Shown: one piece after another, positions 1-64,000 of the stretch
How positions within the stretch are numbered: the first letter of the stretch is position 1
Layout of the letters: every line of letters starts with the position of its first letter
From: Tomocerus qinae
Taxonomy: Eukaryota; Arthropoda; Collembola; Entomobryomorpha; Tomoceridae
Direction of reading: 5' to 3'
Assembly: GCA_020055645.1 (NCBI GenBank)
Contig: CM034546.1
Location: 108,132,375 to 108,196,374 of the forward strand
DNA length: 64,000 nucleotides
Program-made: the position numbers and the translations under genes
The notes under the pieces: generated by a model
The model's input: the letters and a program-made list of their open reading frames with translations, nothing else
The model's database searches: none
Told to the model about the DNA's origin: nothing

Positions 1-69
1 CAACCAAGACAAGAGTCTGAGTAAAATTTTTTGAAAATCACTTTGGATACGAGGTATTTTAATTCAAAA

Positions 70-1080
70 TCCCTCCCCTTCTCCTTGGAATAAATTGACA
101 CAAAACTGTATACCTTTAAGCCTAAACTAAAGTCGCAGGTTTGAAGGCAAAACTTAATCAGTTCACGGTGTAGTTCATGATTTCATTAACTATACTGTCC
201 GTATCTATTTGGTTTTAGTTCATGATTAAGGTTAGTTTCAGTTACCGATGAGTTTCCCGTAACTATACTGTTCAGATCACGATCACGGTGAGATTGCGTT
301 GTGGTTCCATTTTCATTTTGTCGTAACTATACTGTTCAGTTACCGATCCAGTTTAATTACAGTTTCTCGAAACTTATCACGTTTCAACAACCCAACGGCA
401 GCCGATTTGGAAACTGATCGAAACGTATCCAGTTATGCTTTTGACCAATGGCGAAGCAGAATTCTGCTACAAGACGCGATTGCAAGTTGCCATTATGTTT
501 CAAATCAACTGATCTACCTGTCTGTTTGCTGTCTTCCATTTGTGCATCATCGATATTATTTCAGACAATCAGAAAAAGGATTTAAATTTCAATCAAAATG
601 TCTACAAATAACGATACTGTAGAAATCGAAGAAAAACTGATAACTTTGGTAATTGAGCATCCATATCTGTATGATAAAAGTGATAGAGCTATAAAGATAA
701 AAAGTCAACGCGTGGTCTTCGATTGCTTCACAAATGGAATTGGAAGGTAATGATAATAAACGCTGGCCACATTTTACTTTTTGGTCTATCGAGATCGGTG
801 ATCGTCAAGTATAGCTACGAGAGTGTTCAGTTTAAGTTTAGCTCCAGTTGCCGTTGTGTAAAATTGAAGTATAGCCACGGAGCATTCAGTTTATATTTTA
901 AACTGGAAATGAAACGACAACTAAAGTAACCAAACAGTAAACTATAACTATTCCGTCACATTTCGCTCAAACGTGATCGTGAACGTAAACTTTGAAACTC
1001 ACTTAAATATTCGACTTTAGTTGTCATTATACAAGAATACTTTAGTTGTCCAATTTAATCTGAAAAGAAGGGGAGGGGAA
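70..1080. mobile_element. Foldback-type TIR element carrying a MADF-like exon
   Basis: The two ends are long imperfect inverted repeats. The left end starts CCCTCCCCTTCT and the right end reads as its reverse complement (GAAGGGGAGGGG near 1067-1078). Homology between the arms continues inward with indels: the ACTAAAGTCG motif near 130 matches the complement near 1010, and the AACTATACTGT-like motifs at 190-345 match complements around 800-960. AAAAT directly abuts both ends (65-69 and 1081-1085) and is a candidate 5-bp target duplication. The core contains one coding-like exon, listed separately. Family not recognised; a deletion derivative of a PIF-like or MULE-like transposon is possible. 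Confidence 0.6.
598..746 (+). pseudogene. Orphan first exon resembling the start of a MADF domain
   Basis: An ATG opens a clean frame of 49 codons that ends in a consensus donor (AG|GTAATG). The product has acidic residues followed by EEKLITLVIEHPYLYDKSD, which resembles the first helix of MADF (Myb/SANT-like, Adf-1 type) DNA-binding domains, where the pattern is LI..V..HP.LYD. A conserved tryptophan expected later in the domain appears to be phenylalanine. No continuation exon was found downstream before the element's right arm. It is either the remnant of the element's own DNA-binding ORF (PIF-type elements often encode one) or a captured host exon. Assignment rests on motif resemblance only. 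Confidence 0.45.
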
Positions 1081-1213
1081 AATGAGGGAAAAGACCCCAG
1101 ACTAGAGGGATACCGTGGCCTCATACTGTCTTGTTGTTCAATTTCATTGAGTTTTATTTTGTAGTAGCCATGCAATTGATCAAAGTTGCTGTAGTTACAG
1201 TGATTTGAGTATC

Positions 1214-1453
1214 AGGTTGCCTCTTCAGGATGTTTGAAAAATGAAAATTCACTTTTTTCATTTGTGGATCTAAATTGGACGATTTAGATCCACAGCCAAA
1301 TATGAATGACTATGACCCAAAGGTTGGTTGCCATTGGGTACATACAGCTTTAGCTTTGAGTACAGATTTGGCTGTGGATCTAAATCGTCCAATTTAGATC
1401 CACAAATGAAAAAAGTGAATTTTCATTTTTCAAACATCCTGACGAGGCAACCT
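1214..1453. mobile_element. Short foldback MITE (perfect hairpin)
   Basis: Left arm 1214-1297 and right arm 1366-1453 are near-perfect reverse complements; outer ends are AGGTTGCCTC and GAGGCAACCT. Each arm contains a smaller palindrome in which GTGGATCTAAAT faces ATTTAGATCCAC, so the element can fold as a cruciform with side hairpins. The roughly 70-nt loop has no coding capacity. No target duplication is clear. It is non-autonomous; family not assigned. Confidence 0.75.
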
Positions 1454-2131
1454 AATACACAAATACACTGCATACTAGCTAATACTGCAGGAACTTTGGC
1501 AATTGATAGTGTTTCCGATTTTCCTAATAATTTTTCTAATTTTTTTATGCTTTCCGAAAGGTTAGGAACACAAAAAACTGATTGTTTCCTTGCCTCCCCT
1601 TCCCCACATCAGGGTCAAGGTCGAGTAGCGAATACTCCTATTCCTATTGCTATCATCCCATGCATATGAATTTTTGAATCTTTGAGCATTAGGGGCTTTT
1701 ATTTATTGCTTATCAAATAGAAAAATGGTTTAGTATTATAATGGGGCCAAGATTCATAGACATATGAACCGTTTGGGCTAAAAGGGAATTAACTCGTTCG
1801 TAATATTTTAATTTCGTAACTAAGGGGCAATTTTCAGGAAAATTTCGACATGGTTTCGTGTTGGTAATAAATTATTGCGGAATAAAATCGTGCGTTTCGA
1901 TTTTATTGGGTACATCTTACAAAATGTTATCTCTTCGCCTTGGTACAGTCAAAACAGTTCCAAATTACTCATTCCGTTCCTTTTACTTCGTTAACAGGGT
2001 ATCATGGGCATGAGATTACGGTAAATGCGTTGCAGAAGCTAACTATACTAGCAGGTAACCTCAACTCAAGCAGCAACAGAAGCTCGCTTCTGTTGCTTCT
2101 GCTTTATTCCAACATTGAAATGCTTTTATGC

Positions 2132-3030
2132 TAACATTAAAATCAACAGAAAATCAAAAAATATTAACCATTAAAATCAACAGAAAATAAAAAAAATTTC
2201 TCCATTAAAATCAACAGAAAATCAAAAAATATTAACCATTAAAATCAACAGAAAATCAAAAAATATTAACCATTAAAATCAACAGAAAATAAAAAAAATT
2301 TCTCCATTAAAATCAACAGAAAATCAAAAAATATTAACCATTAAAATCAACAGAAAATCAAAAAATATTAACCATTAAAATCAACAGAAAATAAAAAACT
2401 TTTCTCCATTAAAATCAACAGAAAATCAAAAAATATTAACCATTAAAATCAACAGAAAATAAAAAAATTTTCTCCATTAAAATCAACAAAAAATCAAAAA
2501 ATATTAACCATTAAAATCAACAGAAAATAAAAAAATTTTCTCCATTAAAATCAACAGAAAATCAAAAAATATTAACCATTAAAATCAACAGAAAATCAAA
2601 AAATATTAACCATTAAAATCAACAGAAAATCAAAAAATATTAACCATTAAAATCAACAGAAAATAAAAAAATATTGATCATTAAAATCAACAGGAAACCA
2701 AAAAATACTTACCATTAAAATCAACAGAAAATCAAAAATATTGACCATTAAAATCAACAGAAAATATAAATTGATTAATATTAAGTATTAAAATCAACAG
2801 ATAATTAAAGTTGATTAATATTGGTATTTAAAATCAAAAGAAATTAAAGTTGAATAATATTGAGCATTAGAATCAACAGAAAGTAAAGTTGAATAATATT
2901 GAGGATTAGAATCAACAGAAAGTAAAGTTGAATAATATTGAGCATTAGAATCAACAGAAAGTAAAGCTGAATAATATTGAGCATTAGAATCAACATAAAT
3001 TAAAGTTGATTAATATTGGCTATTAAAATT
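2132..3030. repeat. Tandem array, ~34-bp A-rich unit
   Basis: About 25 head-to-tail copies of a unit beginning CCATTAAAATCAACAGAAAA. Two subtypes differ in the second half (TCAAAAAATATTAA versus TAAAAAAAATTTCT) and are interleaved. From about 2770 onward copies diverge, lengthening to ~39 bp with a TTGAATAATATTGAG segment. A further copy (TATTGACCATTAAAATCGAC) lies at about 3660, beyond the inserted MITE, showing that the array was split by that insertion. No spacers of variable sequence, so not CRISPR. Confidence 0.9.
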
Positions 3031-3037
3031 AGATTAA

Positions 3038-3656
3038 GGGTAACCTGTACAATGCCCCTTAATAAGCGTTCTGATGTATTTTTGTGCTCTAAATGATCAT
3101 AAATATCATAAATAACTCAATAAATACCTTATAAAAATTCTTTGGTTGAGATTTTTGGAAACTATGTTTTAATAACTAGGACTTGTGTGTCCAATATTTT
3201 CATAAAGGTTCTTAGTTTAGGAGAAATTAATGTTTCAAAAAAGTAGTTGCCAGAAAAGTGGCGCGGTTGCTTGACTAACAATTTTGACGAGAGACAAATA
3301 ATAATATAGGAATTGGAGACACAAGTCCTTGTTATTAAATCAGAGTTTCCAAAAATGCCAACAATATTTTTTTACATAAAGTATTTATTGATATAAATCA
3401 ATTATAATAATAAATCAATGAGCATTTGAAATTTTCGAATTGGCATGGGAAGTACAGACAAAAACTGCGAAGAACCACTCAGTGCAGAGTGCAGAGTCGC
3501 GCGCTGTACTTGTCTGTCAAAGGAGGCAGAGCGCTTCGGGAGAGTACAGCACAGAATGTGGATCTACGCAAACTAATGCATAATGCTTTCGGTAGCACTC
3601 CTTAACTTAACTGACTTAAGCAAAATCCCTTGTGAAGGGCCGTGCATGGGTTACCT
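3038..3656. mobile_element. TTAA-flanked foldback MITE inside the tandem array
   Basis: TTAA lies immediately outside both ends (3034-3037 and 3657-3660). The ends form imperfect inverted repeats: GGGTAACCTG at the left against the complement of CATGGGTTACCT at the right. Inner arms also pair: the segment around 3115-3210, including GGAAACTATGTTTTAATAAC, matches the complement of 3300-3395. The array repeat resumes right after the element, so the insertion is dated relative to the array. TTAA duplication suggests piggyBac-type mobilisation, but the terminal bases do not match the usual piggyBac CCC start, so the family is uncertain. Confidence 0.7.
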
Positions 3657-4479
3657 TTAATATTGACCATTAAAATCGACAGAGATTTAAAAAGTGTAAT
3701 TTTGACTATCACATTTACTAAAAATTCGAAATTTTATTTTTGTAGACAAATTTTGGTTAGAATGTGTTAGAAGCGGCATGCAAAATTTTAAACTTTATAA
3801 TTAACAATTTACTGAGAACACGTTTAGACTTTGTTTTGGACCATTTTTCACTTTGACTATCAAAATGAAGACTAAGTGAGCTCATGGTATCTCTGCAACT
3901 TATTGAATGAATGGGACCATAACCATAACGTCACAGGTCCATTAGCAACGTTTGTCACGAGTTTGATCAATTTCTGTTAATGCATTCAAAAGTTACAGGG
4001 TTGGCGGGCAGACGTACGTACTGTGTGGTTCTATAAGCTCGTTTCCTCAGGCGAGCTAAAAAGTAAACATGGTCTGATAACTATTTTCAAAAGTAGTGTC
4101 TTTTGCCCTGCAATTTTTTTCCAAAATACGAAACCATGAAAATCACTAAATTATTCCAATTTTTGAATTCATAGCAACTGGTTAATACATTACGAACGAG
4201 TTAATTCCCTATCGTCCCAACCCAACATATATAGTGCGAGTTTAGAATACAGCAAGGCCCTTACCCTTGTCTCGAACCTATAATGTCTGCTAGCTAGACA
4301 ACCCTTACCCCTGACATCAAAGGAAAAAAGGAAATTTCACCGAAAATATTCGCGCTTTGGGCACACAAAAGAATTTTTTTCGAAATTAACCAATTTGTCT
4401 ATAATAATATGAAATCATAGCTCCTGCATACGTGAATGGGAAGATTTTCAACATTTTTCCATTTTTTCAATGCCCATTT

Positions 4480-5035
4480 GTACACCATGCACCAAAGATG
4501 CGCCAAATGCACGCTACTTCTGTACATATGCACAAATAGTATACAAGAACCTGCGTACCAATTGTGTATGCACCAACGTTGTGAGAAATGTACGCTACTT
4601 TGGTACATGCACAAACAGTATAGACGAACCTACGTACCTTTTGTGTATGTACCAAAATTGCGCGAAATGTACGCGCGCTACTTTGATAGACACACAAATA
4701 GTGAGATCTTATTTACGTTGATACTTCCAGCAACCGCGCGGAGAAAATTTTGAAAAAAGTGACCACGTGATACATGTATCACGTGCTAACAAGTACCGCC
4801 TACTTTAAGCTGGGCTCCTTCACTAACAAATAGTATGGACGACCCAATGACGTATTTTCTCTGTACGGAAAAAAGTACTGTGTAGATGTACGCAATCGTG
4901 GTACACACAAACAGCACGGGCGAACGTACCTACTATTTGTGTATGTAAAGTTTGTAAAGTAGCGTGAATTTCACGCAACTTTGGTACACATTCTAAGAGT
5001 ACGTAGGTTTGTCTATACTATTTGTGTCAGATATG
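4480..5035. repeat. Inverted pair of ~80-bp repeat arrays around a perfect palindrome
   Basis: On the left (about 4488-4705) three degenerate head-to-tail units of roughly 80 bp share motifs such as GAACCTRCGTACC, TTGTGTATG and ACGCTACTT. On the right (about 4865-5035) two units of the same family appear in reverse complement (for example GTACGTAGGTTTGTCTATAC). Between them is a perfect 22-bp palindrome at 4764-4785, whose half-site reads CACGTGATACA. The whole has the architecture of a foldback transposon with repetitive arms, but ends and target duplication were not resolved. Confidence 0.6.
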
Positions 5036-5048
5036 GCCATAACTGATA

Positions 5049-5179
5049 GGTTCCGATGCACGGTATCAGCGGTACAAGCAGTGTCTGCCAACTCCGCCCG
5101 CCACGTAACCTTTTAAACTTGAAAGGTTCCGATGGACGGGATCAGTGGTACAAGCAGTAACATTCCTACTCCGTCCGCC
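5049..5179 (+). repeat. Tandem ~75-bp repeat used as insertion target
   Basis: Two consecutive units begin GGTTCCGATG at 5049 and 5125, each followed by ATCAGYGGTACAAGCAGT and an ACTCCGYCCGCC block. The second unit is interrupted after CCGTCCGCC by the 5180-8098 element and resumes at 8108 with ACATAACC. A third start (GTTTCCGATGCAC) follows at about 8126. The intact first unit therefore shows what the empty site looked like. Confidence 0.75.
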
Positions 5180-5561
5180 GGCTGAATTTAGGCAGCGGTA
5201 CTTTGTTGCCACTGTCCCCGCTGTTGCCGCTAGGGGGTAAAGGGGGTCAGCGGCAACAGCATAAAAGCGGAAACAGTGGCAACAGTGGCGACACACAAAA
5301 ACCACAGGTGGCAACAGCGGCGACACGCAAAATCTACTAGCGGCGACACAGCTAAAACCACTAGCGGCAACAGAGACACATTAATCTGATTTCCTCTGTT
5401 GTCGCTAAACCTAATATAAGCCAGTGCACTGTTGCTCTGAGCTCAATGCTCGCCTCCCGTCACTATTTTTGCATCTTTTTTGACCTAACCTAATTAAAAA
5501 TAAACATAATGTAGCATGTTTATTTTTTATTAGGTTAGGGTTGAAGTAAGCCAGCCGTTGC

Positions 5562-5705
5562 ATGAGGGTGAGGAGGGTGAGGAGTGGGAGGGTGAGGAGG
5601 GTGAGGAATGGGAGGGTGAGGAGGGTGAGGAGTGCGAGGGTGAGGAGGGTGAGGCGGGTGAGGTTGAGGCGGGTGAGGAGTGTGAGAGTGAGGGTGAGGA
5701 GTACA
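5562..5705 (+). repeat. GGTGAGGAG minisatellite in the left foldback arm
   Basis: Imperfect tandem copies of a GAGGGTGAGGAG-type unit. The reverse-complement counterpart (CTCCTCACCCTC) occurs in the right arm at about 7720-7812 but is shorter, so the two arms have gained or lost copies independently. Long Arg/Val-rich open frames here are artefacts of the repeat. Confidence 0.85.
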
Positions 5706-6545
5706 TTTTTTATATTACGTATTAGAAGAGTTATATTGGGGAGGAGTAAATAAAATGTAGAATGTAGAATCATCAATTTCTTAATCCCCTGGGGGTAATC
5801 TATCAAGGTAGTACAAAGGGAATTATTATTAGATACCTGACAAATGTAAGCAGGTTATCTGAAAAAATAATTTGATTGTTTTGTTTGTAACTAAGCAAAA
5901 CAATTATTAAGGTCGGCCGTCGGCCTATACGCTTTAAAACCCTTTATCTATTTATACCCCAAATGGGAATGTTGCTATGTAGAAACAAAAACTTTAAATC
6001 GTTAATTTTTTACCAAAATAAAGTTTTAGAATACTGGGCCTACAAAAGTGCAACATTGGCACTGCTGGAGAGCCGAGATTTTACTCCACAAAGTTTACTT
6101 TTTTAGTTTTAGTGCTTTGCTTCAAACATTTTGTTTTTACACTAAGCTTTTTTGGTACTAAAATGTCAATAACTACGAAACAAAGCAATAAAACAAAACG
6201 AAAAAAGTACTTACAACTTTGTAGAGTAGAATCTCGGCTTTTCAGCAGTGCCAATGTTGCACTTTTGTAGGCCCAGTATTCTAAAACTTTATTTTGGTAA
6301 AAAATTAACGATTTAAAGTTTTTGTTTCTACATAGCAACATTCCCATTTGGGGTATAAATAGATAAAGGGTTTTAAAGCGTATAGGCCGACGGCCGACCT
6401 TAATAATTGTTTTGCTTAGTTACAAACAAAACAATCAAATTATTTTTTCAGATAACCTGCTTACATTTGTCAGGTATCTAATAATAATTCCCTTTGTACT
6501 ACCTTGATAGATTACCCCCAGGGGATTAAGAAATTGATGATTCTA

Positions 6546-7657
6546 CTGTTACCCGCTTTGAAGTTTAGCCTTCCTATCCCCAAGTTGCATAGCGATACGC
6601 ATTCTGATTGGTTGATAATTTTTGAAATCCTGCAATCTGATTGGTTATTTCTATGACAAAAATTCTATAGATTACCTAAATGGGGACACATTTTCAAAAA
6701 TTATGAATTGTTGCAAAACTCAACCAAGTCATATTATGAATCATCTGAATGATCTATTTACCTACTACTTTCCCTTTCAATGTACACATTTATGAGAATG
6801 GTGAATCGAGCTATTTATATACACAATATTATGCAATTATTTAACTATGACTCTGGTACAAGTGAACAATCGGTACTACTTTATTCCAATTTATTACCAC
6901 ATGAAGGTAAATGCATTTAGAATTAACTATGTAACTAACTAGTTAAATTGCACTGTATTCTAGAAAATATGTTTACACAACATTAATTAACTATTCGATC
7001 TCTATAAATATGTAGAAGCAATCAGATTACACTGTCTCAGAAGCTGATGCTTTATCAGTATTTGCGAGCTGACTGTAACCTTTCTTGGACAACTCCTCAA
7101 TGACACTCAGGCGACTAACTTTTAATTTTCGTCGAAGGTCAAAAGGACTCCTAGGCTAAATAATACAGCTGAAATGAAAAAAGATGGATCTTAATGATTT
7201 TGATAATGATCTTGATATTTTGTTCTACGCTACTATAACACAGTACTGAATGATATTAATCTTCAAACCGACCTATATTATATATAACCTTTATTTGGTA
7301 ATAAATTGGAATAAAGTAGTACCGATTGTTCACTTGTACCAGAGTCATAGTTAAATAATAAATAATTGCACAATATTGTGTATATAAATAGCTCGATTCA
7401 CCATTCTCATAAATGTGTACATTGAAAGGGAAAGTAGTAGGTAAATAGATCATTCAGATGATTCATAATATGACTTGGTTGAGTTTTGCAACAATTTCAT
7501 AAATTTTGAAAATGTGTCCCCATTTAGGTAACCTATAGAATTTTTGCCATAGAAATAACCAATCAGATTGCAGGATTTCAAAAATAATCAACCAATCAGA
7601 ATGCGTATCGCTATGCAACTTGGGGATAGGAAGGCTAAACTTCAAAGCGGGTAACAG
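6546..7657. mobile_element. 1.1-kb palindromic MITE nested in the foldback arm
   Basis: TA abuts both ends (6544-6545 and 7658-7659). Ends read CTGTTACCCGCTTTGAAG and its complement. The arms (6546-~6902 and ~7290-7657) are almost identical reverse complements for about 360 bp, suggesting a recent origin. The TA duplication points to Tc1/mariner-type mobilisation, but no transposase is present. Removing the element together with one TA restores the pairing of the outer foldback arms exactly. The ~390-bp centre carries short coding-like remnants. Confidence 0.85.
7027..7155 (-). pseudogene. Coding-like fragment with a splice acceptor in the MITE core
   Basis: On the minus strand a TTTAG acceptor-like site precedes 42 codons and a TAA stop. 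The product is basic and looks protein-like: it starts PRSPFDLRRKLKVSRLSVIE and ends in a Ser/Ala-rich tail. It would be a final exon. On the opposite strand at 7184 a short ATG frame starts MDLNDFDNDLDILF. I do not recognise either. They could be relics of the parental transposase or captured host exon sequence. Confidence 0.3.
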
Positions 7658-8958
7658 TACATTCTACATTTTATTTACTCCTCCCCAATATAACTCTTCT
7701 AATACGTAATATAAAAAATGTACTCCTCACCCTCACTCTCACACTCCTCACCCGCCTCAACCTCCTCACCCTCCTCACCCTCCCATTCCTCACCCTCCTC
7801 ACCCTCATGCAACGGCTGGCTTACTTCAACCTAGGTTAGGTCAAAAAAGAGGCAAAAATGGTGACGGGAGGCAAATGGAAAAGACGATAGGTTAACTAGT
7901 GGTTTTAGCTGTGTCGCCGCTGTTGCCGCTAGTGGATTTTGCGTGTCGCCGCTGTTGCCACTAGTGGCTGTACCGTGTCGCCACTGTTGCCGCTGTTGCC
8001 ACTGTCTCCGCTATTATGTTGTCGCCGCTAACCCCCCAAACCTCCCAGCGGCAACAGCGGGGACAGTGGCAACAAAGTACCGCTGCCTAAATTCAGCCCC
8101 GTCCGCCACATAACCTCTTATTTTAGTTTCCGATGCACTTTGACTTACCGTTTCCGTTTCAAGATAGTAGTCGATCGAACAGCGACTATTTATACGAACT
8201 TCTATTCTGGATACAAACAAACAAGTTCAAATGAAGAACAGTTTTCCGAAAAACTGAATGAACCAAAGCTTGAACTCTTAGTCATCAGTTGTCGTGTCGC
8301 TGTACTTTCGTCAGAACAGAAGTGTCGAAGTCGAATCCGATGTCCGATTCGATAAAGTTGTTTTGAGTGGCAATGTAAACAAGAAAGAAAGTCCGACCTA
8401 CCGTCGCCGTAGATTTTGGCAATTAACAAGTAAAGAACCACTGGATGGACGTGGACACCAGGACACCGAATAATCCGAATTCCGACGAAGATTCTGCCAC
8501 TGCCACTGTGCCACTGCTCAGCAAAATAAGAGCACGTGCAACTTTTGCTCGTTTGAACAGATTGCCTGAATAAAGAGTTGATAATCGGCCACATGGGAAA
8601 TGGTTTGTTTACTATCTCAAATCCAAAATCTCAAATCTACCTACCCGCCTGCTTCAAACTATCCATGCTGACTGTGTGTAATAATGTGTCTGAAATATTT
8701 ATTATTTTTTGCACTAAATGAAGTTATCTTACCTCGTCCCGTATAACTTATTTTCAGTAAAAGTCAGTCACACATTTTTTATGTTATGTTATGTTAGTAG
8801 TACTATTAGTTAGTACTACTAAACTTATTTGAGAAATAACATTAACAAGCTGGGCTAATTTCATTTTACTTTTCAGGCGGACGGCAGGACTTCCAACAGC
8901 CAAATCGGAAGTTTAAAGTAAAGGAATCTCCGAAGTCCGGGAAGAAATTTTAATTAAA

Positions 8959-11900
8959 ATGGCTCATTTATCACCTCCTTTCATTTTGTGTCCCTTATCT
9001 GAAAGAAAGGATTTATTGGGGATAAGCGAGGATCGTTTGCAAGATAAAGCGATAATTACAATTGGAAAAAATATTGCGATACAGTATCATGTACGTAATT
9101 TTTAATTATTTATTTATTTATTTAAAATATTAAAATCGTTGGTCGTGGAATGCAAATGGTAAATGGACTTGTGACTTAAAATTTTTATTTTACAGATATT
9201 GGAACAGAAACAAGAAACCAGTTGGACTTCAAGTCGACATTGGCTTACATCTCCAGTGGTATACTGTTCGGATTTCGAGAGATATGGGGCTGTTATTGAC
9301 CATTGTGTTGTAGCTTTATGGAAAGAAGAAGACACAACATTAAGCCAACTAAAGAAGTTTAAGGTTTGTATTTATATATCTAGCAATTTTAATTTTTTTA
9401 GATGTGACTATTTTTAATTAATTTTTTTGTTTCCCTTTTTGTAAAAATTACATTTGATGAAGCTTGAACCTAACTTCCGCCGAAGAAGTTAGTAGAAAAA
9501 TATAGAATAACATGTCTGGGTTAATGTATTATTCAATTAAAGCTGTTAATTTAGAAATTTTTTACGAGGAAATATAAAACAATATTAGAGAGCAATTTTA
9601 CCTAATTACAGCAATGATAATGATAAGGCCTTGCATGTTATATTTTTAATTAATAATAGAAATGATTTTTTATTTCAGTTTTCAGACAATATTGTGGAAC
9701 TCAAGCCCACATTAAATTTGGGAACTCTTGTGGTGTTCTGTAATGGATCAGTTGTGTCCATAGATAAATCAAATGATAAGGCATTGTGTCATAAACCTGT
9801 AGTTGACCCAAACATCGAAGTAATACTTGGTGTAGACATTGATGAAAAGTCCCGACGCGTTTTTATTGTATCTGGAAATTCAGATGCACACAAAAAGGTA
9901 AACGCTTCCGAAATACATAATACAATATAGCTATGCTTTCTACTAAGACGAGAGGAGACGAGCACAAGTGGTACCTACTGGAAAAAAAGTCAACTACTAC
10001 CTCACGACGAATTTTAGTGTAGTACGTCCTTGATGGGCCAACCGCCGCCGCGATTTATTTTATTAGAGAGTATGCGCATTTGGAAAAATGAATCTGCTTC
10101 GCCAAAAAACTTTCTTTTTGTTTTTCGCAACCCAATTTGACCGCCAAATAATTTCTGCATGCGCAATGCAAAATTCCGCTTTGCCAAAAAGTAAAAGCTA
10201 TACTCACCAAGTAAACTAAATATTAAACTATCACTACTTCGGGTTCCCATTATTTCGTAATTTTGTTTAAAATGAATGACGATACAGTTTTGTACGCTGT
10301 TTTGAAAAGTGATTTGAAAAACAAATATTTACTTGCCACAAAGTTTATTAAATTCCGAGAAGATTACGAATTCTGTCTACCTCGTGGACATTTTTCTCCG
10401 AATTCCCTCGATGATAGTACCTGTATCCGTTATTTTCGGTTCAAAAAACAAGATTTGTGGCGACTCAAGAACAGTTTACGGTTGCCAGACAAAATGATCT
10501 GTTCAAACAGATTAACTTTCACAGGAATTGAAGGTAAAATTATTATTAATTTAAGCTATTCAAAATATTCTTTATAGGATATTTATGGATTAGGTTAATA
10601 TGATTTCAATATCATTTTATTCCACATTCTAGGTTTGTGCATATTACTTCGAAGAATGGCCTACCCGAATCGATACTGGGACATTGGTCATATTTTTAAA
10701 CGAAAACAACCTGACCTAAGTCGAATTGTGTCAGCGATGGTTGATTACATCTATGACAATTTCTCCTGCTTGTTGACAAGACTTCGCTATGGGTGGATGG
10801 AAAATAATACGTTACAGCAATATGCGGAAGCAATTAAAATTGCAGGTGCACCATTCGAAAACTGCATTGGTTTTATCGATGGTAGGTACAGTAATTATCT
10901 AACAGACAACATGCAGATAGAGATATATAATCTGTAACTTTGTTAATTTCTCTTAAAAATTAGGTACTCTTCGCGCAACGTGTCGACCAAAAATTGCTCA
11001 GAGGAGGTTTACAGTGGACACAAACGAAAACATGGAATAAAATTCAAGCAATAACTTCTCCTGATGGAATGATAATAAATTTGTACGGTCCAGAATTAGC
11101 ACGTCGTCACGATTCGTATATGCTGGCAAAATCAGAAGTTCTTCGTAAAATGGAAAGAAGGTAATATTTCATTAATCTCTGATCTAATAACCATAATAAC
11201 AAAAAATAAAAATTATTAATTCATTTAATACTTATAGATGTTCCAGAGTACTTAATTTTTGGAGATCAAGGTTACCCCATAAGGTCTCAACTTATGGTTT
11301 CGTACCGAGGAAATTTGACCGAGAACCAAAAAGCCTTTAACAAAGTCATGAGCCCTTTAAGAGTATCAGTAGAGTGGGAATTCGGAAAAACTATTGCTTT
11401 ATTTGCGTTTATTGACTATAAAAAAAATCTTAAGCTGCTGCAGCAACCAGTTGGAAAATACTACATCATTTCTGCGATTTTAAAGAACTGTCACAACTGT
11501 TTATATGGCTCACAATCTAGTCAGTACTTTGGTATATCCCCCCCTTCTCTTGAAAAATACTTAGATTCGGCATTTTTAGGATGAATAATAAAAGCAGTAT
11601 GATTTTCAAGTAATGTTGAATACAATGAATCAGTCTTTACTTTTGGTCATGAATTATCATAATTACAAGAATTTTAAAACCAGTAGCTCAAATTGTAGAA
11701 TGTTATTTCTACGTGTTGTTGTTGCTCTGCTTTTTAAGGGCCTCCATCACGAAATCCATCAGTGCTTTTCTCTCTTCAATACCCTGTTTTCGCTCTTCAC
11801 TTAGTAGTTTCTGCTCATCTTCTTGTAACTTAATCCGTCTTTCTTCTAAAGCCAACTGTTTTTCCTTCAGCTTTAAATCCTCCGTCATTAGGTCTAAAAT

Positions 11901-14900
11901 AGTAGCCTGTTTTGCCTTTTTTATTGCAGGTTCGTCAGGATTTTCTATAATACACATTTAAAATGAAAGAGGCTAATAAAATGTGAGTCAATCATACAAT
12001 AAATGATAACGGTAAATATAAACCATACCTTTTGCTTTTATTAACCCTTTCATTGCTGCATCCCGCAGAAGTTCAGCCTTTTCTTTATCGGAAGCATTGA
12101 GTTTTTCGAAGATTTCATTTCTTCGCGTTTCAGTTGCTCAGATGACTCCATTTCCTCAATAATGTCAGTCAGCAGTTGCTCCCTTTCACTGTATTCTTCC
12201 TCAGTTCCTGATCTGTGGTATATTAAAAGTTATTTTGTTTTATTACGCGCCTAATGTGTCGTTTGTATGCATATTTGCTCGGATTATACTATAAAATTAC
12301 CTGCGTTTACTTTTAAGTTCTTTCTGTTTGTGAGCTTTAACCAAAAATCGAAACCGTTTTCGAGCAGAGTCTCCCGAATATTTTCCTCCAATATTGACAG
12401 CTACTTTATTCCATGCTTCTGTAATTTTAAGGGCTTCGTAGGGTTTTGAACACACTATTTCTTTTATCAGTTCGATGTCATCTTGAGTCCTGAAGTGAAA
12501 CGGGTGCTTTCGTACTTTAGAATTTGACTTCGAAATATCCTCGTTATCATTTATGACCTCTACTTCATTCTACAGTTTTAAAATTTAATGCAGAATTACA
12601 TTTAGTATCGAATTAAGATTTGATGATAGGCAGGTGGTCATGATCAGCAGTGATAATTGGAATTAATTATATCAATTTACCTCGTCCGATGATGAATGTT
12701 GATCCTCCATGACTATTTATATAACTGTTAGACAAAATTCTAAATTTTAGGCTTTTAACAGAAATATAGGCGTGATTTGATAAATAAAATGACTTTTTTG
12801 CAATGAAATGACACGTTTTGATGTACTAGCGAAGTCTCGCTTCAAATGGATGCATTTGAGCCGAAAATGCAACTTTTGCTTCCTAGTTTGCCAAAAATGA
12901 CGTCACAACTTTCACCATCGCAGGATTCAGACGATTTTTAGCTTGGCGAAGATCATTTTTCCAAAAGCGCATAACTGCTATTATGCCTATGCCTCACCCT
13001 ACGTAAATCCACATTTGCTCATTTCTCCATTCCACTTAAGGTGCACGGTGCACAAATATACAAACTTAACCAAAGCAATCCAAAAGTGTTTAGATTTGCA
13101 AATTAGAAAATCTCTATGGATATTTGAGCCTTTTATACGATCAACTTGCTATCTCGTATCCAGGGAGTATCCAGATATTTTTAAAGCATTGTTACTCAGG
13201 CCGACGAAATGTTATATGAAATTTAAAACAGCCGAATCCCCTTGTGGAAATACCCTTTGCCTGATTCAAATTATCAGTTCAATAGGAGATTTATAACGAA
13301 AGAAACGAAGAACGAAAGTTTATTAATGAGAACTAAACACAGCAACCTTACCAACTGTAAAATATGAACTTAAATTCCATTTCTTTATGTAATTAAAATG
13401 TATGGATTGATTCACTTAATTTTAAATACTGCAGTACAAACATATTTTTACAAGGTTCGCAGTTACAACGTATACTCATCTAAAAATGCCCAATCCGCTC
13501 AGAATTCCTTTGGAATTGGAACCCAGTGGGTTAATGTTTTTAAATCTTTTACAAGTGGATTTAAAACCATTAACCCTCTGCGTTTTACATAAAGAAAAGG
13601 AATTTAATTTCATATTTTACAGTTTCAATATTTTGTTAGAATGGTGTACGGTATGTAAAAAAAGATTACTGTGGGTAGTTCCCATTGATAAACTTTCGTT
13701 CTCCGTTCTTTCTTAATAAATCTCTTATTGAACTGATAATTTGAATCAGGCAAGAGGTATTTCCACAAGGGGATTCGGCTGTTTTAAATTTCATAACATT
13801 TCGTCGGCCTGAGTAACAATGCTTTAAAAATATCTGGATACTCCCTGGATACGAGATAGCAAGTTGATCGTATAAAAGGCTCATTTATCACTAAGCCCCT
13901 TGATTACCATGTTCATCTTAGACAAAAAGATAGTAGTGAAAAAGTGACATTTTTAGCAAAGTCCCTAAGGAAACCAAACTTACTGGACTTACGAAGAATT
14001 GTAAATACCCAAAAAAATCACAGGTACTTTTAGATAAAAGTCATGTCAAAAATTTGACCTTTCTCCATCTTTGTATTGAAGATATTGCCATTTCAAAATT
14101 ACAAAAAAACTTATATTTCAGTTTCTGTAACTTTGCAAATGTCAAATTTTTGACAGGACTTCTCTTAAAAAAGTTGCTGCGAAATTTTGGGTATTTTCAC
14201 TTATTCGTAGGTCCAGTAAGTTCAGTTTCTTAGAGACTTTGCTAAAAATAAAAATTACTTTGAATATGGTAGTCAAAAAACGGCCAATAATATTCTGATT
14301 TGTCAATTTCAAAAATGCATCGAGCAATGAGAAGCCAGAGATATTACCGTTTCGATTTGAAAATTATCCCTCTGGGATAATTCATAATTTTTACCTTCGT
14401 TTGCGAGTTATTGCACTTTTCCCATGAAATCATTATTATCTCGTAAGCAGAGGGAAAAATTAGGAATCTAAGTGCAAACTACTATAAACTGACATTTTCT
14501 GAGTTTTTAGAAACCAATTTTGTTATTCTGCAATCAATATTACAAGTTTTCCTAAACATGTACTTTCCTCATTTCATACTCTTCAAAGGCGGCCTTTGCC
14601 GCACCCGGAAATATGTGCTGTTTTGGGAGAGAATTCGTGCCCTGTGTATTAATCAGGCTTAAATTTTTCCCTACTCAATTACGCAGGGCATTTCTCTCTC
14701 CGAGATGAGTAAAAAGGTAAACCCTTTCCAACCAGCGTATTTTCTAAATACTGCGACAGGTTAGGAAATGGGTTTACCCGGGTAAACTAAATACAATATG
14801 TTATTAAAAGGTTATGCATTTTTATGTCTACATTAAATTTACTGTTAACCAATTATTTTTCAACCTGGATTTTGAAATTGCAGACAACAAAGCCTCCCAT

Positions 14901-16554
14901 TGAAAAACGAGGCCAAATAAAAGTCTCGTCGTATGTGCTGCCATCAGCAGATTCAGGAGCGACAGTGACAGCAAGTACTTATTTTGAAGATGTGGTCGTT
15001 ACAGATCTTGTGCTGGACAAAGAAGAGATCATCGGGCATTGCATCATTCCACAGGGCAACGATAGCTGCCTCCTGTATATGTGTACGTGTTTTAAAATAG
15101 CTTAGATCGTTAAAAAACGTTCAAAATGTACATTTAAACTTTTTCGTAGTAATAATTTCTTACTTCTTACTGTAATATAATGTCATTTAATTGCCTTTGT
15201 TTTCTAGGTTCTGATGGATACTTGTACCGAAAAGCTTTACTTCCCAAGCAAAATAGTGGCATTATTAGCTTAGAAAAGTCAGTGGTAGGACTAAAAGTCG
15301 CATTTATGGGAAAATATATCTGTAAGACGAGTGCAGTGGTCATGACAGTATTGAAAGATTCTTCCAGTCTAATCGTATATGGTTGTGACCCTTCAGAAGA
15401 AGGCGCTGTCGTGTTTATTTACGATATAAATTATGACCTACTACAATCAAAGCAGTCTCTGAAACTTTATGCATCTCCACCTATTATGGACGTAATTGGG
15501 AACAGTGTTTTTGTACCAGTCGGTTTACATGTTTTAGTCATGAATTTTCGGGTAAAGAAGTCTTTACTGGCTTCAGTTGTAGGACAACATCAACTACGGA
15601 CCGACGAGGAAGCTTTTGTGGACAGAAATCCTTGGGGAGTTAAAGATTGGGAGCAAGATAGAGATATAGAGCCCAAGGAACTTGGAAAGGTTAAGCGAAA
15701 GAATTTGGAAGCACAGAAATCAAGAGAAATCAAGCGTATCAAAGAAGAATTTCCAAAATTTTATGACACTATTTTCACAATCAAATCATTGGAAAGTGAT
15801 GGACAGCCTGAATTGATGTAAGTACAAATGTAATTGTGAAAGCCGAAAGCATACAAATACTTTATACTTTCAGAAACGAGATGTTTTACAAAAATATAAC
15901 AGAATTTTATTCTTATTGTGTGATTTATCTAGAATTTGCCAACAAACAATATTGCCTGCTGTGGAGAACAAAAACTTGGACGCTATAGAATGGTTACTAA
16001 ATTATTTTGATGACATTCCTGAGATGTTTTTAGTGAAGATCGCCACTCTATACCTTGAACAGCTTAAGACATCTTCTTCATTAGATTCTAGTGCTAAAAT
16101 AAATGGACCGTTGAGTAATGGAGTGTCCAAGGAAGAAAAAAATATTTTTGAAGCAAACATCCACCTTAATAGCCTCCTTCAAAGAAAGTTTGATTCTTTA
16201 CAATTAACTAAAAGTTTGAGAAACATTGATTTTCAATTGGCAAAGCTTCTCGTATTGTATATAACTTGGTTAATGGAAACCTCTTGGACCTTCACGCCTG
16301 ATGTGGAACCAAAAGAGAGTGCTTGGATGAGATGGATATCTGCTGTCCTGGATGCTCATTATACCAAATTCGTGTTTAACAACGAAACAGCAATTGTAGA
16401 CAAGATACTGAATTTAATCGATGAAAAAACACTCCTGATGAATAGCATAGAAGAACTAGAACCTTTACTCCTCATGACTGTTAAGAAAACCAAATTTGAA
16501 CCAGGCCCAGCTCCCAACTCTAAGTTCAGAACTGAAACCATTGAGTTCGTTTAA
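8959..16554 (+). CDS. NOL11: Nucleolar protein 11 homologue (six exons)
   Basis: NOL11 is a nucleolar component of the t-UTP/small-subunit processome, needed for pre-rRNA transcription and early 18S processing. Exons: 8959-9090, 9196-9363, 9679-9897, 14884-15082, 15208-15817 and 15933-16554. All junctions are GT-AG and keep phase, giving about 649 residues (the human protein is about 719). Family resemblance is seen in the N-terminal beta-propeller region (SWTSSRHWLTSPVVYCSDF, then ALWKEEDTTLSQLKKFK, like the human SW..(19)..RIWNNEDVNLDKVFK segment) and in CSDGYLYRKALLP, like SSDGCIYETLIP. The C-terminal half is helical and acidic/basic mixed. The start is the first ATG, in an AAAATGG context. 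Intron 3 (~5 kb) is swollen by a Harbinger transposon and two foldbacks, while the other introns are 105-315 nt. Coding frames are intact. Confidence 0.85.
10272..11584 (+). pseudogene. Harbinger (HARBI1-like) DDE nuclease, decayed
   Basis: Spliced frame: 10272-10533, 10633-~10882, ~10964-11163 and ~11238-11584. The first exon has the helical N-terminus (DDSTCIRYFRFKKQDLW). The second ends in IGFIDG with the first catalytic aspartate. The fourth contains FGDQGYP (second aspartate) and SVEWEFG (glutamate), the order expected for PIF/Harbinger DDE nucleases. The third exon is frameshifted: the reading frame after CRPKIAQRR reaches a stop quickly, while the expected Tyr-Ser-Gly-His and Pro-Asp-Gly segments are found in other frames at 11,010-11,150. 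The nuclease is therefore inactive as read. Confidence 0.75.
11709..12710 (-). pseudogene. Harbinger Myb/SANT-like DNA-binding protein, frameshifted
   Basis: Minus-strand exons: 12710-12681 (MEDQHSSSDE), 12569-12301 (Myb/SANT-like domain with DDIELIKEIV, ITEAWNKVAVNIGG and ARKRFRFLVKAHK), 12212-~12030 (acidic linker) and ~11934-11709 (charged coiled coil, KLKEKQLALEERRIKLQEDE). This is the usual second protein of Harbinger transposons, which brings the nuclease to the terminal repeats. In the third exon the frame slips near 12,110, so IFEKLNASDKEKAEL lies in a different frame from the upstream part. With the broken nuclease this indicates a dead copy. Confidence 0.65.
13126..13882. mobile_element. 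Foldback element in NOL11 intron 3
   Basis: Arms 13126-~13400 and ~13585-13882 are reverse complements, outer tips GAGCCTTTTATACGATC and GATCGTATAAAAGGCTC. Pairing includes the CGAATCCCCTTGTGGAAATA block (13232-13251) and its partner near 13,760. The loop (~13,400-13,585) is AT-rich without a convincing gene. No clear target duplication. In the NOL11 pre-mRNA this folds into a hairpin of about 270 bp. Confidence 0.8.
13905..14285. mobile_element. Second foldback in NOL11 intron 3
   Basis: Imperfect arms ~13905-14065 and ~14136-14285 pair through AACTTACTGGACTTACGA (13977-13994) against the complement of TCGTAGGTCCAGTAAGTT near 14205, and TTTAGCAAAGTC against GACTTTGCTAAA. The centre is the GTCAAAAATTTGAC motif facing its complement. 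Identity is lower than in the neighbouring foldback, implying an older insertion. Confidence 0.65.
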
Positions 16555-16611
16555 CTTTTAATTTTCTTTCATAATGGATATTGTTAACTAATTTGTTCTG
16601 CTAATGCTACA

Positions 16612-16617
16612 AATAAA
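16612..16617 (+). other. Poly(A) signal of NOL11
   Basis: AATAAA lies 58 nt after the NOL11 stop codon, in an AT-rich tail; position and sequence fit cleavage and polyadenylation shortly downstream. Confidence 0.6.
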
Positions 16618-18592
16618 TATTTCTTACCTAATCCATACCCAACTGTTGTGTTTTTAGTAAGTTCAATTTTTATCTCGATGAGTTCCTTTCATGTTGAAAT
16701 TATGTGGTTTCTTTCAAACTTATAAGGATATCTTTGAACGTTTATGTTTGGTAAGGTAGAAAACTTTCATTCTTCGTACGTAAAATTAAAATCGCCAACA
16801 CGTTTATATAATCATTGCTTCTTACGTTACTTATTGCTTAAGTTTTCTGTGTGAACCACATAAAATTATTTAGTTTAGCAGTTATAAAATTGATATACAA
16901 TGCAACGGAAGTCCGGTAGCCTTTGTCTTCGATATTATTCAATGATTTGTCATAATTAGAATCCATTAACCCACCCGCCCGTTTTAGCGTAGTAGTGTTA
17001 CATACAGGGTTGAGATTTTTTTTAGCATCTAATCTTTTAATCGTTCTTCCTAACTCTCCCCTTTTTATTTTCAATTAAAAATTTTCACGTGACATGATCA
17101 TTATAGATATTTATTATAGCACATGACTCTAGTTCCTCATTCTCGGAAAAAACGATCAATATGTTAGTTAAGTTAGTTGCACCATTTTTTGAAGAGACGA
17201 CTGTATTAATCACTGATTCAGTGGTCTACATTTCAGGCTTTGGGGCATTAAATTTACTTTTAATTAATCTTGTTTCGTATCTAATATATTTATTAATGTG
17301 TTAAATTTTGGCTGTTGAGACAAGCTACCTTGAACAAGCGTGTTGAATGAATACCTTAATGACATTTGCAGCATCTGGTTTTGGTGTCGATGTCAAAGTG
17401 CCAACCCTAACATTACTCTAATGAAGTGTTTGAACAAGTGAAGATATAATTTTTGTACATTAATGACGAGACATGAAATGATGGATACGCGTTGAAAGAT
17501 TAACAGGAAGAAAGCTTTAATCAATCAACGCTACATTTTACATTTCAAGAATTGCTTATCCACGAACATTCTTCTATTTGCTGAAGTTAATTTTTCACAT
17601 CTATGAGAGCCAACGCAGCGCTTACAAGTTGAAATAAAACATGTTCCAAAATGCTCCTCTGTATTTGTAGTCCTATGCGAATAATATGATCCTTTCCTGT
17701 CGCAGATAAGTTACATACGACGGTTACAGCTTCTTTTCTTACTAAACATATTCAGACTGAATTTCAGAGAGTGTAAATATAGTTTAGGCAATGAACGGCT
17801 AATCGTATCATATATCCTTGAATACCTTGTGTAAGTACATCTCAGAATCATGCCGTGTGTATGCATATCCCAAACAAAATTCAGTTCATGAATTTATCTA
17901 TTAAGTATGGGCAAACTACTGTATTTAGTACAGTGCGACACTGCACTTCTAGTCTTGAACTAGATTACATTGCAGATAATACTATATACAAAAACCCAAT
18001 TGTTAACGATTTTTTTGTTTTCAGTGTACACCGGAATAGAGTATATTTTCAAATTCTTTCCCTGTTCTGTTTTCTGTAACTGTGTCAAGTGCTCGAGATT
18101 TAACTAGTGTAATAAGTATCTATTATGGATATTTGTGTGATGCACTAATGAATTTCTATGCATACATGATTATACACTTATTACATTCTACATGTCATGG
18201 TTAATGTAAACCTTGGAAGCGTAGTGTACATTTACCTATGCTATTTTTTACATAGCAGTCTAACACTAAAAAGAACCTTGAGATAATAATTGCATGAAAT
18301 TATGAACTTCTAAGTACTATCATTAAAGCAAGGCCCGCTGCTCACTATTCACTACTGTTGTAATGAATTACGAGACAGATTAATGTTGAATACTATATTA
18401 TGATGAAAATTCCTCATCAACGATGGATGAAACTGTATAATGTTTGCAATCAAGAAAATAACAAATTATGAAGAGATTTTTTGTATAAATTGAGGTATAT
18501 TTTGGCTCACACTTATAAAACAAGTTATTCCACATAACGCAAACGGAATATAGAAATATTGTTGAATAAAAATAGATTTTATAAGATTAACA
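16618..18592. other. Intergenic, no gene seen
   Basis: AT-rich sequence between the 3' end of NOL11 and the 3' end of the minus-strand carbonic anhydrase (convergent genes). Only short open frames without family resemblance; no repeats or inverted pairs of note. Confidence 0.5.
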
Positions 18593-19474
18593 TTAAATAT
18601 CTCGTTTGAGAAGCCTCATGAAGTAAACATTCTTCCTTTGTGTCGTAAAAGTGGGTTGTATTGGTCGGTAAGTTCTTAGCATTGGTTTGTCATTATGATC
18701 CAGAAGTTTTCTAAAGGCAGCAAGTTGTCTCGCCGATACAGGAACAGGTTCTTGGAAAACTGTCCAATTGACCCCTTCGGTACAGGGCGGAGTTGTTAGC
18801 GATCCATCGTAACGAAACATTCTCATGCTTTTTGGCAACAGAGCTGTCACATTAAGTCTGAATTTTGGAGAAATCAAAACAGGTTCGTCTGTTGCTTTTC
18901 TCACCCTTTGCAAATTGGTGACAATAGGTTGTAGGTACGGATTGTCATAAAGAGACAAATAAAAGAAAACCCCAAGAACGGCGATGCTTTTTTGGTCTTT
19001 CACTTGCACGTGGACCATATGCATTTCCATCGGGAAACTAAATCCAGCAATTCGATGTTCAGAACCAACACGATTATTTTTCCCCCAGTGAAAATGCATT
19101 TGGGACAAATAGTATGGAGCATCTGGAATCCCATCTCCTCTCAACAGACACTTGGAAGTCTTTTCTTTTTGTAAAAGCACTTGTACTGTATGACCATTGT
19201 TCACCAGGAAAAATTTCTTACGAATATTATAGTTAAAATTAAATATCAGTTTATTCCCTTTATTGTACAATTTAGACTTGAGAGGACTAATGTTGATCGG
19301 ACTTTGCGTTTTTCCCGTGTTACAAAGTTCAGGCCACGTTTTAGGGCCGCATCCACTGCCTCGGTAGCACCAGTCCCCTGCACCACTTGACTTTTCCACT
19401 TTTCCATTGAAAAAAATAATGAAAAAGATCAGATAGTGCCAATTTACAATTAAATTCGAAGAACTCGCACACAT
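18593..19474 (-). CDS. Secreted alpha-carbonic anhydrase, intronless
   Basis: A single uninterrupted 293-codon frame encodes an alpha-class carbonic anhydrase (CO2 + H2O to bicarbonate + H+). All key residues are present: QSPINI at 57-62; zinc ligands His127 and His129 in QMHFHWG and His152 in EMHMVH; GSEH with the gatekeeper Glu139; the proton-shuttle position NNGH (His95); and the SLTTPPCTEGVNW active-site block at 225-237. A hydrophobic N-terminal stretch (residues ~8-22) followed by a small/polar region looks like a signal peptide. Cysteines at 36, 41 and 51 lie near the mature N-terminus; Cys231 may disulphide-bond with one of them as in secreted isozymes. The lack of introns, when neighbours are spliced, could reflect retroposition; no poly(A) tract remains. 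Confidence 0.9.
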   Translation of the reverse strand: MCASSSNLIVNWHYLIFFIIFFNGKVEKSSGAGDWCYRGSGCGPKTWPELCNTGKTQSPINISPLKSKLYNKGNKLIFNFNYNIRKKFFLVNNGHTVQVLLQKEKTSKCLLRGDGIPDAPYYLSQMHFHWGKNNRVGSEHRIAGFSFPMEMHMVHVQVKDQKSIAVLGVFFYLSLYDNPYLQPIVTNLQRVRKATDEPVLISPKFRLNVTALLPKSMRMFRYDGSLTTPPCTEGVNWTVFQEPVPVSARQLAAFRKLLDHNDKPMLRTYRPIQPTFTTQRKNVYFMRLLKRDI

Positions 19475-22400
19475 TTCCCAGCTGTTGGAGCACCATCCGA
19501 CACGGAGCTTTTACTCAGAGCAACAGACCGGTCAACATGAAACGTCATAATATTTATGTCCATAGAATGAGTATTTCATATCGTTTGATAATGTGTACTT
19601 TGGTAAAAGGATAAGGGGAAGAAATAACCTTTGCCTAGCATATAAAAAATAACCTAATATTTATAACAAACATATTAATTTATAACGCTCACTCTATACC
19701 CTTATGTAAGGCAAGGGCAGTATTTGCGTAATACCACCCATTGTGTTGCTTCCAACATTTCAATTGATGAAAATGAAATTAATACTAAAAAATCTTTGCA
19801 TTATAATTATTTACTAAATATCCATATTCAATAGGCATGAATACCAGCTTCAACTCTCCATTACTGTACTCCATCCAGTCAGTATTCAGCAGTTTTGGTG
19901 TCTGTCTACGCTGCACACGCAAATCAAATTGGCATGTATGGAATGAGTGAATAGATATGACGTTTAAAATGGCATATTGGACACAAAACTGACATGAAAT
20001 ATTCAATTTTTATATATAACCTTTTGATATTGGACATTATTATGACATTGAACATCCGTTTTAATACAATTAACTCTTCATTTGTGAATATTTGATTGAC
20101 ATGGGATAGCATAGAGTTTAAAAACTCTAGTGTAGTGTTTTAGACGTTTGCATATACATTAGATATAGTTTTTGGGGCACAATTACACAAATATTTACAC
20201 TAAAGGTGTACACAAATCCATGTTTATTTACCATTACCACAGTTGAGAGTGTTATTATTTTTAACTATGTTTGTCAAAGGGCACTCTAAAAGAGTGCTAT
20301 GACACACTCCAATAGTGTTGCATAGTCCAATTCATTTCAGTCATTTCAATCTTCAGTTGATGTCTACTCCATTTATATGCAATGTTTCATGTGTGTTTTG
20401 CAATAAGCTCAATAATGATGCCAATATTATATTTAGTGTTTTAGCTTTTATGATAGACTCACAAAAATGTGCTTTTTGCTTTGATATGTACGGAAGTATT
20501 TATAAAACTTTAATTACATTACACAATTACAAGTATATTTCTGCTTCCCGATGCCTGTATGTAAAGCAGACAAAAGGAAAAATCTAAAGAAGACGCGCCA
20601 AGCAGGAGTCAGGACTAATTAAAGCACAATGGAAAAGTGCAAAATTATGTCGGGCAATAGAATGGAGAAGTCAAAGTGTAATTGGAGCTATCTGAAAATG
20701 ACATTAGTGTTTTACTGCTAATGTCATTGTAATGAAAGTTCTAGCACGAGTGGTTTACCCTTTATAGTTGTTAGTATAATACAGGCGCATTTGGTATTTA
20801 GATAAATCTAGATCATGTTATATAGTATATGATGTATACATAAAATGACCGATATTTCCTGGTATTTTTGTACTGACAAGCTTTACAAAGCAGAAATTCG
20901 AAAAGCAATGAACCTATCATGAATAGAAATGTCAATGCCATAGCGAGCATTTACTATTCTCAATGAACTGTTACGGAAAATTCCATAGTATGTTTGGGAT
21001 ATAAAGTTCAATAGGAGAGGGCAAATAATATGGGGGTGCGTGTATCCCTATATGTATGGCCAGCTCTTAGTGAATCGATAATCCAGGAGTTGAATACTAA
21101 ATGAGAAACCAAACTTTATGTCGTTTAGTTCTTATTTTGAAAACATATCCAGGAACAAGTGAAAAAAGTAACCCACTGGTTTATGTGTTAAGTAAATGGT
21201 AAAAGCAAAGATGAGGATGAGGGAGTCAAACAACTGCCTTGTCTGTGACATAATGCTAGGACCGTCATAAATAGTAAGCGTAAAACTGAGGAAACTACCA
21301 TTGAAAACAATACTGAAACTCGCATTAGGAATTAGGTAAATACTTCACACTTCCCATTGTCAATTGTTTTCCTTTGAATCGGTTAACTACATTTTTCTGT
21401 TCTTTTGCTTACCTATCTAATACTGGTCAAAACAGCTCCTCTTTGCATTGTAGCTGTTTTCCAAATGAATTCCAATACTGATTAGTGAAACAGAATGCTG
21501 CTTTTTCAATAGTACTTATTGAGAAAGTAGAATAATATCACGTAATCTGGTAAATAGACCATTAAAGGAAGTAACAGAAACGGATTACCAAAGCTAAATA
21601 ATTTCCCCTAATACAGAATTTTTATGTATAGTACGCAATAAAAATGCATATGAGAATTGTGAGCATGAATTTCAGCTGATTGAAATATGGACATCTGAAT
21701 AGAGAGTATGAACCAAAAGAATGTCGAATAATTTTACTCCAATACTTATCTTAATTTGTGATGTTAATCATTGTATAGGTAGATAACTCAGGGTTTGTTT
21801 CCTATGGCAATTTATGATATAGAATTACTGCTCAACAAAATGTAGTACTAAAATATCTGTATGCAAAGTAGGAAATTGCTTGTGCATGTAATAAACTGTA
21901 GAACCAAAATAGGAAAAATGATTGAATGAAGTCCAATTATATCTGTTGTTCACGTAGTACGTAAGTATTGATAAGTGTCGTTACTTTGTAAAGGTTTATA
22001 AGAAGGCTTAACTATTACGTGAGTGTCCGTGGTTGGTTAGTAGGGCTCTGTGTCTGTGCTGTCGCAATTGTGTAAGTGACACTGTTTCAGCGACAGAACA
22101 TAGATAGATTGCTTAGAAGACAAGACAGGACAAAGTTGACTTTTCAACAGACAAGACAGGAGCTCTCATAGATGCATTGGTAGAGTTGAGTGAGTGACAT
22201 TCAAAGTGATGTGAGAGAATGAGTGAGTCACAAGAAAACCCGAAATTTGAGCCGGAGCTGCCCAAAAACAAAGCCTTCTCAGCGGGGGGATTGGGACGAG
22301 AGATCCTCAACTAAATTACTCTAGTTTTCTACTCACACGAAATAAAGAGGACAGGATAGGGCACGGCTCTCACAACAACAAAACAAAGCATAAAATCACA

Positions 22401-24186
22401 GACAGCAGGACAGTTATCCAGAAGAGTACAACTCTATACTACATAAAGTACCCTGAACAATGATCCCTAAACAGTTGCAGCACGCTGACTCTAAACTTAC
22501 TATAGCTCCCTAAAGCTGACTTAGCAGAGAGAGAAGTGATCTGGAGTCGAAAGAAATGAGCAACTGAAGCAAGTCTCAGTTTAGCTAATGAATGTCTCAT
22601 TTGATGATGCGTGTTTAAAGTAAAATTAAAAGAACTGGGAGTCAGAAAAAGGAAAAGGGTCTTCCATCCACTCGCCACCATTCATCAAAGTTTCTGTTTT
22701 TTCTTCTGCGTCCTCACTCACATCAGTGCACTCCTATCTAAATACTATGGACTTCTCGTTTAACTGATGAATTCCTTGTACTCCTTGAACACTAGTACAA
22801 ATATCCCTCTGTATTCACTTAGGTAAATGTATTAACGAGCTAGTGTAATATAATTATGAATAATCTCGAGAAAGTTGTTCATTTTATTCATCCCGACTGA
22901 TATGAATGATCTATGATTCTTGAGCATTAACAGTTCAAATTGTGAGGTAATCCTATTAAGCATAGGACAAACAAGTCTGATGGAACGTAGAAGCTAGAGA
23001 GACTTCCCCGAACTGAACGAAGGAAGAAAGGAACGGCGGAACGAACACCCGGGCAGCCGCAAATAGATACTCATTCAGATTTTTTCCACCCATATTCTGA
23101 GTGTGTCGGTCCGTTCTATAGTCCCTTATGAGTTTTTCCTGTGAACAAGTAAATGCACTATGTCATAATATATACTAAGTGTACTATAATGGTAGACGCT
23201 GATTAGGTTGTAGTAGGTACTTTCTATGGTTAAATGTTATGTGGCTATATGATCCAAGGAGTTGGAAGAAACTACTAAGATCATAGCCCGACCCGGCCCA
23301 ATGTTCCTTCTTCTCGAGTTAAAAGTTAGTTAAGAATCCCGAGCGACATAAACACAACGGAACAGTTGACTACTCAATTGACTGGCTGACTGACTGACTG
23401 AGATTTCTGTTCAGTTCCCGAAGAGCTTCAGTCAGAGAAACACCGGGAGATAACGATAAGTAGTTAAAGAGAGTTGTTCGTTGCTTTTACACATAGATCT
23501 CTATTATATTTGCAAGTGACTAATACACCAGTTCCTGGGCTCCTTAGTCACAGGATATACTTTTTGTATGTAGGAGTGTGATCTGTTCGGCTTCCGGTAA
23601 AAGTCCACTGGACTGTAACAGGAGATTTTCCTAACCCAGGACGCAAGCTAACTAATTTATCTCTCCCTACAAATTTTGTACATGTACGTGTACAAAAATA
23701 AAATCTCAAATTTCCGATTTACATCGAGAAAAGATTTTATAGGTGAATAAGAAATCCACACGCTCTACGATAAGATTTTCCGTGAGCAGATCTACAGTAA
23801 TGAACTGAACTCAATTGACAGTAGCAGGTGTGCAAAAGACGAAGCAAAAAAATAGCTGAAACTCACAAGCTTGACCAGACTTGTCGCATAAATCAAAATA
23901 AAGTGCCAGCTGCCGATTTTTTCCTGTGTATTGTCATCAACATTCTCCATATAATAGCAGTCGTCTCGGCGAAGAGCTTTTCCTTCAGAATCACATTACT
24001 CTCCTACTCTGGATCTGATATCTTCTCGAGAAATGTATCTTCATCGGTTTTCTTAGTGAGTAACTCGAGATTTCCGAGGAAAGACAAGACATATCTGACT
24101 GAATACTTTCCAGAAGTTGATTAAGCACTTGCATACATTACGCATCTAATAGGAAATTAATTCGCGAAGACGACAAGCGACATAAA
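19475..24186. other. Intergenic between carbonic anhydrase and twist (divergent)
   Basis: The two genes diverge, so promoters and the twist 5' UTR should lie here. I see no supportable coding exon. A small perfect hairpin occurs at 20698-20727 (10-bp stem ATGACATTAG, 10-nt loop). The last ~1 kb before twist is less AT-rich and contains a repeated GACTGACTGACTGA stretch near 23,390. No promoter motif could be fixed. Confidence 0.5.
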
Positions 24187-26732
<2,546 letters not shown>

Positions 26733-27416
26733 GACTTAACTCGACTCGACTTTTACTTCAAACTTCTTTTACGAAAATTATTTTAACAATAGCAAATTAC
26801 ATAAATGAAATCGAGGACTATCTGTATTTTGGCCAATGCCCAATCCACTCTGACGCTGACAGATAGACAGACCAAGCAAGACCAGCATACACCGAACGAC
26901 GACTTCTCTGATGCTTCTACCGACGGCAAAAATAGTCTACCACTCCCAAATCTGCATTGCATCCTCACAAAGTAAATCAAACCTACAAAACTACACATTA
27001 TTTCGAGTGCAAATCTTATCTACACTACTCAAACAACCAAAGTGCCTGTTTTCTATATTGTTTCAAATTAAAAGCATTTTTGAGACAAAGTGATGATCAA
27101 CTAATTCTTACCCGTTCCAACAACTGCCATTAACAATATTTCTATTACTAAATAACATTTTACGCAGCAATTTATTAAGTGAATCCATGTAATAATCGCC
27201 GACATACTAAATATAATCCTCACATACATTGTACTCTCGCCTACGCACTTATGTCTTCCTTATAGCATATTATAATCTGTAAATGTTAAAAATTGCTTAA
27301 TAACAAAATATTTACAGCCTCATTTATATAATTAATGCCAAAATCTGCAATTACATGCTGGAATGAAATATTTTAGATTCATGAGCACATTTTGTATGTG
27401 AGATATGTACAAACAA

Positions 27417-27422
27417 AATAAA
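27417..27422 (+). other. Candidate poly(A) signal of twist
   Basis: AATAAA about 685 nt after the twist stop codon, followed by a T-rich stretch; the first canonical hexamer with a plausible context, though an earlier variant signal cannot be excluded. Confidence 0.4.
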
Positions 27423-30400
27423 TTTATTGCTATAGCCAGTATATTGTCATTTTCAATGGAGAAAACTGACGGCCTTGAATGAAAAACCAAAAAATATGCA
27501 CAAACCTTTTTATCTATTGTTTTTATTCAATTGCTTTCTGAAATGTTGACACAATTCATATATAGGTAATTATTAATGTTACGAATAGATATTATATAAA
27601 TTGAGCCTAATACTTACTGTATAGTTTGCATGAAAATAGTAGTCAACAAAGCAAGTGTTCCAAATATACTTAACGATAATATATTTATTTTATAGGAATG
27701 TCTTCTATATAGACTCGCATAGCGTGTCGAATTCTGTAAAAATGTTAGAATTTTTATCTTTTAAAGTATGATAATAATAAAGAATATTAAAATGTCTATG
27801 TAAACGGATGATATTATGAAGATCAAGGTAATAAATTACCATTGCTCACTTTACCATGATAAAACAATCTAATGCATTATTATTTTACCAGGAAATGTAA
27901 TGTCCTTAATTTTTTTATTGCGATTTTCTCCATTTTTTCTCGTTTATTGCTATTTTGGATTAGTATAGCGGATCTTTGACAGATTTTCTGGTTTTTTGCT
28001 TTTCCTCTGTTATTGGATGAGTATAGCGGGTCTTTGATGGATAAAAGCAAGGTATCCGACGAAATATATGACTGGGACCTATGCGATTAATCTTGTGCAA
28101 GTAGTAACGAAGGAAGTTTGGAAATCATTCCAAAGCAAAAAGGTTGGCGGAAATGAAAGTCAAAATAAATGTTCGTCCCTACCTTTTGTGACAGTTCCTT
28201 CAACATATCATTTCTCCAACGCTGTCACACAAAAAGCAGAGTCAATTTTATTTATTTATGGGTGCACATAACTGAATTCGATAAGGGGAAGAGAAGTTGA
28301 GTGTAATCAAGCGTGACTGCAGCCGCTCTAAATAATTCCTAGAGTCGCAATATACTATTAAATAACTACAAAAAAGACAAAAATATGCTTCGTTGAGTAT
28401 AATTAGGCATATGTGTATCTAATTCTATACTCCTAACGAATTGGTATAGAGGTACTTGACTGAAAATTGTGGAAAAGAAGGAAAATTCGAAATAATAATG
28501 AGATAATTAGAGGAAGGGTACAGTCATCCCAGGAAGAGGAGTAAAACTGGATCTTTGTTCAATTAGAGCACAAGTTTCAGAAGATAAATCTTGCTTTTGA
28601 ATCGGCTTAGTTTACGAAATGTACGAGCCGCTCATTCTTGGTAGAGATACAAAGCCCTAATAGACAGTCGTCCTTATGAAAGAGACGCTCTTTCTCTGAT
28701 GAGATTTTATACATTGTAAACACTATATTTCGTAGCTGCTCCTTAAAAGCATGCATTTTACGGATTTTATTTAACTAAGATTTCAGTTGTTGAGTTAAGT
28801 ACTTCAAGTATCGGCGTAGTATAGAGAGGACGAAGTTGGTAAGGAATTTGAGCGAGGACACGAAAGAAAAGTGGGTAGGGACTACGGCATCGAGCAGAAG
28901 AATCGGTAGACTTGAGCGACTTGACTTCTGACCTCATTAGAACAACGAAGGAACTCATTAAATTTAAGTTTGTGAAGCGGAACAGAGTGTCGCATTTCAA
29001 TTTGAAGACTTCAAGGGAAGGGGATGCTCCTCCGACAAGGAAAAGACTATAGCGATGTGAATATGTAAATGTGATAGAAAACGTAGAGGATGTGTGTACA
29101 CTAGAAGAAAGAAGCCGAAGTGGAGATGTTGTATATCCTTCAGTGAATTGGATGATGCCATTAGTGTCTATGTTTACTGTGTACACTCATAGAATCACTC
29201 ACTACTACATGTACACGCTGTTAACTTTTCTCTTGCCAAAATCAAACCCCTTTGCACTGCACTGCCTTTCAATCCTCTGTCTGCTAGTACTTTGACGTTT
29301 TTCATCGAGATCAACTCAGCCGTCTACACTACATACTACACATTTCCTTATTTCCAATAAAATTCACATAATAGCCTGCAGATGTAAACAAGTCTCTTAA
29401 ATTGTGGCAGCGCGGGGTAAACATGTCCCATTTTATTAGCTATTCCCAGAAAGAACCCAGCTAAGCAACAGATACACTCAAATTATAATACATATATCAA
29501 AACCTCTAATACACTCTCCAACTATATCAACAAAGTCTCCCAATAGAAATATATATCTGCATAACTTTCGCATAAGTGCAAATAAGATAGATATCCAACT
29601 ACTATATGCCTTCCTTATCATCATATTGTTAGCAGAGAATGCAATATTGTTTGTTGTGGCAAATGCATAAACATTCACAGGCAATACCCTACTAAAGGCG
29701 AGAGAAGGGTCTAAATGATATAGATATATACAGAGATAAAAGAAATGTTAGCATTTATGTGTGAAAGGAAGGCAAACGAAAATAGACTTTTTCGTCTCGA
29801 ATACTAAACTCTTGCAAAGGCAGTTTCCGCGATGATTTAGCTCAAGCCGCGCTCATTTTAATGCTAACTCGATCCTTTTACTGCTCACTACGACTACATA
29901 CAAGTGCCCATAATAATAATTCATTTTACATTATGAAATGCAATGAAGGCCGAAATTACAGCGATTCACGCTCTTTACTTTTCAAACTACCGAATAAACT
30001 TCTAAACAGACTCTTCTGATCATTTCAAATGCGTATACTTAAGCAACTACCATATACTATTCATGTATTCACGCTGTTTTATTTCTGATGTTCGAAGAAA
30101 AGTAATAGCCTAAGTTTTAAGTAGTCTATTTAAGTTCACACTGGAAATATCAAGTTATCATTACCATCTTGCTGAGTGAAACAATCGTTTTTAAGCTGCA
30201 AAGAGTTGGCAATATCATTTGTATAGCTAAAACGCACTAGTATAAAATAAAATGCAACCCTTAGGAAGAATATTGGTTACACAATTGTAATGTTGAAAGA
30301 TGAGGCAAGATTATACAAATTGTTTTGTATTACAAAATAAGAAATCTGAACTGAGATTTAATTCGAGGAGCATTAGATACTTTTCATCTATGACTATCAA

Positions 30401-33400
30401 GCGTCAGCTTTCACCAAATGATCCCGTTGTTGGTGTAGGAAGTTTCTTTTCGGTTTTCATTCAAGAAATTATCAAGTGTGAGATGGATGAGGAATAGTTG
30501 GTATGAAAATGATATTGCATTAATATTAGGTTGATGTCAGTCTGTTTGGTTTCATTTACAGTTAAACTGAAATAAAAGATAGCTTAATAGAAGTGTTCTC
30601 GTTTACTGCGAAGATTGAATGAAGTGAAGTGAAGATAGTCAGTTGCTATTGCTGAGTATTTGTCTGCAGTCAGGAGGAGATAGGATGAAAAGAAGTGAAG
30701 AAGAGAACAGGCGTGGCTGGCATCCAGCATCCTTGCTAACCGTGACTAATTGGGAAAGCTCAACTTTGGTATTTCATGTGTAGACAGTCAACTCAAGAGA
30801 TTCAGATTGAGATAAAGTCTTTTATTCTCTTTGCCGGAAGAAATAGTTATACTTAGGAAATTGGCGGAAGGGGTTTGCTAGATATCCTTTCATTACATTA
30901 GCATGATGATGAGTAATAGGACTCTGAGAAAACCAAATCTACATTTCCTGTGCACTCCCAATTGGCAAAATAACCAAGAGACTTCTGTCTGTAACTATTA
31001 TGATGCTTATGAATATCTTCTCAACTTTATCTACACTCATTAAGATGTGCATTTCAAAATTGCAAAATTAATTCCGTTGAAACTGCACAGGGATTCTTCA
31101 GTAGTGGGATGACAGGAAAGAATACACTGAAAAGGAGATAAATGTAATTACAAATTATCTGAGATAAGAAAAGTTTTACTGCTCCCGTGTGATGGAAGAG
31201 ATACAAAAGTAATTTACATATAGACACAAGACACCTACATGTTTACATAGCGTTACATTTCATTTGCAAAATTCTCATCGCAAAACAAAACAGATGGGCA
31301 GATGTCAGTTGACTAATCGGAAATAGAGCTCTGTAGTGAAATAATCTTTGTCCTATTCAACTTTACATTGTACTTATGCATTTTGTTTGTGGTCACAAAG
31401 TGGTTAAGTTACAAATCTTTAAATATGCGAATGAGATTAAAACCAGAAGTAAGATGCTGCTTTTGCCAAAGAAATTAATGTAGTTATTTTACCATTACTC
31501 TTCTGACACGACTAGACAACATTTCTCATCTCGTCAAATTCGTCATCACACCATGCCATATACACGCATCTCTACAAAAAAGTCTAATAAGATTTTTCAA
31601 CTGGAAGGCATATCTTTCTAAACCGTTTGATTCTAATTGTGCTTAAGCTGACGCAACACAAAAGAGTAACTAACCAACTTTTCTATCTGCAATTCAATCC
31701 AACATGTAGTTTCATTTTTTCTCATCCTATAACCTTTTCTTCGGTCCGCTTCATCCTGACTCTTCAGACACTGCCACTGCTATATTGTTTTCTGACTCTT
31801 GTTGTATGTAATGTAATATAGAGTAATTAAATGTAATGCAATTCTACGCAACGAAGACTCTCATGGACTATTGAATTTCTTTTCTATTTCAATGACAGCT
31901 CTGACAGATGTGTGTTTATTAACAAATTATACTCAACACACATCACACATCCATCCTCTCCGGTTCACTCTATTTAATAATAGAAATGAAATACAACTTT
32001 TATACTGTACCAACGTAAAAACAAACAGTTTTTTACCAGATATGCTTTTTAGACAATGTTGGTGTACATTTCAGTGCTGAATACTATTGAAGTCTTCACT
32101 ATCCCTAGAAATTAAACTTTTAGTATAAAAACGCATACCTTTAGTCATATGGACTTAATGGACGTAAAATGATCTACATTCTGAACATATATAATTCATA
32201 AATGTGAAAAAACATTCTCTAACAAACATAAACTGATACTGTTCATTGTTTATTAAGCGTCATGGACGAAATTACTAATTAAAACCAGAAACTACATCCT
32301 GTACAATAAGTAGAATTCATGGGCATCTACGGATTAAGTAAATTATCTAGTAATTAGCTAGAAATACAAAAATAATGGGAAATTTTAAAGTAGAATAAGA
32401 TAGTATCGAATATCGAAATGCCCTTAAGGCACAAGTAAACATCCTATAAAGCTATCTTAGGTCTTAGGTTTGTTTTGAATTTGTAGTGCTTCTATTTATG
32501 AATCTATGTAGGCACTATTAATGAATTTATGTGAAATAATAAGCAGCAAAGAATTAGGTATACTATGTAATGATACCTTAAAGGCTGTAATAGTAGAGGG
32601 GAAAAGTCATCGTAAAAGCATAATTTAAGCCACAAGTACAATTCATAAAGATAGAGTAATAGATATGAGTATGAGTGTGAATTGAAAATGGGTAGGTATA
32701 TCGTGTGCATACCTTTATGTATGTATTTTAATCCTTGTTATACCGTTTTGGGACATCTGTGCATTAAATCTGTAGTGGTAGTAAAGCAATGAAAGAAAGT
32801 GGTGTAGTGTATGCAGTGCACTACTATGCATTAGATGTTGATGCACATACAAAAGAGAACCCGCAGCTAAATGAGTTTTCTGTCGTCTCAACTGTCCCCT
32901 CGGAGCAAAAATGTCAACCGAACATGTCGCCCTGTCTTGTTCATCCTTTATGCTGAAGATATGTAGAGGCTGAGCTCAACTCATCTCCTTCCTTCCTTTT
33001 CAGCTGCTTAGAAAAAATTCAGAATGATCATTAGCAAAGCCGTAACCAACAGAAGGCAGGGCTAACTTCATAAATTATATCGACTTAAAGAAAATCACAT
33101 TCACAAGACTTCACTTACAATGAACGAATGAACTCCACCCGAAGCTACATGTTTCCACTATTCGTTTGTGCGTTTTTCATGTAGTGCATTTGGTCGGCAA
33201 GGACGAGTATACACATTATAATACTAAAAACATAAATATCTACTTAATACCAGTTTTAGTACCCTGAGAGAACTTCAAAAAACATTCTGCCATGGTCATG
33301 CCATGTCTTAAAACAACGACAGTATTTTCCCCCAAAAATATGCAGACTTGATTAGAAAATATTGTAATTGTGAATTATAATGATTCTAATTAAATTGTAC

Positions 33401-36053
33401 TCTGAGATGAAAGAAACAGTGCCACTGTCACATTAAATGTCAGGGATGCATTTATATTATTCGTCTTGACTCTTGACATGAACAAATTCCCTAGATATTA
33501 GAAAACATTGAGAATTTCTGTTTTTCGTGATAGAAAATAAGAATAATGTTCTTCTGGTTGTTGCGAGAATGTTTGTTGTATTTAGTGATTTAAGGAGATG
33601 AGTGTGTTATGTTACAGTTAGGGATGGATGTACAATGAATTCATAGATAGCATACCTTAACTCTGTTCTTATTGTCATTTGTTTTCAGGTGGCTTAGTGA
33701 GAGGGTCCTTTATTCTCCGTCCGCACTATATTTTCAGCTCCCTTTTAGGTTGCTGTCAGAATTGGAGTAGGATAGAGGAGTGTGACAAAATGCACCTTTA
33801 TTTAGGGACCATCACAGACATGTTGTATTATCCACTTTTCCGTCCTACAATTAAGGCGGGAGATAAACAGACACAAGACAGAGCTGTAGTAGATACATTG
33901 AAAATAAATCGGGAATTATTGTTAAACGCTTTTTACAATGAAGTGGGTACACACATTCTAGTAAATACATGTAGCAGTTGATTTGATAGCAGATAAAACT
34001 AGACTTATGTGTTCTTGTTGATGGCTGTTAGACGAAGTACGGAATTTATGAGATTTTTCTAGGGGAAGAGATAAGCCACATGCCCCTGATAAGATTCATG
34101 CCTTGACTAGACGAAACAAATCGCTAGGAAAGTACAAGAACATTTTGCACTTTCAGTCTCCATAAATATCAAACGATAGATAGATTTTGCGTAATACTAA
34201 AACCAACTATTTCTTTGCCTCTAAATTACAGTCCTATAGTTTTACTCTTTAATTATTTACTTAGTGACAATGACAAGAATTGCTCTCATCTCTAAAGATG
34301 TCACGTCATGTTAAGCTATAGCATAGCTTAAATTACGAATGCAAAGAAATACTGTAAATTTTAACTAACAATAAGTAAATGCATTAGATGTATTTTCATG
34401 TGTATCTCAGTATAGATATATAAGGATAGAATGTAGATGAGATAAGAGATATATAAGGCTGTCTTGAGTTGACTGAGATAGATATATGGGGCAGGACATG
34501 GCAAAGTTGAAGTTGAGAGTAGTAAAGTGGAAATAAATTGAAATTCCTCTCCGTACATCATTAGGATTTTATCCTATTTATAAATAAATCAGAATTCAAA
34601 CAATGCTTTACAGAATGCAGATCACCATCTTGTTACACACTATACCGAACCATCTTCGTTTACTTTTCATACTATTCCTCCAAACAAGACGCAAGACTTA
34701 CGACATAAAAACACTCCAACACGACAGATGAAAAACTTGAGATGGTAAACCCACATATTTTATTTATTAAGAAGCAAGGGTTGAGTTGAATCAATCTTAA
34801 ATCCAAATCCAACAATTTTTAATTCAACCTTTGGCTAATTTCTATTTTTCCTGCATTATTGTCTTACTACACTTCAAGAATTAGTAATTGCTTGACATTC
34901 GTATAAATGATTTAGTTCAATTAGCCTCAGTCACATTTACTAACTAATGAAATTATTTTTCTTAATGCTTATTTCTCATTCTTGCTTTTTTCTGATGAAC
35001 AAGAACTCGAATTCTACAAGTATATATAGGTACTCTGCTAATTTAAGTTTACTTTCTCTAGCCTTGACAAACTAAATTGTTTTGGAAAAGTCATGGATGT
35101 CACAAAGAGAATGCTACAAAAAATTGGTTGTTGCTTGAACTTATGTACTCTAAGTTAGTGAATAGTCAATTATCTTGCTTGACATAACAATTTAGTCACT
35201 CTGGCAGACACTTTCAGAATAAATTTCCTACTTCTTTGCAAAATAAAATATTTGTAATATATTTATGTAAAAAAGGCTATCAATAATGTCTTTTCGGTTC
35301 AATTTTGCTTATTTAACTTGATGTTTCTCCTGTTTTTCTAGTCTGGACCTCTATAAGTTTTACGTTTACATCTTCTGTTCCCATTAAAACATACAGGAAA
35401 CTTTGAAAGTATTTTGCACTAAAGATTTCGCCGGTTTCGCAACTTGCCATCTCCTACTCTATCTTCGTCGACTACTTATACTCATGAAGATGCCTACGAA
35501 AGCAATCTTTTTTGAGATAAGTCTGTAAACTGTAGGCTTTCAACCTCGCACATTCTTCACATTTCCCTATCCAATTTAATTAGCTGACGTTTGAGTGATT
35601 GTGAGCATAGAGATGCGAGAAGATGCAATGTAAACAGAACAAAACACCCGAGAACGAGAGAAAAACAACTTCCCCTTTTCTCATGGCAAAATCCTTCCTC
35701 ACGAAAAGATAAACACCGCATTTCGGTAGACTGCCTTAGATTTTCCTTGTACTACTTAGCGTTCCGCTGATTACACTTTCAATTAGGACAGTGAGAAAGT
35801 CGAATGGATTCTGTGGATAAGGAATCCATTTCTAATAGCAAGTACAACCACATTCTTTTAGCTACGTGCCTAACACTTTTAGTTACACTTGTCTATTGAG
35901 TAAATGTAAGCAGATATGGAAATTAATTGGTAGATATTTATCTTCATTCGCCCAAATGAAAATATGCCTTTTCCCTGTTGATTATCTAATCATTGCTAAG
36001 CTGAGTTGTAAAAATTCACATACATCAATGTATATCTACATTTGTACACATTT

Positions 36054-36123
<70 letters not shown>

Positions 36124-38169
36124 GTACAAGTAATAATAAATACAGCATAAACTCTAGTCTAGTAAATAGTCAATTGCTGGTAAGATTCGTATCAAAAGTA
36201 GAACAAATAGCATTTCATTCTGAAATCGGCAATTTCATATCGACGCAATAAGTAACAGCTAACAAGTTTTTTGAGTCAAAAATTGCCATTTAAATTTCTG
36301 TCGCAATTGGCTTAGTGACACATTTCTGATGATTCGGCAAGTAGTAACATGTCAGAAATGTCAGGAAGACTTGTCAACTAACTAGTTTTTCTCAACGACA
36401 AGTGACAAATGGGATCGGAGAAAGGGTTATATTATGCGTCAGAGATTCCGACTATTTTTAGTTCTCCTTTATATCCCAAAGCACAGTTTTTCCTCAGTAC
36501 CCAAATTAAACACTGTTAGCGTTCCAAGTACTTTACGTAGGACTTTTTTGGAATCATGTCACAGAAAATGTGAAGTGCTAAAAGCGCCTATGGATGTACT
36601 ATACAAATATGTATCATTCATAAATCATAGTCATATCATTTTATTTTGAATTAAACTGTACGGCAGAATATTGTTAAAAACAAGATTATGTCATGCATAG
36701 GTATGTAATCAAATGTTATCCAACTAGTTGTAACACACTTTAAGATGACTTTACTAGACAGTAGATCAAAGGAAGTAACATTACTAACGCCTTCATCATT
36801 TGTCGCATATCAATTTTATTGGATGTACTACGTGAATCGTGTGTTTAAGCCTTTCAAAGTACCTATAAATGATTAAAATTTGGACATTCATTGTCGAATC
36901 TCAATGTAAACACCGTCTTTAAATATTAAAGAAGATAAAGTTGATAGCGACAAGATGTCAACATCAATATGAAATTGTTGGAACATTATTGTACAGAATA
37001 TATTAAGAATTAAATCAGCACATCGGCAAAATATAATACATGAAGAAAAGAGAGTCTACCAACTGATATTATGCTAGAAAACGACTTCTACATGTACTCC
37101 GTGTTATGGGGTACTCGTATTCCTTTCTCGACAGGGAAAAGAAAATGACGGAAAGCAAAGCAAATCATTCTAGACAAGGAAAATAAACTTTCGGCTGAAC
37201 CTCAGACAGGAGGATAAGACAGCTTTGAAACAAAGTTCTTTTAGATATGCCTACATGTCTACAACTGTGTATTACGTATGAACATTCATTTTAGCTCACA
37301 TTGTTGTGTGAAATGCGTAATGCAATACAATACCTACATACTTATATTACACTATCGTATGTAGAGAAATGAGAATCTAGATGACAAGTTGTGGTGTGGG
37401 TAACTTCCGGGGGAATGCATTAGTGTTATCCGCACCAAAAATAAATAGATTTGATTGCATCGCATTTCATTGCATCCACATCACATCAAATCCGATATCA
37501 ACAGCGGTACAGTGATAAAACATGCTTTATTTGTCATTGTGTGGTTCTGTGGATCTGACTGTACTTTGTGTACATATATCACATTGCATATATACACAAA
37601 TATATAATATATTTGCTGGAGAAGATAAAATAAATCAATGTGAACTGTGCAGTGCAGGTAGCGTTACATGTTTATTATCCTAATGTGTGTTATATTGATG
37701 GTAAAATGAATACGGAAATGTTTATTTTTAGGGCCTTTTGTTATCATGCGGCTTTTTCTATTGTAATCTTACGATCTTTAGTACAGTCGCATTCTGTTCT
37801 TTTCAGTTCACTCCTTCCTTACTACATTCAAATGGTGTCGGATGACTTTAACCTCAGAAACGACTAAGAAAACAGTCATTTCGGGTTTTGAAATGAATTA
37901 TCACGAATAGCTAAAGAAAATACGGATGCAATTCATTGTTCTTTCAATCTATTGTCTTTAAACGTCTTAGGTCGCCCCTCTGGTTTACAGAAGTGGAAGT
38001 GACTGACATGAAGGTGACACGACAAGATTTACAATAAAAAAATCTATAGCTCTATAAATCAAAGTTCCTGTAGTATTATCACTATAGCTACAGCAACTTT
38101 GCTATAAATGGACTTCCAGTTCTGTCGAAAACCTAGGTATAGTATGAGAATAAAACTTTAAGGATGGAT
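27423..38169. other. ~10.7-kb stretch with no supportable gene
   Basis: AT-rich unique-looking sequence. Open frames are short and lack family resemblance; the best, 33679-33981 (a 100-codon frame preceded by TTTTCAG), was not assignable. Local features are a ~58-bp direct duplication around TAGTATAGCGGATCTTTGA (27,950-28,040) and the CA microsatellite at 36,055. Long-range enhancers of the developmental gene twist could lie here, but nothing in the sequence proves it. Confidence 0.5.
36055..36120. repeat. (CA)n microsatellite
   Basis: An uninterrupted CA dinucleotide run of about 33 repeats, preceded by two copies of ATTTGTACAC. The Thr-His frames read through it are artefacts. Confidence 0.98.
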
Positions 38170-38471
38170 CAAGGCAAATAGACTGATTCCCGCCCCCGCC
38201 TCCCCTTCCCCGCATCAGGTGGGTTCAGTAGAGAAAGTCCCATAAGAGAGTTTGAACTCTTATATGGGACTTGCAATTTACTCCTGAAGGGTGGGTATCC
38301 ATGACTACCAGCATCTTGGTCTGGGACCGGAATGGGACTAATTTCAAAAGAAAGTCCCATATACAAGTTCAAACTCTCTTATGGGACTTTCTCTACTGAA
38401 CCCACCTGATGCGGGGAAGGGGAGGGGGGAAGGAGGGGGAGGCGGGGGCGGGAATCAGTCCATTTGCCTTT
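38170..38471. mobile_element. 302-bp foldback MITE with 8-bp target duplication
   Basis: GGATGGAT flanks the element on both sides (38162-38169 and 38472-38479). Terminal repeats AAGGCAAATAGACTGATT and complement pair over about 100 bp, with a GC-rich CCCGCCCCCGCC block. Each arm contains its own palindrome (AGTCCCATAAGAG facing CTTATATGGGACT), so a cruciform is possible. The 8-bp duplication is typical of hAT or Mutator-like families. No coding capacity. Confidence 0.85.
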
Positions 38472-39328
38472 GGATGGATAATAAATAATAAACAAATGAT
38501 GAAATCGCTTCGCGTCTCGCGTTGTACGTTATATGCAAAGGGTTACTAAATACTGCCTGACATGCAACCACAATCTGCATTGCAGAACAGCGCGTAGCGT
38601 GAACCAAAACAAGGAATATTTTACTCAATATTGTCATTGTCAACGTCAACTTGTCACAGTCACAACAGCAGGATCAATCTTCCCTGAAGAAGCGGGATTT
38701 CGGTGAATAGCTTTTTCTGTTACTGATTTGTTTAGCAGTCAATGGAAAACCACCCGTCTTTATTTTCAAATTATATTTTATTAAATACCTAACTTATTAA
38801 TTAACATTGTTATGTGTACTTTTTGTACTAACAACTAAATGAAGTACTATAATGAACTCTTAAGATGCAAGATTGAAATTCTTTTCTTTGTTCGTTTCAA
38901 ATCAACCAAGAAATACAATAAATCATATCAGTTATAATGTAATTAATAGTAGCAATCCTATAGTAATATTATAAATTAATAGTTTTTTTTATAACTTTTG
39001 TTATTGTAGGCTTTGAATTAAGAATACTTGTTTGCACCGAACTCTTGACTCTACTTGTACTTACTAATGGATGGTGACTAGTCTTTGGTCAACGTCAACG
39101 TCCGTCAACGTAACGTAACTTTAACCCCTAAATCCTAATCACTGGTGGAAAGTCAAGACAGTCAAGAGTGAACGAACTGGGACTGGACTGGACAGCCGTA
39201 CCGGATCAGATTTATTCAACAAACAAACCAGCTAGTTTGGCGTACAGTTAACTAAATTTATTTCTAATAAAATATTAACTAATATTGAGGAAATTGAAAC
39301 TTAAATTGAGTGAACTCAATGGTCCATT

Positions 39329-39511
39329 TGCGTATTCACCTAGCGCCAACTTAACTGACATTGTTCCAACTACTAGTAGCCAACTGAAATAGGCGCGGGT
39401 TAACTAAATGAAATAGAACTTTTCTACTTTACTCCATTTACCCGCGCCTATTTCAGTTGGCTACTAGTAGTTGGAACAATGTCAGTTAAGTTGGCGCTAG
39501 GTGAATACGCA
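39329..39511. mobile_element. 183-bp near-perfect hairpin element
   Basis: Arms 39329-39401 and 39440-39511 are near-identical reverse complements (tips TGCGTATTCACC and GGTGAATACGCA) around a ~38-nt loop. AATGGTCCATT directly repeats outside both ends (39318-39328 and 39512-39522), longer than but containing a possible 9-bp duplication. It lies only 40 bp from the next foldback. Confidence 0.8.
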
Positions 39512-39551
39512 AATGGTCCATTTAAGAGTCAAGAAAGAGAAAAGATTGTTA

Positions 39552-39886
39552 GGCTGAAATTAGGCAGCGGTACTTTGTTGCCACTGTCTCCGCTGTTGCC
39601 GTTGGTGGTATCTGGGATTAGCGTTAGTGTTCCTCTTATAGAGCATTGCGAGCTCAGAGCAGCAGTGTACTGGCTTATATTAGGTTTAGCGGCAACAGAG
39701 GAAATCAGATTAATGTGTCTCTGTTGCCGCTAGTGGTTTTTGCGTGTCGCCGCTGTTGCCGCTAGTGGTTTTTTCGTGGCGCCACTGCTGCCACTGTCTC
39801 CGCTGTTATGCTGTTGCAGCTAACCCCCCTTACCTCCCAGCGGCAACAGCGGAGTGGCAACAAAGTACCACTGCCTAAATTCAGCC
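39552..39886. mobile_element. Deletion derivative of the 5180-8098 foldback family
   Basis: The ends GGCTGAAATTAGGCAGCGG and the complement of GGCTGAATTTAGGCAGTGG match the tips of the long foldback. Inside, the TTAGGTTTAGCGGCAACAGAG and GAGCATTGCGAGCTCAGAGC segments match the left arm of the long element (5340-5450) in reverse order. Everything inward of the arm tips (minisatellite, palindromic core) is gone. Flanks AGATTGTTA and AGATGTTGT are similar but not an exact 9-bp duplication. Confidence 0.8.
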
Positions 39887-40415
39887 AGATGTTGTGTAAG
39901 GGGAAACCAAGGAAGATAGATTTATAGGTCTTTTAGTTAATATCTGGAATTGGGGAAGGATGTACTGTTAGGAATACTGTAGGAGAAATATCTTTTAGGG
40001 AGTCCCTCTTCGCAGTCGGTTATCATATCGGTCCCAAACAGCATTATATTCAACCAATTCGTGTGAATCAAGAGGCCCACGAGGTACTAAAAAAATTAAA
40101 AAAGGAGGCAGGAGGATGGTATCCAATACTCTCATTTTTAATTGTATTTTTCCCTATACCGTATCTGGCTTTGAGTTACGAAGTGATGAAGAAAAAAATA
40201 GTACAAATTATGAATTTTAGATTATGGATTTTATATTATGTAGTACTACCAACAGGTCCCAGATTCTGAAATTGGATGCTAAGCCATTTGAAAATTGGTT
40301 TTAATTTTTGAATAAAACTGGATGAGTAATTAATTATTATTTGTTTACTTTGTACAGGATCAACTCAGGTTCGTTACTCCCAGATTCTCGGAAATTAAAA
40401 TAGATAGCGAAGACC

Positions 40416-41450
40416 ATGGCTGCTCCAAGCAGTTTTTCAGACAACATTAGTGGTTATGAAGATGAGATTTGCACAACCGTTGACCATTTTAGTTCAATAT
40501 TTGCTAATATACGGCGGCAAGAAGAAAATAAACTCAAGATACAAACGGAATCAATAAAAGTGATAAAGGAAAGCGAAAGAAAATCGGCAGAAGGAAAGAG
40601 TTCAAAAAAGAAAGCGTCTGCAAATGACTCTTCGAAAAAAGAAGTAAGTAAAGAGGCAATGCGACAGAAAATTCAAGAGGAAATGGAAGCTAAAAAGGAC
40701 CTTGATGAGTTACTTTTATTGGATGACCTTGATGACATTTTGCTCGATAAGACCAAAAAGATTTCTCCTAAAAGACAATTAGACTCAGAAGTTATTACTG
40801 AAATTAAGGCCATATCTATCGACGAATTGCCAAGCAAAAAAGCAAAACAACCTAAAAGGCAGGGAAAAAAAGGTAGGAAATCAGATCCAGAGATTGCAAA
40901 TGTACCTGTCCCTGTCATAGATGATGTTGACCTGGTGGACGACGAAGATGTCTTAAATATTAGTACTCCCTTACAACCTGCAAAATATGCCTCCGTCCAT
41001 GTTACCTGGAGAGAGAAGACATTTATGATCAGTGTGAATTTGTATGATAAAGTTTCTTTATTAAGACAAGAAATCAGTAGACGGGCGGAAACTAGAGCCG
41101 AAGATATTCTGATTTATTTTGGTGAAGAAAATCTTGAGGACGACAAAACTCTATTAGAGTCAGGTGTTAACAGGGGAAACACTTTGGAAGCAATGAAATG
41201 TGTTCAAGCTAACCTCGACCCAGCCATGCTTAAATTAAAATGTCAGACTACAAACCGGCGGCAAACTTTTCACGTTCATATTAGAAAGGCAACTCCTTTA
41301 CGGCAACTAAGAGATGATGTTGCAGTGAAGCTAGGAGTTTCTCCTGAAAGTGTGAAATTGCACTTTGATGGCGAGATGTTGGATCTCGATGAAACTCCTG
41401 AATCAATGGAATTGGAAAATGGATATTGTATTGATGTTTATACTAATTAG
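40416..41450 (+). CDS. NFATC2IP / Rad60-like protein with two SUMO-like domains
   Basis: This family (Rad60, Esc2, NIP45) acts in SUMO-dependent genome maintenance and interacts with SUMO E2/E3 enzymes. The single-exon frame encodes 344 residues from an ATG in a CCATGG context. Residues 40-160 are lysine-rich and charged with an acidic LLLLDDLDDILLD patch (99-111). Residues 161-181 alternate hydrophobic and acidic residues like a SUMO-interacting motif (VDLVDDEDVL). First SUMO-like domain ~190-262 (KYASVHVTWREKTFMISV), second ~272-343 (MLKLKCQ, then VKLHFDGEMLDLDETPESM, ending GYCIDVYTN), which carries the typical FDG...L....TP..L/M..G motif. The C-terminus has no diglycine, so it cannot be conjugated. 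A TTGTACAG acceptor at ~40,351-40,358 suggests a spliced 5' UTR. Confidence 0.85.
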   Translation: MAAPSSFSDNISGYEDEICTTVDHFSSIFANIRRQEENKLKIQTESIKVIKESERKSAEGKSSKKKASANDSSKKEVSKEAMRQKIQEEMEAKKDLDELLLLDDLDDILLDKTKKISPKRQLDSEVITEIKAISIDELPSKKAKQPKRQGKKGRKSDPEIANVPVPVIDDVDLVDDEDVLNISTPLQPAKYASVHVTWREKTFMISVNLYDKVSLLRQEISRRAETRAEDILIYFGEENLEDDKTLLESGVNRGNTLEAMKCVQANLDPAMLKLKCQTTNRRQTFHVHIRKATPLRQLRDDVAVKLGVSPESVKLHFDGEMLDLDETPESMELENGYCIDVYTN

Positions 41451-41924
41451 TTCGCGTCCTCATTATACATAGTATATTCTATCCTTGAAATCAGTGGTAC
41501 TATGATATAATGTAATATAATGTAATATGGAAAATTGTAAAGGTTACTTCAAATGTAAAAGTACAAAGCAAACTATCATTTTTGTGTTCTTTCTGTACAA
41601 TAGTGTAATGATAGTAATGAACTGTGAATCGAATCGAAACGTTTTTACTCTTACTAAGAAATTGAAATAGTATAGCAAAAATATTATTATACTATATAAT
41701 ATATACTTAGTAAGCCGCAGACAACAAATGTTTAATTTACGGCTTACCTCTATTTAAGTTAATATCTGATTCTTATTAATCATTGTCTGAAATCAGACAA
41801 AATTCAAAATCCGTAATTAGAAATTGTCTTCACTGAAATTAATGAAAAGTCTTTGTAATACTTGTGTCAATTTTTAATTTTAGCTAGACTAGATAAATCA
41901 CTGTTCTTTTCGTAATATCAATTT

Positions 41925-41930
41925 TTTATT
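41925..41930 (-). other. Candidate poly(A) signal of the ionotropic receptor gene
   Basis: AATAAA on the minus strand, 187 nt downstream of the receptor stop codon. Confidence 0.45.
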
Positions 41931-42116
41931 GCAATTTGAAAATTAATAACAAAAAAGTTTTAGCTGTAAGTAAAGTAGTAGTAATACGTAGTCTACACTC
42001 AAGTCCAACCTAATTAACTTGTGTCTAAGTGTTAACATTAACTTTGTGTAATTTTGGATTGTAAAAGCAGAGGTGACTTATTTTAATGAATTAAGAAAAT
42101 CCTGCGACATCAGTGA

Positions 42117-45100
42117 TTATTCATGCCGATTGTGAGCATTGTACCTTATTTTAGCTTTTAAATATTTTTCACTTATAATGCTCTCTATAATTGTGATTAA
42201 AATGCTTAGTAATTTTCCTATAGTTAAAATTACAACAGGAACAATTACATCGGTGAGACTTATTTCTCGTTGATTGTATTCGATTACGGCATTGTTTTCA
42301 TTTGCACTAACGATTTTGTCCGATTCTTTCATTATCCTGTATCGTATTCCATGTTCAAACAGAGAAATTATTCTGCACAAAGGAAAGCAGGTCATTAATT
42401 ATTAAAATCACTACTAGATCCTCTTAATGGCTACTGTAGTAATGCTTAATAAAATTTTAGTTTAGGTATTTATCATTTACTAGGATGACATTTACACACA
42501 TTTACTTTTCATGCACCGTAAAAACGTCTTTCAAGGTTCTCATCATTACCATTATCTATAATTTTGATATCAGATTGATTTTTCTAGTTTCTAGCTTCCA
42601 ATGTTATCTATCCCCTGCACTGCTGGATGACTCCAAAAGAAAATCATAAAGTAGACTAGAGTCTAGCTGATGTTTACGGATTTTTAATTTCCTAATTTTA
42701 ATGAAATATTATGGTCTAAAAGATTTTGGTAATATTATTGTATCTTATTACACAGTATCATAAAGCTAAATGCTACATTTACTTATATGCTAATTAACCT
42801 TAGAAGAGGCACTTATATTTACGGCTTTTTTATGCAACCTAAAATAAGCTTATTTTGAAGTATTATTATTGACACTGAGTCACTGAATAACTTGTAAAAG
42901 TAAATAGAAAGGAAATTACTTGTAATTGAAAAATTCTTTGAAGTGTGAACCCCTTTTCACAAAAGCGCCTGCTTTTGTTTTGACAGGACTTACTAGGACC
43001 TTAGCTAACCGATTGGCTTGGTTAAGTGAGCTGTTGTTGTTAAGAACAGAAAACAGTTCTTCTATAATTCCAACGAATGCAGAGGTTGACTTAAGAACTT
43101 TAGGAATAGCGTCATCAGCATTCTCATTCACTATTGACGGTTTTGCTTTTATTTTCGTCGTTTTCGTAATGGCCTGATAAAGTTTAGTAATAATATAATA
43201 TTTAGTATTTTTTGAATAATCCATAATATGCTTTTCAATAAGAATGGGATTTAGAAAATAACCCACATTGATTGAATAATTTGTTACTGTACTGTAGCCG
43301 CCAGCGTAAATGGTAAATCCCATTTTAAGAATATCTTCAAAATTTTTAACAGGTACAATTTCTACTGATAAATACGAGGTAACAACGGATGTGTATACTG
43401 TCATCGTTAAAAGAGACAACATCATTCCAGAAATCATTACCAATTTTAGGGACGGAGACTCCGGGATTTGATTCCAACCTGCACTGGTAAAATTCGGACT
43501 ACTAATGCTCTGTAAACGGTAGAGTTAATATGGAAAATTAAAATGTAACCTTTAGACATGACTGAGCTAATAACCCAAAAAATGACATTATCCAGCATGT
43601 ATTGGTCAGTGGAGCTGACGTCTCCTTTTAGATTCTTCAATTTTACTACGATATAGATTGCTATTGCAGCAAATATCCAAACCACCACAAGAGAAATCCA
43701 CACACAAGGCCCAAATGGAAGAAAATAGATATCCCGTATGCTCAGCCCAGAGGGTTGTACGAAAAATGCGTAAAGACTGTAAAAACATTATTAATATTAC
43801 GTTTTGTTAAGTAATTCATTTATTAATATTTAATTTTTATTACGGAGCTGTCTGAATAGGGTGAAGGAAATGTAATTTTCTATCGTAGTAAGGAAAGGAA
43901 GATGCAATTGATAAATCTGCATCATCATTTATAACTTGTGCATTCATTCCCTTTGGAGTTCCATTCGGGTAGCTCCCAATCCAATCTTCAGCTTCCTTTT
44001 CTATTCCTCTGTATACGTTATTACAAATACTTTGCCATTAACTATATCACAATCATAACTATGAAGGAAAGCATAACTTTACGGAGAGCTACTGTATGGT
44101 TACTGTTATATGGTTGTATATATTTATCTATATTATAAGAATGGAAAGACTAACGTAAAATTGAGAGAATCTCTCAAAAACCAGAATTGATGTATGTCAT
44201 AGCCTCCTATGAAAGTGGTTAAATTTTTTTCTGGTGTTGTAACAATGTGTCTTGCCAATTGGGGATGTTGGTAAAACTATATAATAATATAAATGGTAGT
44301 ACATCTCTATAAACACAATAATATATTATGTACAAGATTTAAATGAAATTGATTAAGATGTGTTACAAAAACTGATACCATTTCTATTGCGCTAATAGGT
44401 GCTTTATTAAAATTTTGTCGTCTGGATACTTTTTGTAGAAATGGATAGGATTGGAAAAAATTGTGATGAGAAATGGATAGGTTTGTAGACAACTTGGTAA
44501 AATGGAGTAACTCGGTGGTGAAGAGCAATGATTTAATATTGTAAACCTCCATCATTGACAACACGGTAAATGTACTATGTCGATCAGACAAATCAAATCC
44601 AAAGATGTAGAGATCGGTATCAATTGAAATATTTAGTGACATGGTTCGCAACAATTTTACGGTGCTGGGTATCTCATTCTTTTCATGGGGCCACATTATT
44701 ACAAATATTGGTTTCCACAAAAGATAAGTAGAGTTCCCATTTAGGTAATCTTCAACCTAAAATTAGTAGCATCTTAATAAGCACATTTGAATATAATTTA
44801 TTAATTTAATATTGTATGGTACAACGGATAAACCAACGGAGATATAAAGCTTACTACATTATACTATGATAATATACTATTATAATGTTTATGCATTTGA
44901 TATAACATAGTACCATTGTCACAATCTGTATAAAATGTGACTCGTTGGAAGGAAAGATGTATATAATGGAATTTTGATGCTGAAACAATTGGATGAGATT
45001 GTTTGATACGGCTACTGTTGATAAGTAAGTTGATGTTTCAGTTTGTATGAGTTGATGGGTCCACCAAGTTGAAATACTTTCATCTATTAAAATTAATTAA

Positions 45101-48100
45101 TTAATCCTTCGGTGTATTCCAACCCTCTGGTATCCATATACCAGTCTTACATAGGTAGTTAGCTCATAGGTAGTAGCCAGAACCCGTCTCTTTAAAAAAC
45201 AAAAAATCTTAGCTGTGGACGTTTTCTACGCCATGCGCATCTTTTTCTTCTCGCTCTCCTGCCGGCGGCGATAGCTCCCTTCCTCATAGTTCATTTGACG
45301 GTAGACAGGAACCGGTTCTCAAAAGCTCTCCAGCGTTACTGCGTGACCTTCCGAAGATAGCTACTCTAATTGACCTCAACCATGTCAGATGACCCAGTAG
45401 ATGACCTAAGGACTAAGGGGTAAGTAAAAATCATCGTAATACTGCAAAATTTTAAAAATAAATATTGAAGAGGCAGGGAATGACGTAGTCACCCACTTAC
45501 TATGTTGCCTCATCCGATGACGAGGTCACGGATTGATAGGCAGATGACGTGGTCACTGCTATTAAATATAAATAAATAAGCGTGTCAATATCTGACAATT
45601 GAAGTGCACATGTTTATCAAAATTTTTTGAACATTTATAGAAGGCAAGGAATGACTGTGTCATTTATCCTTATGCCTTTTCCGATGACGTAGTCACGGAT
45701 ATATAATAATATAATATTAATTTGAACCACTATACTAATAATATGATATATATTTTATTAAAAGGGTCAGTCATAAAGCAAAAATGGCCCCAAAGAAAAA
45801 TTCAGTTACACAACTTCGTAAGGAAGTGACTTCAATGAATGAAAACATTAAACAACATTCTGACGCATTACGGGCATTAAAAGATGTACCTACCCAAATA
45901 AATCAAGTTTTTGATCTCTTAAACAACATGAAAAATGGAAATGATGTTATTGTTGAGCAATCAGATGTCCTCGAAAATAATGCACAAGGAGAGTTTGATG
46001 ATCCTATTGCAAAGCTGATGTCGAAATCAACAGATTCGGAATGTAATACAATTTCTATCTTAAGATATTTTGTTGATTTTTTTGTCAGTCTAATTTACTC
46101 AAAATGTCTTTACGAAATTATATTTTGGGAATAGCCGCAGGCACCCCAGTTGATGAAGATCTTATTGAAATTCTTAACATTACTCAGCCTATCTCAGAAT
46201 ATGGCACTGAAATAAATACGGATGTTGCGGAATCAGTCAACCGCTTGCACGCACAAAATAATCTGAAGAATAATATCGTTAAATTCAAGGAACAATTCAA
46301 GGTTCCATCAAATTGTAAAGCTCTGTCAGTCCCCCGGGTGAATACGGAAATTTGGCCATCTTTGCCGCAAAAAATACGACAAAATGATTTTGCCCAACAG
46401 CAACAGCAACAATATGTGTCAATGGCTGCCGTTGGAATGGCATTAATTGCAGAAAAGATATTTACATCTAAGGAACAGATGTCAAAATCTATGCGAGATG
46501 AACTTCTTAAATTATCAATGGAAACGTCATCTGTATTAGGATATCTGTCCCAAGATATAAATCAAAAGAGGAAACAGGATATCAAGCCTTCCCTCAATAG
46601 AGAATTCGTGGGGATATGTTCAGCAAAAATTCCTTCAACCGAATGGCTTTTTGGCGACAATATTTCTGATCTGCTTAAGTCCTCAAGGTCTACGGCCAAT
46701 ATTGTTCGGAATCCAAGTTATAAGTCAAACTTTCGGGGAAATCGTTTCTCTCCATATTTTAACGGGACTAAAAATAGGAATTTAAACTTTCGAAACCCCT
46801 CTCCTCTACAGAGGGGAGGGGGCCAATCCCGAGGAATGCAACGAGGGAATTTTACGAGACGAAGGACATATCATCCCAACAACCAATATCAAAGATAAAA
46901 GTACGGGCAGCTTCTTTATGTAATTTTTATTATAAATGGTATAATATTACTAATGATCCAGAAGTCTTAACAGCAATTATAGGTTATAAATTACCATTCA
47001 TTTTAGAGCCCCCACAACAAAACCAAGAACCAATAGAGGTAGAATATAGTAGTGTGGAAACAGGTCAAATTATTGATTGCCTGCAGCATTTGTTAGAAAT
47101 AGGAGCTATATCAATTGTAAGTCCATGTGAAGGACAGTTTATTTCTAGAATATTTGTAGTTCCTAAAAGTGACGGATCGGGCCGTCTTATTATTAATTTA
47201 AAAGATTTGAATAATTATATTAAAAGTCCTCATTTTAAAATGGAGGACTACAGGACTGTAAAGAAACTAATAACGAAGGGTTGCTTCATGGCAAAGATTG
47301 ATTTGCAAGATGCTTACCATTTAGTGCCGATTGCTAGGGAGGATAGAAAATATCTGCGATTTCGTTTTAAAGGAATATTATACGAATATTCTTGTTTGCC
47401 ATTCGGGCTGAGTTCGGCGCCCCGAATTTTTACAAAAATAATCAGGCCTGTAATAGCCAATTTAAGAAATAGAGGCTTTCCATCTGTGGCTTATTTAGAT
47501 GATTTACTGCTGTTGGAATATTCTAAAGTGGATTGCTTAAACAATATTCAAAACACGATCGACCTATTAAACCAGTTAGGTTTGGTAATTAATATCAAAA
47601 AGTCTGATTTAATCCCTAAAACAGAAATTAGTTATTTAGGCTTTATTTTCAACTCAGAAACAATGACGGTCGAATTACCAAATAAGAAAAAGGTTCGGCT
47701 TTTGTCACTATTAAAGTCTGAAATTAACAAAGTAGAGACGACTATAGAAGATGCAGCCATTTTAATTGGCAGTCTTATTGCAGCTGTCCCAGCTGTGTCA
47801 TATTCAATGATGTATACTAGACAAATGGAGATGGACAAATCCAACTGTTTGTTAAATTCTAATGGCAATTATAAAGCTAAACTTTTGTTTAGTAATGAAT
47901 CAAAAGTAGACATGGCTTGGTGGATAAATGCATTAGCAGAGGCCAAAAATTTAATTCGGTCAGACATATACGAACATGTTCTAGAGACCGATGCATCCAC
48001 TACAGGATGGGGTGCTGTATATCGAGGAAATATAACTCGTGGATTTTGGTCAAAGGAACAACAATCATTTCATATTAACACATTAGAAATTATTGCCGCG

Positions 48101-50706
48101 TTTAATGGGATAAGAGCATTTTTATCAGATGCCAGGAACTGTCAGGTGCTATTAAAAATGGATAGTACCGTAGGAATAGCTTATGTAAATCGATTTGGTG
48201 GCTGTAGGTCACCAGTAAACCACTTATATGCAAAGGATTTATGGAAATGGTGTCAGTTTAGAAACATCTGGATTTTTGCCACATATATTAATACAAAAGA
48301 TAATTTTCTGGCTGATGAGGCTTCTCGTCTTAGTATTGAGGAAAATGATTTCTCTCTAGATCAACATTCTTTTACCGAGATAACTAGGATTTTAGGAAAT
48401 CCTGTCATTGATCTTTTCGCGACACAACATACTACCAAATGTAGACGGTACTTTTCTTGGTATCCAGATCCTGAAAGTGAAGGTGTAGATGCTTTCACTC
48501 TTCAATGGAATGATTACTTTTATGCCTTTCCCCCATTTGCCTTAATAGGGCGTGTACTTAAAAAGATTTATGAAGAAAAGGCGACTGGTATTGTAGTCGT
48601 CCCTAATTGGGATACTCAGGCTTGGTATCCCATTTTTATTAAGTTGGCTGTTTCCAAAATAATAATTTTGAAAAGAGGAAAATTTAAACTAACATTTCCT
48701 TACAATAATAGACTCCATCCATTGTCGAAGACGTTGTCACTAGCAGTCGGAGTACTTTCGGGTTCGACATTGAGTTGACCGACAATTGTCAAAAACTTTT
48801 AAAAGCATCTTGTTCTGACGGTACATGGAAACAATATGAAGGTACTATAAAAAAGTGGGTAAGATATTGTAAAATTGTGAATCAAGATCCTTGGAAGCCT
48901 TCAATTAATTTAATTCTTGCTTTTTTGACGAGCTTGTATGATGAGGGATCAAGTTATGTTACAATTAATTCAGCTAGATCAGCATTATCGACAGTCCTAG
49001 GTCCACTTAACGGTGATACCATTGGTAATCATCCATTGGTTATTAGATTATTAAAAGGAGTAGGTCGACTCCGTCCTCCTCGATGTAAATATGATACGAC
49101 TTGGGATCCTAGTATAGTTTTAAATTTATTTTCAGTTTGGGCGGAAAACGATAAGTTAAATTTTAGAATGTTGTCAATGAAACTTGCATCATTACTTGCC
49201 CTCTGCTCAGGGCAAAGAGTACAAACTTTAGCCAAAATTCAATTAAAGGAAGTAGTATTTTCAAAAGATACTGTAACGATTAATATTTCAAGTCGCTTAA
49301 AAGCTTCTAAACCTGGAAAAGGGCTTCAACTAAATTTTAAAAAGTTTACAAACCCCCTTATATGCGTTGTTAATTGTATGTCAGTTTATGTCAATATGTC
49401 TGCTCCTCTTAGAAAAGGAGATAATCTTTTTATTACCACAAAAGCACCATATGGAGCTTCTAGCTCGCAGACAATTAGTAAGTGGCTTAAGAAAGTTCTG
49501 AGCTTAGCAGGAGTTAATACAAGTCAATTTTCTAGCCACAGCTTCCGTCATGCATCAACTTCTAAAGCGGAAGACAATGGTGTTTCAATAAATACTATAT
49601 TTAAATCTGCGGGTTGGACAGAAAATTCGCGAGTATTTGCGAAATTCTATAGACGTCCAATTGTTGAAGAAGGAAAGTATGCAACTTCGATATTGTCTTC
49701 TCTCAAATAGCAATTTTAAAGGATTATGCTTAACATTTGAATTAACTTATAATTAGATGGTTAAGAATTAATTTCCAAGATGCATTATGCAATGAAATGA
49801 TTTATAATTTATACTTTATCCATGTGAAATAAATATGTCCATTTGTAAAAGAAATTTCATCCTAAATATTGTGTTGCTAATGGTATAATTTGAATTATTC
49901 TATTCTTGCGCTTAGAAATTACATTTTGCATTATCACTTGCTTACATCCAGGTACCAATCTCTGACTTTTTTGTTTTAAACAACTACCTATGTAAGACTG
50001 GTATATGGATACCAGAGGGTTGGAATACACCGAAGGATTAATTGAAAATTATTCGAGCCCCACCCGAAGGGTGGGGCGACGGATAATTGTAATTATCCGA
50101 GGTGTATGGAGACCCGAAGGTATCCAGTTCCCACCCATTCCCACCCTTAAATTATTCGGAAAAAGTCATCGATTTAGGTTTTTGGACTATGAGGAAGGGA
50201 GCTATCGCCGCCGGCAGGAGAGCGAGAAGAAAAAGATGCGCATGGCGTAGAAAACGTCCACAGCTAAGATTTTTTGTTTTTTAAAGAGACGGGTTCTGGC
50301 TACTACCTATGAGCTAACTACCTATGTAAGACTGGTATATGGATACCTTCGGGTCTCCATACACCTCGGATAATTACAATTATCCGTCGCCCCACCCTTC
50401 GGGTGGGGCTCGAATAATTTTCAATTATTCCATAATTTAATTTTAATGCATTTCTTATGGTATAGTAAAAAAATAAAATATTTTTGTCAAATTACTTTTG
50501 TTTTCGGAGTTGATGGAAATTAGTACATCTTTTTGAAAGTATAATGATTGTGAGGTAATCCAATCTATTTGTGACGTAGCAGATGAGATGGTACTAGTAG
50601 TAGTAAGTGACAGAATTACTTGTACTAGGATGTTTGAGATAAAAATATTATTATAGCAAAACAATTTGTTGCTGAAACATTTCATGAAATGGTTATTATG
50701 AGACAT
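42117..50706 (-). CDS. Ionotropic receptor (IR), split by a DIRS element in intron 1
   Basis: IRs are variant glutamate-receptor channels used in arthropod chemosensation. Minus-strand exons: 50706-50496 (signal peptide), 45083-44914, 44756-44334, 44276-44155, 44008-43844, 43776-~43550, 43509-42920 and 42372-42117, roughly 720 residues. Phases agree at all junctions except exon 6/7. Domains: extracellular N-terminus; S1 with GGYDIHQFWFLRDSLNFT and NDDADLSIA; M1 in FLPFGPCVWISLVVVWIFAA; pore region DNVIFWVISSVMSKG; M3 in MMLSLLTMTVYTSVVTSYLS; S2; M4 in VIVPVVILTIGKLLSILI; short cytoplasmic tail. At exon 6/7 the best donor (AAAG|GTTACA) and acceptor (TTTACAG|AGC) disagree by phase; either a weak in-phase donor is used or the gene carries a frameshift. 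Ligand unknown; a divergent tuning IR rather than a co-receptor is inferred. Confidence 0.8.
45103..45303 (+). repeat. DIRS left inverted terminal repeat
   Basis: Contains CTGGTATCCATATACCAGTC, TACATAGGTAGTTAGCTC, an AAAAAACAAAAAATCTTAGC segment and GCCGGCGGCGATAGCTCCC. The same blocks appear in reverse complement at 50,189-50,350. Confidence 0.85.
45784..46898 (+). CDS. DIRS gag-like ORF, two overlapping frames
   Basis: The first frame (45784-46134, real ATG in AAAATGGCC) encodes 116 residues, charged, with a short coiled-coil-like region (VTSMNENIKQHSDALRALKD). A second frame (46104-46898, 264 residues) overlaps it by 31 nt. It has a helical middle with a Gln run (NDFAQQQQQQYVS), and a C-terminus rich in Arg, Gly and Asn (RNLNFRNPSPLQRGGGQSRG), consistent with nucleic-acid binding. 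In DIRS elements the first protein is gag-like, so the two frames probably form one product by splicing or frameshifting, or the overlap marks a mutation. No zinc knuckle is visible. Confidence 0.65.
46892..48778 (+). CDS. DIRS reverse transcriptase - RNase H - methyltransferase-like ORF
   Basis: The frame is open from the overlap with the gag-like ORF; an internal alternative start is near 47054. RT motifs: VVPKSDGSGRLIINLKDLN, AKIDLQDAYHLVPI (motif A), LPFGLSSAPRIFTKI (motif B), and the catalytic YLDD at 47492-47503. RNase H follows: LETDASTTGWGAVY (first Asp), NTLEIIAAFNGI (Glu), MDSTVGIAYVN (Asp) and FLADEASR (Asp). The last ~120 residues (VIDLFATQHT, FSWYPDPESEGVDAF, YAFPPFALI, VVPNWDTQAWYP) match the DAM/methyltransferase-like region typical of DIRS elements. 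The stop overlaps the start of the recombinase frame by 4 nt. Confidence 0.92.
   Translation, partial: KIKVRAASLCNFYYKWYNITNDPEVLTAIIGYKLPFILEPPQQNQEPIEVEYSSVETGQIIDCLQHLLEIGAISIVSPCEGQFISRIFVVPKSDGSGRLIINLKDLNNYIKSPHFKMEDYRTVKKLITKGCFMAKIDLQDAYHLVPIAREDRKYLRFRFKGILYEYSCLPFGLSSAPRIFTKIIRPVIANLRNRGFPSVAYLDDLLLLEYSKVDCLNNIQNTIDLLNQLGLVINIKKSDLIPKTEISYLGFIFNSETMTVELPNKKKVRLLSLLKSEINKVETTIEDAAILIGSLIAAVPAVSYSMMYTRQMEMDKSNCLLNSNGNYKAKLLFSNESKVDMAWWINALAEAKNLIRSDIYEHVLETDASTTGWGAVYRGNITRGFWSKEQQSFHINTLEIIAAFNGIRAFLSDARNCQVLLKMDSTVGIAYVNRFGGCRSPVNHLYAKDLWKWCQFRNIWIFATYINTKDNFLADEASRLSIEENDFSLDQHSFTEITRILGNPVIDLFATQHTTKCRRYFSWYPDPESEGVDAFTLQWNDYFYAFPPFALIGRVLKKIYEEKATGIVVVPNWDTQAWYPIFIKLAVSKIIILKRGKFKLTFPYNNRLHPLSKTLSLAVGVLSGSTLS
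48775..49710 (+). CDS. DIRS tyrosine recombinase
   Basis: An about 311-codon frame overlapping the RT stop; no ATG is at the overlap, so translation probably couples or reinitiates. The N-terminal SAM-like DNA-binding half (SDGTWKQYEGTIKKWVRYC) precedes the catalytic domain. The conserved tetrad is present: Arg in LALCSGQRVQTLAKIQ, the HxxR pair in SSHSFRHASTSKA, and Tyr in SRVFAKFYRRP. The protein would integrate a circular DNA intermediate without target duplication. No disruption seen. Confidence 0.92.
   Translation: MTDNCQKLLKASCSDGTWKQYEGTIKKWVRYCKIVNQDPWKPSINLILAFLTSLYDEGSSYVTINSARSALSTVLGPLNGDTIGNHPLVIRLLKGVGRLRPPRCKYDTTWDPSIVLNLFSVWAENDKLNFRMLSMKLASLLALCSGQRVQTLAKIQLKEVVFSKDTVTINISSRLKASKPGKGLQLNFKKFTNPLICVVNCMSVYVNMSAPLRKGDNLFITTKAPYGASSSQTISKWLKKVLSLAGVNTSQFSSHSFRHASTSKAEDNGVSINTIFKSAGWTENSRVFAKFYRRPIVEEGKYATSILSSLK
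49983..50126. repeat. DIRS internal complementary region
   Basis: 49,983-50,042 is the reverse complement of the element's left end (AACTACCTATGTAAGACTGG through CACCGAAGGATTA). 50,038-50,126 is the reverse complement of its right end (TTGAAAATTATTCGAGCCCC onward). The two parts meet at ATTAATTG, which models the joined ends of the circular replication intermediate. Confidence 0.85.
50189..50427. repeat. DIRS right inverted terminal repeat
   Basis: 50,189-50,350 is the complement of the left terminal repeat. 50,338-50,427 is complementary to the second half of the internal complementary region and ends TTTTCAATTA at the junction with receptor intron sequence. Confidence 0.8.
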
Positions 50707-53700
50707 GGTTAGAAGTAGAATTCACTATTAAATAGTTGATATTATGGATTAAATAATGGGCTTAAATATTATTATTATGGCGATAATAATAATGATATTT
50801 TTATAGTTTTTCACAAACTTCATCAGATAATAACTTGCAAGATCTGCGATCAGTTGTATTATAAATTCGATTTAAAATTGAAATCTATATCTTATTTACC
50901 CCATCCAATAATAATAAGTTCATATTATTATATGGATTTTATAGCTTTCAATAATGATGCGAAAAAAGTAAATAGTAACAGAAGAATAGAGCAAATAATA
51001 TTGTGGTAGTAGTTGTTATAATATTATTTTGTGTCTCATCAGTCATCATCGCTCGATCGAATAAGTGTACATGATTATTATATATACTAATAATATAACG
51101 AACATATGGGTATATATCTAGTATATAGACACGTATGTATGTATGATAATTGTTTAGAAATCTAGTATTCTTTCTTTCGTTTTTGGAATATATTATGCAA
51201 TATGTTTATATATAACTTTTAGTCATGATAATATACGAAATTTGTCAATAAAAGTATGGTAATTAATATACCTACTATAAAGTAGCATTAATATAGTGAG
51301 AGTGAGATATATGAGAGTAAAAGCAACGAGGAATTTATATTTATTTTCTTAGTCTATAAAATACGATGTTTAAACAATCTTGAAGAAAATATTAGCCTTT
51401 TCTGTGAAAAAAAAGCGATTGTTTATATAGAATTAGCATATTATTAGAAACTATAGTATGGACAAATCGTTAGCAATGTTTATTTTGAGATGATAATAGT
51501 ATTATTATTATAATAATAATAACAATGCCAATAATAATAAATTAATATCATTACTATCATATTACAAAAAGTATGGATATGTTTGCATAAATATATTGAA
51601 AAAAGTGTACAATATCGTCTTATTATCATGGGTGATCTTACAAAGTATCATGCAAACATTAAATGGCAAATAAATATAGTCATTTTCAATCATAAATAAA
51701 TAAATAAACCATTGCAAAACGGGAAGTTCATCCCCTGTCATTGGATGCTGTAACTTAATGTTTAGTAGTGTCATGTCAGCTTTCAATGGAGCTATTACAC
51801 GACCTTGTATTGTAGGACGAATAGAACTGGAGTTGCATCAATTTTCAGTTATTTTAATGACTTCCTCTGTCAGGGGATGGCTGGATGGAACCTATTTACA
51901 GAAACAGTATTCGCATACAGAGAAGATGAACTTCTCTAAATAAATTATGGAATTTCATATTTTTGATGTTAAACAAAAGCTTTCGGGGAAATAAAACTTT
52001 TAGAATATAATATTTTTTAAGTAAAGCTATGTTTAATTGCAGCTGTAATGACCGCGGTTGATGAAAAAGTGATGTTGGTAAAAAGAAGAAGAGGAGGAGG
52101 CGAGTAGGGAGATGGAGGTGATAATAATATGAATGGTTGCGAATGATGATATTGATATGAATGACATGCATGTTGAAAGTGAAGTGAGCGGTGGAAGGTA
52201 TAAAATAAAATACATAATATAGAGTATAGAGTGTGTGCGTAAATGGTGCGGAAATGAGTTGTACAATAAAAGCAAGAGAGGCTGTAGAAAAGATATTGTA
52301 TGCATGTGTAGTGTAAATAGCGTAGAGGAAGAATCAGCTATTATTTATAAGTGAATGTGTTGTAAATAGGAATGGGATAGGGTAGACACAGTGTAAGTTG
52401 TCTGCAACAACTACTGTTGCGGTAGAAAAGGAATGTAGATAGATAGGTGAATGGATGTGGTATCCACAGGCAATGTGTGTGTGTTTGTTATAAAGAGAGC
52501 GTTTGAAAAGAACGATGTACAGCAGCAAGTAGTGGTTAGTTGGTTAGGTAGTAGGAACGGGCTGATGAAATTTACAAGATTGCTGCTGAAGGCTCTTATG
52601 CAAGTTGTACCTGCATGAGGATAGTAACAAAAGTGTATTCTTTTAGTCGTATATAGTGTCCTATTAAATTCTTGTATGGTAAACACTTTATGGCAAAAAT
52701 AAACCCAATTTGAAATGTAATATTCTGTCAGTATATAAATTGTTTTGTTAATATTTACTTTGCATTTAGCATTTTATAACGCCGTTTGGTATCTACATGG
52801 GGAGACAAGACGTGTAAGTTCGAAACGAAAGATGCAATAATAGACTGTGAATTCAGCATTGCATTGGACGTACTAGGCTACGTGTGTAAATCCCTTAGTG
52901 TGGAATGGTGCTGTAGTAAACATATAAATACTCTCGGGTATAGTTTGTTGAATGTAAGCACAAATTTCACATGCCAAAAAGCTAAAAGCAAAGAGAGAAT
53001 ACAGAGGCTTGCCTCTAAGGAGAATGTACGGAAAAAGTCCGCAAAATGAATAAAAATTTCATCTCGACAGCGAAGCGCTACGCCATTAGGTCGATTCGCT
53101 CGCAAGTAAAAGCCTGAAACCTAAAAGATTTGTATTTATACGAAGATGAGGGAGGAGGCTTTATCAATTTTTGGAAAATGACGGGAATCCCATGATGTTT
53201 TGTGATATTAAGCAAAGTGTAGGGGGATCCTTTATCAATTTTTCAGAATTGAACAAAACTACAGATACTGTACACGAATTGAGTCTGTGAGTCGTGAAAC
53301 GGAGCTGTAGTATGAGTGTATGTATGTATAAATGATCGTACACTTTTGTGCATATAGAACTGCGTAGCTTAGCACTCGTGTCTCAAGTTATACAAAGTTT
53401 TATATGTACAACTCAAGGCTTTACATCGACAAACTGTGTGTAAAGCTATACGTAAAAGTTGTATAAACTCGCACTAGCAGTGTCCTCTGTGGAAATGTCA
53501 GAAAGGGATTTGCACGAGTAAATGAGCTGTTGCGGTGTTTAGTATGACTTCGGACAGATGGCAGCACAGCCACATCTCGTAGTATGTTAGTGCTATTGAG
53601 ATTCTGACATTGAGAAGTTCCTTTGTAAACATCCGAGCGTTAAAACATATTGAACCACATGAAAGTCTATACAAAAGGCTTAGTTGGTTTGTGCAAAAGA

Positions 53701-53936
53701 GAATGTGCGAAAACTGCTCGTCAGTTCTAGCAAAACAAAACTAAAGCACGAAATCTGAAAGGAGATCGTGTAAAATGTATGTGTGAGATTTGCAGTGCGG
53801 TGTTCGTTCACTCAGTAGTATAATATGTATCACACTTTGTGTGAGATAAAGCTGCTGTATGTGAATGTGCATATACAAACGTGCTGCGGAGATTGCTACA
53901 TTACATAGAAATGAATTTGTTGATAAAATTCATAGC
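50707..53936. other. Receptor upstream region and rDNA spacer
   Basis: 50.7-51.6 kb is very AT-rich with ATT/AAT trinucleotide runs. 51.6-51.93 kb holds a coding-like minus-strand stretch (listed as a remnant). 52.0-52.7 kb is purine-rich on the plus strand. 52.8-53.9 kb leads into the 18S and should contain the external transcribed spacer; the motif CTTTATCAATTTTT recurs at ~53,160 and ~53,230. I cannot place the RNA polymerase I promoter. Confidence 0.5.
51562..51930 (-). pseudogene. Coding-like remnant, unassigned
   Basis: On the minus strand a frame reads PLTEEVIKITEN, a TGA stop, then CNSSSIRPTIQGRVIAPLK and MTLLNIKLQHPMTGDELPVL before running into low-complexity residues. The composition looks like real protein, with the internal stop suggesting decay. 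The HPMTGDELPV motif is reminiscent of class I aminoacyl-tRNA synthetase segments, but the match is too short to name. Confidence 0.25.
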
Positions 53937-55067
53937 TACCTGGTTGATCCTGCCAGTAGTCATATGCTTGTCTCAAAGATTAAGCCATGCATGTCTAAGT
54001 TCAAGCGAAAATAAAGTGAAACCGCGAATGGCTCATTAAATCAGTTATGGTTCCTTAGATCGCACTTACTACTTGGATAACTGTGGTAATTCTAGAGCTA
54101 ATACATGCACTGAGCTCCAACCTCACGGAAGGAGCGCTTTTATTAGATCAAAGCCAATCAGTCTTTCGGGACTGTTTTGTTGGTGACTCTGAATAACTTT
54201 GCTGATCGTATGGTCTTGTACCGACGACGTATCTTTCAAGTGTCTGCCTTATCAACTGTCGATGGTAGGTTATGCGCCTACCATGGTTGTAACGGGTAAC
54301 GGGGAATCAGGGTTCGATTCCGGAGAGGGAGCCTGAGAAACGGCTACCACATCCAAGGAAGGCAGCAGGCGCGCAAATTACCCACTCCCGGCACGGGGAG
54401 GTAGTGACGAAAAATAACGATACGGAACTCATACGAGGCTCCGTAATCGGAATGAGTACACTTTAAATCCTTTAACGAGGATCTATTGGAGGGCAAGTCT
54501 GGTGCCAGCAGCCGCGGTAATTCCAGCTCCAATAGCGTATACTAAAGTTGTTGCGGTTAAAAAGCTCGTAGTTGGATCTCGGTTCCAGATGGGCGGTGCA
54601 CCTTGCGGTGTTTACTGTTTGTCAGGACGATTTTGTTGGTTCGTGTATAGTTCTCTTAACCGAGTGCTATGCGTGGCCAGCACGTTTACTTTGAAAAAAT
54701 TGGAGTGCTCAAAGCAGGCGCTACAGCCTGAACATTAGTGCATGGAATAATGGAATAGGATCTCGGTTCTATTTCGTTGGCTTTCGGAGTCGAGGTAATG
54801 ATTAATAGGGACAGACGGGGGCATTCGTACTGCGACGTTAGAGGTGAAATTCTTGGATCGTCGCAAGACGAACTACTGCGAAAGCATTTGCCAAGAATGT
54901 TTTCATTAATCAAGAACGAAAGTTAGAGGTTCGAAGGCGATCAGATACCGCCCTAGTTCTAACCATAAACGATGCCGACCGGCGATCCGTCGTCGTTAAC
55001 TGAATGACTCGACGGGCAGCCTCCGGGAAACCAGAGTGTTTGGGTTCCGGGGAAGTATGGTTGCAAA

Positions 55068-55116
<49 letters not shown>

Positions 55117-55554
55117 GCGGCTTAATTTGACTCAACACGGGAAATCTCACCAGGCCCGGACACCGGAAGGATTGACAGATTGAGAGCTCTTTCTTGATTC
55201 GGTGGGTGGTGGTGCATGGCCGTTCTTAGTTGGTGGAGCGATTTGTCTGGTTAATTCCGATAACGAACGAGACTCTGGCCTACTAACTAGACGTCGGATC
55301 CCTTTGTGGGTCCGTCGCAGCTTCTTAGAGGGACGGGCGGCGTTTAGCCGCACGAGAATGAGCAATAACAGGTCTGTGATGCCCTTAGATGTTCTGGGCT
55401 GCACGCGCGCTACACTGAAGGAATCAGCGTGTGTTCCCTATTCGAAAGGATTGGGCAACCCGTTGAACCTCCTTCGTGATGGGGATTGGGGATTGCAATT
55501 ATTCCCCATGAACGAGGAATTCCCAGTAGGCGCGAGTCATCAGCTTGCGTCGAT

Positions 55555-55598
<44 letters not shown>

Positions 55599-55687
55599 CG
55601 AGTGATTTAGTGAGGACTTCGGACTGGTCTTCAATGTGGCTTTCGGGTCATGTCGTAGTGCCGGAAAGATGCCCAAACTTGATCACT

Positions 55688-55745
<58 letters not shown>
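53937..55745 (+). rRNA. 18S ribosomal RNA
   Basis: Begins TACCTGGTTGATCCTGCCAG and ends GTAGGTGAACCTGCGGAAGG then ATCATTA, both universal. About 1,809 nt. Internal landmarks: GCCAGCAGCCGCGGTAATTC (530 loop, ~54,505), GAATTGACGGAAGGGCACCA (~55,083) and TTTGTACACACCGCCCGTCG (~55,568). No insertion or obvious degeneration, so this gene looks functional although the 28S downstream is interrupted. Confidence 0.98.
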
Positions 55746-56144
55746 CCGTATCTAAAAAACAAAAATAAATAAAATAGCATTGGAATATGTGATAGTCATG
55801 TCGCTTTTCCTATAAGCTAATAAACACACTTGTCAATATTAAAGGCACTCTTAGTATACGTACATGTATTTGTATGTTTTGTGAGAGCTGGACTTGTGTG
55901 GAAGTCTTAAGGAGGCCAATGTTGCTGAATTAAGCACCTGTAGCATGTTCACATAAGAATTATAATGAACTATATCTATATACATGATACTGACGGTAGG
56001 CATTGTCCTTTGAAGATTTATTTCGCCAGAGTCTGTATATAAAGTTCATGAATGCGCCTTAAAATACATGCTACAAATGCTCGTCTGTGGGCAAAGCAAA
56101 AACTGTCATGTTGTTATAAATCATCTAAATAAAAATTAAAAAAT
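55746..56144 (+). other. ITS1
   Basis: About 399 nt, AT-rich spacer between 18S and 5.8S; removed during pre-rRNA processing. No repeats seen. Confidence 0.9.
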
Positions 56145-56299
56145 CAACCTCGAGTGGTGGATCACTCGGCTCGTGGGTCGATGAAGAACGCAGCTAACTG
56201 CGTGCAGACGTGTGAACTGCAGGACACATGAACACCGACATCTTGAACGCATATGGCGGCCTGAAATAAATTTCAGGCCACGTCTGGCTGAGGGTCGGC
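56145..56299 (+). rRNA. 5.8S ribosomal RNA
   Basis: Contains the conserved GTGGATCACTCGGCTCGTGG, GATGAAGAACGCAGCTAACT and GTGAACTGCAGGACACATGA. About 155 nt; ends placed by comparison with arthropod 5.8S, uncertain by a few bases. No 2S split is evident. Confidence 0.92.
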
Positions 56300-56466
56300 T
56301 ATGAAATAAAACCAAAAGGTGCTCTTTTTAGTAAGAGTTGCATCGCCAAGTTGAACAGCTTGGTTAGAATACATGTGTATGAAAGCTGTAATGTAACAGA
56401 CATGAAATTCTTGTCTTGTTTAGCGGTACATACACAGTAACAATTTTGTAATAAAATTCATTGTTA
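56300..56466 (+). other. ITS2
   Basis: Short (~167 nt) AT-rich spacer between 5.8S and 28S. Confidence 0.85.
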
Positions 56467-56805
56467 CGACCTCAGAGTAGGCGAGATTACCCGCCTAATT
56501 TAAGCATATTAATAAGCGGAGGAAAAGAAACTAACAAGGATTCCCTTAGTAACGGCGAGCGAAAAGGGAAGAGCCCAGCGCTGAATCTAATGTCCCCCGG
56601 GCATTAAGACATGTGGCGTTTGGGACGAAACATTGCCTGTGCAGAATGATCATCCAAGTCCCTCTTGAACGGGGCCATTACCCATGGAGGTGCTAGGCCC
56701 GTACGATGATTTTATTGTGCAGTGCGTTTCGTCCGTAGAGTCGGGTTGCTTGGGAGTGCAGCCCAAATCAGGTGGTAAACTCCATCTAAGGCTAAATATG
56801 ACCAC

Positions 56806-56847
<42 letters not shown>

Positions 56848-57622
56848 AACTTTGAAGAGAGAGTTCAATAGTACGTGAAACCTCTCGGGGGTAAGCGGGC
56901 AGAACTTGCAAGTATTGGTGATGAGATTCAGGCTTAGTGTCGGTGACTGAGAGTATGAATTAAGTTGTTTGTTCGCAAATGATTGATGTGTACTCTTTGT
57001 TTTGCTGATGATGCGCCGCATTTCTTTTTACCATCCGGGTTGCATGCAACTGAGTTGGCAATTTAGGTGCTGGGTGTCTGCGTGTCCTTGTGGCTCGAGC
57101 CCTGGTTTTCCAATTGCTCATGCGGTTGTTGAAAGCGAACAGGCGTTTGTCGCGGTCAAAGTTATTCACGAGTAGGGTTTGTGTAGTGCATGGATGGGTA
57201 ACCATAGTGTATTGTACCGACTGATTGTCAGTGAGTGATTTTTGGCTCTGTTCAGTATTGCAATCTAAAGCATGCGTGGTCTGCCTGTCCCGTCTTGAAA
57301 CACGGACCAAGGAGTCTAACATGTGCGCTAGTCATTGGGAATGTAAACCCAAAGGCGGAATGAAAGTAAAGATTCGATTGCGAATTTGAGGAGAGATCAT
57401 GGCTTTTGGCTGGTATTCTGTAAAGTTTACTGGTGAAAGTATGCGCATCTCCTGGACGTCTATACCTCTGAAGGTGGGGCGTACCTAGAGCGTACACGTT
57501 GGGACCCGAAAGATGGTGAACTATGCCTGGTCAGGACGAAGTCAGGGGAAACTCTGATGGAGGTTCGTAGCGATTCTGACGTGCAAATCGATCGTCGGAA
57601 CTGGGTATAGGGGCGAAAGACT

Positions 57623-57675
<53 letters not shown>

Positions 57676-57956
57676 CGCTTGTACCAGTCTCATCCGGTAA
57701 AGCGAATGATTAGAGGCCTTGGGGCCGAAACGACCTCAACCTATTCTCAAACTTTAAATGGGTGAGAAGTCAGGCTTGCTTGATTGAAGCTCTGACAATG
57801 GATGGTGAGTGCCAAGTGGGCCACTCTTGGTAAGCAGGACTGGCGCTGTGGGATGAACCAAACGTTGGGTTAAGGCGCCCGAATCGACGCTCATGAGATC
57901 CCATAAAAGGCGTTGGTTGCTTAAGACAGCAGGACGGTGGCCATGGAAGTCGGAAT

Positions 57957-57994
<38 letters not shown>

Positions 57995-58929
57995 CTAGCC
58001 CTGAAAATGGATGGCGCTGAAGCGTCGTGCCTATACCCAACCGTTGAGTCACAGAGGTATGCTTGTCATATCCGCGAGGACTCAACGAGTAGGAGGGTCG
58101 TGGTGGTGTGCGTAGAAGGGTCTGGGCGTGGGCCTACCTGGAGCCGCCATCAGTGCAGATCTTGGTGGTAGTAGCAAATACTTTGGAGAGGCCCCGAAGG
58201 ACCGATGTGGAGAAGGGTTTCGTGTGAACAGCCGTTGAACACGAGTCAGTCGATCCTAAACCCGACGAGAAGTCGGTATCACTGTAAGGGAGTTATATCA
58301 TATACATGGATCCCTACTGTGATTAGGTGAAAGGGAATCTGGTTTCAATTCCAGAACCCGGTGACGGAACCGCTCTTTTCGACACATTCCTTGTGGATGT
58401 GTTGTCGGGGTAACCCAAAAAGACCCGGAGATGCCGTCAGAACCCCCAGGAAGAGTTTTCTTTTCTGCATGAGCAATTAAGCGCCCTGGAATTCCTTCAC
58501 GGAGAGATAGGGTCAAGATTGCGAAGAGCGCCGCAGTTATTGTGGCGTCTGGGGTGTTTTGCCGGACCTTGAAAATCCGGGAGAGGGACACGGGAGCGTC
58601 GCACCGGCTCGTACCCATATCCGCAGCAGGTCTCCGAGGTGAGCAGCCTCTGGTCGATAGAACAATGTAGGTAAGGGAAGTCGGCAAATCGGATCCGTAA
58701 CTTCGGGAAAAGGATTGGCTCTGAGGATCGGGGCGATCGGGCCGGATCAGGAAATGGTGTGTGCTCACGTGCTGGGCCTGGACAAGACTTTCGGGTTGAG
58801 TTCGGTCCCTTGCCGCGGCCTACTATGGATTGGTTCGGCTATGAAAGCCAGTGGAAGTAGCAATATGACTGCTGGGTCAACTTTCTTCGGTCTCCATTAA
58901 ACGATTAACTCAGAACTGGCACGGACCGG

Positions 58930-58961
<32 letters not shown>

Positions 58962-59077
58962 CGCGATGGCTCTTGCGGGTGATGACGCGATGTGATTTCT
59001 GCCCAGTGCTTTGAATGTCAAAGTGAAGAAATTCAACCAAGCGCAAGTTAACGGCGGGAGTAACTATGACTTTCTTA
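56467..59077 (+). rRNA. 28S ribosomal RNA, 5' part (interrupted)
   Basis: Starts CGACCTCAGAGTAGGCGAGA and runs to the R2 site, AACTATGACTTTCTTA. Just before the break the normally near-invariant CGCGGGTAAACGGC reads CGCAAGTTAACGGC, and GACTCTCTTA reads GACTTTCTTA, so the last ~40 nt have decayed. Elsewhere (for example GACCCGAAAGATGGTGAACT, TGCAGATCTTGGTGGTAGTA) the sequence is conventional. Confidence 0.95.
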
Positions 59078-60090
59078 CGGGTGAAAAACAAGGAGTATTG
59101 CACCTACCGAAATCCACGCCTAAAGCATTCTTTTATGCAAATAAAGCTGGATTAGGTATTCTATCTTTACGTGCAGCTATTCCCCACATGATAGTCCAGA
59201 GGTTTGGCCGCATGAAAGTGTCAGATAGTACACTTGCTCGCGCAGCATTTAACAGCAAAGTTATACAAGATAAAATTTCTGGTGCAAAGCGGGCCCTAAT
59301 AAGACACGAAGGCAGGCTCATTGACAGTAGGGAAGAGGTGATTAAATATCACCGTGAACTACTGTTTCAAATGGTCGATGGCAAGGCCTTGGAGGAGTTT
59401 AATGGAGTTCCTTGTGCACATGGCTGGATAAGCGATGGCACAAAAAAGATGAGTGGTCAGGTTTATATAGAGTCTCTCAAAATTAGAATCAATGCGTTGC
59501 CAACCCTTGCTAGACGTGCGAGGGGTAAAACCATGGCAAGAGAGTGCTCGGCGGGGTGCAGTAGACCAGAAACCATTCATCATGTGTTACAAGTTTGTCC
59601 GAGGACGCATGACGCTAGAGTCAAACGCCATGACTCCGTAGCTGCATTATTATGTAACTACCTGGAGCAAACAAAAAATACAGTATACAAGGAACCCCAT
59701 ATAACTACTTCCGCTGGGCTACGAAAACCAGATATTTTGGCTGTTAATCAAGCAGGCACAGCACTCTACATCGATGTTCAAATTTGTGGGGAATGGCCTT
59801 TAAGAACTTATCACCGTAAGAAAGTTCAATATTATCGTAATAGTGATTTAGAGGAGTATGCTAGGACCCAAGGCGCATCAGCTGTACAGTGGACTACACT
59901 GATAATATCATACAGAGGCCTTGTATGCAAAGAGTCCTACGTAGGGTTAAAACCATTTGGAATTAATCGCGCCATGCTAACTTCTTTAGTGACACTGTCA
60001 CTAGAGAAAAGCACTTACATTTGGCATATTTTCCAAAGGTCTACGGCCCATGCGTGGTCTAGAAGGAAAAGACCTAGACCAACAATATAA
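59078..60090 (+). pseudogene. R2 protein C-terminal fragment (linker, CCHC, RLE endonuclease)
   Basis: The frame is open and fused upstream to translated 28S sequence (from 59,011), so it has no start of its own. It contains the conserved post-RT linker (FFYANKAGLGILSLRAAIPH), a CCHC zinc knuckle (CSAGC then IHHVLQVC), and the restriction-like endonuclease core PDILAV then ALYIDVQICG with the PD...D catalytic residues, plus downstream lysines. The reverse transcriptase and N-terminal DNA-binding parts are missing. About 337 codons of true R2 sequence, no internal stop, implying a young insertion. Confidence 0.9.
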
Positions 60091-60365
60091 GCCGGCTTCC
60101 TTAATTCCTTAATGATGTGCAAAGAAGGGTAGATCTGTAAAGATAAGAGGCCCGGAGCCTGATCAAGGGCACTTAGGAGAAGTGCGAATCTGCGCGGGGA
60201 TACTGTGGTCCCCGTTTGTCTAAAGGTAGCTCTCTTCAAATGTTGATTTGAGTGATTCCTAAGGCAAATAAAATTCCACGGACAAGAAAATTGTTGGCCG
60301 AATTCTGATTTTTACAAAACCCGGTTCTCGGGATCAGAGAGTGAGGAGTATTTTCCTTAATTTTT
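59078..60365 (+). mobile_element. 5'-truncated R2 retrotransposon at the canonical 28S site
   Basis: Upstream 28S stops at CTTTCTTA and downstream 28S resumes at TAGCCAAATGCC, exactly the R2 target (TTAAGG/TAGCC) with a few bases lost on the 5' side. Only the C-terminal third of the R2 protein and the 3' UTR (60,091-60,365, ending TTCCTTAATTTTT) remain. 5' truncation is the usual outcome of incomplete target-primed reverse transcription. Confidence 0.93.
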
Positions 60366-60423
<58 letters not shown>

Positions 60424-60424
60424 A

Positions 60425-60474
<50 letters not shown>

Positions 60475-60511
60475 GCCCATCGGCGGGGAAAGAAGACCCT
60501 GTTGAGCTTGA
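60366..60511 (+). rRNA. 28S ribosomal RNA fragment between two insertions
   Basis: TAGCCAAATGCCTCGTCATC through the R1 site region (CCCTATCTACTATCTAGCGA, uninterrupted) to AGAAGACCCTGTTGAGCTTG. The segment after GGGCTTGG reads GCCCATCGGCGGGG, unlike the usual CAAAATCAGCGGGG form, a further sign that this unit is degenerating. The following 28S sequence is not found in the window. Confidence 0.92.
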
Positions 60512-60987
60512 ATGGATGAGAGTGGTGCACTCATCATGGGTGAAAAAGCGAAATCGGCGAATAGATCTTCCTCTACTCTTGTGACCACAAACTTGAACGC
60601 ATTTCACTGCGGAGAGACTAGGGAGTTGTCAAAATGGGACTCCTAAGTCAATCCAAAGTAAAAATGATTTGAACGCATTACACTGCGGAGAGACCAGGGA
60701 GTTGTCAAAATGGGACTCCTAAGTCAATCCAAAGTAATAATGAACTGAACGCATTACACTGAGGAGAGACTAGGGAGTTGTCAAAATGGGACTCCTAAGT
60801 CAATCCAAAGTAAAAACTGAGTAATTCGTCCTGATGGTTGGGCGAATTATTCTTCTTCCATTGACACAGTCAATACTTTGGTCACAACAAAAGACCCGGT
60901 CATAGGGGTAGTGGGGATTTATTTCGCTAATTTTTATATGATTACCCAAAGTTGCCACCTAGACTCACTTTAAAGTTCGATTGGTAC
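60512..60987 (+). mobile_element. 476-bp insert at a second 28S site, with three 76-bp repeats
   Basis: Bounded by two copies of a 21-nt 28S segment (60,491-60,511 and 60,988-61,008, beginning AGAAGACCCTGTTGAGCTTG). Contains three tandem 76-bp units starting GAACGCAT at 60,595, 60,671 and 60,747, each with GGGAGTTGTCAAAATGGGAC. No protein frame. It is probably the 3' end of a truncated copy of the element that follows, or a short non-autonomous relative. Confidence 0.7.
60595..60816 (+). repeat. Three tandem 76-bp units in the 28S insert
   Basis: Units share ACTGCGGAGAGACTAGGGAG and CTCCTAAGTCAATCCAAAGT with only a few substitutions. Confidence 0.92.
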
Positions 60988-62006
60988 AGAAGACCCTGTT
61001 GAGCTTGACCCTGTATGCCCCGGTTACGCCGACTTGATCCTTCGGAAGTATTAAGTTACTTGTAACTTAAACTTTTCTGCTTGAGCTCCCTAAGGCTTGG
61101 ACGCCCTTCCAAGGTTGAAAAGTCTAAGAGAGTGAGGAGCACTGCAGGTAGTGTGGTGTCGGAGGTATTGGGCCGGACCTAGAAACTCCGGGAGAAGAAA
61201 CAGACTCTTGGGAAAGAAGCTCTTCGATAACGAGAGCTGACCCTGTGGAGACTGGCTCGACAAGGTTGGATGGAAAGGAGTAGCTTGACACATGACTAGT
61301 GCCATGTTTAGCTAGTCATGTCTCTAGCCATAACACCCTTCAAGTGGCCCCCGCTGTTAACACGCCAGCACGGTCGTGAACAGAATGTTATGGTGTGGGT
61401 ATTAATACCCAACTCCCGGGACGTCAAAGCATGGTACGTGCTTCCGGGAAGTCAAGTCAAGCTGCCGGGACTTAGTAGTGCCGGTAAGGAGTTAGCGATG
61501 TTATGCTGACTTCTGTTATGTATGATGATAAAATCTTCTAAACTAAGTGAAAGTAGGACCTCTCTCTTGACTACCTCTAAAAAAGGTGTAAGTAAAAGTC
61601 AGGATTTGTCCGAAATTAAAACGCCGAAGGTATTAGGCGTGGCGTAATGCACTTGGCAATAAGGGAAGTGCCCAATGAGTACCTATTGACCATGCTTGGG
61701 TTGCAGGAATTAGACAAATGTATTGTACATTGTGGCGAGTGTTCAGTAGCGCTGTATGCATATTGGGCTATGTTGCGCGAAAAACTCCTCTCCTCGTCAC
61801 TCACCGGTCGTTCCTGTACCAACGTCCTCGGACGAAGGGAGTTTCTCTCTCTTCAACAGTAAGGAAACTTTCCCAAGCAAAACCCACCAAATGGCGAAAC
61901 CAGCATCTGGACCCTGTCCGGAGTACCTTCGAAAAAATGAGAGATATTGTCGGGAAAAAGGAAGGGGCTGGTTTTCGGTTCCAGAAAACACAAAAATCAA
62001 ACCACA

Positions 62007-62459
62007 ATGTCGATGTCTCGCGAATTAGTAAAAGGGATAAGTGCGGGCGCCTCTATAGGCCCCTTACTTGGCGGAGTGGTTTTGGATGATCAAAGTCTGA
62101 TCAAGTGTCCTTTTTGTGAAAAAGGATACAAAAACCTGCGTGGTTTGCAAACCCACAAAGGTATGATCCACAAAGGAATGAATGATGACCTAGTGGATCC
62201 TCCGAAAAACATGAGTGGATCGCCTAAATTCACTCGGTGGTCTGAGGAGGAATTGACAATGCTAGCCAAGATCGATTATGAAGTTAGTTCTCTTATCCGG
62301 AACCGGAACGTGGTGATCCACCAACGTTTCAGGGACATGGGTAGTTCAAGAACTATCGAAGCGGTCAGGACCATTGTCAGGGCAAGTAAATCGGGTCGTT
62401 ACGCTACCATCAGAGCCCAACACTTCCAGAAATGGGACGAGGCAAAGGGGAAAAGGTAA
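62007..62459 (+). CDS. R2-type protein N-terminus: zinc finger and Myb domain
   Basis: ATG at 62007 (upstream in-frame codons exist but lack an ATG). One C2H2 finger, CPFCEKGYKNLRGLQTHK...H, then a Myb-like motif starting RWSEEELTMLAKIDYEV, the pair that positions R2 proteins on 28S DNA. Only one finger is seen, as in the R2-D clade. The frame stops at 62459 while the protein sequence appears to continue one frame over from 62432 (KVMRKETPVGAESNTRV, then VPINQWSVGWTRKK) to 62830. Confidence 0.75.
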   Translation: MSMSRELVKGISAGASIGPLLGGVVLDDQSLIKCPFCEKGYKNLRGLQTHKGMIHKGMNDDLVDPPKNMSGSPKFTRWSEEELTMLAKIDYEVSSLIRNRNVVIHQRFRDMGSSRTIEAVRTIVRASKSGRYATIRAQHFQKWDEAKGKR

Positions 62460-62830
62460 TGCGCAAAGAAACTCCTGTAGGAGCCGAAAGCAATACCCGC
62501 GTAACGACGAACAATGCGGTGGTGACGGAGGAGATCAGGTGGCCCCTGATTCCCCAGAACCTGGCTGATGGAGTAGCTGAAGGAGTGTCGGAAAGAACCC
62601 GGAAGGTGCCCATCAACCAATGGAGTGTAGGATGGACGCGGAAGAAAGTGGCTAATGTAAGTTTGTCCCCGGACAAGTCTCAGAGCCAATCCGACGCAAA
62701 CAAGGGAGAAACGAGTACTACTCTAGAGGACGTACTCAAAGAGCTTCTGTCCAAAAAATACAGAAAGGGGGATTTTGCGAAGGAATTGTTGACCAGATGG
62801 TTGAAGTTGCTATCGCGGAGTGTGACATAG
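62432..62830 (+). pseudogene. R2-type protein, linker segment in a shifted frame
   Basis: Overlaps the upstream frame by 28 nt and contains hydrophilic linker sequence ending in TTLEDVLKELLSKKY. The stop at 62830 lies inside the next frame, which is open from before 62,760. Two frame changes in the same direction within 350 nt suggest a damaged copy. Confidence 0.6.
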
Positions 62831-64000
62831 ATGTCGAACTAAACTCCTACTTTGAAAAGTGGGGAGCATCCTACGAGAAAAAGAAGAGGAAGGTTCGGAA
62901 GCCAGCTTCTGACCAACCTCGAAATGTTCTCACAGGAAGACAGTTGCGCCGGTTAATGTACAAGCGCCAAAGAGAGGCATGGAAATGTAACCGAGCAAAA
63001 CTGGCCCGAGACATCTTGAATGACAACCTCCACTCAAAGGGACGACCCGATGAGATCGATGGCTTCTTTGAACACTGGAATAGCACCTTTGTGAAGAGTA
63101 CCTCTGAAACGGACACTAGTAACATGAGTAAGACCCAGGAGGAGTATAATGTGTGGCTTCCTGTAAGCACTGACGAAATTAAGAGTGCGCTTAGTTCGAC
63201 AGGTGCTAGGACAAGCAACGGACCAGATGGGATCCCTGTAAAGGACCTGAAAGGAAGTCCGGTGCGAATCCTACAAAAACTGATGAACTTGATCATATAC
63301 AGTGGGAAAATTCCTGCGTGCATGAAAAAGTCCAATACAGTTTTCATCCCCAAAAAGGATGAATGTGTCCAACCTACTGACTTCAGACCAATTTCGATTA
63401 CTTCCACCTTCATGAGACTATTTCACAAAATCTTGGCAAGGAGAATCGTTTCGAAGGCAAAATTCGATTACAGACAAAAGGCTTTCCTCCCAATAGATGG
63501 TTGCGCTGAGAACATTGTTCTTTTAGAGGCGGTGATTCGGGAAGCAAGAAGGCAAACTTCTTCGCTCTATACAGCCACTCTGGACATGCGCAACGCTTAT
63601 GGGTCGGTTAACCATGAAGCTGTGATCAAAGCCCTAGAATGCAACGGTGCATGCCCTGCATTAGTGGAATACGTCTCTGACTTGTATAAAGAGTTCTACA
63701 CAACGATTGTGGATCATGGTTCGGAATGTCAAATAAAGGTAGAGAGAGGTGTTCTCCAAGGAGATCCACTCTCGCCTGTCCTGTTCAATATGGTAATAGA
63801 TCAGCTCCTTCGGAAAATTCCGGACGAGGTTGGCTTCCCGCTAACAGTATCTACGAAAGTGAACGGACAAGCCTTTGCCGACGATTTGAACCTAATGTCC
63901 CAATCTGCGGTAGGCTTGCATACGAGCCTTAGAATCATCGGCGAAACAGGTGCTCCTTGGGGGTTAACGTTCAACGCAAAAAAGTGTAGTTATCTAGCGT
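62765..64000 (+). CDS. R2-type reverse transcriptase (runs off the window)
   Basis: Open without a stop to the window edge, over 400 codons. Landmarks: TGARTSNGPDGIPVKDL (finger motif), NTVFIPKKDE and DFRPISITSTFMRLFHKILA (typical of R2), motif A LDMRNAYGSVNHEA, motif B RGVLQGDPLSPVLFNMVID, motif C FADD in place of the common YADD, and WGLTFNAKKCSYLA. The order and spacing match R2 rather than R1. Catalytic aspartates are all present. The CCHC and endonuclease parts would lie beyond 64,000. Confidence 0.9.

Follow-up and report, generated by a model that had tools for sequence, protein, structure and literature searches.

The rDNA unit at the end of the window

The window, a 64,000-nt stretch of Tomocerus qinae DNA (C1:108132375-108196374 in the searched assembly of 334 Mb and 115 contigs), ends in one rDNA unit whose 28S gene is broken by two insertions (Table 1). 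The first is X, an R2 element, and the second is composite, consisting of segment A, a 21-nt piece of 28S and element B (A-21nt-B). The last base of the window is followed by a gap of 5,000 Ns, so the contig cannot be extended into the 3'UTR of B.

The 21-nt sequence, AGAAGACCCTGTTGAGCTTGA, occurs twice with a spacing of 497 nt, on the two sides of a 476-bp insert holding three 76-bp repeats; this arrangement, described in an earlier sequence-only reading of the window, was re-measured and the positions agree. The first copy is genuine 28S, the Rfam LSU match spanning 60366-60560, and its end, GAGCTTGA, lies 146 nt past the R2 nick (between AAGG and TAGCC), very close to the distance of about 145 nt estimated before. 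The Rfam LSU consensus reads GAGCUUGA and then CUCUAG, and the window diverges from it right after GAGCTTGA. The 28S segment 5' of X has CTTACGG as its final bases, compared with CTTAAGG in other copies.

Table 1. Features of the rDNA unit and its insertions, in window coordinates
Feature	Position	Strand	Basis or remark
18S, 5.8S and 28S rRNA genes, one rDNA unit at the window end			Rfam
28S rRNA gene, as far as the canonical R2 site	56490..59080	+	Rfam LSU, sequence
X, R2 at the canonical site, truncated at the 5' end; covers the C-terminal region and 3'UTR	59081..60365	+	8gh6, 1.4e-46
28S between the R2 nick (TAGCC) and GAGCTTGA, 146 nt; may be a long target duplication	60366..60511	+	Rfam LSU alignment
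First 21-nt copy, within the 28S gene	60491..60511	+	
A, related to part of the 5'UTR of C	60512..60987	+	476 nt
Three 76-nt direct repeats in A	60593..60820	+	
Second 21-nt 28S copy, separating A from B	60988..61008	+	
B, 5' untranslated region	61009..61946	+	Start from the 21-nt copy, end from the first listed finger-bearing ORF
Diverged 28S-derived stretch in the 5'UTR of B	61072..61195	+	blastn E 1e-13
Mosaic patch, two haplotypes among the three A-B loci	61302..61497	+	Three-way alignment
B, frame with a single CCHH finger and a Myb-like stretch	61947..62459	+	tblastn to C, E 5e-4
B, middle coding region, other frame	62459..62830	+	
B, R2-type reverse transcriptase; frame still open at the last base of the window	62797..64000	+	Pfam RVT_1 3.1e-31; 8gh6 2e-57

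Structure and coding content of B

The best PDB match of the B reverse transcriptase (RT) is 8gh6 (198 bits, 2e-57), which we take to be the R2 of Bombyx mori; the other R2 entries score 142-146 bits. The open frame 61947-62459 contains one C-x2-C-x12-H-x4-H motif, every match of B to Pfam C2H2 being under the cut-off. The region of the finger and the Myb-like stretch matches that of C, a full-length R2 relative from the same genome, weakly (tblastn, 26%, E 5e-4), the match of the Myb-like stretch to 8gh6 has an E value of only 0.84, and no Myb family of Pfam matches B. The finger and the R2-like RT reported from the sequence alone are borne out, and the Myb domain is here called a Myb-like stretch. 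By a comparison of bit scores of the RT and by its single finger, B appears to be nearest to R2 lineage D, as this lineage is defined in PMC13188248. No relatives of the B RT were found in IMG/VR and GTDB contigs.

The coding frame of B is broken in the window. A bicistronic organization, with a stop overlapping an ATG at 62457-62461, was considered and rejected, as the indel is private to the window copy among the three copies compared, and the finger and middle parts share one frame in the C3 copy. Within the 5'UTR, the 28S-derived stretch matches the host 28S at 58460-58584 in 88 of 126 columns (70%). All five copies of B found in the genome stop at N gaps, 5' of the restriction-like endonuclease region.

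Elements X and C

The T-rich end of X abuts TAGCCAAATGCC, and its 5' junction was read by eye. The known parts of X and B do not overlap. X is 53% identical to C in amino acid sequence over 332 residues, and their 3'UTRs could be aligned. C itself lies at C2:18.39 Mb on the minus strand; it is 4,428 nt long and has a single frame of 1147 amino acids, in which one finger was seen. It matches 8gh6 with an E value of 8e-143, above the other R2 structure entries, and the alignment reaches the C-terminal end of the protein. The RTs of C and B share 41% of their amino acids. That a canonical R2 is present in the same 28S gene and that R2 lineages coexist had been proposed earlier, and both hold: X occupies the canonical site, and C is found elsewhere in the genome.

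The two ends of C join the 28S at different points. Its 3' end adjoins TAGCCAAATGCC, which is the canonical R2 3' junction, and its 5' end follows 28S ending in ...CCCTATCTA, 72 nt past the nick. The same 72 nt of 28S flank the element on both sides, with four differences, three of them at the nick. C, a single copy, therefore carries a 72-bp target duplication.

Copies of B and their junction with 28S

The genome search with the B RT, in which 103 of 848 candidates were scored, revealed five B copies (96-100% amino acid identity), two R2 relatives at 42-43%, namely C and one at C1:102935495, and remaining matches at no more than 33%. Four of the five copies have an assembled 5' side, and their 28S junction is identical. 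It lies 146 nt past the R2 nick, and all four B-carrying insertions use this one position, whether in the form A-21nt-B or truncated. The fifth copy is a fragment at C2:36.93 Mb, which reaches about 120 nt beyond the position of the window end and then runs into Ns. The 3' junction of B was not found assembled in any of the five copies. None of the copies was observed at the canonical R2 position or demonstrated at another location.

A-21nt-B is present at three loci, on C1 (the window), at C3:21.60 Mb and at C2:60.36 Mb. They are nearly identical in a three-way alignment, with a varying number of 76-nt repeats (four in the C3 copy, three in the window), and the coding part that was read shows six single-base indels and one substitution. 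Given this near-identity, the three loci point to one structure that spread or was converted among rDNA units rather than to three separate insertions. The truncated B at C2:22.16 Mb, which begins at the window-equivalent position 61793, was placed against the 28S core (see below) by abutting match coordinates and looks like an independent event. One A-B structure and one independent truncated B would make about two events.

The fixed junction is also seen when the genome is searched with the 19-nt core AAGACCCTGTTGAGCTTGA. It has 12 matches at up to one mismatch, and the reversed control has none. Three of the matches belong to the 21-nt pieces that part A from B, and nine to 28S copies, each of which keeps the full 146 nt to the R2 nick (40 of 167 candidates scored). 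All nine assembled copies containing the core depart from the 28S consensus at one nucleotide. The core is followed by A-21nt-B in three, by the truncated B without A in one (C2:22.16 Mb), and by another sequence, D (TTTCGACTC...), near-identical among its copies, in the remaining five. The D copy at C4:11.98 Mb is a partial 28S.

A departure at one nucleotide in 9/9 copies, five of which go on as near-identical D, might mean that the gene has a special break after GAGCTTGA, with D as its ordinary continuation (spacer DNA of the host, or an insertion that is very common) that B replaces in some units. Two of the D copies with an empty R2 site upstream fit this reading, and so does the absence, from the whole assembly, of any match to the sarcin-ricin motif that marks the 3' region of 28S. 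However, the 28S is conserved at this point (consensus CUCUAG), the part of D that was read, 61 nt or less at each locus, matches no family in Rfam up to an E value of 10, and the lost 3' part of 28S seems most simply to be unassembled, which makes a special break improbable. The first 10 kb of each of the twenty smallest contigs gave no DNA match to 18S, 28S, A, B, C, X or D; one of these contigs has weak RT-like protein matches.

An origin of the junction in misassembly or rDNA recombination, without any site preference, would agree with the N gaps at the ends of the five B copies and with the single-base indels that vary between copies. Nevertheless, one and the same junction occurs on C1, C2 and C3 with three lengths of A and also beside a truncated B that has no A, and we give this explanation very little credence.

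Segment A

Segment A is 476 nt long in the window (C1), 565 nt in the C3 copy and 124 nt in the copy at C2:60.36 Mb. It is related to the 5'UTR of C; identity is 88-89% in two blocks (155 and 146 nt) and 78% in a longer one of 308 nt that includes gaps. The A-like module starts with the first bases of A, some 120 nt into C. The 3'UTR of C gave no match to A. As its relative sits in the 5'UTR of a full-length element, A is most likely a 5'UTR-type R2 sequence and not what is left of the 3' end of an upstream copy. A 3'UTR remnant is disfavoured on the same ground, with one observation speaking otherwise, a weak likeness of 50 nt near the end of A to the last 50 nt of the X 3'UTR (34/50, E 0.13). 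The severely truncated upstream copy that A was first taken for is thus unlikely.

Origin of the +146 junction

The fixed junction can be explained by a 146-bp duplication arising from a displaced second-strand cleavage, with the first R2 nick kept. We favour this over a new target and consider its chances of being correct about even. Bottom-strand nicking by B and the priming of reverse transcription would stay at the canonical R2 site, and the second strand would be cut 146 nt downstream, so that 146 bp of 28S would be duplicated. Such a duplication would leave an intact R2 target upstream of the insertion, which X could later have entered in the window copy. The inner 21 nt would be upstream 28S retained on the 5' end of the RNA, and A would derive from the 5'UTR of an R2, brought in by a template jump during the formation of the 5' junction. 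The resulting A-21nt-B would then have spread among rDNA units.

Support comes from the geometry of C in the same genome, with its 3' junction at the R2 nick and its 5' junction 72 nt away. Moreover, the 5' junction of B is identical in 4/4 copies, which go back to about two events and include both A-21nt-B and the truncated form; the R2 targets upstream of A-B at C3 and at C2:60.36 Mb are intact and empty; and A has its relative in the 5'UTR of C at 88-89% identity, though the RTs of B and C share far less. R9, R2 5' junctions and fish R2s provide precedents in the literature (see below). Several points speak against a 146-bp duplication. The 3' junction of B is assembled in none of the five copies found, the long duplication is seen in a single copy of C, and the perfect 21-nt repeats exactly around A resemble an ordinary target duplication and need a separate explanation. 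The weak likeness of the end of A to the X 3'UTR suits a 3'-end origin, and D, present at five of the nine 28S loci, indicates that the point may be special for reasons unrelated to B.

As regards the carry-over of 28S on the RNA, the 5' ends of A, B and C were compared with Rfam up to an E value of 10, and no HDV family appeared. A first home-made descriptor of an HDV-like ribozyme gave one match each in A and C (means of 200 shuffles 0.015 and 0.025, respectively) and none in B. These matches were rejected as unconvincing, their stems being almost only A/T and the P1 partners not homologous, and a stricter descriptor gave no match. Since no HDV-like ribozyme is established, the carry-over step has no ribozyme support.

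Alternatively, B may have truly changed its target, both of its nicks lying in the interval +125 to +146 with a duplication of 20-21 bp; A would be an earlier insertion at this site, and B would have inserted into its downstream duplicate. The perfect 21-nt direct repeats bound A exactly, as expected from this course of events, the end of A is weakly like an R2 3' end, and the 5' junction of B is fixed, its copies being neither observed at the canonical site nor demonstrated at another one. R8 and R9 are R2-superclade elements with a changed rDNA site (PMC5035012). On the other side, A matches a module of the 5'UTR of C, not found in its 3'UTR, the three A-B loci go back to one structure, and no 3' end of B is seen beside AGAAGACC, the core matches being nine continuous 28S copies and the three A-B inner copies. 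We regard a true target change as a serious though minority possibility. Of the family specific for a second 28S site that was proposed from the sequence alone, what stands is the recurrent noncanonical junction (4/4); the new target is only one way to explain it, C showing the alternative of a long duplication. It is less likely than not that B, as a one-finger R2 of lineage D, has gained a new 28S target at about +125 to +146, which would be the third R2-superclade retargeting in rDNA after R8 and R9. To our knowledge, no rDNA retargeting outside R2-A was known before.

Significance and comparison with known systems

R2 proteins are under development for gene insertion. At which point these proteins cut the second strand during target-primed reverse transcription is still poorly understood (PMC6895275). 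Should the 146-bp duplication be real, X, C and B, with 5' junctions at 0, 72 and 146 and a shared first nick, would form a natural series for the determinants of the second cut. If B has instead changed its target, a comparison of the finger and Myb-like regions of B and C would show how a one-finger R2 recognizes DNA; such a B would coexist with canonical and long-duplication R2s, its site being occupied in 9/9 assembled core-bearing 28S copies.

Among the open-access titles and abstracts listed, none was obviously about a one-finger R2 at +146, by which its absence is not proven. B shares with the lineage D R2 of Bombyx mori an RT of the R2 type and a lone CCHH finger, and perhaps also the Myb-like part that follows the finger. 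The two differ in their junctions: the R2 of Bombyx is described with a 2-bp stagger (PMC6895275), whereas the 5' junction is at +146 in B and at +72 in C. A smaller displacement, by 11 bp, is given for a ctenophore R2 (PMC13188248).

A published case of a long duplication is R9 of the rotifer Adineta vaga, with a target duplication of 126 bp (PMC6895275, PMC12203849). Like B, R9 belongs to the R2 superclade and has a 28S site or junction other than that of R2 (PMC5035012), and its long duplication may have a counterpart of 146 bp in B. R9 is, however, an R2-A element with three fingers (PMC3581529), compared with one finger in B and one in C, and B is therefore not filed as R9. In the actinopterygian R2Gs and R2Bs, a canonical 3' junction is combined with a moved top-strand site (PMC5035012). 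Their 5' junction lies 110-130 bp upstream and 28S is replaced (PMC5035012), while the junction of B lies downstream. Finally, 28S duplications of 13-28 nt at R2 5' junctions have been linked to RNAs keeping upstream 28S (PMC3774820). Short 5'-end duplications of this kind are reported for the R2s of earwig, silkmoth and jewel wasp, in the earwig with 22 bp that derive from downstream of the site (PMC3774820); the 21 nt of B differ from them in being parted from the 28S by A.

Further R2 relatives and element B

Apart from element B, the R2-type element joined to 28S 146 nt past the R2 nick (the +146 point), the assembly G000 contains a third R2 relative with a long open frame and 43% amino acid identity to the reverse transcriptase of B, which coincides with none of the listed 28S places. 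A further R2-like 3' end meets 28S at the canonical nick and is 92% identical, across the 3'UTR end plus 28S, to the 5'-truncated R2 at the canonical site in the window; its 28S junction is followed by 146 nt and then by sequence D. It is possibly a second copy of the type found full-length at C2:18.39 Mb, seen from its 3' side. The 5'UTR of B carries a diverged copy of a 28S stretch that precedes the R2 site by 500-620 nt, and also a patch in which B copies near-identical elsewhere form a mosaic of two haplotypes, suggesting gene conversion between B variants.

Sequences at and outside the 28S genes

In five 28S copies, GAGCTTGA is directly succeeded by D (TTTCGACTCTTGC...), which varies only slightly among them. 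Each of the four rDNA loci followed over a longer stretch (C1, C3, C2:60.36 Mb, and C2:18.39 Mb) ends in a 5,000-N gap past the +146 point, and the sarcin-ricin motif has no match in the assembly at up to one mismatch. Outside rDNA, a repeat (L043) includes ca. 97 nt of 28S with an intact R2 target (AAGG|TAGCC). At 30 of the 40 places scored, out of 167 first-look candidates, the match is confined to one and the same stretch of 75-79 nt counted from the R2 nick, L043 being the one of these 30 at which the sequence was read. Elsewhere in the window lie three consecutive long open frames that, judged only by eye and by motifs, resemble a DIRS-type retrotransposon.

Location of the features
Feature	Location	Strand	Position
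Third R2 relative	C1:102935495-102936589	+	
R2-like 3' end	C2:66126967-66127208	-	
28S-derived stretch in B	window 61072-61195		5'UTR
Mosaic patch in B	window 61302-61497		5'UTR
D copies	L039-L042; L014:5014-5050	minus for L014	after GAGCTTGA
28S piece in repeat	L043 (C1:301440-301720)		82-178 of L043
Three open frames	window 46104-49710
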